Translations under genes and position numbers: made by a program
Notes under the pieces: generated by a model
Database searches by the model: none
What the model was told of the DNA's origin: nothing
The model's input: only the letters and a program-made list of their open reading frames with translations
Part shown: positions 1-43,894 of the stretch, one piece after another
How the letters are laid out: each line of letters starts with the position of its first letter
Position numbering within the stretch: the first letter of the stretch is position 1
Assembly: GCA_021803945.1 (NCBI GenBank)
Contig: JAJZKW010000009.1
Coordinates: 1-43,894, forward strand
From: Microcaldota archaeon
Lineage (GTDB): Archaea; Micrarchaeota; Micrarchaeia; Micrarchaeales; CABMGC01
Length of the DNA: 43,894 bases
Direction of reading: 5' to 3'

Positions 1-1
1 C

Positions 2-202
2 CAAAGTCGGTTAAATTCGGAAGCTGCAGTAGAAAGTGCTTTCTTTAGAGTATTCTCTTTGGATCTAGTTGCACATGCCTGTAATAGAATAGAACGTTTC
101 ATATTCTTGACCGAAAGCATATATGTCGGCGAGATTAATAAACTTATACTCGAATTCCTCCAACGATTCAAATCGTGGGTTTCCTTCGAGGTGAATTTAT
201 GA
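2..202 (+). CDS. C-terminal fragment of an unidentified protein, truncated at window edge
   Basis: Frame 2 is open from the first bases to TGA at 200-202 (QSRLNSEAAVESAFFRVFSLDLVAHACNRIERFIFL...FEVNL*); no recognised family. Confidence 0.35.
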   Translation, partial: QSRLNSEAAVESAFFRVFSLDLVAHACNRIERFIFLTESIYVGEINKLILEFLQRFKSWVSFEVNL

Positions 203-232
203 AGGAGTACATAAAATTATTCTGGTGAGATT

Positions 233-637
233 TTGGATCTGGACATGTATGCTGAAGAACTTATATACAATTATGAGCATCAGAAGAATAAGGGCAAAAT
301 CGATAATCCGTCAGGAAAGATACATGAGGAGAATGTGTCGTGCGGAGATGACATAACAGTATACCTCAGGATTGAGGATGGAAAGGTGATGGATGTGAAG
401 TATGAAGGGGCCGGGTGCGTCATCTCGATGGGCACGGCAAGCATACTGACTGATTTTTTGAAAGGAAAGACGGTGCAGGAGATTGAATCGTTCGGGAGGG
501 AGGAGTTGCTTGGGCTTATAAACATCGATCCGGGGCCTGTTCGCATGCACTGCGCGACACTGGCGCTCAGGGCGATACGGAGGGCGGTTTTCGACTATGA
601 GAAGAAACCCTTGGATGACGAAACCAAGGAACTTTAG
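233..637 (+). CDS. sufU: SufU/IscU-like Fe-S cluster assembly scaffold (NifU N-terminal domain)
   Basis: YEGAGCVISMGTASILTDFLKGKT and PVRMHCATLALRAI match the SufU-type Cys layout. The track start is TTG; ATG at 245 is an alternative. Confidence 0.85.
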   Translation: MDLDMYAEELIYNYEHQKNKGKIDNPSGKIHEENVSCGDDITVYLRIEDGKVMDVKYEGAGCVISMGTASILTDFLKGKTVQEIESFGREELLGLINIDPGPVRMHCATLALRAIRRAVFDYEKKPLDDETKEL

Positions 638-1674
638 GTTATTTGCGGCTGCTGCTGTGTAACGCAATGTATTGCGCCGAAGCCGTAGACAAGCTCCCTG
701 CAGTTTATCCCTATGGCCTTCCTTCCTGGAAATAGGCCTTGGATGATGTCTAATGCATCCTTGTCCTTTGGGTCGTTGAACGTTGGCACGAGGACGACTT
801 TGTTTGCTATGTAGAAATTGGTATAGCTGGCAGGCAGCCTCTGGCCATTGTAGACTACGGCTTCTGGCATTGGAAGCGTTACCACATTTAAGCTGTTCCC
901 GTCCTGGTCTTTTGCCTTTTCTAGTATGCCTAGATTTTCTTTTAGCGTTAGGTAGTTTTCGTCGTCTGGATTCCCTTCAGATGCGCACACTACAGTATCC
1001 CTGCTTACAAACCTGGCAACATCATCGATGTGCCCGTCAGTGTCATCTCCGGTTATGCCTGCTTTCAGCCAGATTACATTTTCTGCGCCCAGATACTTGG
1101 CAAGGAGCTCCTCTATCTGTTTTTTGTTCAGATCGGCGTTGCGATTCTTGTTTAGAAGGCATTGTTCTGTAGTAATGCATGAGCCTGACCCGTTGACATC
1201 TATGGATCCTCCTTCGAGCACCGTATTCACTTTGACCGTGGGTATCCCTCCTAATGGAAGCTTCTCTGGTATTTGAGTGTCTTTCTTCAGCTCCTCGTAC
1301 TTACCTCCCCACGCATTGAAGTCCCAATGAATGGCATATATTCCCCTTTCTTTTTGGCCGCGTTTGGTTACGAATATTGGACCGAAATCCCTGAACCAGA
1401 CATCCTCTGTGCGGATCTTGTGGAAAAAGACATTGCTTGTGCCTATTCCTATTGATTCAAGGAGGCTGGATACCCTCAGCTCGTCATCCTCGCCGTCGAC
1501 CAAGAGATGGACCTTCTCATTTTTGTGCAGTGCGCTTATCATGCTCATGTATGTCCGTTCTACTTCAGGCAGTATCTCGTCTGGAAAGGAATCAGAGTTC
1601 TTTGGCCATGAAATCCAGGTTGCCTCATGATTCTCCCATTCTGCAGGCATTACATATCCATCTTCAAAGTGCAT
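634..1674 (-). CDS. aguA: Agmatine deiminase (peptidyl-arginine deiminase family)
   Basis: MPAEWENHEATWISWPKN, VWFRDFGPIFV, LEGGSIDVNGSG, DDTDGHIDDVARF, GAIHCVTQQQP are hallmark agmatine deiminase motifs. Confidence 0.92.
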   Translation of the reverse strand: MHFEDGYVMPAEWENHEATWISWPKNSDSFPDEILPEVERTYMSMISALHKNEKVHLLVDGEDDELRVSSLLESIGIGTSNVFFHKIRTEDVWFRDFGPIFVTKRGQKERGIYAIHWDFNAWGGKYEELKKDTQIPEKLPLGGIPTVKVNTVLEGGSIDVNGSGSCITTEQCLLNKNRNADLNKKQIEELLAKYLGAENVIWLKAGITGDDTDGHIDDVARFVSRDTVVCASEGNPDDENYLTLKENLGILEKAKDQDGNSLNVVTLPMPEAVVYNGQRLPASYTNFYIANKVVLVPTFNDPKDKDALDIIQGLFPGRKAIGINCRELVYGFGAIHCVTQQQPQIT

Positions 1675-1703
1675 AATATTTCCATGTCGGAATCGAAAAG
1701 CGG

Positions 1704-2591
1704 CTAATCAAGGAATCTTGAAGTAACTCCCTTGTACGCATCGATCCTCCTGTCCCTCAGGAACGGCCACCCCTGCCTTGTCTCGTCGATTTTGCTCAGG
1801 TCGCATTTGACTATGAGCGTCTCTTCCTTGTCGGAGCTGGCTTTTGCCAGTATCTCCCCGAACGGGCCTGAGACGAATGAGGATCCCCAGAAGTTTATCC
1901 TGCCCTCCCTTCCTACGCGGTTGACCGAAGCCACGAATACGCCGTTTGCTATGCCATGCGACCTCTGTATTGTCTCCCATGCAGATTGCATCTCCTTCGT
2001 GGATTCTTTCTCTTCTGGGAACCATCCTATTGCAGTAGGATAGAACAGGATCTGCGCCCCGAGCAGCGAGGTTATTCTTGCGGCCTCCGGATACCATTGA
2101 TCCCAGCATATTAGGACACCGAGCTTTCCGAAGGCAGTTTGGTGCACCTTGAAACCCAGGTCGCCTGGCGCAAAATAGAACTTCTCATAATAGTGCGGAT
2201 CGTCTGGTATGTGCATCTTCCTGTATATCCCTACAAGGGAACCTGATGCGTCAATAACTACTGCGGAGTTGTGGTAAAGCCCGCGAGTCCTTCTTTCGAA
2301 TATGCCTGCTATTATTGATGATTTTGTCTTCTTTGCAGCCTTTGACAGCGCCTCTGTTGTCTCTCCGGGGATCTCCTCCGCAAGGTTGAAGTTCTCAGGA
2401 TTTTCGTCCTGGCAGAAATAGCGCGACCTGAAAAGTTCTGGAAGGCAGATTATCTGCGCGCCTCTGCCTGCTGCGTCATCGATTTTCTTCAGGGCCTTTG
2501 AAAGGTTTGCCTTTGGGTCCTTTCCGCTGCTCATCTGTATTAAGCCTATTGTGACTTCATCGCTTCCATATTTTCTTGCTGTTGTTTCCAT
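1704..2591 (-). CDS. aguB: N-carbamoylputrescine amidase (carbon-nitrogen hydrolase)
   Basis: Glu-Lys-Cys nitrilase triad context (CLPELF, YRKMHIPDDPHYYEKFYFAPGD, GVLICWDQWYPEAAR); adjacent to aguA. Confidence 0.9.
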   Translation of the reverse strand: METTARKYGSDEVTIGLIQMSSGKDPKANLSKALKKIDDAAGRGAQIICLPELFRSRYFCQDENPENFNLAEEIPGETTEALSKAAKKTKSSIIAGIFERRTRGLYHNSAVVIDASGSLVGIYRKMHIPDDPHYYEKFYFAPGDLGFKVHQTAFGKLGVLICWDQWYPEAARITSLLGAQILFYPTAIGWFPEEKESTKEMQSAWETIQRSHGIANGVFVASVNRVGREGRINFWGSSFVSGPFGEILAKASSDKEETLIVKCDLSKIDETRQGWPFLRDRRIDAYKGVTSRFLD

Positions 2592-2646
2592 TTATCTCAT
2601 GCCTCTAGCATTTCGTTGTATTTCTTGGGATTACACATCTTCTTCT

Positions 2647-3417
2647 TTATGACTCCATCTTGGACTTGATTATCCTGTCTAGTTTTTTTGCGAGCGACTC
2701 CCTTTTATCATTGAACCTTATTATCCTGAGCTCTTTTGCAGATACGCGGACTCTGAACGTGTCCCCTGGCCTGAGCTGGCCTATGTCAGAGTTGTCGTAC
2801 CTGAGCACTCCCCTGTACTTTATTATCTCTATCTCGATGGTCTTTGAAGAGTCTATCACTATGGGATTGCGGTATGGGCCGTCTACGTTTAGGAACGTCA
2901 GGCATATTATATTAGGGATTAGTATTATGGGCCCTCCTGCGGATTTGTTATAAGCCGTAGAGCCTATGGATCCCGTTATAATCATGCCGTCCCCGCTCAT
3001 GACATACGGGTATATGCCGTGCCTCTTCCCGTCCTTTATTTCGTATATCTTGAAGCTTACTTCCTCCAGTATGTTATGCAGAAGCGCTTCGTTCACAGCG
3101 TAGTATTTTTTCCCCTTGTATGATATCTCTATCTTATTCTCAAGTTTTTCCACTACGAACTTGCCTTTCTTTATATTGCTTATGATGAAATCCATATCGG
3201 CTAGGCTTACGTCGGAGTAATAACCCATGCTTCCGGCCTCATTGCTCCGTATGGGGAGGATCGGGCCTGAGAATTCCTTGGCAGCCCTTACGAAAGTGCC
3301 ATCGCCACCTATCGCTAGGCATATGCCGGCTTTTTTGGAAACATTGAACGCTCCGTATAGCTTCTTGAGTTCCTTGAAGCCCTTGTTCTTTACTATCTTT
3401 ATCCTGATTTTTGTCAT
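2647..3417 (-). CDS. nadK: NAD kinase
   Basis: AIGGDGTFVRAAKEF (GGDGT) and SGDGMIITGSIGSTAYNKSAGGPII motifs. Confidence 0.85.
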   Translation of the reverse strand: MTKIRIKIVKNKGFKELKKLYGAFNVSKKAGICLAIGGDGTFVRAAKEFSGPILPIRSNEAGSMGYYSDVSLADMDFIISNIKKGKFVVEKLENKIEISYKGKKYYAVNEALLHNILEEVSFKIYEIKDGKRHGIYPYVMSGDGMIITGSIGSTAYNKSAGGPIILIPNIICLTFLNVDGPYRNPIVIDSSKTIEIEIIKYRGVLRYDNSDIGQLRPGDTFRVRVSAKELRIIRFNDKRESLAKKLDRIIKSKMES

Positions 3418-4778
3418 GTTTTCCCGTAGAAAAAATGTATTGGCCTGTCCAGGGCCGCTGAAGCAACTTCCTGCATGAGTTCCGAGAAGGTTGGATGCGG
3501 ATGTATTGTGTCTGCTATGTCCTCTAAGGTGGCGCCCATCTCTATTGCCAGAGCCGCCTCTGATATCATCGCATTCGCATCTTCTGACACTATCTCCACC
3601 CCTTTTACCCGCTCCTCTGAATCGAACGCTATTTTTATGAAGCCGTTTGTCTTATTTAATGCTATTGCCCTGCCCAGTGCTGTGAGCGGGAACTTCTTTA
3701 CCTTTATGCCTTCCCCTGAAATTGCGCCTGCTATTGCGATCTCTGGGTCGGAGAATATGACTGAGGGTATTACAATGTTGTCAAACGTGCTGTTCCTGCC
3801 TGCCGCCACCTCTGCAGCTATACCTCCCTGTCGGATTGCCTTGTGCGCAAGAAGAGGCTCGCCGATCACGTCCCCCACGGCGAGTATGTTTGGGTCGTCT
3901 GTCTGCAGCGATGTGCTGACTTTTATGAATCCCTTTTCGTCAAGCTTGACTTTCGTATTCTCCAAGCCCAGGCCTTCGGTATAAGGCGCGAGACCTATCG
4001 CAGAGACTATTATCTCTGATTCTACGGTCTCTCCGTTTGAGAGCTTCAGGGTGTTTCCATCAAGCGAGGACGGGCCCGTGTTTACGTGTATGGTCGCGCC
4101 GAGGTCCAGCAGCCTTTGCTTTATGAGCTGTGTGGCATCCTGGTCAAATCTTGACAGGACGTCGGAGTGCGCGATTATGTCGACTTTTGCACCGAGCTTC
4201 GCATACAGCGTTCCTGTTTCTACGGCCACATACCCTGCTCCGATTATTGCCATGCTCTTTGGTATCTTCTGCAGCATGAGTGCTGATTTGTAATCCAGTA
4301 TCCTGCCTCCAGACTCGAATCCTTTGAGCTCCTTGGGTTCCGATCCTGTGGCTATTATGGCTTTCTTGAAATCCAGCTCTTCTCCGTTTTCTAGCTGGAG
4401 CTTGCTGGACGAGAGGAATGTTGCTGTGCTTTTTATTACTTCTATTCCGTTGGACTTGCACAGGTACTCTACGCCCTGCTCCAGTTTTTTTGACACGTCC
4501 ATGCGCCATTCGTGCATCTTCTGGCCGTCTATGCTGATCCCTTCCGATTTGATGCCGAAATATTCCGAATGGGTCATATCATAGAAGAGGTCTGCTATAT
4601 GTATGAGTGTTTTGGACGGTATGCATGCGTAGTTCAGGCAGTGGCCGCCCATCTTGTCCTTCTCAACTATCGCAACGTTTAGGCCGAGCTGCGAAGCCCT
4701 TATTGCTGCTACATATCCGCCCACGCCTCCTCCGATTATAGCAAGATCTACGTTTTCAGGAAGAGAGCCCATGACCAT
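3414..4778 (-). CDS. lpdA: Dihydrolipoamide dehydrogenase (E3)
   Basis: FAD-binding GGGVGGYVAAIRASQLG, redox GGHCLNYACIPSK, C-terminal HPHPTFSE; adjacent to E2 and E1 genes. Confidence 0.93.
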   Translation of the reverse strand: MVMGSLPENVDLAIIGGGVGGYVAAIRASQLGLNVAIVEKDKMGGHCLNYACIPSKTLIHIADLFYDMTHSEYFGIKSEGISIDGQKMHEWRMDVSKKLEQGVEYLCKSNGIEVIKSTATFLSSSKLQLENGEELDFKKAIIATGSEPKELKGFESGGRILDYKSALMLQKIPKSMAIIGAGYVAVETGTLYAKLGAKVDIIAHSDVLSRFDQDATQLIKQRLLDLGATIHVNTGPSSLDGNTLKLSNGETVESEIIVSAIGLAPYTEGLGLENTKVKLDEKGFIKVSTSLQTDDPNILAVGDVIGEPLLAHKAIRQGGIAAEVAAGRNSTFDNIVIPSVIFSDPEIAIAGAISGEGIKVKKFPLTALGRAIALNKTNGFIKIAFDSEERVKGVEIVSEDANAMISEAALAIEMGATLEDIADTIHPHPTFSELMQEVASAALDRPIHFFYGKT

Positions 4779-4782
4779 TTCT

Positions 4783-6486
4783 TCACCCTAGAATCTCAAG
4801 GAAGGCTGGATCCTCTATGTATTTTATAAGTGCATTGCCGAACTTTACAGCTTCTGCGCCATCGACCACCCTATGATCGAAGACTAATGAGAACGGAAGG
4901 ACCTTTCCGGCCTTTATCTCGCCGTTCTCTATGACAGGCATGTCCCTTATCAGGTGTATGCCCAATATCCCTACATCGGGGTGGTTTATTATCGGGACTG
5001 AAAGGAACCCTCCGCCAAGGCTGCCGACGTTTGTTATAGTGAATGTGGTATCCCTCATCTCGTCTATTGTTATGGACATGTTCTTTATCTTCTCGTGCAG
5101 ATCCTGGATCTCCTTAGCTATTTGTATTATGCTCTTCTTGTCTGCATCTCTTATCACCACTACCTTCAGGCCGTCAGGCGCCTCTGCTGCAAGGCCGATG
5201 TTGTAGTATTTCTTCACTATTATCTCCTGCCTGTCCCTGTCATAGCTTGAGTTCGCCATCGGATTCTCCTTGAGGGCCTCTACTGTGGCTTTTATTATGA
5301 AGGGCAGGATTGTCAGTTTGACTCCCAGGCTTTCGGCGTTCGGCCTCTCCTTTTTAACCGTGTTGTACAGGTTGTTCGCATTTATCAGGTCCATGTGCGT
5401 AAACGTCGGTATTGACAGCGAAAGCTCTACGTTCTTAGCTATCGCTTTCCTCGTGACTGAAAGGAACCCTCCGCCAAGGCTGCCGACGTTTGTTATAGTG
5501 AATGTGGTATCCCTCATCTCGTCTATTGTTATGGACATGTTCTTTATCTTCTCGTGCAGATCCTGGATCTCCTTAGCTATTTGTATTATGCTCTTCTTGT
5601 CTGCATCTCTTATCACCACTACCTTCAGGCCGTCAGGCGCCTCTGCTGCAAGGCCGATGTTGTAGTATTTCTTCACTATTATCTCCTGCCTGTCCCTGTC
5701 ATAGCTTGAGTTCGCCATCGGATTCTCCTTGAGGGCCTCTACTGTGGCTTTTATTATGAAGGGCAGGATTGTCAGTTTGACTCCCAGGCTTTCGGCGTTC
5801 GGCCTCTCCTTTTTAACCGTGTTGTACAGGTTGTTCGCATTTATCAGGTCCATGTGTGTAAACGTTGGTATTGACAGCGAAAGCTCTACGTTCTTAGCTA
5901 TCGCTTTCCTCGTCTGCGACATAGGGACCCTCTGTATGTCTCCTGCATGCCTGTCTTCCAGGAGCTCCGAGAATTTGGGCGTCTGCTTCAGCGGGGTGGC
6001 TGACTGGTTCAGATGGCTCTTGATATCGTTTTCGAGCACCCTTCTCCCGGGCCCTGTCCCGATTACTTTTGATAGGTCAATATTGTTGTCCCTTGCGAGC
6101 TTTCTGACATATGGGCTTGCCAATATCTCAGCGTGCTGCGCAGGCTGTTGCTCTTCCGCATGCATTGCATTTCCGGCTTGCGGCTGTTCGGCCTTCTGCG
6201 CCTGGTACACTTGCTGCTCCTGCGCCTTGGGCTGTGAAACTGCGTTGAGCTCGGAGTCATCCCCTATGTACGCAAGAACGTCACCGACATGCACGACGGT
6301 GTCGTCCTTTATGTTTATCTTTATCTTGCCGCTTATGGGAGATGGCGCGTTGACTATGGCCTTGTCGGTCTCTACCTGCACGACTGGCTGGTCTTCCTTT
6401 ACCTCGTCCCCGTCTTTCACCAGCCATTTCTGGACATGGCCCTCGGTTATCCCCTCCCCTACATCTACAAATTTGATTTCTTTCAT
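4783..6486 (-). CDS. pdhC: 2-oxoacid dehydrogenase E2 (dihydrolipoamide acyltransferase), catalytic domain partly duplicated in frame
   Basis: Lipoyl domain (VETDKAIVNAPSP), peripheral-subunit-binding domain (ASPYVRKLARDNNIDLSKVIGTGPGRRVLENDI), catalytic end DHRVVDGAEAVKF. A 153-aa block (TRKAIAKNVELS...GGGFLSV) occurs twice. Confidence 0.92.
   Translation of the reverse strand: MKEIKFVDVGEGITEGHVQKWLVKDGDEVKEDQPVVQVETDKAIVNAPSPISGKIKINIKDDTVVHVGDVLAYIGDDSELNAVSQPKAQEQQVYQAQKAEQPQAGNAMHAEEQQPAQHAEILASPYVRKLARDNNIDLSKVIGTGPGRRVLENDIKSHLNQSATPLKQTPKFSELLEDRHAGDIQRVPMSQTRKAIAKNVELSLSIPTFTHMDLINANNLYNTVKKERPNAESLGVKLTILPFIIKATVEALKENPMANSSYDRDRQEIIVKKYYNIGLAAEAPDGLKVVVIRDADKKSIIQIAKEIQDLHEKIKNMSITIDEMRDTTFTITNVGSLGGGFLSVTRKAIAKNVELSLSIPTFTHMDLINANNLYNTVKKERPNAESLGVKLTILPFIIKATVEALKENPMANSSYDRDRQEIIVKKYYNIGLAAEAPDGLKVVVIRDADKKSIIQIAKEIQDLHEKIKNMSITIDEMRDTTFTITNVGSLGGGFLSVPIINHPDVGILGIHLIRDMPVIENGEIKAGKVLPFSLVFDHRVVDGAEAVKFGNALIKYIEDPAFLEILG
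4996..5454 (-). repeat. Tandem duplication copy 1 (459 bp) within E2 gene
   Basis: GACTGAAAGGAACCC...CTTTCCTCGT repeated at a 459-bp offset; the only differences seen are at the GTGCGT/GTGTGT and GTCGGT/GTTGGT sites. Confidence 0.97.
5455..5913 (-). repeat. Tandem duplication copy 2 (459 bp) within E2 gene
   Basis: See copy 1; directly abutting, 457/459 identical by eye. Confidence 0.97.
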
Positions 6487-6490
6487 GTAA

Positions 6491-7456
6491 TCACGCTGAC
6501 ATTATCTTGTCTATGGCATTTGAGATCTTATTTTCGTTCGGCACATAGAATTTCTCGTATTGCGGGAAAGGGTATGGCATGTTATATGCTGCCACTCTTA
6601 TTATAGGCGCTTTGAGCTCGAATATGTCCTGCTCCGCAAGCCGGGCTGATATCTCTGCGCCTACGCCAAAACTCAGGGGTGCCTCATGAACTATTACGGC
6701 CCTTCCAGTCTTGTTCACGCTGTTCATTATGGTTGTTTCGTCAAGCGGATTTATTGTCCTGATGTCTATGATTTCGGCGTCTACTTTCTTCTTTTCGACA
6801 ACGTTTTTCACCACGTTCACCATGGTGCCGTATGTGATTATTGACAGTTCATTCCCTTCCCTGACTATGTTTGCCTTCCCTATTGGAACCTCATATGCGT
6901 CTTCCGGGATCTCCTGCTTGAACAGCCTGTATAGCTTTGTTGGCTCCAGGAAAACAACAGGATCCTCCATTCTTGAAGCCTTTATCATAAGGCCTTTTGC
7001 GTCATATGGTGATGATGGTTCAACTACTATCAGGCCGCCCATGTGAGAATACAGAGCTTCGGGGCTCTCAGAGTGGTGCTCAAGCGTCCTTACCCCTCCG
7101 CTTACTGGCGTGCGTATTGTCATGGGCACCTTGAAAGCCGATCTTGATCTTGTCCTGTATCTAGCGGCGTGGTTTATTATCTGGCTGAATGCAAGATACA
7201 TAAAACCTGCAAACTGCACTTCTGGTATTGGATGCATGCCTGAAAGGGCCATGCCTATTGATGCGCCTATTATCCCTGACTCTGCGAGAGGAGTGTCTAT
7301 CACTCTTCCCTCGCCGAATTTGTCAATAAGCCCCTCGGTTACCCTGAATACCCCACCATCCTTACCTATGTCCTCTCCCAGAAGCACTACGCCTTCGTTT
7401 TCCTTCATGCTCAGCTCAAGCGCATTGTTTATTGCATTGACCATATTTGCCATCAT
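6491..7456 (-). CDS. pdhB: 2-oxoacid (pyruvate) dehydrogenase E1 beta subunit
   Basis: MVNAINNALELSMKENEGVVLLGEDIGKDGGVFRVTEGL and downstream transketolase-type signature. Confidence 0.93.
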   Translation of the reverse strand: MMANMVNAINNALELSMKENEGVVLLGEDIGKDGGVFRVTEGLIDKFGEGRVIDTPLAESGIIGASIGMALSGMHPIPEVQFAGFMYLAFSQIINHAARYRTRSRSAFKVPMTIRTPVSGGVRTLEHHSESPEALYSHMGGLIVVEPSSPYDAKGLMIKASRMEDPVVFLEPTKLYRLFKQEIPEDAYEVPIGKANIVREGNELSIITYGTMVNVVKNVVEKKKVDAEIIDIRTINPLDETTIMNSVNKTGRAVIVHEAPLSFGVGAEISARLAEQDIFELKAPIIRVAAYNMPYPFPQYEKFYVPNENKISNAIDKIMSA

Positions 7457-7461
7457 GAATT

Positions 7462-8541
7462 TTACCCTTGCCAGAAGTTATGCGCCTCTGCGTCCTTAAG
7501 TTCATCATTAAGCTCGTCCGGGATGAAACTATACACATTCTGGAACATCGTCTTTGGATCAGCCTTGAATGCCTCTGCAATCTCGACCTCTTTGTCTATC
7601 AGTTTCTTCTGCTCATCTACAGTATCGTTTTCGATCTTCTCGCTCCAGACGCCTTTCTTCATGAGGTACGACCTTAACCGCAGGATCGGATCCTTCGACT
7701 GCCACTCTGAAACTTCAGAGTCTTGTCTATACTTTGTCGGGTCGTCTGAGGTCGTATGCATTCCGAGCCTATAGGTCACAGCTTCTATTATTGTAGGGCC
7801 CTTATCGGCGTTCTTTAGAGCGTCGGCTGTTGCCTTGTATACAGATATGGCATCGTTGCCGTCCACCTGTATGCCGTTTATCCCTGCAGCCATGCCTTTC
7901 TGGGCTAGCGTTTGCGCCGCCGTCTGCTTTGACCTTGGCATCGATATTGCCCATTGATTATTCTGTATTATCACTACAAGCGGCACTTTCCATACTCCTG
8001 CAAAGTTTATCGCCTCATAGAAATCTCCTTCGGAGGTGCCTCCGTCGCCAATATAAGCTATTACTGCCTTGCCTGTCTTTTTGTATTTCTGCGCAAAGGC
8101 AATGCCCACGGAATGCGGCATTTGGGTGCCTACTGGCACAGACATCGGATATCCGTGCACCTCCGGAGGTATCATATTGCCTTCCTCAAATCCCATCCAA
8201 TACATGTAGAAAAGATGAAGAGGGAGTCCCCTTGCGAAATATACCCCGTGCTGCCGGAATGCCGGTACGAATATGTCTCCGCTTCTCATCGCAGCCGCGC
8301 TGCCTATGTTTACGGCTTCTTCTCCCAGGGTTGGTGCATATGTTGCGGCTCTTCCCTGTCTCTGGAGGCTCACGGCCTTTGCATCTGCGTTCCTTGTAAG
8401 AAGCATCAGCTTCAGCATCTCGGCCAGCTTGTCATCAGTGAGGTCCTTTGGGAAGAGCTCTTCGTCTATGTCACCTTTCTCGTCCATTACCTGCATGAAC
8501 TGTATTTTGCCTTCAAAGACATCCTTAATCAATGACATCAC
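7462..8541 (-). CDS. pdhA: 2-oxoacid (pyruvate) dehydrogenase E1 alpha subunit
   Basis: ThDP-binding GDGGTSEGDFYEAINFAGVWKVPLVVIIQNNQWAIS; GMHTTSDDPTKYR. Confidence 0.93.
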   Translation of the reverse strand: MMSLIKDVFEGKIQFMQVMDEKGDIDEELFPKDLTDDKLAEMLKLMLLTRNADAKAVSLQRQGRAATYAPTLGEEAVNIGSAAAMRSGDIFVPAFRQHGVYFARGLPLHLFYMYWMGFEEGNMIPPEVHGYPMSVPVGTQMPHSVGIAFAQKYKKTGKAVIAYIGDGGTSEGDFYEAINFAGVWKVPLVVIIQNNQWAISMPRSKQTAAQTLAQKGMAAGINGIQVDGNDAISVYKATADALKNADKGPTIIEAVTYRLGMHTTSDDPTKYRQDSEVSEWQSKDPILRLRSYLMKKGVWSEKIENDTVDEQKKLIDKEVEIAEAFKADPKTMFQNVYSFIPDELNDELKDAEAHNFWQG

Positions 8542-8796
8542 TGGATTAATTTAGCTGCTCAAGGATTTATTACTTTGTGCGACGCCTTGTTTATCTCCGG
8601 GCGCTTATTTCGCGCCGACTCGTCATGCCTGGATTGGCACAGCAGTACTGTTTCTGCGTGCGTGTTTGGATTTTATGCAGGGCCGCATGGAATGATATAT
8701 ATTACCTCTTATTCCTTGTATAACATATTTTTACGTGGTTTTGCCTGCATGTTCACGCTTGAAGGTTTTTCAGGATAACCCAGCATTGGTGCTCTT

Positions 8797-9555
8797 TTGG
8801 ATGCTTTGATACTCTGCGGCGGATTTGCAACGAGACTGGAGCCTCTGACGCTCTTTGTCCCGAAACCCCTACTGCCAATAGGCGGAAGACCCATACTTGA
8901 CCACATAATAGACAGCGTCGTTGAATTGGGAGTGGACAGGATAGTCCTTTCCACAAACATGAAGTTCAAGGACCAATTCGAGTACTGGGTGAGGAACAGG
9001 AAGGCGTTGGGATTCGGGAAGGATGTTGAGATTGTAGCAGAACCTTCAATGCACAATGGCGAAAAATTTGGCGCCATAAAGGGGATAAACTATACTATAG
9101 ATTCGGCAGGGCTCAACAAGGACCTGCTCATAGTGGCTGGAGACAACTTCTTTACTTTTAGCCTGAAGAAGATCGCGGACAGCTTCAAGAATAACAGGGG
9201 CGTGACCATAGCGGTGTATGACATAAGGTCTAAATATGATGCTCAGCGCTTCGGGGTTGTGGAGTTGGCTGGCAGCTTGGTGAAGGGATTCGAGGAGAAG
9301 CCTAAGAACCCGAAGTCTTCGCACATAAGCACAGGGATCTACATGTTTCCTAAGGATATGCTTGGCAAATTCGGCGAGTACGTGAAGGATGGTAATAATC
9401 CGGACGCCCCTGGATATTTCCTGCAGTGGCTGATAAAGAGGGAGAAGATACGCGGCGTTGTTTACTCCGAGGACTGGTACGACATCGGGACGGTTGATTC
9501 ATACAAAGAGGTCTTTGACAGGCACCTCCAAAACGCTACACATTCTCCAAAATGA
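8797..9555 (+). CDS. Sugar-1-phosphate nucleotidyltransferase
   Basis: LILCGGFATRLEPLTLFVPKPLLPIGGRPILDHII signature; start codon appears to be TTG. Confidence 0.85.
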   Translation: MDALILCGGFATRLEPLTLFVPKPLLPIGGRPILDHIIDSVVELGVDRIVLSTNMKFKDQFEYWVRNRKALGFGKDVEIVAEPSMHNGEKFGAIKGINYTIDSAGLNKDLLIVAGDNFFTFSLKKIADSFKNNRGVTIAVYDIRSKYDAQRFGVVELAGSLVKGFEEKPKNPKSSHISTGIYMFPKDMLGKFGEYVKDGNNPDAPGYFLQWLIKREKIRGVVYSEDWYDIGTVDSYKEVFDRHLQNATHSPK

Positions 9556-10672
9556 GCCCGTATACCTTGACTAGCTCTTTAAGGCTCTTTCTAGACACCC
9601 ACTCGTTCTGGGCATGCTCGTTTCCTCCGGCTGGCCCTATGGTGATGATCGGCTTCCCAATCACATTTGACAGGATGTTGTCGTCTGCTACTGAACTTCC
9701 GTAGTTTATGACAGGCTCCCTGACATTTTCCCTTATCAGGCTAAACACCTTGCGTATGCTCTGGTCTTTAAGGTCTCCTACGTACGGCTCTATATAAGGA
9801 GTCTCCCTTTCCCTTACATTTACGGCTATCTTGGTCAGCGGGTTTAGTGTGCCCTTTTCCCTCATCAGCCTTATTGCGCCTTCCACCCTTGATAGCACAT
9901 CCTTAGTTGTGCTTGGAGGCACAAGCTGTATATCGAGCTCTAGATGGACCTTGTCTGGAAGGTCGAGCGCGCTCTCTGAGCTGCCCTCTATCTTCCTTAC
10001 GAAGATTGTTTCCTTGCCAAGGTCTGGATGATCCCTTAGCTTGAATGTGTTTGCTGCAGAGACTATCTTTGCGGCTTCGTCTATTGCATTTATGCCCATC
10101 TGCGGGTTTGCCCCGTGGGAAGACAGCCCGAAAACATCGATGTCTATAACTACCCTGCCCCTCCTGCCTACAGTAACGACGTTGGCTCCGCCAATATGTT
10201 TTTTAGAGCCTCCTGGCTCGCAGGACACCATAAGGGCGACGTCCCTGAACCATCCGGCGCGCTCCACGGCTCTCCAAGCGCCTCTAGATATGTTCTCTTC
10301 GTCAGGGCAGAGAAGCACCTTTACTGCGCGGCCCGTAATTTTCGATAGCGTAGAGAGTATCGCAGCTATGCCCCCTTTCATGTCGCATGCACCAAGGCCA
10401 TATATCTTGTCTCCCTGCATGAGCGCACGGAACGGATCCCCCTTCCATTTTCCATGCGGTGTGACTGTGTCCATATGCGCATAGAATAGTATGGCCTGCT
10501 TTGCGCCTTTTCGCTCAGCCATTATGTTGAACCGGCCAGGCGATATGTACTGGCGGCTCGTTTTGAATCCGAGTCTTTTCAGGCGCGATTCGAGATAGAC
10601 GCCTATCTCCTTCTCGTTGTTGAAAACCGAGTTTATGCTTATAAGCTTACTCAGTGTCTGCTCGGCTTCCAT
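9536..10672 (-). CDS. M20 family metallopeptidase / ArgE-DapE-like deacylase
   Basis: FYAHMDTVTPHGKW, YGLGACDMKGGIAA, CPDEENISRGA, C-terminal GGNEHAQNEWV. Confidence 0.85.
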   Translation of the reverse strand: MEAEQTLSKLISINSVFNNEKEIGVYLESRLKRLGFKTSRQYISPGRFNIMAERKGAKQAILFYAHMDTVTPHGKWKGDPFRALMQGDKIYGLGACDMKGGIAAILSTLSKITGRAVKVLLCPDEENISRGAWRAVERAGWFRDVALMVSCEPGGSKKHIGGANVVTVGRRGRVVIDIDVFGLSSHGANPQMGINAIDEAAKIVSAANTFKLRDHPDLGKETIFVRKIEGSSESALDLPDKVHLELDIQLVPPSTTKDVLSRVEGAIRLMREKGTLNPLTKIAVNVRERETPYIEPYVGDLKDQSIRKVFSLIRENVREPVINYGSSVADDNILSNVIGKPIITIGPAGGNEHAQNEWVSRKSLKELVKVYGLILENV

Positions 10673-10698
10673 TGCATTACCGGATATTTAGTTTATAG

Positions 10699-11745
10699 CT
10701 ACGTTCTTATTGCTTCCCGAAGACGCTGTTCCGCCTCCTCTTCTATGACTTTTAGCATTCCGTCCCTGTCTAGAGAAGTAACTTCCATGGTTTTCAGCTC
10801 AAGTTCTCCGGTATTTGGATTCATTATGGCTGCATGGTATGGAAGCATGCCGTTGAATTGCCTCCACTGCATGGCTGCAGTGTTCAGGAGCGATATGTTA
10901 GAAACGTTTGACTCTGCATATGCAAGGCTTATCTCCTGATGCTCATTGTATATGTGCCTGAATACATCGTTCAGAAGCAATGGATATAGCCGGTTATGGC
11001 GCTCCGTGTCGCTTGTGACTGCATCTGTCAGCTCTGCCATGTGCAGCATTATTCTGCCGCCATCTATGGCTATGTCCCTCCTTTCGGTAACGGATATGCT
11101 GACGATCTTCGATGTTTTCCTGTCGAAGACCACTCCTATGATATTAGACTCATCAGAGACTACATTCATTGCGCCTGCCATGTCATATCCGAATGTCGAG
11201 AGAAGTTTGAATATGTCTTCACGGTCCGAAGCTGAAAACTCCCTTTCGGATCCGTCTATTATTTTTATGCCGTACTTTGTTGTATCCAAGGATTTGAGGC
11301 CTTGTGCATTGTCTGCGCTGGATAGCGCCTCGCTTATTGCATGCAGGTGTTCTGATCTTCGCTCGCTGCCAAGAGTCCTTGCAGGGGTGTTGTATCCGAT
11401 GTAGACCATATTGAGCGAGTCGGTTACCGGTACCTGAGCCTCTATCTCCGCGCCTGTTGGCCTGATCGCATTCGCAAGGGATTCAATCGCCTCGTTGGTA
11501 GCTATTATTCTTATTGACAATCTGCTAAAAGGACCTTCCAGCCTTCGAATCCCTTCAGCCACTACTTCTGCAGTGAATTTGGATGTGGAAGCGTCTTTCA
11601 CTAAATATGTCAGGAACCCTTTAAGCCTTTCTGAAGAGGCGGGGTTTATGGTTCCGATAGCTCCGAAGCTGCCAGGGACTGGGTGTGCCCCGAACATCGT
11701 GCTCACGCTCATTTCCAGATTTCTGCGTGATGTTTTTTGGATCAT
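10699..11745 (-). CDS. Uncharacterised protein, possible GNAT-like acyltransferase C-terminal region
   Basis: Long ORF with archaeal codon usage; HMAELTDAV...NRLYPLLLNDVFRHIY...LAYAESNVSNISLLNTAAMQWRQFNGMLPYHAAI resembles a GNAT core. Weak call. Confidence 0.4.
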   Translation of the reverse strand: MIQKTSRRNLEMSVSTMFGAHPVPGSFGAIGTINPASSERLKGFLTYLVKDASTSKFTAEVVAEGIRRLEGPFSRLSIRIIATNEAIESLANAIRPTGAEIEAQVPVTDSLNMVYIGYNTPARTLGSERRSEHLHAISEALSSADNAQGLKSLDTTKYGIKIIDGSEREFSASDREDIFKLLSTFGYDMAGAMNVVSDESNIIGVVFDRKTSKIVSISVTERRDIAIDGGRIMLHMAELTDAVTSDTERHNRLYPLLLNDVFRHIYNEHQEISLAYAESNVSNISLLNTAAMQWRQFNGMLPYHAAIMNPNTGELELKTMEVTSLDRDGMLKVIEEEAEQRLREAIRT

Positions 11746-11805
11746 GCTCTCCCCGCTAACGTTATTTAAGTGGTTTTCTTAGTATTTAAAGGTTGGCATA
11801 GATAT

Positions 11806-11818
11806 TACGAATTACGTA
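11806..11818. promoter_or_regulatory. Candidate operator half-pair 1 (TACGAATTACGTA)
   Basis: ATTACGAATTACGTAG matches ATTACGAAATTCGTAG at 11873-11888 at 14/16 positions; lies upstream of the TATA-like TTTAAATA of the 10699..11745 gene. Confidence 0.45.
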
Positions 11819-11875
11819 GTATCTAAATATAAGACGATATTGTTGGATTTTATTTAAATATGTTTGCTATTTTAT

Positions 11876-11888
11876 TACGAAATTCGTA
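11876..11888. promoter_or_regulatory. Candidate operator half-pair 2 (TACGAAATTCGTA, perfect 13-nt palindrome)
   Basis: TACGAA-A-TTCGTA dyad, immediately 3' of the Lrp/AsnC gene. Confidence 0.45.
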
Positions 11889-11897
11889 GGCTATGAG

Positions 11898-12293
11898 CTA
11901 CTTGAGGACAAGACTCGTTGACGTGTCTGTTACCCCAGAAATGGCTCTGATCCGCTCGACGATGCTGTTGACGTCCTCTATGGACCCTGATTCCAAAAAG
12001 CAGACTATGTCAAAGTTTCCTGAAATCTCGTATGTTCTGTCTATTCCGAGCTTTCTTATCGAATCCGCCACAGTTGTAGTAGACACTGACCTGGAAGTCG
12101 CAATCAGCATTATGGCTTTGACGTCGTCTTTGGTCTCTACTGTGAATCGTTTTATTGCGCCGCTCTTGGATAGCTTTGCTACTCGCGCCCTTACTGCGCC
12201 CTCGGTAAGCCCTATCTCCTTGGCTATATCCACGAACGGCGTCCTTGAGTCCGCTTTGAGGATGCGCAGTATGTGGTTATCCAGTTCGTCCAT
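11898..12293 (-). CDS. Lrp/AsnC family transcriptional regulator
   Basis: MDELDNHILRILKADSRTPFVDIAKEIGLTEGAVRARVAKLSKSGAIKRF plus RAM-like domain. ORF track extends upstream to 12479; MDELDN start preferred. Confidence 0.88.
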   Translation of the reverse strand: MDELDNHILRILKADSRTPFVDIAKEIGLTEGAVRARVAKLSKSGAIKRFTVETKDDVKAIMLIATSRSVSTTTVADSIRKLGIDRTYEISGNFDIVCFLESGSIEDVNSIVERIRAISGVTDTSTSLVLK

Positions 12294-12357
12294 GTCGTAT
12301 GGTATGAGAATGTTAATATATTTCAATGCATAACATATGGCTTTTCTGGGAGGGAAT

Positions 12358-12555
12358 ATGATTGGATCCGCGAAGCTGAAGCTGCCTGCAGAGAGGATTG
12401 GCAATGAAGTCCCTGTAAATTTCATAACAGAAGGGATTGTGCCTGGAGCTGTGGCCCCGATAACAAATCTTTCTGGCAAAGAGTTGGAGTCGCTGATGCG
12501 AAAAGACCCTGAGTTCGCATCTAAGTCAAAGCTACCTGAGCTGCATTCGTTGTAA
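12358..12555 (+). CDS. Small uncharacterised protein (65 aa)
   Basis: MIGSAKLKLPAERIGNEVPVNFITEGIVPGAV... preceded by an SD-like GGGAGGG; divergent from the Lrp gene. Confidence 0.5.
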   Translation: MIGSAKLKLPAERIGNEVPVNFITEGIVPGAVAPITNLSGKELESLMRKDPEFASKSKLPELHSL

Positions 12556-12849
12556 CGCAGGCAATTGCGGTGTCATTTTAATGGAGAGCGATAGATTGCA
12601 ACTGGATAGGGTTTGGCCTTTCGTACCGTGGTCAGCAGCTATATTTTTGACGAATTTTATTTACGGAGGGATAAAATTTTAAATAAAAGAATTAATAAGA
12701 TTGGCTGTGCAATTATATTTGAGTATTTATTGGCGTTGGGGAATTTTGCTGCAGAAAATAGATGGAAAATTGGCGCTGGTTTGTGTGGAGTCTGTCATGA
12801 GCGTATACGCGACAGGGTTAATGCCCCCTGACATCAAAAAGGTAGACAT

Positions 12850-14166
12850 ATGATTGTAATGAAATTCGGGGGGTCCTCTATTGCAAATGCGGAGAGGATA
12901 CAGAATGTCGTTAATATAATAAGGCTGAATATGGGGAGGGAGCCGGTGGTGGTCGTCTCTGCGTTGGGAGGCATTACGGATTCCCTCATAAAATCGGCAG
13001 AACTGGCAGTGGAAGGCAAGGAGGATGAGGAAATTTGCCGCATAGAGAAGAAGCATCTTGCGGTAATAAGCAGCCTTGGGATGCCTGATCCTGGGGTGAA
13101 AGAGGACATTCGGGAGCTGCGGACGCTTATGAAGGACATAGCAGTTATCGGAAAGCTTACGCAGAAGACCCTTGACAGGGCTGTTTCGTTCGGAGAGAGG
13201 ATGTCAAGCAAGATAATAGCGGCATACATGCAGAAAATTGGAATCACAGCTAAGGCCTATAACGCATATGATATCGGCATGCTTACAGACTCCTGTTTCG
13301 GAGGGGCAGACATTCTTCCGAGGGCTTATGGCCTTATAGCAAAGGCCATGGAAAATATCATTGGAACTGTTCCTGTGATAACGGGATACATAGGGATGGA
13401 TAAGAACGGGGACATAACGACTTTAGGCAGGGGAGGCAGCGATTATACGGCTTCGATAATAGGGGCAGCGCTTGATGCTGAAGAGATACAGATTTGGACC
13501 GATGTGGACGGCATAATGACTGCAGATCCGAAAATCGTAAAGAGCGCAAAGAATATAATGGAGGTCTCGTACGACGAGGCCACAGAGCTTGCGCTTCTTG
13601 GCGCCAAGGTGCTCCATCCGAAGACAATACTGCCCGCGATAAACAAGAACATACCTGTACGCATATTGAATACATTCAACCCTGGCCACAGGGGCACAGT
13701 TGTGCTGAAGGACATAAAGAAGAGGAAGCGCATTGCGTCCATCACATGCAAGAAGAGGATGACTGTGATAAACATATACGGCACGAAGATGTCCCTTGCG
13801 CGAGAGTTCATCGACACTGTGTTTTCGGTGATAGACGGCCTCGGATTTTCAGTGGACATAATATCCGCATCCGACTCCTCTGTCTCAATAACAATAGACG
13901 GAGACAGAGATACTAATGAACTGGTGCAGAAGCTCAGGGAGAAGGCGTCTGTTGCAGTGATAGAGAATAGGGCGAAGATATCGCTTGTGGGCAAGAACAT
14001 GGCTTTCACTCCGGAACAGCTGGGAAAACTGTCTTCTTCGCTCTCTGACATAAGGATAGAGATGGCGCCTTCGGGAACTTCTGATATAAGCCAGAGCTTT
14101 GTAGTGGAAGAGAAGGTCGCTGACGAAGCCGTGATAAAGCTGCACAAGAAGTTCTTTGGTAGGTAA
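12850..14166 (+). CDS. lysC: Aspartate kinase with C-terminal ACT domains
   Basis: MKFGGSSIANAERI, VTGYIGMDKNGDITTLGRGGSDYTAS, WTDVDGIMTADPKIV. Confidence 0.93.
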   Translation: MIVMKFGGSSIANAERIQNVVNIIRLNMGREPVVVVSALGGITDSLIKSAELAVEGKEDEEICRIEKKHLAVISSLGMPDPGVKEDIRELRTLMKDIAVIGKLTQKTLDRAVSFGERMSSKIIAAYMQKIGITAKAYNAYDIGMLTDSCFGGADILPRAYGLIAKAMENIIGTVPVITGYIGMDKNGDITTLGRGGSDYTASIIGAALDAEEIQIWTDVDGIMTADPKIVKSAKNIMEVSYDEATELALLGAKVLHPKTILPAINKNIPVRILNTFNPGHRGTVVLKDIKKRKRIASITCKKRMTVINIYGTKMSLAREFIDTVFSVIDGLGFSVDIISASDSSVSITIDGDRDTNELVQKLREKASVAVIENRAKISLVGKNMAFTPEQLGKLSSSLSDIRIEMAPSGTSDISQSFVVEEKVADEAVIKLHKKFFGR

Positions 14167-14167
14167 A

Positions 14168-15223
14168 ATGACCAAGATCAAGATTGGCATACTTGGGGCG
14201 ACTGGTATGGTCGGTCAGATGCTTGTTAGCCTGCTTGAGGGACATCCGTGGTTTGAGGTCACGTCTCTTGCTGCTTCCGACAAATCTGCGGGCAGGAAGT
14301 ACGAGGAAGTGATGGAAAATAGGTGGAGCCTGGCTGGAGGCGTGCCTGAATATGCGAGGGACATTAAGCTTGAGGAGTGCAAGCCGGGGCTTGACTGCAG
14401 CCTTGTGCTTTCGGGCCTTGACCCAAGCGCTGCGTTGAAGATAGAGGAGGATTTCGCAAGGGCCGGATATGGAGTATCAAGCAATGCGAAGAGCCACAGG
14501 ATGGATGCCGACGTGCCGCTGCTCATGCCGGAGATAAACCCGGGGCACATTGGGCTGATAGACATACAGAGGAAGAAGAGAGGATGGAAAGGGTTCATTG
14601 TAACCGACCCTAACTGCACTACAATGGGGATGTCGCTGGCTCTCAAGCCTCTGGACGACAGCTTTGGCGTGGAGAAAGTGATGGTAACCACCCTTCAGGC
14701 GCTGAGCGGCGCAGGATATCCAGGAGTACCTTCCATTGACATAGTGGACAATGTGATACCCTACATAAACGACGAGGAGGATAAGGTCGAGGAAGAGCCG
14801 CTGAAGATACTGGGAGAACTGAAGGGAAGCTCAATAAAGAAGGCCAAGATGGTGATCAGCGCAAGTTGCAACAGAGTTGCTGTGAAATACGGCCATACGG
14901 AATGCATAAGCGTTAAGCTTGCAAAAAAGACTGATGTTGATGGCCTTGTGGATGCATTCGAGAGATTCAAGCCTTTGAAGGGATTGGGACTGCCATCTGC
15001 CCCGGCAAGGCCGATCGTAGTGCTAAGGCAGGAGAATAGGCCTCAGCCGAAGCTTGATGCGAATCTTGAAAAGGGGATGGCTTCCATAATAGGCCGCATA
15101 AGGAGGTGCAGCATACTTGATTACAAGTTCGTGCTGCTGAGCCACAATATGGTGCGGGGAGCTGCAGGCGCAGCCATATTGAATGCGGAGTTGCTTAAGG
15201 TAAAAGGATATCTGGACGGGTAA
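14168..15223 (+). CDS. asd: Aspartate-semialdehyde dehydrogenase
   Basis: IKIGILGATGMVGQMLVSLL, VTDPNCTTMGMSLALKPL, LQALSGAGYPGVPS; ATG at 14168 preferred. Confidence 0.93.
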   Translation: MTKIKIGILGATGMVGQMLVSLLEGHPWFEVTSLAASDKSAGRKYEEVMENRWSLAGGVPEYARDIKLEECKPGLDCSLVLSGLDPSAALKIEEDFARAGYGVSSNAKSHRMDADVPLLMPEINPGHIGLIDIQRKKRGWKGFIVTDPNCTTMGMSLALKPLDDSFGVEKVMVTTLQALSGAGYPGVPSIDIVDNVIPYINDEEDKVEEEPLKILGELKGSSIKKAKMVISASCNRVAVKYGHTECISVKLAKKTDVDGLVDAFERFKPLKGLGLPSAPARPIVVLRQENRPQPKLDANLEKGMASIIGRIRRCSILDYKFVLLSHNMVRGAAGAAILNAELLKVKGYLDG

Positions 15224-15228
15224 AATAC

Positions 15229-16140
15229 TTAGGCGCCTTCGAGTAGGTCTTCTACGGCCTTCGATACCGCCTGGCTTGAATTGAATCTCGGCTTCCAGCC
15301 GAGCCTGATTATTTTTGATGAATCAAGCTGCATCATCTTTGTGTCTCCCTTCCATCCCCTTCCATCCCCGAACGGGCGGTAGACGTGCTTGGGAGAGACG
15401 CGCATCTTCCGCTCTATTATCTCGGCTATCCTATTGACGCTTATCCGGTCTGAACTTCCAACATTGTAAACGCTGAAGTATTTTGGGGCTTTTTTTACGG
15501 TCAATAGCATTGCGTCTATCACGTCGTCTATGTATATGTAGCTCTTTTCCTGCTTGCCGTCGCCCAGGAGCTCGAGCACTTTTGGGTCATCCCTGAGTTT
15601 ATCTATCAGGTCGACAGTGACCCCGTGGTCAGACCTCTTTCCTACAACGTTTGCCAGTCTGAGGGACACCGCTTTGAGCCCGTAGGTTTTTGAATAGAAC
15701 TCTATCATCTTCTCGCTAAGGAGCTTGAACTCGGCGTAGTTCGATATCGGATTTGGTGCTACAGACTCGTCCGTGGGTATTTTCCGCGTGTCGCCATACA
15801 CTGCTGATGTTGACAGGAAGATTAAAAATTCGCTGTCTGACTTCCTTGCCGCTTCAAGGGTATTCAGGGTTGTTTTGACATCCCTGTCAAAATGATTGAA
15901 TATGTCTAGCATTGAGTCCTTGACGCTTGGATTGGCCGCGAGATGGAATATGCCTGAGCCTTTCGGAAGGCTTATCTTCAGCGGGCGCCTCAGGTCGTGT
16001 TTTATGAACTTGGACCTCTTGTTTATGTAGTTTCCGCTGGACAGGTCGTCTATGACTATCGTGTCCCTACGGGTTCCGACAAGCCTGTCAACAAGGTGGC
16101 TACCTATGAACCCTGCTCCTCCGGTAACTATGTATGGCAT
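15229..16140 (-). CDS. NAD-dependent epimerase/dehydratase (UDP-glucose 4-epimerase-like)
   Basis: MPYIVTGGAGFIGSHLVDRLVG, STSAVYGD, YAEFKLLSEKMIEFY. Confidence 0.88.
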   Translation of the reverse strand: MPYIVTGGAGFIGSHLVDRLVGTRRDTIVIDDLSSGNYINKRSKFIKHDLRRPLKISLPKGSGIFHLAANPSVKDSMLDIFNHFDRDVKTTLNTLEAARKSDSEFLIFLSTSAVYGDTRKIPTDESVAPNPISNYAEFKLLSEKMIEFYSKTYGLKAVSLRLANVVGKRSDHGVTVDLIDKLRDDPKVLELLGDGKQEKSYIYIDDVIDAMLLTVKKAPKYFSVYNVGSSDRISVNRIAEIIERKMRVSPKHVYRPFGDGRGWKGDTKMMQLDSSKIIRLGWKPRFNSSQAVSKAVEDLLEGA

Positions 16141-16188
16141 GAGTAAAAATGGCCAGAAAAGATTAATATATTGGTTATTGCCTGTTTG

Positions 16189-16252
16189 CGCTCAGGGGAG
16201 CGGTTTTGAAAACGCTGCGCACTTGGATGCAGCGTGCAGTCGGAGACCGCTT
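16189..16252. ncRNA. Candidate structured RNA (nested stem-loop)
   Basis: GAGCGGT(16198-16204)/ACCGCTT(16246-16252) enclosing A+CGCTGC(16213-16218)/GCAGCG(16229-16234)+T; strand and expression undetermined. Confidence 0.3.
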
Positions 16253-16264
16253 GGGCTTTGCATT

Positions 16265-16385
16265 TGGCGGTGGGGAGATTTGAACACCCGATCTCTAGAT
16301 TTCTTAGCAGTCATAGCAAAATGCTCATCACTCATAAAGCTTAGCATATGAGTCTAGCGCTCTAACCAGGCTGAGCTACACCGCC
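16265..16385 (-). tRNA. tRNA with CAU anticodon (elongator Met or Ile2) with ~46-nt intron at 37/38
   Basis: GGCGGTG...CACCGCC acceptor, GCTC/GAGC D stem, CTAGA-CTCATA-[intron]-A-TCTAG anticodon arm, GGGTG-TTCAAAT-CTCCC T arm; no encoded CCA. Confidence 0.9.
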
Positions 16386-16436
16386 AATACCTCTATTGGT
16401 TTGGTTGTGCTTTTATTGGTTTCTGATTCGCGGGAC

Positions 16437-17282
16437 TCAGCTCATCACTACAATCATGGCACCGATTATCATGGCTGCAAAACCGCAGGCCTGCAGGGTT
16501 GTAAATCTCTCCTTGTACAATATATAGCCCAAGACCCCTCCGACCACTGGAGAGAGGGCATTTATTATCCCTGCAAGCCCTATTGCACCCAGCACTACGA
16601 CAAAGCAGAATCCCACTGTGCCTGTTCCGTCAAGAATGCCTACGGCAGCTGCCTCTTTTATGCCGTTAAATTGGTCTTTTTCTGCCTTTCTGTAAGAGAC
16701 CATGAGGCCTGCAATTAAAAATGTGGCCAGCATTGTTACCTTTGCTGTTAGGAGAGGCAATACGAACCCGCCAGAGGCCCTTATTGAATACGAGAATATT
16801 ATGAATGCTGATGACCATAATAGGTACGACGCCACAGCGGGAAGGAGCTTCCTGTTGAAATTTTTCCCCTCGGTGGTGGCAATGAAAACAGCTCCGATGA
16901 GCACTATCAGTACTCCGATTATGCCAGCGCCTGTTATTGGCTCGTTTAGCACCACGAATCCGAACGCCACGAATATCAGGGCCCCTAATTCGCTTAGAGC
17001 TATTGTATTTGATACCTGCTCCGTTTCAATCGACTTGTAGAAAAGGAGGTATCCGACCCCCACAAGCATTCCCGTTACCACTGCAAGCATGATTGAATAT
17101 CCTGAATATGCGCCGAGAGGGATCAAGATTGAGACTGCTAGCGCAGGCAGGAGCCCGGCAGCGAGGACTATGGCTCCAGCCCTGTATGCTCCCAGCTTCC
17201 TTATGATTTTCTTGCTGAACGCATCCGCGAAGACAAATGGGAGGGTGTACATCAGTGCAGCTACTGTTGCATATCCCAACAT
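16437..17282 (-). CDS. EamA/DMT family membrane transporter
   Basis: About 10 hydrophobic segments in two halves; ALSPVVGGVLGYILYKERFTTLQACGFAAMIIGAMIV end typical of EamA. Confidence 0.8.
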   Translation of the reverse strand: MLGYATVAALMYTLPFVFADAFSKKIIRKLGAYRAGAIVLAAGLLPALAVSILIPLGAYSGYSIMLAVVTGMLVGVGYLLFYKSIETEQVSNTIALSELGALIFVAFGFVVLNEPITGAGIIGVLIVLIGAVFIATTEGKNFNRKLLPAVASYLLWSSAFIIFSYSIRASGGFVLPLLTAKVTMLATFLIAGLMVSYRKAEKDQFNGIKEAAAVGILDGTGTVGFCFVVVLGAIGLAGIINALSPVVGGVLGYILYKERFTTLQACGFAAMIIGAMIVVMS

Positions 17283-17341
17283 CAGATCATTGGTTATTTG
17301 ATGAGCGCTGTATAAATTTGTTGCCTACAGCATTCTTAGGC

Positions 17342-18268
17342 TCAGTAAAAGACCGCAAGGGAAAGCGCCCCTGCAATCATCGCTACGAACCCTATCAGCT
17401 GCGGCCTGGTAAGCCTATCGCGGTACACCACGAAAGAGAATAGGGACACTAAGACAGGGGAAAGCGCAGTTACTGCGGCGCTGACAGCGATAATGTTCAG
17501 GTGCATGGTGAACCCGAACAGCGTATCCCCGGTTCCGTCAAGCAGGCCGGCCGCTGCAGCCAATATCACTATCAGGTAAGGTATGCCGGAATTCGGCTTA
17601 CTTGATACGCGTTTCTTTGCGGATGCTCTGGCGAAGCCAAGGCAGAATAGGATGACAAGGAGCGAGATACCTACAAAACGCGAAATAGCCATCTGCTCTA
17701 TGAATGCCGACTGACTTATCGAGATTGACATCAATATCCAGTATATTGTCCATGAGACGTTTCCGAGAAGAGCAGGTATGAGCTTTTTGTTTATCTTTAT
17801 TCCTTCGTGGGTTATCACAAAGAAGGCGCCTGCAAATATCAGGAGTATGCTTGCAGCCTCCCCTGTGCTGAGCCGGTTGTTGAGCACGAACACGCCGAAC
17901 AGTGTCAATATGGCTGGCTGCATTTCTGCAAGCGCCACGGTGTTTGTGAGCTGCTCCGTCTCCAGAGACTTGAATATGAGGATAAACCCAAGGCAGAGGA
18001 AGATTCCTGCAGCTGCAGACACTTCAACCTGGTATGGCTCGACTACTCCGGATCCGAAGAGCATGGCTGCAGCTATCATCGGGACTATGCCTACGATTAT
18101 GATTATCAGGGATGCCAGGTAATTGCCGAGCGACGATGAGGCCTTCTTCATGGCCAGGCTGTTCGCTATCCATAGGGCCGTTGCCATGAAAGCCGCAGTT
18201 AGGCCTATGTTTATCATGATATGCGCCATGCTGGAAGATCGATGAGGAGCAAGTTTTAATTGCAGCAA
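17342..18268 (-). CDS. EamA/DMT family membrane transporter (paralogue of the neighbouring gene)
   Basis: ALSPVLVSLFSFVVYRDRLTRPQLIGFVAMIAGALSLAVFY; probable start at MAHIMINIG. Confidence 0.8.
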   Translation of the reverse strand: MLQLKLAPHRSSSMAHIMINIGLTAAFMATALWIANSLAMKKASSSLGNYLASLIIIIVGIVPMIAAAMLFGSGVVEPYQVEVSAAAGIFLCLGFILIFKSLETEQLTNTVALAEMQPAILTLFGVFVLNNRLSTGEAASILLIFAGAFFVITHEGIKINKKLIPALLGNVSWTIYWILMSISISQSAFIEQMAISRFVGISLLVILFCLGFARASAKKRVSSKPNSGIPYLIVILAAAAGLLDGTGDTLFGFTMHLNIIAVSAAVTALSPVLVSLFSFVVYRDRLTRPQLIGFVAMIAGALSLAVFY

Positions 18269-18308
18269 GTATTTTAAGTGGCATTGGCATTATAAATAGT
18301 GATTGGTC

Positions 18309-18381
18309 GGCCTTGGTAGTGTAACGGCTTGCATAGGAGACTGTGGATCTCTTGGACCGGGTTCGACTCCCGGCCTAGGCC
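18309..18381 (+). tRNA. tRNA-His(GTG) with genomically encoded G-1
   Basis: GGCCTTGG...CCTAGGCC with G-1:C73 pairing, loop CTGTGGA (anticodon GTG), CCGGG-TTCGACT-CCCGG T arm. Confidence 0.92.
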
Positions 18382-18390
18382 CTGTAATAT

Positions 18391-18440
18391 GGCAGGTTTG
18401 CCGTTCGGCAAAACGGCGTGCGAGGGAAACGCAAGCGGCA
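18391..18440 (+). other. Hairpin-rich segment downstream of tRNA-His
   Basis: TTTGCC-GTTC-GGCAAA hairpin (18397-18412) nested in GC-rich inverted segments. Confidence 0.3.
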
Positions 18441-18556
18441 TTTGGATAATTTAATATACTTTGCCTAGGCGCCGTGTTGATTTATTGTCAAGCTGTCCGG
18501 AGACTTCATTTAAATACCTTACGTGCACTACACTTTGTATAGGCGTGCTGACTTAT

Positions 18557-18572
18557 ATACAATATGTTGTGG
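18557..18572. promoter_or_regulatory. Candidate NrdR box upstream of nrdJ
   Basis: ATACAATATGTTGTGG matches ACACWATATATWGTGT at 13/16 positions; 14 bp before the ATG at 18586 and downstream of TTTAAATA (18509-18516). Confidence 0.5.
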
Positions 18573-18585
18573 CATGGTGTTAAAC

Positions 18586-20961
18586 ATGGATGATACAAAA
18601 AATGATGCAAAAGCTATTGGTCGCATTAGTTCGGGAGAGGTGATCGGGGAGCTTTCGCTACCCAAGGACACCATGGATTTTTTCAAGGGGGACCAGATAA
18701 GGTCGAGGGTCTTCTTTGAGAAGTATGCTCTGAAAGACGAACACGGCATGACTGTGGAGACTACCCCACAGCAGATGTGGGAGAGGGTGGCAAGGGAGAT
18801 AGGAGGCACAGAACTGAGCGAGGAGAAGAGGAAGGAATGGACTGCAAAATTCATGTGGCTGCTTCAGGATTTCAGGTTCTTGCCTGGTGGAAGGATACTA
18901 TTCGGTGCAGGGCAGGGAAGGAAGACGACGCTTCTCAACTGCTATGTGATACCGGTAAAGGACGACACCATAGAGGCCATATTTGATTGGTGCAAGGAGG
19001 CGGCAAGGACGTACAGCTATGGAGGCGGAGTGGGAACTGATGTTGGAGTGCTTAGGCCGGCGAAGACCCCTGTCAACAATTCGGCGATAGTATCCACAGG
19101 GTCGGTGTCTTTCATGAACCTGTTCAGCGAAACCACACACACGATAGGGCAGAATGGGAGGCGCGGAGCCCTCATGATAACCCTGAGCGTTGACCATCCA
19201 GACATAATGCAGTTCATAAGCGTTAAGAGGAACCTTGCGAATGTGAGATATGCGAACATAAGCGTAAAGATAACTGATGAATTCATGAAGGCGGTCAGGG
19301 ATGACACAGATTTCACCCTTAGGTTTGAGAACGATGTTGTCGGGAGGATAGAAAAAGTGGTGAAGGCTAGGGAGGTATGGAATGAGCTCATAAAATCGGC
19401 AAGGGATTGGGCTGAGCCAGGGCTCATATTCTGGGACTCTGTAAAGAGATACTCTCCTAGCGAATACAACGGAATGGAGGTTGTCGGGACTAACCCATGC
19501 AGTGAGCAACCTCTGCAGCCATACGGAGCCTGCGACCTTGGCAACATAAACCTCTCTGCATTCGTAATCGGCCAGTTCAGCGACAACGCGAGGCTTGACT
19601 GGGAGAATCTAGAGAAGGCGGTTAGATATTCAGTAAGGTTCCTTGATGACGTGCTTGATTATAACTCAGACAGGCATCCTCTGAAGATGCAGGCAGAAGC
19701 AGCGAGGAACAGCAGGCGCATAGGAGTGGGAGTGACAGGCCTGGGCGACATGCTCGTCAAGCTCAAGGTCAAGTATGACAGCGACAGGGCGCTTGAGATA
19801 GTTGATGACCTGTTCAACAGGATGAAGCTCTTCTCGTATGATGAGAGCGCAGAGATAGCGAAGGAAAAAGGATCGTTCCCCCTGTTCGACGCGCAGAAGC
19901 ACCTGACAATGCAATTCATAAAAACGCTGCCTGATAATATAAGAGCGAAGATAGAGAAGAACGGGCTCAGGAATGTGGCCATACTTACAGTGCCTCCTAC
20001 AGGTAGCGTATCTGTGCTTGCTGGGACGTCTAGCGGTATTGAGCCGATATTTGCATTCAGCTACACGAGGAGGTCTGAGTCGCTGAGCCAGGAGTATTTC
20101 AAGGTCTATCATCCCCTTGCGCTCGAGTACATGAAGCTTTTCAACATCGCAGACGACAAGCAGCTACCTGAGTTCTTTGTGCCTGCGCACAAGATAAAGG
20201 CTGATTTCAGGGTAAGGCTCCAGGGAACTGTGCAGAGACACATAGACAGCGCAATATCCTCCACTGTCAACCTGCCGAGGGAGGCATCAGTGGAAGAGGT
20301 TGAAAGGATCTATTTCCAGGCATGGGAAGCGGGATGCAAAGGCATAACGGTGTACAGGGAGGGATCCAGAGAGGGAGTGCTGATCACTGATGATGAACAG
20401 GAGAGGAGGCTGCAGGCTCCGGAAGCCGCTGTGCAGCAGCATGGCTGGAAGAGGGACAGGCTGCTTACAGGACAGACAATGAAGGTCAAGCTTCATGACG
20501 GCACGATGTATGTCACTGCAAACTTCGACTCCGTAGCGATAAAGGAGGTATTCGTGAACCTGGGAAAGACCGGAAGCGAAGAGAAGAGCTATACGGAGGC
20601 GATAGGCAAGCTGATAAGCAAGTACTTGCAGCTTGGTGGAAGCGTGGAAGAGGTAGTAGACAGCCTGAAGGGCATAAAATCAAGCTCGTCAATAATATGG
20701 GACAGGGGAATGAAGATCTACAGCGTGCCTGACGCTATAGCGAAGTCGCTTGAGATAATGGCCGGGCTCATAGCTCCCGCGACTGCGGCGTCATTGCTAA
20801 CTCCGGAGAAGGAGATGGGGAAGCAGATGCCAATACCTTCGTCAGTGCATGAGGGAAGTGCGATACAGCCTGATCCGTGCCCGTCGTGCAAGGAGGACAC
20901 ATTGGTGAATGAGAATGGCTGCTACACCTGCATAGCCTGCGGATACACCAAGTGCGAGTAG
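18586..20961 (+). CDS. nrdJ: Adenosylcobalamin-dependent (class II) ribonucleoside-diphosphate reductase
   Basis: FLPGGRILFGAG, GTNPCSEQPLQPYGACDLGNINLSAFV, VPPTGSVSVLAGTSSGIEP, C-terminal CPSCKEDTLVNENGCYTCIACGYTKCE; MDDTKND start preferred. Confidence 0.93.
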   Translation: MDDTKNDAKAIGRISSGEVIGELSLPKDTMDFFKGDQIRSRVFFEKYALKDEHGMTVETTPQQMWERVAREIGGTELSEEKRKEWTAKFMWLLQDFRFLPGGRILFGAGQGRKTTLLNCYVIPVKDDTIEAIFDWCKEAARTYSYGGGVGTDVGVLRPAKTPVNNSAIVSTGSVSFMNLFSETTHTIGQNGRRGALMITLSVDHPDIMQFISVKRNLANVRYANISVKITDEFMKAVRDDTDFTLRFENDVVGRIEKVVKAREVWNELIKSARDWAEPGLIFWDSVKRYSPSEYNGMEVVGTNPCSEQPLQPYGACDLGNINLSAFVIGQFSDNARLDWENLEKAVRYSVRFLDDVLDYNSDRHPLKMQAEAARNSRRIGVGVTGLGDMLVKLKVKYDSDRALEIVDDLFNRMKLFSYDESAEIAKEKGSFPLFDAQKHLTMQFIKTLPDNIRAKIEKNGLRNVAILTVPPTGSVSVLAGTSSGIEPIFAFSYTRRSESLSQEYFKVYHPLALEYMKLFNIADDKQLPEFFVPAHKIKADFRVRLQGTVQRHIDSAISSTVNLPREASVEEVERIYFQAWEAGCKGITVYREGSREGVLITDDEQERRLQAPEAAVQQHGWKRDRLLTGQTMKVKLHDGTMYVTANFDSVAIKEVFVNLGKTGSEEKSYTEAIGKLISKYLQLGGSVEEVVDSLKGIKSSSSIIWDRGMKIYSVPDAIAKSLEIMAGLIAPATAASLLTPEKEMGKQMPIPSSVHEGSAIQPDPCPSCKEDTLVNENGCYTCIACGYTKCE

Positions 20962-21073
20962 CCAATTGCGGGTTGGCTAGGCAGGAAATGGTATTTTGGT
21001 CTCGGGCTAATCCGGGTAGGCCATCCAGGCTTGCCTATAAATACCAGAATACAGATATAGGAACAGTAGTTTC

Positions 21074-21568
21074 ATGGCATACGGGCACAATACAAGGGCA
21101 GGAGCCATGGCAGAAGTTGCCAACAGGTTCTTCGACAGGATGATCTATCTACAGATAAAGAACAACGGCATATCCATGGCGGACATAGAGAAATCCGCAT
21201 CGCTCTTCATCATCGGGAATAATCCAGGCATATCAGTCGAAGGGCTCATACAGGCCCAGACGCGCACGACTCCGAGGACCATGCTCGATTATCAGACGGG
21301 TTTTATAATGAAGGGCTTGGGCGAGCTGAAATCGCTCGGGCTTGTGGAGCAGCAGGATATGAAGTTATCTCTTACGGGATTGGGGAGGGAGTTCCGCTCG
21401 TTCCTGCGTGATAAGGATGCGGTAGAGCTATGGCTAGGCAGCATAGAGTATCCGGAAGGTTCCGATGCGGCGCAGATAAAGACCAATATGGCGAAGTTGA
21501 AGGAGTTCATAGAAGTCGTGGAGGATTTTATCAGTGTCAGACTGAAGGACAGCAGGCGAAGGGATTAA
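21074..21568 (+). CDS. Hypothetical protein, winged-helix-like character
   Basis: 164 aa ORF with TMLDYQTGFIMKGLGELKSLGLVEQQDMKLSLTGLGREF; no specific family recognised. Confidence 0.55.
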   Translation: MAYGHNTRAGAMAEVANRFFDRMIYLQIKNNGISMADIEKSASLFIIGNNPGISVEGLIQAQTRTTPRTMLDYQTGFIMKGLGELKSLGLVEQQDMKLSLTGLGREFRSFLRDKDAVELWLGSIEYPEGSDAAQIKTNMAKLKEFIEVVEDFISVRLKDSRRRD

Positions 21569-21631
21569 GGTAAGGAATAATTATCGCTAGGCTGGCGCAA
21601 ACACACCCTTCTTTTAGCAGAGTACGGTTGC

Positions 21632-22105
21632 TTACCTGCTTTTCCTCTTGTTCGTGTACTTCCTAAGCGAAAGCACGTATTTCCTGAACTCCTCAGGCGA
21701 ATCGAAGTTGTTGTACACGCTTGCAAAGCGTATGTAAGCAACCAAGTCTGTATTGAACAGCTCCTTTACAACCATGTCCCCTATCTTCCTGCTCTTTATC
21801 TCCTTTGCTCCGCTCGACCTTGCCTTCCTCTCAATCCTGTCCACAATGGCGTCCATGACCTCCCTGTTTACGTTCCTCTTCTCGCATGCCTTCATTATGC
21901 CGTTGAGTATCTTGCTCCTGTCGAATGGCTCCCTTGTTCCGTTCCTCTTTATGACTGTTATGTCCGCAATGTCGGCCTTCTCGTACGTTGTGAATCTCCT
22001 GCCACAAGACTCGCATTCCCTCCTGCGCCTTATGCTCTCCCCGTTCAATACTTCCCTCGAGTCTACCACTTCTGTCTGGCTGCTTTTGCAGAATGGGCAT
22101 TTCAT
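21632..22105 (-). CDS. nrdR: Transcriptional repressor NrdR (Zn ribbon + ATP-cone)
   Basis: MKCPFCKSSQTEVVDSREVLNGESIRRRRECESCGRRFTTYEKADI...VIKRNGTREPFDRSKILNGIMKAC. Confidence 0.95.
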   Translation of the reverse strand: MKCPFCKSSQTEVVDSREVLNGESIRRRRECESCGRRFTTYEKADIADITVIKRNGTREPFDRSKILNGIMKACEKRNVNREVMDAIVDRIERKARSSGAKEIKSRKIGDMVVKELFNTDLVAYIRFASVYNNFDSPEEFRKYVLSLRKYTNKRKSR

Positions 22106-22111
22106 TTTCGA

Positions 22112-22585
22112 TCACCTTGTGGCAGAGACGCGTATGCTCCCGTACACCGTGTCAGGGAAATCAGTATATGCGTTCGTATAGTTTAGGATCACGTATCCGG
22201 TAAAGACTGATTTTATCGCTCCAGACCATGCGGTCCCGTTTGTATAGCATTGCACATTGAACGTATAATTTGCTCCTATCTGCAGCGGTATCACGTTTGA
22301 CGGCGGGTTGTTTACCGGAGTCATGTCTACAGGAGCATGCTGGTTCGTGCATCCTATCGCAGAGACCTGTATCGGATACTGTGTCGCCTGGACCAGGTTT
22401 ATTGAAAGTGTGCCGTTCTGCGCCAAGTATACGCTGGGGCATGAGAATCCTGCCTGCATTATGCATTCCTGTATTGGAGCCGATGTGGCGTTTAGCAGCG
22501 AAAAAAGGACCACTGCCGCTACAGCTATTATGAGCAGTGCCCACCCATATGTTGTCAGGTACTCTATGGCGCTCTGCAGTTTCAT
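22112..22585 (-). CDS. Pilin-like surface protein with class III signal peptide-type N terminus
   Basis: True start likely MKLQSAIEYLTTYGWALLIIAVAAVVLFSLL; extracytoplasmic Cys- and Asn-rich remainder. Confidence 0.75.
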   Translation of the reverse strand: MKLQSAIEYLTTYGWALLIIAVAAVVLFSLLNATSAPIQECIMQAGFSCPSVYLAQNGTLSINLVQATQYPIQVSAIGCTNQHAPVDMTPVNNPPSNVIPLQIGANYTFNVQCYTNGTAWSGAIKSVFTGYVILNYTNAYTDFPDTVYGSIRVSATR

Positions 22586-22647
22586 GATGATATCTAACCA
22601 GATGAAACTATATATAAATGACGTATGGGAGCCGTTTGCGGGAGGGT

Positions 22648-23493
22648 TTATGGCTGGGAGTAGCTTGAATACCATCCGCTGGTGTATATTACATTGAATG
22701 CCTGTCCGTTGTTGCCATTGCCACTGTAGTCGTTTGCGTTGCCATTGAGCGGCCACCATCCCACTAGGTTCTCCAGGTCTATCGGGGCTCCGCCGATTCC
22801 TTCTGAATACAATGAGTCTATGCTATTAGGAGACAGCGAAGTATTGTAGATTTGGACATTGGAAATTTCGCCATTGTAATTTAATCCGCCTCCGAGATGA
22901 TAGTTTGATATGCCTATTGAAAAATTCACAGAGGATACGCTGCCGACAACGGCTGAGGTGAATGCAGGGTTTTTATTATCCACATAGAAGTTTACTCCGG
23001 AACTGCCTATCACTATTGCAACAAAATTCCAAGAATTAGGATTTACTGTCGGAGCGTTGGCCGGGTTCACTCCGGGACATCCGACGCCTGCAGCTGGCAT
23101 GTCGTCCGATTGCAGGTAAAGCGCGTACACATCGCCTCCGCAGCTTGGGGTTCCCCATGAAGCTATCCCTTGCGTTGATGACGGCTGCTGTGGATTTATC
23201 CATGCTGTAATTGTAACTGGTTGGGATACTGGAAGAGTTGGTGAACTATTGAAGATATATGCACCATTACTGAACGCACCGACATACTCTGGGATCTCTC
23301 CGTCGCATACGCCTGAAAGCACCGCACCACCATAAGAATTCCTGTTTACGCTGCATGAGCCAGGCTGTGCCTTAGGGGCGAAGGTAACAGGGTTGAACAC
23401 TCCAAGCGAGAAGAGCGCTACCATGACTATCGCGATGATGAGAATGGCCCATCCGTAGGTCATCAGGTATTCCATCGCGCTTTGCAGTTTCAT
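22648..23493 (-). CDS. Pilin-like surface protein with LamG/concanavalin A-like domain
   Basis: MKLQSAMEYLMTYGWAILIIAIVMVALFSLG followed by SQPVTITAWINPQQ...YALYLQSDD...NFVAIVIGSSGVNFYVDNK...YNGEISNVQIYNTSLSPNSIDSLYSEGIGG, typical of LamG. Confidence 0.8.
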   Translation of the reverse strand: MKLQSAMEYLMTYGWAILIIAIVMVALFSLGVFNPVTFAPKAQPGSCSVNRNSYGGAVLSGVCDGEIPEYVGAFSNGAYIFNSSPTLPVSQPVTITAWINPQQPSSTQGIASWGTPSCGGDVYALYLQSDDMPAAGVGCPGVNPANAPTVNPNSWNFVAIVIGSSGVNFYVDNKNPAFTSAVVGSVSSVNFSIGISNYHLGGGLNYNGEISNVQIYNTSLSPNSIDSLYSEGIGGAPIDLENLVGWWPLNGNANDYSGNGNNGQAFNVIYTSGWYSSYSQP

Positions 23494-23617
23494 GATGATT
23501 CTCTTGATTAGCAAAAAATAAATAGGTAGGCTGTTGATTTTTTGCCTCGCGTACCTCTGGTGCGTCGGTTATTAATACTTTTCGCATTGAGTATAATACA
23601 AAAACCAGGTGCGATAT

Positions 23618-23842
23618 ATGACGCAGGAAAGACCGTTTGACCTTATAAACAAGTCGATAGGACAGCAGGCGCTCATAAGGCTAAAGAACGGCAAGGACAT
23701 ACGCGGCAAGGTAGTATCATTTGACGCTCATATGAACATAGTCATTGAGGATGCAGAAGAGCTTGAGGGAGGAAACCTCGCCGCGAAGCTCGGCACCATA
23801 CTCCTGCGCGGAGGCAACATACTTTTCATATCTCCTGTCTAA
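23618..23842 (+). CDS. Lsm/Sm-like archaeal RNA-binding protein
   Basis: RPFDLINKSIGQQALIRLKNGKDIRGKVVSFDAHMNIVIEDAEE...GTILLRGGNILFIS (Sm1/Sm2 motifs). Confidence 0.93.
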   Translation: MTQERPFDLINKSIGQQALIRLKNGKDIRGKVVSFDAHMNIVIEDAEELEGGNLAAKLGTILLRGGNILFISPV

Positions 23843-23846
23843 TTGT

Positions 23847-23945
23847 GGGCTCCTGGCGCAACGGTAGCGCGCCTGCATGGCATGCAGGAGGTTGCGGGTT
23901 CGAAACGGGCTTTGAAAAAAGCCTGGGAAAATCCCGCGGAGTCCA
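23847..23945 (+). tRNA. tRNA-Ala(GGC) with ~27-nt intron in the T-loop
   Basis: GGGCTCC/GGAGTCC acceptor with G3:U70, CCTGC-ATGGCAT-GCAGG anticodon arm; GCGGGTTCGAA-[23905..23931]-TCCCGC T arm. Confidence 0.88.
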
Positions 23946-24097
23946 CTCATTTACATGAAAGTAGGTGTGGCTCCGGATTTTGGTGTCAGTGGAAACATTG
24001 TGCCTATTTATTCCGGACATGCGCAAAAATACAGAATATTTAATAAGAGAAGCGCTGATATTTTATAAATAATTCGATAACTTTGCGGAGGAGAGAG

Positions 24098-25315
24098 ATG
24101 GGAAAAGTAATGATAATAGGGGCGGGGGGAGTCGGGCGTGTTGTTGCCCATAAGTGTGCGCAGGTTCCGGAGTCATTCAATGAAATAATGCTTGCAAGCA
24201 GAAACCTCTCGAAATGCGAGAAGATAAAGGCGGAAATAAAGGAAAGGACAGGAAGGGACATAGAAGTTGCCAAAGTAGATGCGGATAATGTCAGCGACTT
24301 GGTTTCGTTGATAAAGAGATTTGGTCCGGACATTGTTGTCAATGTCGCCCTCCCGTACCAGGATCTCAAGATAATGGATGCGTGCCTTGAGGCCGGAGTG
24401 AATTATATAGACACGGCTAATTATGAGCCTCCAGATGTAGCGCACTTTGAATACAGCTGGCAGTGGGCCTATCAGGAAAGGTTCAAGCAGAAGGGCCTGA
24501 TGGCTGTGCTTGGATCTGGGTTCGACCCAGGAGTCTCGAATGTTTTCTGCGCTTACGCACAGAAAAACCTCTTTGATGAGATAAACTATATAGACATACT
24601 TGACTGCAATGCTGGCAATCACGGCCATCCTTTCGCCACGAACTTCAATCCGGAGATAAATATACGCGAAGTCACGCAGGTTGTGAAATATTGGGAGAAT
24701 GGTAGATGGGTTGAAACTCCTCCGATACTGGACCCAAAAAGCGTGCACTTCGGCTTCGACTACCCTGTTGTAGGGACAAAGGAGAGCTATCTCCTCTACC
24801 ATGAAGAGCTTGAATCGCTGGTCAGGAACATAAAGGGCCTCAAAAGGATAAGGTTCTGGATGACTTTCTCTGAAAATTACCTGACGCACCTCAGGGTGCT
24901 CCAGAATATCGGCATGACAAGAATAGACAGCGTGAATTATGATGGAGTTGACGTGGTCCCTATAAAGTTCCTTAAGGCGCTTCTCCCTGATCCTGCTACG
25001 CTTGGGACGAACTATACGGGCAAGACGGTGATAGGGAATGTGATGACCGGGCTCAAGGACGGCAAGACGAGGTCAGTATACATATATAATGTGTGCGACC
25101 ACTCTGAATCGTTCAGGGAAGTCGGAGCGCAGGCAGTTTCCTATACGACAGGGGTGCCTGCGATGATATGCGCGCTTATGGTCATGAAGGGGATCTGGAA
25201 GGGAAAGGGAGTATTTAATATGGAGCAGCTTGACCCTGACCCGTTTATGGAAGCCCTTAACAAGCATGGCCTGCCTTGGAAGCAGGTTGAATTCTCAGGA
25301 GAGCTTCCTAAATAA
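24098..25315 (+). CDS. Carboxy(nor)spermidine dehydrogenase (saccharopine dehydrogenase family)
   Basis: GKVMIIGAGGVGRVVAHKCAQVPESFNEIMLASRN, GLMAVLGSGFDPGVSNVFCAYA, NAGNHGHPFATNFNPEINIREVTQ; immediately followed by the decarboxylase. Confidence 0.88.
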   Translation: MGKVMIIGAGGVGRVVAHKCAQVPESFNEIMLASRNLSKCEKIKAEIKERTGRDIEVAKVDADNVSDLVSLIKRFGPDIVVNVALPYQDLKIMDACLEAGVNYIDTANYEPPDVAHFEYSWQWAYQERFKQKGLMAVLGSGFDPGVSNVFCAYAQKNLFDEINYIDILDCNAGNHGHPFATNFNPEINIREVTQVVKYWENGRWVETPPILDPKSVHFGFDYPVVGTKESYLLYHEELESLVRNIKGLKRIRFWMTFSENYLTHLRVLQNIGMTRIDSVNYDGVDVVPIKFLKALLPDPATLGTNYTGKTVIGNVMTGLKDGKTRSVYIYNVCDHSESFREVGAQAVSYTTGVPAMICALMVMKGIWKGKGVFNMEQLDPDPFMEALNKHGLPWKQVEFSGELPK

Positions 25316-25324
25316 GTGCAATGT

Positions 25325-26503
25325 ATGGATAACAAAGCATATCTGAATTGCCTTAAAAATTTCCCTAAAGAAGTCACTGACAGCGTAGAGAGCCCGTGTT
25401 TTTTGGTAAACGAGGGATTGCTTGAGGCCAATCTCAAGGTACTGTCTTCAGTGAAAAAACACACAGGAGCCAAAATCCTGCTTGCGATGAAGGCCTTTGC
25501 AATGCACAGCACTTTTCCGCTTATCAGCAGGTATTTGGATGGCGTATGTGCAAGCGGGCCTATGGAAGCGCGTCTAGGCTTCGAGAAATTCGGGAAAAGC
25601 GTACATACGTTTTCTCCGGCGTATTCGAGTAGGGACATCGAGGACGTTATAAAATATTCGGACACGATAATCTTCAACTCTGTCGGGCAGTGGAAAAGAT
25701 ATAGGGACGCTGTTTCAAAAAGCGGTAAAAAGATTGAGGTAGGATTGCGGGTGAACCCTGGCCATTCTGAAGTTGAAAACAAGCTGTATAATACGACCCT
25801 TGCAGGCTCAAGGCTCGGCATACTTCCGCAGGATCTTGAAGGAGAAGACCTTGAAGGCGTTGATGGACTTCATTTCCATGCCTTATGCGAACAAAACTCC
25901 GATGCACTTGTAAATGTGCTGAAATCGTTTGAGAGGCGCTACGGGAAGTATATACAAAACATGAAATGGGTAAACTTTGGAGGCGGGCACCACATAACAA
26001 GGGGCGGATATGACATAGGCCTTCTGGTAAAGACCCTTAATAGATTCAGGGAAAAGTATGACGTCCAGATTTACCTGGAGCCTGGGGAAGCGGTGGTGCT
26101 GAACTCTGGGGTGCTGGTGGCCACGGTGTTGGATGTAGTGCACAATGGCATGGATATAGCGATATTGGACACGTCAGCAGAAGCGCATATGCCTGACGTG
26201 CTTGCCATGCCATACCGGCCTGATATAATCGGCGCTGAAAGGCCTGGGAGATTGAAGCACACGTACCGCCTCGGTGGGCTGACGTGCCTTGCTGGGGATG
26301 TCATAGGGGACTATTCATTTTCCCACGCGCTTGCGCCTGGAGACAGGGTGGTTTTCCTTGACATGGCCCATTATTCAATGGTGAAGACCACGATGTTTAA
26401 TGGAGTCAGGCATCCGTCAATAGCGCTGTTCAGCCCTGGCAAGAGGACTGCAAAGATAGTAAGGAGGTTCGGATATGAAGACTATAAGAATAGGCTTTCA
26501 TAA
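25325..26503 (+). CDS. nspC: Carboxy(nor)spermidine decarboxylase
   Basis: ALP-like fold III decarboxylase; SPCFLVNEGLLEANL, ILLAMKAFAMHSTFP, GLHFHALCEQN, WVNFGGGHHITR. Confidence 0.9.
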   Translation: MDNKAYLNCLKNFPKEVTDSVESPCFLVNEGLLEANLKVLSSVKKHTGAKILLAMKAFAMHSTFPLISRYLDGVCASGPMEARLGFEKFGKSVHTFSPAYSSRDIEDVIKYSDTIIFNSVGQWKRYRDAVSKSGKKIEVGLRVNPGHSEVENKLYNTTLAGSRLGILPQDLEGEDLEGVDGLHFHALCEQNSDALVNVLKSFERRYGKYIQNMKWVNFGGGHHITRGGYDIGLLVKTLNRFREKYDVQIYLEPGEAVVLNSGVLVATVLDVVHNGMDIAILDTSAEAHMPDVLAMPYRPDIIGAERPGRLKHTYRLGGLTCLAGDVIGDYSFSHALAPGDRVVFLDMAHYSMVKTTMFNGVRHPSIALFSPGKRTAKIVRRFGYEDYKNRLS

Positions 26504-26585
26504 CATTCAGGTTTGAAAGCGGCTCTTGAGGAGTTTTCTTTTCTTGCAGAAAACACATAAATACCAGCCATAATCCATATTTTAT

Positions 26586-27248
26586 ATGCACAGGCACCGT
26601 CATTGGAAGCCAAGCCCGGTAAGGGACACTTATAAGTTTGTTGAAATAAAGGACGCTGTCAGGAAGGGGGACTGGGTAGTACTGAGAGACTCAGACATAT
26701 TGAACAAAAACACAAGGACAAAGGGGCAGTACGAAGCTGCCTTGAAGGACATTTTGCTGGAAAAAGATATTTTGGCGTGGTATGAATCGCCGATATTTGA
26801 GATCCCATCAGCGCGCAGGGGGACAGCATACAGGGACACCTACCCTCCTGATTTCGTTACCACGCTTTTCGTTGGGGGAAAGCAGGTCATAATAGAATTA
26901 CACAATGCCGACAGCGCGTATTTCGAAAGGATGGGGAGGTTTAGGGAGGCCTTTGGGGACAGGTTTTACTACATACTGATAAAAAGCAATCTTGAAAAAC
27001 CTGAAAGCGCGCATACAATGATGGGAGTGGAGGTAGGGGGCAAGAAGTGCGTGGACGAGTTTTGGCACCTTCCAAGGATACATGAAAGCGGCAAGGGCAA
27101 TTATAATAAGAATGACCGCGAAAGATGGCAGGATCTCATCAGAAGGCTCCTGAATGACTTTATATCCAACAGGGCCAACGTAGTGGAATGCGAAGGGGGC
27201 GAATTTGACAAGGCAGCAGCATTGATTAATGTTAAGAGAGCAGCTTAA
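26586..27248 (+). CDS. Uncharacterised protein, possible PD-(D/E)XK nuclease-like fold
   Basis: KGQYEAALKDILLEKDI ... YPPDFVTTLFVGGKQVIIELHN gives an E ... PD ... ExH arrangement. Confidence 0.4.
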   Translation: MHRHRHWKPSPVRDTYKFVEIKDAVRKGDWVVLRDSDILNKNTRTKGQYEAALKDILLEKDILAWYESPIFEIPSARRGTAYRDTYPPDFVTTLFVGGKQVIIELHNADSAYFERMGRFREAFGDRFYYILIKSNLEKPESAHTMMGVEVGGKKCVDEFWHLPRIHESGKGNYNKNDRERWQDLIRRLLNDFISNRANVVECEGGEFDKAAALINVKRAA

Positions 27249-27263
27249 AGCAGGGTTGTCTGG

Positions 27264-28022
27264 ATGCTCGACCAGGTTTTGAAGGAAAGGGAGCCCTTGC
27301 TGTCTGTGAATGAGTTGGCGGATGCACATTGCCACCTTGACGCGTTCCCAGATCCTGCAACAACCATAAAGGATGCCAGGTTCGGCGGTGTAAGCACGAT
27401 GATAACTGCCGGAGGGAGCAGGATGTCGAGCCTTGAGGCGATGAGGATAGCCGGAGGCAGCGACGGGGTGTTCGCTGTGATAGGGGTTGACCCACAGAAT
27501 GCCGATAGAGATCGCGGATTTGTGGAGGAGATAGGCAGTTTGATAAAAGCAAACGACAAAGTGGTTGGAATAGGGGAGATAGGGATCGACAACAAGGTAG
27601 GCGCTGAAAAACGGATTCAGGAGGAGGTCTTTGAGAGGCAGATAGAGATCGCGAAGGGCCTGGACTTGCCGATAGTTGTGCACTCCAGGAAGGCCATTGA
27701 CGAGGTAATAGAGATTGTGAAGAGACATAAGGTCAGGAAAGCCTTGTTCCATTTCTTTGAAGGCGACGAGGAAAAAGCAGAGCTGCTGGCCGGCATGGGA
27801 TATATGATATCGATTCCTCCGATAGAGTCCCAGAGGAGGAAAAGGGTTATAAACAAGATTGACATACGTAATATCGCTGTTGAAACGGACTCGCCTGTAG
27901 TTGGCAGGAGCCCCTTGGATGTCATAAGGACTGTCGGCTGGATTGCGGAAATAAAGGGAATCCAGTTCGATGAGGCATCGTTGAGGATAACGCAAAACGT
28001 TAAAAGGCTCTTTTCCATATGA
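27264..28022 (+). CDS. tatD: TatD-family metal-dependent hydrolase / DNase
   Basis: DAHCHLDAFPDP, VIGVDPQNA, GIGEIGIDNK, LPIVVHSRKA, VETDSPVVG. Confidence 0.88.
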   Translation: MLDQVLKEREPLLSVNELADAHCHLDAFPDPATTIKDARFGGVSTMITAGGSRMSSLEAMRIAGGSDGVFAVIGVDPQNADRDRGFVEEIGSLIKANDKVVGIGEIGIDNKVGAEKRIQEEVFERQIEIAKGLDLPIVVHSRKAIDEVIEIVKRHKVRKALFHFFEGDEEKAELLAGMGYMISIPPIESQRRKRVINKIDIRNIAVETDSPVVGRSPLDVIRTVGWIAEIKGIQFDEASLRITQNVKRLFSI

Positions 28023-28032
28023 TTATTGGATT

Positions 28033-28120
28033 GGGCCCGTAGCTCAGCTTGGATAGAGCAGCACCCTTCTAAAAACATGAGGAAAGGTGATGGTCGCGGG
28101 TTCAAATCCCGTCGGGCCCG
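28033..28120 (+). tRNA. tRNA-Arg(TCT) with 13-nt intron at 37/38
   Basis: GGGCCCG/CGGGCCC acceptor; GCACC-CTTCTAA-[AAACATGAGGAAA]-GGTGA; GCGGG-TTCAAAT-CCCGT T arm. Confidence 0.9.
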
Positions 28121-28139
28121 GACTGTTAAAAGTGATAAA

Positions 28140-28409
28140 ATGGCAACGAATCAGGAGCTTGACTCTAAGATATTGCAGATAAAGCAGCAGATAGACATGT
28201 TGCTCAATGATAACAGCGTTCCTAGGAACGTGAAGGTAGCCCTGAGCGAGGCTAGGAATTCCCTGGAACAGGCGGAAGGAGGGTATTCGGTGAGGTCATC
28301 TGCGGCGACGTACAAGATAGACGAGATAAGCAACGATATAAACTTGCCCCCTTACGCCAGGACTGTGATATGGAACCTGTTGAGCAGCCTTGAGTCGATA
28401 AAGGACTGA
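28140..28409 (+). CDS. UPF0147 family protein
   Basis: IDMLLNDNSVPRNVKVALSEARNSL ... IDEISNDINLPPYARTVIWNLLSSLESIKD. Confidence 0.85.
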   Translation: MATNQELDSKILQIKQQIDMLLNDNSVPRNVKVALSEARNSLEQAEGGYSVRSSAATYKIDEISNDINLPPYARTVIWNLLSSLESIKD

Positions 28410-28490
28410 TCTTGTCTTTTTCAATCCGCTACTTCGCGTGCCATATATATAATTAGGGCTCCTTAATGTTTTGGGTACTTCGGTGTTCTT

Positions 28491-30017
28491 ATGTCAGATG
28501 GCGGTTTGGTTGCTGAACTTGCAAGCAGACTTGTTGGGATCGCGATAGTGAGCTCTGACATAGGCGATGATGACATAAAGGGGCAGAACATAGAGTCATT
28601 GACAGCATATATAAGGAACCATTTTGGAGATGGAGAATCGCCAGCACTGCTGGACAGGGAGCTCCTAGTCAAAATAAAGGGTGAGATGCAGGAACCTGCA
28701 CCACAGATAAAAGTTGAGATAGTAAGGAATTCGTCTTTCAATCCCATTGCCAAAGAGATCACGGAGGATTTTGTTATAAGAAATGCCGCTGCGGGAAAGA
28801 CGTCAGGTTCCGTGCCAGACTTCACTGCTTACTTCAACGACAGACTTGACAGGATAAAGGAGATCATATACAACGGACAGGCGAACAAGGCGGCTGGACT
28901 GATGCGCGACATTGAAAGCCTGAAGCAGTATACGAGCGGTAGGGAGGTCGTGATAGCGGGAATGGTGTATGACAAGGTAATAACTAAGAACGGGCATGTG
29001 CTGGTAACGATCGATGACGAGACAGGGACGCAGAAGGTCCTCTTCATGAAGCCCTTTGGCGAAGGGCCTAATGGCGCCATGAGCGAGCTGTTCGCAAAGG
29101 CGCTGAAAATAATAAACGACGAGGTAATAGCAGTGCGGGGGAAGATTTCCGGACCATTCGTCATGGCAAACACGCTGATATATCCTGATGTCCCTGTGCA
29201 CCAGATGAAAAAGACAGAGGATGACATGGCAATAGCATTCACTTCTGACGTGCATGTCGGGAGCAAGCTTTTCGGCGAGAAGCAGTTCGGCAGATTCGTA
29301 GACTGGATGAACGGCAGGTATGACTATAAGAAAGGGCTTGCAGAGAGGATAAAGTATATAGTAGTCAGCGGCGACCTTGTTGACGGCATAGGAGTGTACC
29401 CGAATCAGGAGAGGGAGCTTGCTATAGATGACATATACAAGCAGTACAGCGAGTTCTTCACACTGTTCTCAAAGATACCGGAATATGTGCATATATTCAT
29501 ACTTACCGGAAACCATGATGCGGTGCAGAGGGCCGAGCCGCAGCCGCAGTTGCCTAACGAGTTTTACAAGGACTTCAAGCTTAGCAACATGCACCTTGTC
29601 TCGAATCCGGGGTATGTCACGCTTAACGGAATACGCGTGCTAGGATACCACGGCACATCGCTAGATTCGATAATACAGGGCATACCTGGATGCAGCTACT
29701 CCAAGCCCGAGGGCGCGATGCTGGAGATACTCAAGAGGAGACACCTTTCCCCAATATACGGGGATAACCCAATAGTCCCGTTGAAGAGCGACTCTATGGT
29801 GATAGACAAGGTGCCGGACATACTGCATATGGGCCACCTGCACAAGAACGGATATGCAGAATATCACGGCACGCTTATAGTGAACAGCGGAACCTGGCAG
29901 GAGAGGACTGGATTCCAGGTCAGGATGGGACATGTGCCCACTCCTGCGATCCTTCCTGTATATGAGGCAAAACAGGGAGTCATGTCAACAGTTGACTTCA
30001 ACGGAGCATTCAGTTGA
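28491..30017 (+). CDS. DNA polymerase II (PolD) small subunit DP1
   Basis: Calcineurin-like motifs SGDLVDGIGVYPNQ, LTGNHDAVQRAEPQPQL, HMGHLHKNGYAEYHGTLIVNSGTWQERTGFQ. Confidence 0.93.
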   Translation: MSDGGLVAELASRLVGIAIVSSDIGDDDIKGQNIESLTAYIRNHFGDGESPALLDRELLVKIKGEMQEPAPQIKVEIVRNSSFNPIAKEITEDFVIRNAAAGKTSGSVPDFTAYFNDRLDRIKEIIYNGQANKAAGLMRDIESLKQYTSGREVVIAGMVYDKVITKNGHVLVTIDDETGTQKVLFMKPFGEGPNGAMSELFAKALKIINDEVIAVRGKISGPFVMANTLIYPDVPVHQMKKTEDDMAIAFTSDVHVGSKLFGEKQFGRFVDWMNGRYDYKKGLAERIKYIVVSGDLVDGIGVYPNQERELAIDDIYKQYSEFFTLFSKIPEYVHIFILTGNHDAVQRAEPQPQLPNEFYKDFKLSNMHLVSNPGYVTLNGIRVLGYHGTSLDSIIQGIPGCSYSKPEGAMLEILKRRHLSPIYGDNPIVPLKSDSMVIDKVPDILHMGHLHKNGYAEYHGTLIVNSGTWQERTGFQVRMGHVPTPAILPVYEAKQGVMSTVDFNGAFS

Positions 30018-33000
30018 GGAATATGGAGATCGAGGAATATTTCAGGGTCATGTCTTCTGACTTCGAGAGGGCTTATGCCACTGCAAAGGCCGCCAGGTCG
30101 AAGGGGCTGGATCCAAAGGAGACTGTGGAGATATTTCCGGCTCCCGACATGCCAAGCCGGGTCGAGGGACTCATAAACGTTGGCGGCCTGGCGGACATGA
30201 TAAGGAGGCTGTCGAAAGGGCAGTCGCGTAGCAAGCTTGCATTCAACGCGGTTGAGGAGATCTGCAAGAATGACAGGTTTAGCAATATCGAGACGATAAA
30301 GAGGATTGAGTTTGCCGTTAGGGTAGGCTCTGCCATACTAACGGAGGGAGTGCTGGTGGCCCCTACTGAAGGCATAACAGGGATAAAGAGATACAAGAAC
30401 CCCGATGGCACAGATTATATAGCAGTGCTTTATGCTGGGCCGATAAGGGGAGCGGGAGGCACTGCCGCTGCGCTCTCTGTTGCGCTTGCGGATTATGCGC
30501 GCAGGATGTTCAGTATAGGGGCGTATAAGCCAACGCATGATGAGATAGAGAGATATGTGGAGGAGGTCGAGCTTTATCATTCAAGGTCTGCAAGGCTACA
30601 GTACAAGCCGTCGGACGACGACCTGCGCACGATAATAAGCAACTGCCCAGTATGCGTGGATGGGGTGCCGTCTGACATGATAGAGGTAGGGGTGCACGCA
30701 AACCTGAAGAGGACGGGATACGATGGCAAGGAAGTCCACATGTCAAACAGGGTAAGAGGAGGGGTGCCGCTGGTATTGTGCGAGGGCATAGCGCAGAAGG
30801 CCAAGAAACTGATCAGAGAGGTGAAGCCGTTCGGGTTGGAATGGGACTGGCTGAACGGGATCATAAAGGTAGATATAAAGAGGTCAGAGCCTGACAGGCC
30901 ACAGATAGGGTTCCTTGACGAGCTTGTTGCTGGAAGGCCCATATTGGCGTATCCAGGACATATTGGGGGGTTCAGGCTCAGGTATGGGAGGAGCAGGCTC
31001 ACAGGCATAGCGGCAAAGGGGTTCAGCCCTGCCACAATGATCATAGCGATGAGCTTCATAGCAGTAGGCACGCAGCTCAAGATGGAGTCTGCAGGGAAGG
31101 GATGCATAGCAGTGCCTGTAGATTCGCTTGAGGGCCCGTTCGTGAAGCTGAAATCTGGGGAATCGATGAGGATAAACGATGCTGAAACCGCGATGATGTA
31201 CAAGGACCAGATAGAGAGGATATTCTCCCTTGGAGACATACTGATAACGTTCGGCGATTTCAGGAAGTCCAATTCGCAGCTTAAGCCCACGAGCTATGTT
31301 GAGGAGCTTTGGGAACTGCAGCTTGAGAAGGCCGGATTCAGAGGCAAGATAGACCATAAAACAATCGGGTTTAATGAGGCCTATGACCTATCGACCAAGT
31401 ATTCGGTTCCGATACACCCTAAATTCCTGCTAGAATTTCAGGCAGTGGACAAGAATAGCATAGTCGAACTTGCAATGCATATAATAAGGAATTCTGAGGC
31501 CATGGGGAGCGACATCTATGGATTGGAGGGGCTTAGCCTTGAGAGGAATGAAAATATAGGAAGGATCCTTGACCTTCTGAACGTGCCGCATAAGCAGACT
31601 CCGGAAAGGATCATTATAGGAGCGGATTTCTCAAAGAGCATAGTATCTTCGCTTGGGCTGGTCGATTCGGACAAAAAAACTTTGAAGGTCAATGAGCTTG
31701 CCATAGACAAGTATGACATGGGCGCGCAGGATGCGCTGGCGATGCTGGGTGCAGTTTCTCCTTATAAAATACCAAGGAGGTCCACATATATAGCCGCAAG
31801 GATAGGCAGGCCTGAGAAGGCGAAGGAGAGGCTGATGAAGCCTGCACCTAACGTACTCTTCCCGATAGGAGGCTTTGGCGGCAGGAACAGGAATATAACC
31901 TCTGCGTATATATCTGGGTCGAAGAGGTTCAGGCCAGATATAAACATTGAGTTGGCCAGGTATAAGTGCTCGAACTGCAAGAGGACAATGCCTTCCTCGT
32001 TCTGCCATGACTGCGGCAAGAGGACATATGTCGAGAGGGTGTGCCCTAACTGCAGGGCTGTCTTGGGCGGCCTGAGATGCGATAGGTGCGGCATGGACAC
32101 TGTGGCTTTCGAGAGCAGGAATGTGGACCTCACGAAGCTGGTGCTTGACGGGATGAAGACCATCGGCATAACCAAGATGCCGGCCGTGGTCAAGGGAGTT
32201 AAGGGCATGATGAGCAGGGACAAGACTATTGAACCCATTGAGAAAGGCATGCTCAGGGCGCTCAACGGAGTGTACATATTCAAGGACGGGACTGCGAGAT
32301 TCGACGCGACAGACGCCCCGATGACCCATTTCTACCCTGAGGAGATAGGAGTGGGTGTAGAAAGGCTGAGGGAACTGGGCTACACTGAGGATTACAAGGG
32401 CAATGAGCTTCTTGATCCGGGCCAGCTGGTGGAGATGAGGCACCAGGACGTGATATTGAGCAGGCACGGAGCCGATTATCTGCTGCGTGTCGCGAAGTTC
32501 GTGGATGGGATGCTGGAAAAAGTATACGGCCTTTCGGCGTTCTACAATGCAGATACTATAGACGACATGATAGGCAAGCAGGTGATAACCCTCTCGCCGC
32601 ACACCTCATGCGGAGTCCTTGGCAGGATTATAGGCTTCACTGATGCAAATGTCGGTTTCGCGCATCCGTACATGATATCTGCGAGGAGGAGGAATTGCGA
32701 CGGGGATGAGGACACCACTATGCTGCTGCTTGATGCACTGATAAACTTCTCGAGGGATTACCTGCCGCAGACGATAGGTGGGACCATGGATACTCCGCTT
32801 ATACTGACGCTGAACGTGAAGCCCGAAGAAGTCGACGACGAAGTGCACGGGATGGAGACTGTAGAGAGATATCCTATTGAATTCTACGAAAAGACCTATA
32901 CTAGTTCCCCGCCTTCTGAGATAAGGATCGGGTGTGTTGAGGACAGGCTCGGCACAAAGGAGATATTTGGGGATATAATGTTTACCCATGGCTCCTCGGC

Positions 33001-33472
33001 AGGAGCGGTGGGGTCGTCGCCTAAGAGGAGCACGTATACGAAGCTTAAGACAATGCAGGAAAAACTCGACGCGGAGTTCGAACTTATGGAGAAGCTTGAA
33101 TGCGTTGATATAGGGGATGCCGCGCGGAAGGTGATAATGAGCCATTTCATACCTGACCTGATAGGGAACCTCCATTCGTTCTCTAAACAGATATTCAGGT
33201 GCTCAGTGTGCAATGCAAAATTCAGACGTGTCCCGCTCTCCGGGGTGTGCATGAGGGATCAGGGCAAGCTCCTGCTCACGATATCGAAAGGCAGCATAGA
33301 GAAGTACCTGAATATTGCGATAACGCTTGCTGAAAAATACGACCTTGACAATTACATAAGGCAGAGGCTCTATCTGATAAAGGATGAAATAGGGGAGATA
33401 TTTGTAGGCATTGATACTGAGGAGTCTGGCACTCCTGACAGGCAACAGTTCAGCCTGCTGAAATTCGTCTGA
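30014..33472 (+). CDS. DNA polymerase II (PolD) large subunit DP2, no intein seen
   Basis: YAGPIRGAGGTAAALSVALADY, CxxC zinc motifs (CSNCKRTMPSSFCHDC), NCDGDEDTTMLLLDALINFSRDYLP; track start TTG, ATG at 30023 possible. Confidence 0.95.
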   Translation: MRNMEIEEYFRVMSSDFERAYATAKAARSKGLDPKETVEIFPAPDMPSRVEGLINVGGLADMIRRLSKGQSRSKLAFNAVEEICKNDRFSNIETIKRIEFAVRVGSAILTEGVLVAPTEGITGIKRYKNPDGTDYIAVLYAGPIRGAGGTAAALSVALADYARRMFSIGAYKPTHDEIERYVEEVELYHSRSARLQYKPSDDDLRTIISNCPVCVDGVPSDMIEVGVHANLKRTGYDGKEVHMSNRVRGGVPLVLCEGIAQKAKKLIREVKPFGLEWDWLNGIIKVDIKRSEPDRPQIGFLDELVAGRPILAYPGHIGGFRLRYGRSRLTGIAAKGFSPATMIIAMSFIAVGTQLKMESAGKGCIAVPVDSLEGPFVKLKSGESMRINDAETAMMYKDQIERIFSLGDILITFGDFRKSNSQLKPTSYVEELWELQLEKAGFRGKIDHKTIGFNEAYDLSTKYSVPIHPKFLLEFQAVDKNSIVELAMHIIRNSEAMGSDIYGLEGLSLERNENIGRILDLLNVPHKQTPERIIIGADFSKSIVSSLGLVDSDKKTLKVNELAIDKYDMGAQDALAMLGAVSPYKIPRRSTYIAARIGRPEKAKERLMKPAPNVLFPIGGFGGRNRNITSAYISGSKRFRPDINIELARYKCSNCKRTMPSSFCHDCGKRTYVERVCPNCRAVLGGLRCDRCGMDTVAFESRNVDLTKLVLDGMKTIGITKMPAVVKGVKGMMSRDKTIEPIEKGMLRALNGVYIFKDGTARFDATDAPMTHFYPEEIGVGVERLRELGYTEDYKGNELLDPGQLVEMRHQDVILSRHGADYLLRVAKFVDGMLEKVYGLSAFYNADTIDDMIGKQVITLSPHTSCGVLGRIIGFTDANVGFAHPYMISARRRNCDGDEDTTMLLLDALINFSRDYLPQTIGGTMDTPLILTLNVKPEEVDDEVHGMETVERYPIEFYEKTYTSSPPSEIRIGCVEDRLGTKEIFGDIMFTHGSSAGAVGSSPKRSTYTKLKTMQEKLDAEFELMEKLECVDIGDAARKVIMSHFIPDLIGNLHSFSKQIFRCSVCNAKFRRVPLSGVCMRDQGKLLLTISKGSIEKYLNIAITLAEKYDLDNYIRQRLYLIKDEIGEIFVGIDTEESGTPDRQQFSLLKFV

Positions 33473-34366
33473 TCAGGTGATTATATCGCACGAATCCTTC
33501 CTTACCAGCAGCGTCTTCTCTGATTGCGCTACGATGCCGCCGCTCTTCTCCGTAAGCACAGGGAAAGTGTCAAGGTCTCCTATTGTTATCAGCTCGGCTA
33601 TCGCTTTGCGTGCCCTGAACTCCTCTGCCATCCTCTTGATCAGCCATCGCATTGCAAACGGGTAGGTGCTGAAAGTCCCTGTTATCACGGAAAGCGCTTC
33701 CCTGGCCTCGGCAGACCTCGGCATCTTCTCTGACACTCCCTGGAATATCTGCAGCGAGTCTCCATCGACAACGTATCCGCCACCAGTGGTCAGAAACGGC
33801 TCTATGGCTATGACCGCATCCTCCTCGAGCTCGGTGTTGTCTCCGTTATCGAAATTAGGTATGAATATGCCTGCGTGGAGCTCGTGCTCCTCTATGCCGT
33901 GCCCCCCAAGGTTCTTTATAGTGCTGTATCCGTAGCTTTTTGCTGTCCTTTCTATCTCTTTGCCTATCTCGTTGATCTTCCTGCCGGCCTTTACAAGGCT
34001 TATTGCATTTTCAAGCGCCTTTTCGCTAGCCTCTATCAGCTTTGAATACTCTCCGTCCATACACACTGTCGCGGCGCAGTCTGTCAGGTATGTTCCGTGT
34101 CTGGCGCCGAGGTCAACCTTTATCACATCTTTGTCCCCGACTACCCTGCTATCTGAATATTCGGGCGTGTAGTGGGCCGCCTCTTCGTTCCGCGAGAGGT
34201 TTACCGGGAAAGACTGGCTGAATCCCTTGTCCTCTATGAATTTTTCTATCTCTTCTGCTATATCGATCAGCTTCCTGCCGGGCTTTATTACCGACCTTGA
34301 ATAGGCCAGCGCTTCGCTCGACACCTTGCCTGCCTCTTTTAGCTTGTTGTAATCGTGTTCCGTCAT
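33473..34366 (-). CDS. map: Methionine aminopeptidase (type II, archaeal)
   Basis: VIKVDLGARHGTYLTDCAATV, NLGGHGIEEHELHAGIFIPNFDNG, AIEPFLTTGGGYVVD. Confidence 0.92.
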   Translation of the reverse strand: MTEHDYNKLKEAGKVSSEALAYSRSVIKPGRKLIDIAEEIEKFIEDKGFSQSFPVNLSRNEEAAHYTPEYSDSRVVGDKDVIKVDLGARHGTYLTDCAATVCMDGEYSKLIEASEKALENAISLVKAGRKINEIGKEIERTAKSYGYSTIKNLGGHGIEEHELHAGIFIPNFDNGDNTELEEDAVIAIEPFLTTGGGYVVDGDSLQIFQGVSEKMPRSAEAREALSVITGTFSTYPFAMRWLIKRMAEEFRARKAIAELITIGDLDTFPVLTEKSGGIVAQSEKTLLVRKDSCDIIT

Positions 34367-36771
34367 AATCTCCTCTGCGACCCGCTTCCCTTGAGCTCCT
34401 CCTCGCTGAACCCAAGCTCCTTTAGTATCTTCAGGGTTGCCGGAAGGACCTGGTGGTTTATGTAGTAATCTGGATCGTACGTCTTCGCAGTGTCCTCTAT
34501 CTCGGCCTTCTCTGATATTGAATTGCCGTTCTTCGTTATTATATACCCTATGGTGGCCCCTTCTAGCTCGTCTCTCCTCTTCACCCCTTCATCGATGGCC
34601 CTCTTCGCTGCATTCAGCTCTGGGGACTTTGAATCGTAGCTCCCTATCTTCTTCCTGAGCTGCGTGTATATGACAAGGTCTTTCATGTTGACGTTGCCAT
34701 CCTTCAGGCTCTGCACCACTTCCTTGACTATGCTGAGCGCCTTCTCTTTGCTGCCCTCCTTCAGTATCGCCTCAAGCACCTTCCTCTGCGTCTCCCTTGA
34801 GATGTTTGACCAGTCCCTTCTTACCAGCTCGAATCCTCTGATCTTTATCCTTCCGGCTTCAGAAAGGAGCGCGTATTTCTTCTTCGCCCCTGATTCTGAT
34901 TTTCCTTTCTTGCCAACGAATACGCCCCTGACATAGAAGTCTTCTAGCTCAAGCTCCATCGCGCCTGGAAGCTTCTTGTTTAATGAGAGCATGAAGTTAT
35001 GTGCATCGTCCTTCGTCTTGTTCTGCATTAATAAGAACACGCTGTCAGTATCCGAATATATGACTTTGAACCCGTTGCTTTCTGCCTCGCTTATGGTATT
35101 TGTGATTGTTTCTCTACCGAAGGCGGTAACGCTTCCTGCGCAGTCCCTTGAATACCATCGTGACCTTGCATATCCCAGATATCCGTAGAATGAGTTTGCA
35201 AGTATCTTAAGTGCCTGTGACCTTGCGGCAAGGAACTTGTTGTCCGGATCCTTCTTGTATTTCTTCTTTATCTCGGACCTTTCCGCTATGAGCAGCTCAA
35301 GCACCTTTGGCACTATTCCCTTTGGTGTTTTCTTGAATTTTGAGCCTGTAGGCGACTCGTAGTAATCAGTGCAGTCCTTGCACAGGGTCGATGGATCAAT
35401 ATTGTTCGCTATTATTATTGAGGGATACAGTCCTCTGAAGTCGAATACTGCTATGTTGTCATATATCCCGGCTTCGGGGGTTTTGACGTATGCGCCTTCT
35501 ATTGGGTTTGAGAGCCTACTGCTTATCTCGCCCTCGCTGGGCCTATTTGGTATTATCTCATTGTTTAGTGTAGCATATCGCATAAGGAGGTATTCGACCA
35601 GTTGCCCTGTGGTTGACACTGCGGCTTCTGCCAGTGTTGTTGATGCCACCTTGGACACCTCGATTTCAAGGGGAAGGAAGAAGTTGTATAGGTGGTTGAG
35701 GGCAAGCGAATCGCTCAGGGAGTACTCTGCAAGGACTTCGAGGTCTTCCTTGCTCCCGTCCCACTGCTGCCATATGTTCTTCTTGTCCACAGTCAGCTTG
35801 ATATCCCCAGTTATTGCGCCGTATACGTCCCCCAGGGTGAACCTGTTTATCTTAAGCAGCTTTTCCGACGCGCCGACTATTGAGACGAACCTGGCGACAT
35901 TGTATTCGTCAAGGTTTATCCTTCCGGGGATTTTCACTGACTGTATCAGGCCGTGGTGTTCCTCCCGTGCCTCTTCCCCGTATCTTGTTATGTCGAAGTG
36001 TATTCCAAGCTTCTTGGACCTCTTCATCAGATAGGGCAGGTCGAAATTTGAGGAGTTATAGCCAACTATTATGTCTGGATCAAGCTCTTTTATGACTTTC
36101 ACGAACTCCAATATCATGCTTTTCTCGTCTTTGCACAGCGTGACAAACGGCCTGTCTATGGGCTTCGTCGTTATGACTCCGCTCCTTTCGTTGTTCGCAT
36201 AGCTTATCATTATGCATGGGTCTATGTCCGGCCTTGGGGCGATATTGGGGTTGTAGGTCTCTATGTCGAAGCAGAGGTGGGTCAGGCCTGGCTCTGAACT
36301 TCCAGGACCCATATGATCTACGATCAGCTTTCCGTCCTCCTCGTGCGCTTTTACCCTGACTCCGGAGAGAGGGGAGATGCGTTTGTCTATTAGATACCGT
36401 TTCCAGAACAATATGTCGTATTCATACCTTTGCCCGAATTCTGCAAGGTGTTCGCTTAGTTTCGGTATGCTCCTCGTGTTGTTCGTGGATATGGCTACAA
36501 GGCTTGCTTCCCTGCCTGCTACATTCAACTTCGATTTTGTAGCAGAGTGTATGCCTATCTTCTCTCCGTCGTGGAGTATCTCCATCTTGGCCAAGTCCGA
36601 TTCGGCTATTCCCTGATTGTGCGGATTGAGGAAGAAATACGGGTAAAAACCGGTATCGAAAAGTGAGTATATCTTCCCTTCCGATTTCAGCGTTATGCGT
36701 ATTATGCTGCGGTCACCGATTGATACGTAGTCTATATCGACTATCACTCCTTCTAACTCAATATGCTCCAT
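34363..36771 (-). CDS. polB: Family B DNA polymerase
   Basis: Exo I CFDIETYNP, Exo II VGYNSSNFDLPYL, Exo III YSLSDSLAL; motif A DFRGLYPSII, motif B KILANSFYGYLGY, motif C YSDTDSVF. Confidence 0.95.
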   Translation of the reverse strand: MEHIELEGVIVDIDYVSIGDRSIIRITLKSEGKIYSLFDTGFYPYFFLNPHNQGIAESDLAKMEILHDGEKIGIHSATKSKLNVAGREASLVAISTNNTRSIPKLSEHLAEFGQRYEYDILFWKRYLIDKRISPLSGVRVKAHEEDGKLIVDHMGPGSSEPGLTHLCFDIETYNPNIAPRPDIDPCIMISYANNERSGVITTKPIDRPFVTLCKDEKSMILEFVKVIKELDPDIIVGYNSSNFDLPYLMKRSKKLGIHFDITRYGEEAREEHHGLIQSVKIPGRINLDEYNVARFVSIVGASEKLLKINRFTLGDVYGAITGDIKLTVDKKNIWQQWDGSKEDLEVLAEYSLSDSLALNHLYNFFLPLEIEVSKVASTTLAEAAVSTTGQLVEYLLMRYATLNNEIIPNRPSEGEISSRLSNPIEGAYVKTPEAGIYDNIAVFDFRGLYPSIIIANNIDPSTLCKDCTDYYESPTGSKFKKTPKGIVPKVLELLIAERSEIKKKYKKDPDNKFLAARSQALKILANSFYGYLGYARSRWYSRDCAGSVTAFGRETITNTISEAESNGFKVIYSDTDSVFLLMQNKTKDDAHNFMLSLNKKLPGAMELELEDFYVRGVFVGKKGKSESGAKKKYALLSEAGRIKIRGFELVRRDWSNISRETQRKVLEAILKEGSKEKALSIVKEVVQSLKDGNVNMKDLVIYTQLRKKIGSYDSKSPELNAAKRAIDEGVKRRDELEGATIGYIITKNGNSISEKAEIEDTAKTYDPDYYINHQVLPATLKILKELGFSEEELKGSGSQRRL

Positions 36772-36801
36772 GCGTACTCAACTGACCAGGTAACCGCAAT
36801 A

Positions 36802-37212
36802 TTAGGATACGTTGCTTGCTCCTTCCTGGAGCTTGGCCCTTGATATCGGCAACGGCGCCACAAATCCTATGGAATAGGCCACTAGCGTTCCCCTTGCTCC
36901 GCATTCGAAATTAAGTATGTTTATGACGTCTTCTGCGAATTTTATAGGAAGCGTCTGTTTAGAGTTCCATGTCTTCTCTATCTCGTCTGCGTCCTTCTTT
37001 GCCTCTTTCGACACGACATTCCCAGATATAGTCAGCTTACCTACAGACTTTGCAAGTTCGCCTTCGTAGTCGGCAGTGAATGTGAAGGCAACGTTAACGT
37101 TCTCCTTGTCTATCTTGACTCCATCAAAATGGATGTTGAATTTCATGTTCAATATTGCTTCCTTGCTGTCCCTTGCAGCTTCTATCTTGCTCACATCCAC
37201 ACTAGTTATCAT
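36802..37212 (-). CDS. Conserved archaeal protein, SecB-like topology suspected
   Basis: Pattern ...DYEGELAKSVGKLTISGNV...EIEKTWNSKQTLPIKFAEDVINILNFECGARGTLVAYSIGFVAPLPISR resembles archaeal SecB-like small proteins. Confidence 0.5.
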   Translation of the reverse strand: MITSVDVSKIEAARDSKEAILNMKFNIHFDGVKIDKENVNVAFTFTADYEGELAKSVGKLTISGNVVSKEAKKDADEIEKTWNSKQTLPIKFAEDVINILNFECGARGTLVAYSIGFVAPLPISRAKLQEGASNVS

Positions 37213-37308
37213 AAAATCATCGGTTAAATATATAGATATAATGTTTATAACCCTTTGTGTGCGTCGTGATAGAGAGATATTTTAAATGCGGAGAGCTAGA
37301 TAATATTG

Positions 37309-37383
37309 GGGCATGTGGCGCAATTTGGATAGCGCATCTGGCTTCGGACCAGATGGTTGCGGGTTCAAATCCCGTCATGCCCG
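37309..37383 (+). tRNA. tRNA-Arg(TCG), intron-less; probable integration target
   Basis: GGGCATG/CATGCCC acceptor, TCTGG-CTTCGGA-CCAGA anticodon arm, GCGGG-TTCAAAT-CCCGT T arm. Confidence 0.95.
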
Positions 37384-37384
37384 T
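37356..37384 (+). repeat. att-like direct repeat, copy in intact tRNA-Arg
   Basis: GTTGCGGGTTCAAATCCCGTCATGCCCGT; 28/29 identical to 39297-39325. Confidence 0.9.
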
Positions 37385-37601
37385 TTTCTGATACGCTGAT
37401 GGTTAGGCTTTCCGCGGGCTGTGCATGATGAATATAGAGCTGGTGAAGCTTATTCTGGGCCATTAGTGCGACTTCTTTTCATTGCGACCCGTTTCTCATA
37501 GCGTAACATTCAAAGCCGAAGCATAGAGGAAATCAAAAACCCTGACGAGGTATGTATGCCTGAACCTCTGACTTCAATACATGGAAGCCTCCCCTCCCTG
37601 T

Positions 37602-37742
37602 TTAATCAGCAGGTCTTGCACACTCTGCCTGCGTCGTAGCGTCAACCTCCTCAAATTTGACATTATTGCTTATCGGGTAGTTCCTTGCATTTGCGATGTT
37701 ATTCACCATCAACATAAAGTGTGATTCTCTTTGCCATATCAT
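37602..37742 (-). CDS. 46-aa ORF translationally coupled (ATGA) to the ATPase gene
   Basis: MIWQRESHFMLMVNNIANARNYPISNNVKFEEVDATTQAECARPAD*; its ATG overlaps the ATPase TGA. Confidence 0.4.
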   Translation of the reverse strand: MIWQRESHFMLMVNNIANARNYPISNNVKFEEVDATTQAECARPAD

Positions 37743-39010
37743 TCAGTCTGTTGTTTCTCTTGAAGAAGCCATTTCCATGCAGGTGTGCTTTGTATTCCGT
37801 CAAACTCCGCCTCCTGATCATAGGTTATCAGAATCGGCTCGTTGCCGAATTTCTTCTGCGCCTCTTTCAAGCCGTTAACCTCCCTCCTTCTGTTCTCTTC
37901 GTTTATCGTATGGCAAACCTGTATTGAATTCCCTTTTGTTATGAAGTCGCATTCAAATCCATTTGTGTAGTAGTTCAGTTGGGTTTTCTTTCTCCGAATG
38001 AGCTCTATCGCAACGATATTCTCCAATAATCTTCCCGCGTTCTTCTCTGTGTTGTAGTAGTTTATGAAGCCATGGTCGAAAAGATACTCTTTCTTTAAGT
38101 AAGCTGACTCCTTTTTGAATGATTTCTGCTTCGCTTTCAGGAAGAAGCAAAAATATATGTCCTCTACGATTTTCGAATACTTCTGAATCGTGGAGGTGCT
38201 GGACTTGTAAGACGAACTTTTTGCGAAGTTGTTGAACTTGTTGATCGAGTAATCGCCGCCATACTGTCTTGCTAGGAACTGCATGAACAGACGCATCAGG
38301 TCCGTGTTGGTTATCCCGTACCTTTCTATTATGTCCTGAAATAGCATCGTTTTGAAGTATTGGTCAATGAATTCTAGTTTGTTCTCCAATACTATCTCAG
38401 GGAAGCCGCTCAATGCAACGTACTCATCGAAAGCCTTTTTCACCTTTGTCTTGGTAGGGCCGAATTCCCAGCCCTTTTCCAAGGCAATCCCTTTTAGATT
38501 GACGAATTCCTTGAATGAAAACGGCAGAACCTGGATTGGATAGTCCCTACCCCTCAATGAAGTAGCTATCTCTCTGCTAAGCAACTTCGAATTCGACCCA
38601 GATACGTAAACCTTATAATTTTCGTCATTTAGTCGTCTTACAAACCGTTCCCAACCGGTTATATTCTGTATCTCATCGAGGAATAGGATTGGCTTGCCTT
38701 CCCCGTATAGCTCGCTATAAGCGGTTAGTATTAGATTCAGTTGATTAGCCTTAAGCTCTGCAAGCCTTTCGTTCTCGAAGTTCAAGTAGACAATATCCTT
38801 CAATTGATGATCTGCATCAAGAAGTTCCTTCATTAGCTGGTATAAGACAAACGTCTTCCCTGCCCTCCTTGGCCCGATTACGACTATGACTTTGTTGACT
38901 TTTTTGAATTCACTGAATCTTATGTCTCGAGGTATGATCTGTGGCAACTGTGAGGAATGGAAACGCATCAGCATCTCCTTTATGGCGTTCTTCAATTCGA
39001 AACCATCCAT
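37739..39010 (-). CDS. AAA family ATPase with DUF4143-like C-terminal region
   Basis: VIVVIGPRRAGKTFVLYQLM (Walker A), PILFLDEIQNITGWERFVRRLND (Walker B), YVSGSNSKLLSREIATSLRGRD, C-terminal ELIRRKKTQLNYYTNGFECDFI. Confidence 0.88.
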   Translation of the reverse strand: MDGFELKNAIKEMLMRFHSSQLPQIIPRDIRFSEFKKVNKVIVVIGPRRAGKTFVLYQLMKELLDADHQLKDIVYLNFENERLAELKANQLNLILTAYSELYGEGKPILFLDEIQNITGWERFVRRLNDENYKVYVSGSNSKLLSREIATSLRGRDYPIQVLPFSFKEFVNLKGIALEKGWEFGPTKTKVKKAFDEYVALSGFPEIVLENKLEFIDQYFKTMLFQDIIERYGITNTDLMRLFMQFLARQYGGDYSINKFNNFAKSSSYKSSTSTIQKYSKIVEDIYFCFFLKAKQKSFKKESAYLKKEYLFDHGFINYYNTEKNAGRLLENIVAIELIRRKKTQLNYYTNGFECDFITKGNSIQVCHTINEENRRREVNGLKEAQKKFGNEPILITYDQEAEFDGIQSTPAWKWLLQEKQQTE

Positions 39011-39296
39011 ACTTACCGAATTAGTTAAGTCGGTTTGTATATTTAAATCTTTCTTTTAAAAGAAAGATATCCTAGTAAATATTTCGTTTGAAAGAACAAA
39101 TGTTAATATGCATTCTAGTACCTAAGGTCTGTTTCTGGGTTCGGATTCGAGTTAAAACCGCACAAGGCGTCTATATAGGCTTGGGGCGGGAAATAACTGT
39201 GAATAATCGGGATTCAATTGCAAGCAAATGTGTTTAATCGGGATTGCTATGGCTAGAAAGGATACACGTCGAACTTTGTCAATTCTTCTATCTATT

Positions 39297-39325
39297 GTTG
39301 CTGGTTCAAATCCCGTCATGCCCGT
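39297..39325 (+). repeat. Displaced 3' fragment of tRNA-Arg(TCG)
   Basis: GTTGCTGGTTCAAATCCCGTCATGCCCGT; last 23 nt identical to 37362-37384. Confidence 0.92.
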
Positions 39326-39371
39326 CCATCTTCGGAGAGCTTGGGGAGACGACAAGGCTTATTTAAAATGG

Positions 39372-39497
39372 CTATGCGAATACAGAATCCTTTATGTGCC
39401 CAGGCAAAGCGAGCGCTATCATTAGCGCTTTGTGCGCCTTGACCTCCTCCTTTACAAGTTTGTCAAGTTCCTCTTCTGTAAGTTTTTCGTCTTTCAT
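39372..39497 (-). CDS. 41-aa ORF overlapping the 3' end of the Fic/Doc-like gene
   Basis: MKDEKLTEEELDKLVKEEVKAHKALMIALALPGHIKDSVFA*; 35-nt out-of-frame overlap with 39463..39858. Confidence 0.4.
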   Translation of the reverse strand: MKDEKLTEEELDKLVKEEVKAHKALMIALALPGHIKDSVFA

Positions 39498-39858
39498 TTA
39501 GATCAACTATCCATGTTGAAAATATCTTTGAGAAGGTCTCTCTTGAAAGCCTTCCGTCTCTGATCTTTTGGCTTGTGAATTGCACATCTGCTATAGGAAT
39601 GTCAGCAAGCTTCTTAGCGTGCCGACGAAGAAACATGTCTGTAGCTATAAATGCTGTCCTTCGGTTTGCTCCTCTGAATAGATGTTCGTAAACAATTCTG
39701 TAATAATAGGTAATTGCGGCTTCGATTGGCTGCGTTTCGTAGGCTTCCTTGACTATTGATCTTATGGTTTCCTTCTTGAAGTTTGTCTGCTTCTTTCCTT
39801 CGTATTCATTGAGGCGTTTGTTTATTCCCAATAGAATGTCATAAGTAAGATATCTCAT
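39463..39858 (-). CDS. Fic/Doc-family-like protein (possible toxin)
   Basis: YEHLFRGANRRTAFIATDMFLRRHAKKL resembles the Doc motif HxFxxGNKRTA. Confidence 0.65.
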   Translation of the reverse strand: MRYLTYDILLGINKRLNEYEGKKQTNFKKETIRSIVKEAYETQPIEAAITYYYRIVYEHLFRGANRRTAFIATDMFLRRHAKKLADIPIADVQFTSQKIRDGRLSRETFSKIFSTWIVDLNERRKTYRRGT

Positions 39859-40121
39859 CGCAAGGCCCCTTGCACGAAAAAGGTTATATCGTCAAAGATA
39901 TATAAAGATGTCTGATATTTTGTAAGCGCGATCACTGAGGAAAGTATGTATAATACATCATTGTATGCGTAAGTATTTACAATACATGCTCCTTACAGTC
40001 ATAAACATCATGCCCGATTACGTTCGGGGGGCTTGGAAGTACGATAAGAGTATGTTGACGGTTAGGCATATATTAGTATATCGGGCACTAAGCAGTCTCA
40101 AAAAGGCAGCGCGGTTATTGA

Positions 40122-40574
40122 TCACTGCATCTTCACAAACTCTGTTTTTATCTGGAATAAAGAATTCAGGGACTGTGTCCGTTCTATTCCTCTTAGGGAA
40201 AGCACCTTTTTGGAGAATTCGTAATATTGGCTTATATCCTTTGTCCTGACCTTCAGAAGCATTTCCCATTCTCCTGTGATTATGTCTATGCTCTCGATTT
40301 CTGGGTATTCTGCGAGCATGCTACCAATATCTTCTGGGCTTTTGTACTCTTTCTTGTCAAGATTGACAAGCACGAATGTGCAAAATCCAGCGTCGACCTT
40401 CTTGTAATCAAAAACCGCCTTGTACGTCTTTATCACGCCTTGTGATTCAAGCTGTTTTATGTTGTAGTGTATTGTTGTTGCTTTTGAATGCGTCTTTGCT
40501 GCAAGTTTCGAAAGCCTTGGCGTGCAGCTTCCCTTCTTCAGCAGGGCTATCAGCTCTGGCCTGAGATTCTTCAT
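40122..40574 (-). CDS. Lrp/AsnC family transcriptional regulator
   Basis: LSKLAAKTHSKATTIHYNIKQLESQGVIKTYKAVFDYKKVDAGFCTFVLVNL and RAM-like domain. Confidence 0.85.
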   Translation of the reverse strand: MKNLRPELIALLKKGSCTPRLSKLAAKTHSKATTIHYNIKQLESQGVIKTYKAVFDYKKVDAGFCTFVLVNLDKKEYKSPEDIGSMLAEYPEIESIDIITGEWEMLLKVRTKDISQYYEFSKKVLSLRGIERTQSLNSLFQIKTEFVKMQ

Positions 40575-40577
40575 GAT

Positions 40578-40633
40578 TTGAATTATAGTTAAATATTTAA
40601 ATACTTTTTGGTTAAAATTTGAAAATAATTCAA
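40578..40633. promoter_or_regulatory. Divergent promoter region with 9-nt inverted repeat (TTGAATTAT ... ATAATTCAA)
   Basis: 40578-40586 and 40625-40633 are exact inverted copies between the Lrp and DAHP synthase genes. Confidence 0.4.
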
Positions 40634-40677
40634 TAAGAGTTTAATACTACCTCGAACAATATGACATAGGTGTTATT

Positions 40678-41697
40678 TTGATAATTATGCGCCCTAGAGC
40701 AAGCAATGCGGATGTAAATGCTGTAGTCCGCAGGATAAGAGCCTTGGGGCTCAGACCAGACGTTTCGCGCGGAGAAGCGCAGACAGTTATAGGCATAATC
40801 GGGGATGAGAGCAGGGTAAATTTTGACCAGATGAATTCGATGGCTGGAGTAGAGTCAACAAGGAGGATCCAGGCTCCGTACAAGCTGATGACTAAGGAGT
40901 ATCTCCAGGAGGAAAGGATAATTGTCACGGTTAACGGAGAAGCGATCGGAAGAGATGGCGTTGTGTATATTGCTGGGCCGTGCTCAGTGGAGAGTTATGA
41001 TCAGCTTGCACGCATAGGGGAACAGGTGAAGGCTGCCGGAGCACACATGCTGCGTGGAGGAACGTTCAAGCCAAGGACGTCTGTCCACTCGTTTCAGGGG
41101 CTTGGGGAAGAAGGGCTTAAACACCTGCAGAGGGTGGGACAGCAGCTGCAGATGCCCGTTGTGACTGAAGTGAGAAGCGAAAGCCAGGTGGAATTGGTTG
41201 CGGAGTATGCCGATATACTGCAAATAGGGACTAGGAATATGTATAACCAGGATCTTCTTGAGGCTGCAGCAAAGCAGGGCAAACCTATCCTATTCAAAAG
41301 AGGACAAGCATCGCAGATTTCAGAATATCTAAGTTTTGGCCAATATATAGTCGCTAATGGAAATAGGCAGATAATACTATGTGAACGCGGGATAACGCCT
41401 CTGGGAGGAGCGTTTGAACAGGATACTAGAAATACCCTTGATATCTCCGCTATACCTGTCCTTATGTCAAAGACGCCGTTCCCAATCATAGTCGACCCTA
41501 GCCATGCAACAGGGAGGCGCGAGCTTGTGCTTCCAATGAGTATGGCTGCAGTTGCGGCAGGCGCTCACGGCCTGATTATAGAGGTCCATGATAGGCCGGA
41601 AGAGGCATTGAGCGATGGCGCGCAGTCGCTGAAACCGGACCAATTGAAGGAGCTGATACGCAGGTGCAATGCGATAGGCGAGCTTGCACGGGATTAG
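40678..41697 (+). CDS. aroF: 3-deoxy-7-phosphoheptulonate (DAHP) synthase with N-terminal ferredoxin-like domain
   Basis: VYIAGPCSVESYDQL, LRGGTFKPRTSVHSFQGLGEEGL, LQIGTRNMYNQDLL, IVDPSHATGRRELV. Confidence 0.93.
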   Translation: MIIMRPRASNADVNAVVRRIRALGLRPDVSRGEAQTVIGIIGDESRVNFDQMNSMAGVESTRRIQAPYKLMTKEYLQEERIIVTVNGEAIGRDGVVYIAGPCSVESYDQLARIGEQVKAAGAHMLRGGTFKPRTSVHSFQGLGEEGLKHLQRVGQQLQMPVVTEVRSESQVELVAEYADILQIGTRNMYNQDLLEAAAKQGKPILFKRGQASQISEYLSFGQYIVANGNRQIILCERGITPLGGAFEQDTRNTLDISAIPVLMSKTPFPIIVDPSHATGRRELVLPMSMAAVAAGAHGLIIEVHDRPEEALSDGAQSLKPDQLKELIRRCNAIGELARD

Positions 41698-41739
41698 GCC
41701 GTCAAAATTGAAAAAGTTATTATTGGAAATGAGGAAAGC

Positions 41740-41883
41740 ATGCAACTCCAAAATGGCGGATATTTAGATAAATGGCCCAATGAGCGTATTCAATTGGATA
41801 CGCCTGCATTCAGTTGGCCTCGCAGCATGGATGAAGAGGCGCCCGCATTATTTCCGTCGCTCTCCAAGGAAAGAGGATATTAG
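41740..41883 (+). CDS. Possible 47-aa ORF
   Basis: ATG with SD-like GAGGA upstream: MQLQNGGYLDKWPNERIQLDTPAFSWPRSMDEEAPALFPSLSKERGY*. Confidence 0.25.
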   Translation: MQLQNGGYLDKWPNERIQLDTPAFSWPRSMDEEAPALFPSLSKERGY

Positions 41884-41930
41884 CAGATAAGCTTTTTAAT
41901 GGTTATTAAGCGTCATAACTTTATCAGAGA

Positions 41931-43736
41931 GTGGGCGAATTGAGTAAAGAAGATGAGGTAAATGCTGGTGGTGGGAAGGAACCTGTCGGATATAAAGTCA
42001 CAGAAGACGGGTCTGTAGTACCGGACATGAAGAAAGTAAGCGGTCCGCATTTTGAGGATGTAGGAGGGCTTGAAGAGCAGATCAAAACCATCAAGGAGTT
42101 AATCCTGGAGCCTCTCCAGTACGGCAAGCTTTACAGAAGCGTCGGAGCTGAAAGAACGCATGGGATATTGATACACGGGCCTGTAGGTTCTGGCAAGACT
42201 CTTCTTGCCAAAGCGATTCTTAATGAAATGTTTGAGAGGGGCATAATAAAAAGCAGAGCGGAACCTGTGGATTGCGGAGCCATATATAGCTCAAACCCAG
42301 ATGTATTGATAAAGAACCTGTGGATGGCATTCGGAAAGGCCCAAGAAAAAGGGAATCAGATTTTTGTGCTGGATGATATAGATTTGATTGTTCCTGGAGC
42401 AGATGGGAGCCCAATTAGGATAGAGCGTTCTGGAGATATTGTTGCAGCTGAGCTGGGACTTGTGATGGAAAATTCTGTGCAAGAGCTAAACGGTATGCTG
42501 GTAATCGGGATAACAAGCAATATAGACAGGCTAAACAAGGATCTGAGAAGGGACGGCAGGTTTGAGGTTGAGATAGGGATACCAGTTCCTGATAAAGAAG
42601 CCAGGGTGGAAATCATCAACATCCTCATGAAGAACAAGCCTAGGAGCAAGAATTTTGATGCTGAGGCGATTGCAGAACTGACGCAGGGCTATACAGGAGC
42701 TGACCTGCACGCCCTGCTGAAGGAAGCATCACTTATAGCGATTAAGAGCGCGATACGCAGGGACAAAGAGCATTCTTCGCATGACGAGCAGAAGGTCAGG
42801 TTGACGCAGGCGAACGTGCTAAGCGCGCTGAAGAAGGTAAAGCCAAGCTTGCTGGAAGGTTCTAAGGAAAATATACCGGATGTGAAGTGGGATGATGTAG
42901 GAGGGCTTGAAAAAGTTAAGGCAGAGATACTTGAAGCAGTTGAACTGCCACTTACAGATCCAAAGGCATTTGAAGAGTATGGAATACGCCCTCCGAAGGG
43001 CTTCCTGTTCTACGGCGCGCCAGGAACTGGGAAAACTTATTTGGCAAAGGCGATTGCCAACAGATGCCATGCGAATTTTATACCAGTCAATGTAACTGAG
43101 CTGTTCAACAAATGGGTGGGTGAGAGCGAGGCTAAGATGAGGAGTATCTTCGAAAAGGCGAGGAGTATGAGCCCATGCATCGTATTTATAGATGAAATTG
43201 ATGCCATAGGAGGAACGAGAGACGGGTCAAATAATGATGGTGGGGTGAGGGAAAAGATACTCGATGCTCTACTGATAGAATTGGACGGTATGAAGGAGAG
43301 GGGAGACGTGATATTAATAGCGGCTACGAACAGGCCTGATCTCCTTGATTCTGCATTGACAAGGCCTGGAAGGTTTGACAAGCTTATAGAGATCCCTATG
43401 CCTGATGAGGCGGCAAGGGTTGAGATATTAAAAGTGCATACGGCAAAAATGCCTCTCGATAAAGACGTTGACATCCAGGCCATTGCCAAGCACACGGACA
43501 AATACAGCGGAGCTGATATAGAAAATCTATGCAGGGAGTCAGGCATAATTGCCATGAGGAAGAGGAAGGCAATGCATACTGTCTCAATGGACGACTTTAT
43601 GGAGGCTCTGAAAGAGATCAGACCTTCCATGGATAGCAGCCACTTGAGGCTGTACAACTTAAAGCGTGGCGAAAGCAAGCCGGAAATCGGGTTTCGCAGG
43701 CCGGAAAGCGCTGCAGTTAAGCGTACTGTGATCTGA
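41931..43736 (+). CDS. CDC48/VCP-like tandem AAA ATPase lacking a recognisable N domain, atypical D1 Walker B
   Basis: D1 GPVGSGKT with IFVLDDID; D2 GAPGTGKT with IVFIDEIDAIGG and second region of homology ATNRPDLLDSALTRPGRFD; GTG start. Confidence 0.9.
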   Translation: MGELSKEDEVNAGGGKEPVGYKVTEDGSVVPDMKKVSGPHFEDVGGLEEQIKTIKELILEPLQYGKLYRSVGAERTHGILIHGPVGSGKTLLAKAILNEMFERGIIKSRAEPVDCGAIYSSNPDVLIKNLWMAFGKAQEKGNQIFVLDDIDLIVPGADGSPIRIERSGDIVAAELGLVMENSVQELNGMLVIGITSNIDRLNKDLRRDGRFEVEIGIPVPDKEARVEIINILMKNKPRSKNFDAEAIAELTQGYTGADLHALLKEASLIAIKSAIRRDKEHSSHDEQKVRLTQANVLSALKKVKPSLLEGSKENIPDVKWDDVGGLEKVKAEILEAVELPLTDPKAFEEYGIRPPKGFLFYGAPGTGKTYLAKAIANRCHANFIPVNVTELFNKWVGESEAKMRSIFEKARSMSPCIVFIDEIDAIGGTRDGSNNDGGVREKILDALLIELDGMKERGDVILIAATNRPDLLDSALTRPGRFDKLIEIPMPDEAARVEILKVHTAKMPLDKDVDIQAIAKHTDKYSGADIENLCRESGIIAMRKRKAMHTVSMDDFMEALKEIRPSMDSSHLRLYNLKRGESKPEIGFRRPESAAVKRTVI

Positions 43737-43840
43737 CGCTTGGCCCGGCTTGTTTAGGGACATCCTAAAACCGCGGAAAGACCAGAATCTGGATGGGGGG
43801 GGCGATTCATCGCTTGAGGTTCCAAAATTCATAGTTGCCC

Positions 43841-43894
43841 TTAGTTTGAGAGGAAATTGTCGAGCGCAGGTATGCCTTCAAGCATGCGGTCCCT
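43841..43894 (-). CDS. C-terminal fragment of an unidentified protein, truncated at window edge
   Basis: Minus-strand frame ...RDRMLEGIPALDNFLSN* open to the window end. Confidence 0.3.
   Translation of the reverse strand, partial: RDRMLEGIPALDNFLSN

Follow-up and report, generated by a model that had tools for sequence, protein, structure and literature searches.

A Micrarchaeota tRNA-Arg(TCG) gene very probably carries the remnant of an element with a split tyrosine integrase

The window, i.e. the complete stretch of 43,894 nt that was analyzed, is contig 18 of a 902-kb genome (G000), and the relatives used for comparison are Micrarchaeota MAGs; the data consist throughout of assemblies, among them many incomplete MAGs. 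Downstream of an intact tRNA-Arg(TCG) gene, an ATPase gene is followed by a promoter-like region and a short reading frame that enters a displaced copy of the tRNA 3' end; to the right of this copy a second, smaller unit with a Doc/Fic-like toxin gene adjoins (Table 1).

Table 1. Features at the tRNA-Arg(TCG) locus, in coordinates of the window
Feature	Position	Strand	Basis
Intact tRNA-Arg(TCG), integration target	37309-37383	+	ARAGORN; synteny (hyp136-polB side) in 12 relatives
attL core = tRNA 3' end	37356-37384	+	28/29 to 39297-39325
Place of int(C) in integrase-bearing relatives; here non-conserved DNA	37384-37738	.	G010 has int(C) there
AAA_14 + DUF4143 ATPase, 423 aa, PDC-S01, converges on the tRNA	37739-39010	-	PF13173 6e-38, PF13635 1e-15
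Palindrome TTTCTTTTAAAAGAAA joined to TATA-like TTTAAAT, probable ATPase promoter/operator	39041-39068	-	Kept in all close relatives
Right end conserved across the integrase-element family, comprising int promoter region, operator-like/arm-like repeats and int(N)	39154-39302	+	Sequence homology
TATA-like element (CTATATA), upstream of int(N)	39167-39180	+	Position kept in most right ends; function inferred
Pair of direct repeats (39195-39214, 39226-39245) with the core AATCGGGATT, possible arm sites for the integrase	39195-39245	+	Kept in relatives
int(N), MARKDTRRTLSILLSIVAGSNPVMP, first 25 codons of the split tyrosine integrase, in frame through the tRNA core	39249-39323	+	
attR core = displaced tRNA 3' end	39297-39325	+	28/29 to attL; one mismatch, CTGG for CGGG
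Possible antitoxin ORF (41 aa) in overlap with the Doc gene	39372-39497	-	No family match
Doc/Fic-like toxin, 131 aa, second unit	39463-39858	-	PF02661 6e-7 (above cut-off); phrog_577 Doc-like toxin 1.5e-8
Diverged third att-like copy (TCATGCCCG + 32 nt) that closes the second unit on the right	40008-40048	+	

The initial annotation had described the bracketing repeat as an attL/attR pair, and its coordinates proved exact: 37356-37384 and 39297-39325 agree at 28/29 positions with an offset of 1941 bp, and the terminal 23 nt are identical. A repeat search of the window extended the match to 30/32, starting at 37353 and 39294 with the same spacing of 1941. The chance expectation for exact 23-mer repeats in the window is ~1e-9, and throughout the 902-kb genome this 23-mer occurs at attL and attR only; three near matches with 1-3 mismatches belong to two other tRNA-Arg genes and to one tRNA-Gln gene with an intron. 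The mismatch between the two copies (CTGGTTC) was found also in the right ends of elements in G013 and G261, which belong to other genera, and this argues that it was brought in by the element.

To the left of the tRNA, hyp136 and polB are conserved in genomes of the same genus, whereas the right side differs in nearly every one of them from the tRNA end on. An empty site for the window locus was not found among congeners, which have other DNA downstream of tRNA-Arg(TCG). The right-hand neighbour, an AsnC-like gene, was searched for as orthologous flank in 12 congeners and was present, but elsewhere in their genomes.

The att reading was borne out by the flank that precedes the displaced repeat. 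In the congener G010 the same tRNA-Arg(TCG) harbours an 11.1-kb element with a tyrosine integrase, bounded by perfect 22-nt repeats 11,146 bp apart, and the attR end of this element is homologous to window positions 39154-39324 (136/175 identities into the core; 79% identity over the ~145 nt before the repeat). In 11 genomes this end recurs, each time followed at fixed spacing by a displaced tRNA 3' end (Arg, Ala, Lys or a degenerate Val). A search of all the order's 164 genomes for a 32-nt motif from the window end, with the reversed pattern as control, yielded one hit in each of 11 genomes and none for the control; a displaced tRNA 3' end followed 82-84 nt after the motif in 11/11 cases (Arg 7, Lys 2, Ala 1 and a degenerate one in G034). 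Over 129-148 nt the window right end is 62-86% identical to ten other right ends, each of which precedes a displaced tRNA 3' end. Judged by these alignments, the window repeats are a genuine att pair. The G010 element (L139, contig C11, 6519-17665) encodes, besides its split integrase, a HerA/DUF87-type ATPase and an Eco57I-type restriction-modification enzyme.

The earlier statement that the insert holds no recognisable integrase needs correction, since an int(N) remnant with its promoter lies inside it at 39249-39323. The ATG frame of the window right end reads MARKDTRRTL...VAGSNPVMP across the tRNA core. In both G010 and G013, the open frame of the tRNA-side integrase extends backwards into the tRNA and is a continuation of the frame that starts at the ATG of the far end. 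In all nine elements with a recognisable far copy of the tRNA end, int(N) is ATG-started, 22-53 codons long and in the frame of int(C), while the other two frames across the core gave 0/9 and a single 4-codon case. One common frame of int(N) and int(C) across the core places attP inside the integrase gene, so that integration parts the gene into these two pieces. Thus, as the reading frames indicate, integration splits the integrase gene in the manner of the SSV-type 'suicidal' integrases. Translation of int(N) is supported by its frame, its start codon and the conservation of the end, and not by codon constraint: changes at the three codon positions revealed no excess at the third (76/73/69), and constraint of int(N) as a protein is therefore not demonstrated.

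The integrase was then searched in 164 genomes of the order and was present in 82 of them; 30 loci were fetched and examined. In 25 of the 30, a distance of 75-277 nt separates the start from the 3' end of a complete tRNA in the same orientation, designated by ARAGORN as Arg, Val, Ser, Leu, Asn, Asp, Glu, Lys, Pro or Cys, and 23 of these 25 (23/30 overall) are open in frame into the tRNA. Pfam profiles detected PF00589 alone in all 13 family members scanned, and PF16795 (Phage_integr_3) had no match in any of the 13; the nearest solved structures are XerA/XerC-like recombinases. The PF00589-only matches and the Xer-like structures, rather than a tree, point to an origin independent of the SSV-type integrases. 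In a wider sample of the phylum, most members of the integrase family came from this order; a different family of the class contributed weaker ones.

In the right ends L160, L163, L167 and L161 (in G013, G102, G261 and G269) at least two different tRNA 3' ends stand in a row, in one frame with int(N). Serial tRNA 3' ends of this kind are possibly a record of target switching. In L081 (1230-1400, minus strand) and also in L161, repeated GGGTTCGGGGT cores, each flanked by an inverted repeat of its own, lie within the N-terminal part of the integrase frame. On balance, we lean towards the view that the Micrarchaeota possess a large family of self-splitting Xer-like (PF00589) tyrosine integrases that include the translated tRNA 3' end and arose independently of the SSV/pTN3/pT26-2 (PF16795) lineage; the serial tRNA ends in one frame would then record target switching, and the split halves would leave behind ATPase/toxin islands with usable att sites.

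In the window island the att sites are kept, and genes for integrase and transfer are absent. A tblastn search of the island for int(C) gave no match to the integrase. A 15-nt resemblance to G010 beside the window tRNA was rejected as an int(C) remnant; it scores 9, and shuffled sequences reached up to 11. Two further details of the initial annotation did not hold. The 46-aa ORF coupled to the ATPase gene is not upheld as a gene: in the nearest relative, whose ATPase is 93% identical, conservation is confined to ~64 nt on both sides of and beyond the ATPase stop, and the frame ends early. Likewise, the contrast in codon choice turned out to be weak, with a GC content of 0.42 for the ATPase gene vs 0.42-0.52 for neighbouring genes and a mean log codon frequency of -1.10, which the values of the neighbouring genes (-1.00 to -1.21) bracket; codon bias is not distinguishing as a sign of foreign origin. 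A related integrase (55% identical) is encoded in the same genome at G000:C10:1520-2413 and retains the family-invariant R, K, H-R, H and Y. The proposal that this PF00589 gene is XerA was rejected, because direct comparison puts it in the split-integrase family.

The gene inside the island encodes an AAA/DUF4143-type ATPase as originally proposed (profile matches in Table 1). Its residues 17-418 match the PADLOC profile PDC-S01 over the full length (E 4e-104), and the AlphaFold2 model is confident (pLDDT 88) with two domains. No sequence match was obtained in the PDB and no viral relative in IMG/VR, and the fold search retrieved general archaeal AAA+/ORC-like ATPases only (TM ≤0.42 by query length). 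PDC-S01 is a candidate system, ranked by one survey as the fourth most common defence family in prokaryotes; its published description is that of an ATPase with a fused PD-(D/E)-X-K domain (PMC12988326). The alignment preserves E353, D355 and Q364-V365 but not the lysine of the PD-(D/E)XK motif, which makes nuclease activity of the ATPase doubtful. The ATPase gene is probably an anti-virus or conflict gene.

Relatives of the ATPase with at least 78% identity occupy, including the window, seven loci in different genera of two families, and most genomes of the same genus are without the gene. All close relatives have the palindrome with the TATA-like element upstream of their ATPase, where it forms the upstream limit of their shared DNA. 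In five of the seven loci (Arg-TCG, Val-TAC, Val-CAC twice, Ile-GAT) the ATPase converges on a tRNA 3' end at a distance of 4-359 bp, compared with 2/38 of the less similar ATPases at a tRNA (Fisher P 3e-4, the loci being not fully independent); in three loci the stop codon abuts the tRNA. Two of the seven lie away from tRNAs, which indicates that the ATPase travels independently. Among the ATPase relatives, L015, L034 and L016 are situated at tRNA-Ile, at tRNA-Val(TAC) and, in one case, off tRNAs, with a common small HTH-like ORF downstream of the ATPase in L034 and L016. Other DUF4143 ATPases (~33% identical), codirectional and between displaced tRNA-Ala 3' ends, were observed in L030 (6003-10004) and L031 (9350-15685).

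For two related ATPase islands congeners provided empty sites, G025 for the island of G034 and G245 for that of G046, with synteny on both sides. Both insertions measure 6.3 kb and start at a tRNA-Val 3' end, and their attR copy matches attL in part only. The island of G034 (L014, contig C2, 10001-16190) lies without an integrase in tRNA-Val(CAC) and contains an apparent heme-synthesis operon, whose ORFs were named from reading the sequence as HemE, a HemC-HemD fusion, ferrochelatase-like, ABM-domain and chlorite-dismutase/ChdC-like. The island of G046 is a tandem; its outer unit (L066, contig C1, 3831-8474) carries a truncated integrase of the same family together with a RelA/SpoT-domain protein (PF04607) and GNAT-like and polysaccharide-deacetylase-like proteins.

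The second unit of the window measures 0.69 kb between attR and the third att-like copy. This copy is 71% identical over 41 nt to 39316-39356 (binomial P ~7e-9 at one offset), and its presence indicates that the locus consists of two units in tandem. In addition to the matches in Table 1, the Doc-like gene scored 1e-6 with NCBIfam TIGR01550 (DOC_P1), below the cut-off of that profile, and the Fic/Doc motif HxFx(D/G)xNxR is read in its sequence as HLFRGANRRTAF. The 41-aa ORF had no family match in profile searches including PADLOC. A Doc-like unit behind the island means that the site was used at least twice, and the Doc-like unit is older than the ATPase island. Beside the right limit of the island, at 40678-41697, lies a gene for a DAHP synthase with an N-terminal FXD domain and low codon fit, possibly acquired too.

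Altogether, we consider it very likely that 37384-39325 is the remnant of an integrated split-integrase element, from a family widespread in this Micrarchaeota order, which has lost int(C) and still has its ATPase in place. In such an element attP would lie within the 5' part of the integrase gene, and insertion at the tRNA 3' end would cut the gene: int(N) with the promoter would come to lie at the far end (attR) and the catalytic int(C) on the tRNA side (attL). In an excised circle the split gene would be joined again and expressed. After an element of this type had entered tRNA-Arg(TCG), its integrase halves would have been useless; int(C) would subsequently have been deleted and the ATPase retained, perhaps as cell protection. 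The initial annotation had offered three options, a decayed element, a satellite mobilised in trans and a minimal cargo island; of these, the data agree best with an integrase-bearing element that decayed and retained its att sites, and less well with the trans-mobilised satellite.

An origin as an integrase-less satellite, with the ATPase at attL, a right end of the int(N) type at attR and a helper whose integrase moves the unit, is nevertheless the foremost alternative, albeit an unlikely one. It would agree with the two further ATPase islands that have int(N)-like ends (MKNDNTRRQ... in G034; MKLEKEGKN, then two stops, in G046) and an ATPase stop abutting the tRNA end, with the common geometry of five loci at four tRNA types, and with the related integrase with intact catalytic residues in the same genome. 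However, cargo and lengths differ (1.5, 1.9 and 6.2 kb), the att pairs of G034 and G046 are degenerate, and two close ATPase relatives are found outside tRNA sites. Still less probable is a homing-like mobility of the ATPase gene itself, in which the PD-(D/E)XK-type domain would cut tRNA 3' ends and the gene would be copied in. Such behaviour would account for promoter and gene being the only DNA common to close relatives, for the stop codon abutting the tRNA end in three loci and for the location of 5/7 at tRNAs, and PDC-S01 is described as a fusion with a PD-(D/E)-X-K domain (PMC12988326); but the motif lysine is missing, the bracketing repeats are the ends of the integrase family, and ATPase copies exist away from tRNAs. 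Finally, the displaced repeat is hardly the 3' remnant of a second, tandem tRNA-Arg(CCG) gene: although several congeners (G002, G005, G007, G008 and one G014 contig) have, ~9-20 nt behind tRNA-Arg(TCG), a tRNA-Arg(CCG) whose 3' end is the same, and a search of G000 revealed no copy of this gene, the 140 nt that precede the repeat correspond to integrase-element attR ends in ten genomes instead of the tRNA-Arg(CCG) 5' part, the single mismatch recurs in element ends of other genera, and the alignment of the G010 flank identifies the window repeat as attR, so that this explanation is refuted. The initial annotation had named another tRNA-Arg pseudogene lineage as a condition that would refute the att reading; the tandem tRNA-Arg(CCG) of the congeners does not account for the flank.

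As the remnant of a split-integrase element, the window island would now be immobile by itself, and its att sites would stay as landing or excision sites for related integrases. Since its ends are those of the active family, a full integrase from elsewhere could in principle excise the element or add another one at either end; the island may be open to cross-mobilisation of this kind, and its ATPase may have a role in defence. The element family would represent a second, unrelated case of gene splitting and thus raise the question why an integrase that breaks up its own gene should be favoured in archaea. Its presence in half of the searched genomes of the order would offer many natural replicates of a tRNA target change by a split integrase. 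It would also explain by what route defence genes reach the tRNA genes of host-dependent archaea whose genomes are close to 1 Mb and, likewise, how G034 gained a whole heme-synthesis operon at a tRNA gene. The priority of split PF00589 integrases is not certain, the literature having been covered in part; a review places all suicidal integrases in PF16795 families, as one recent invention, and DPANN archaea are not mentioned there (PMC8371274).

Compared with known systems, the cargo gene corresponds over its whole length to PDC-S01 (PADLOC; PMC12988326; E 4e-104), with no known difference. Like the integrase-less integrated plasmids of archaea (Methanococcales, PMC8371274), the window island is integrated without an integrase gene; unlike in those plasmids, one integrase half still marks its end. 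With CIMEs (PMC5704250) it shares the loss of integration genes, the retention of attL and attR and the tandem accretion at one site, but the window island is archaeal and derives from an element whose integrase would already have been broken by integration, and it may be mobilisable. The closest parallels are the elements with SSV-type integrases (SSV1, pTN3, pT26-2; PMC8371274): there, too, the integrase gene contains attP, insertion at the 3' end of a tRNA gene puts int(N) and int(C) at opposite ends, and the catalytic part resides in int(C). In contrast to them, the integrase described here is a Xer-like PF00589 protein with no PF16795 match, its int(N) is very short (~22-53 codons), and its hosts are Micrarchaeota.
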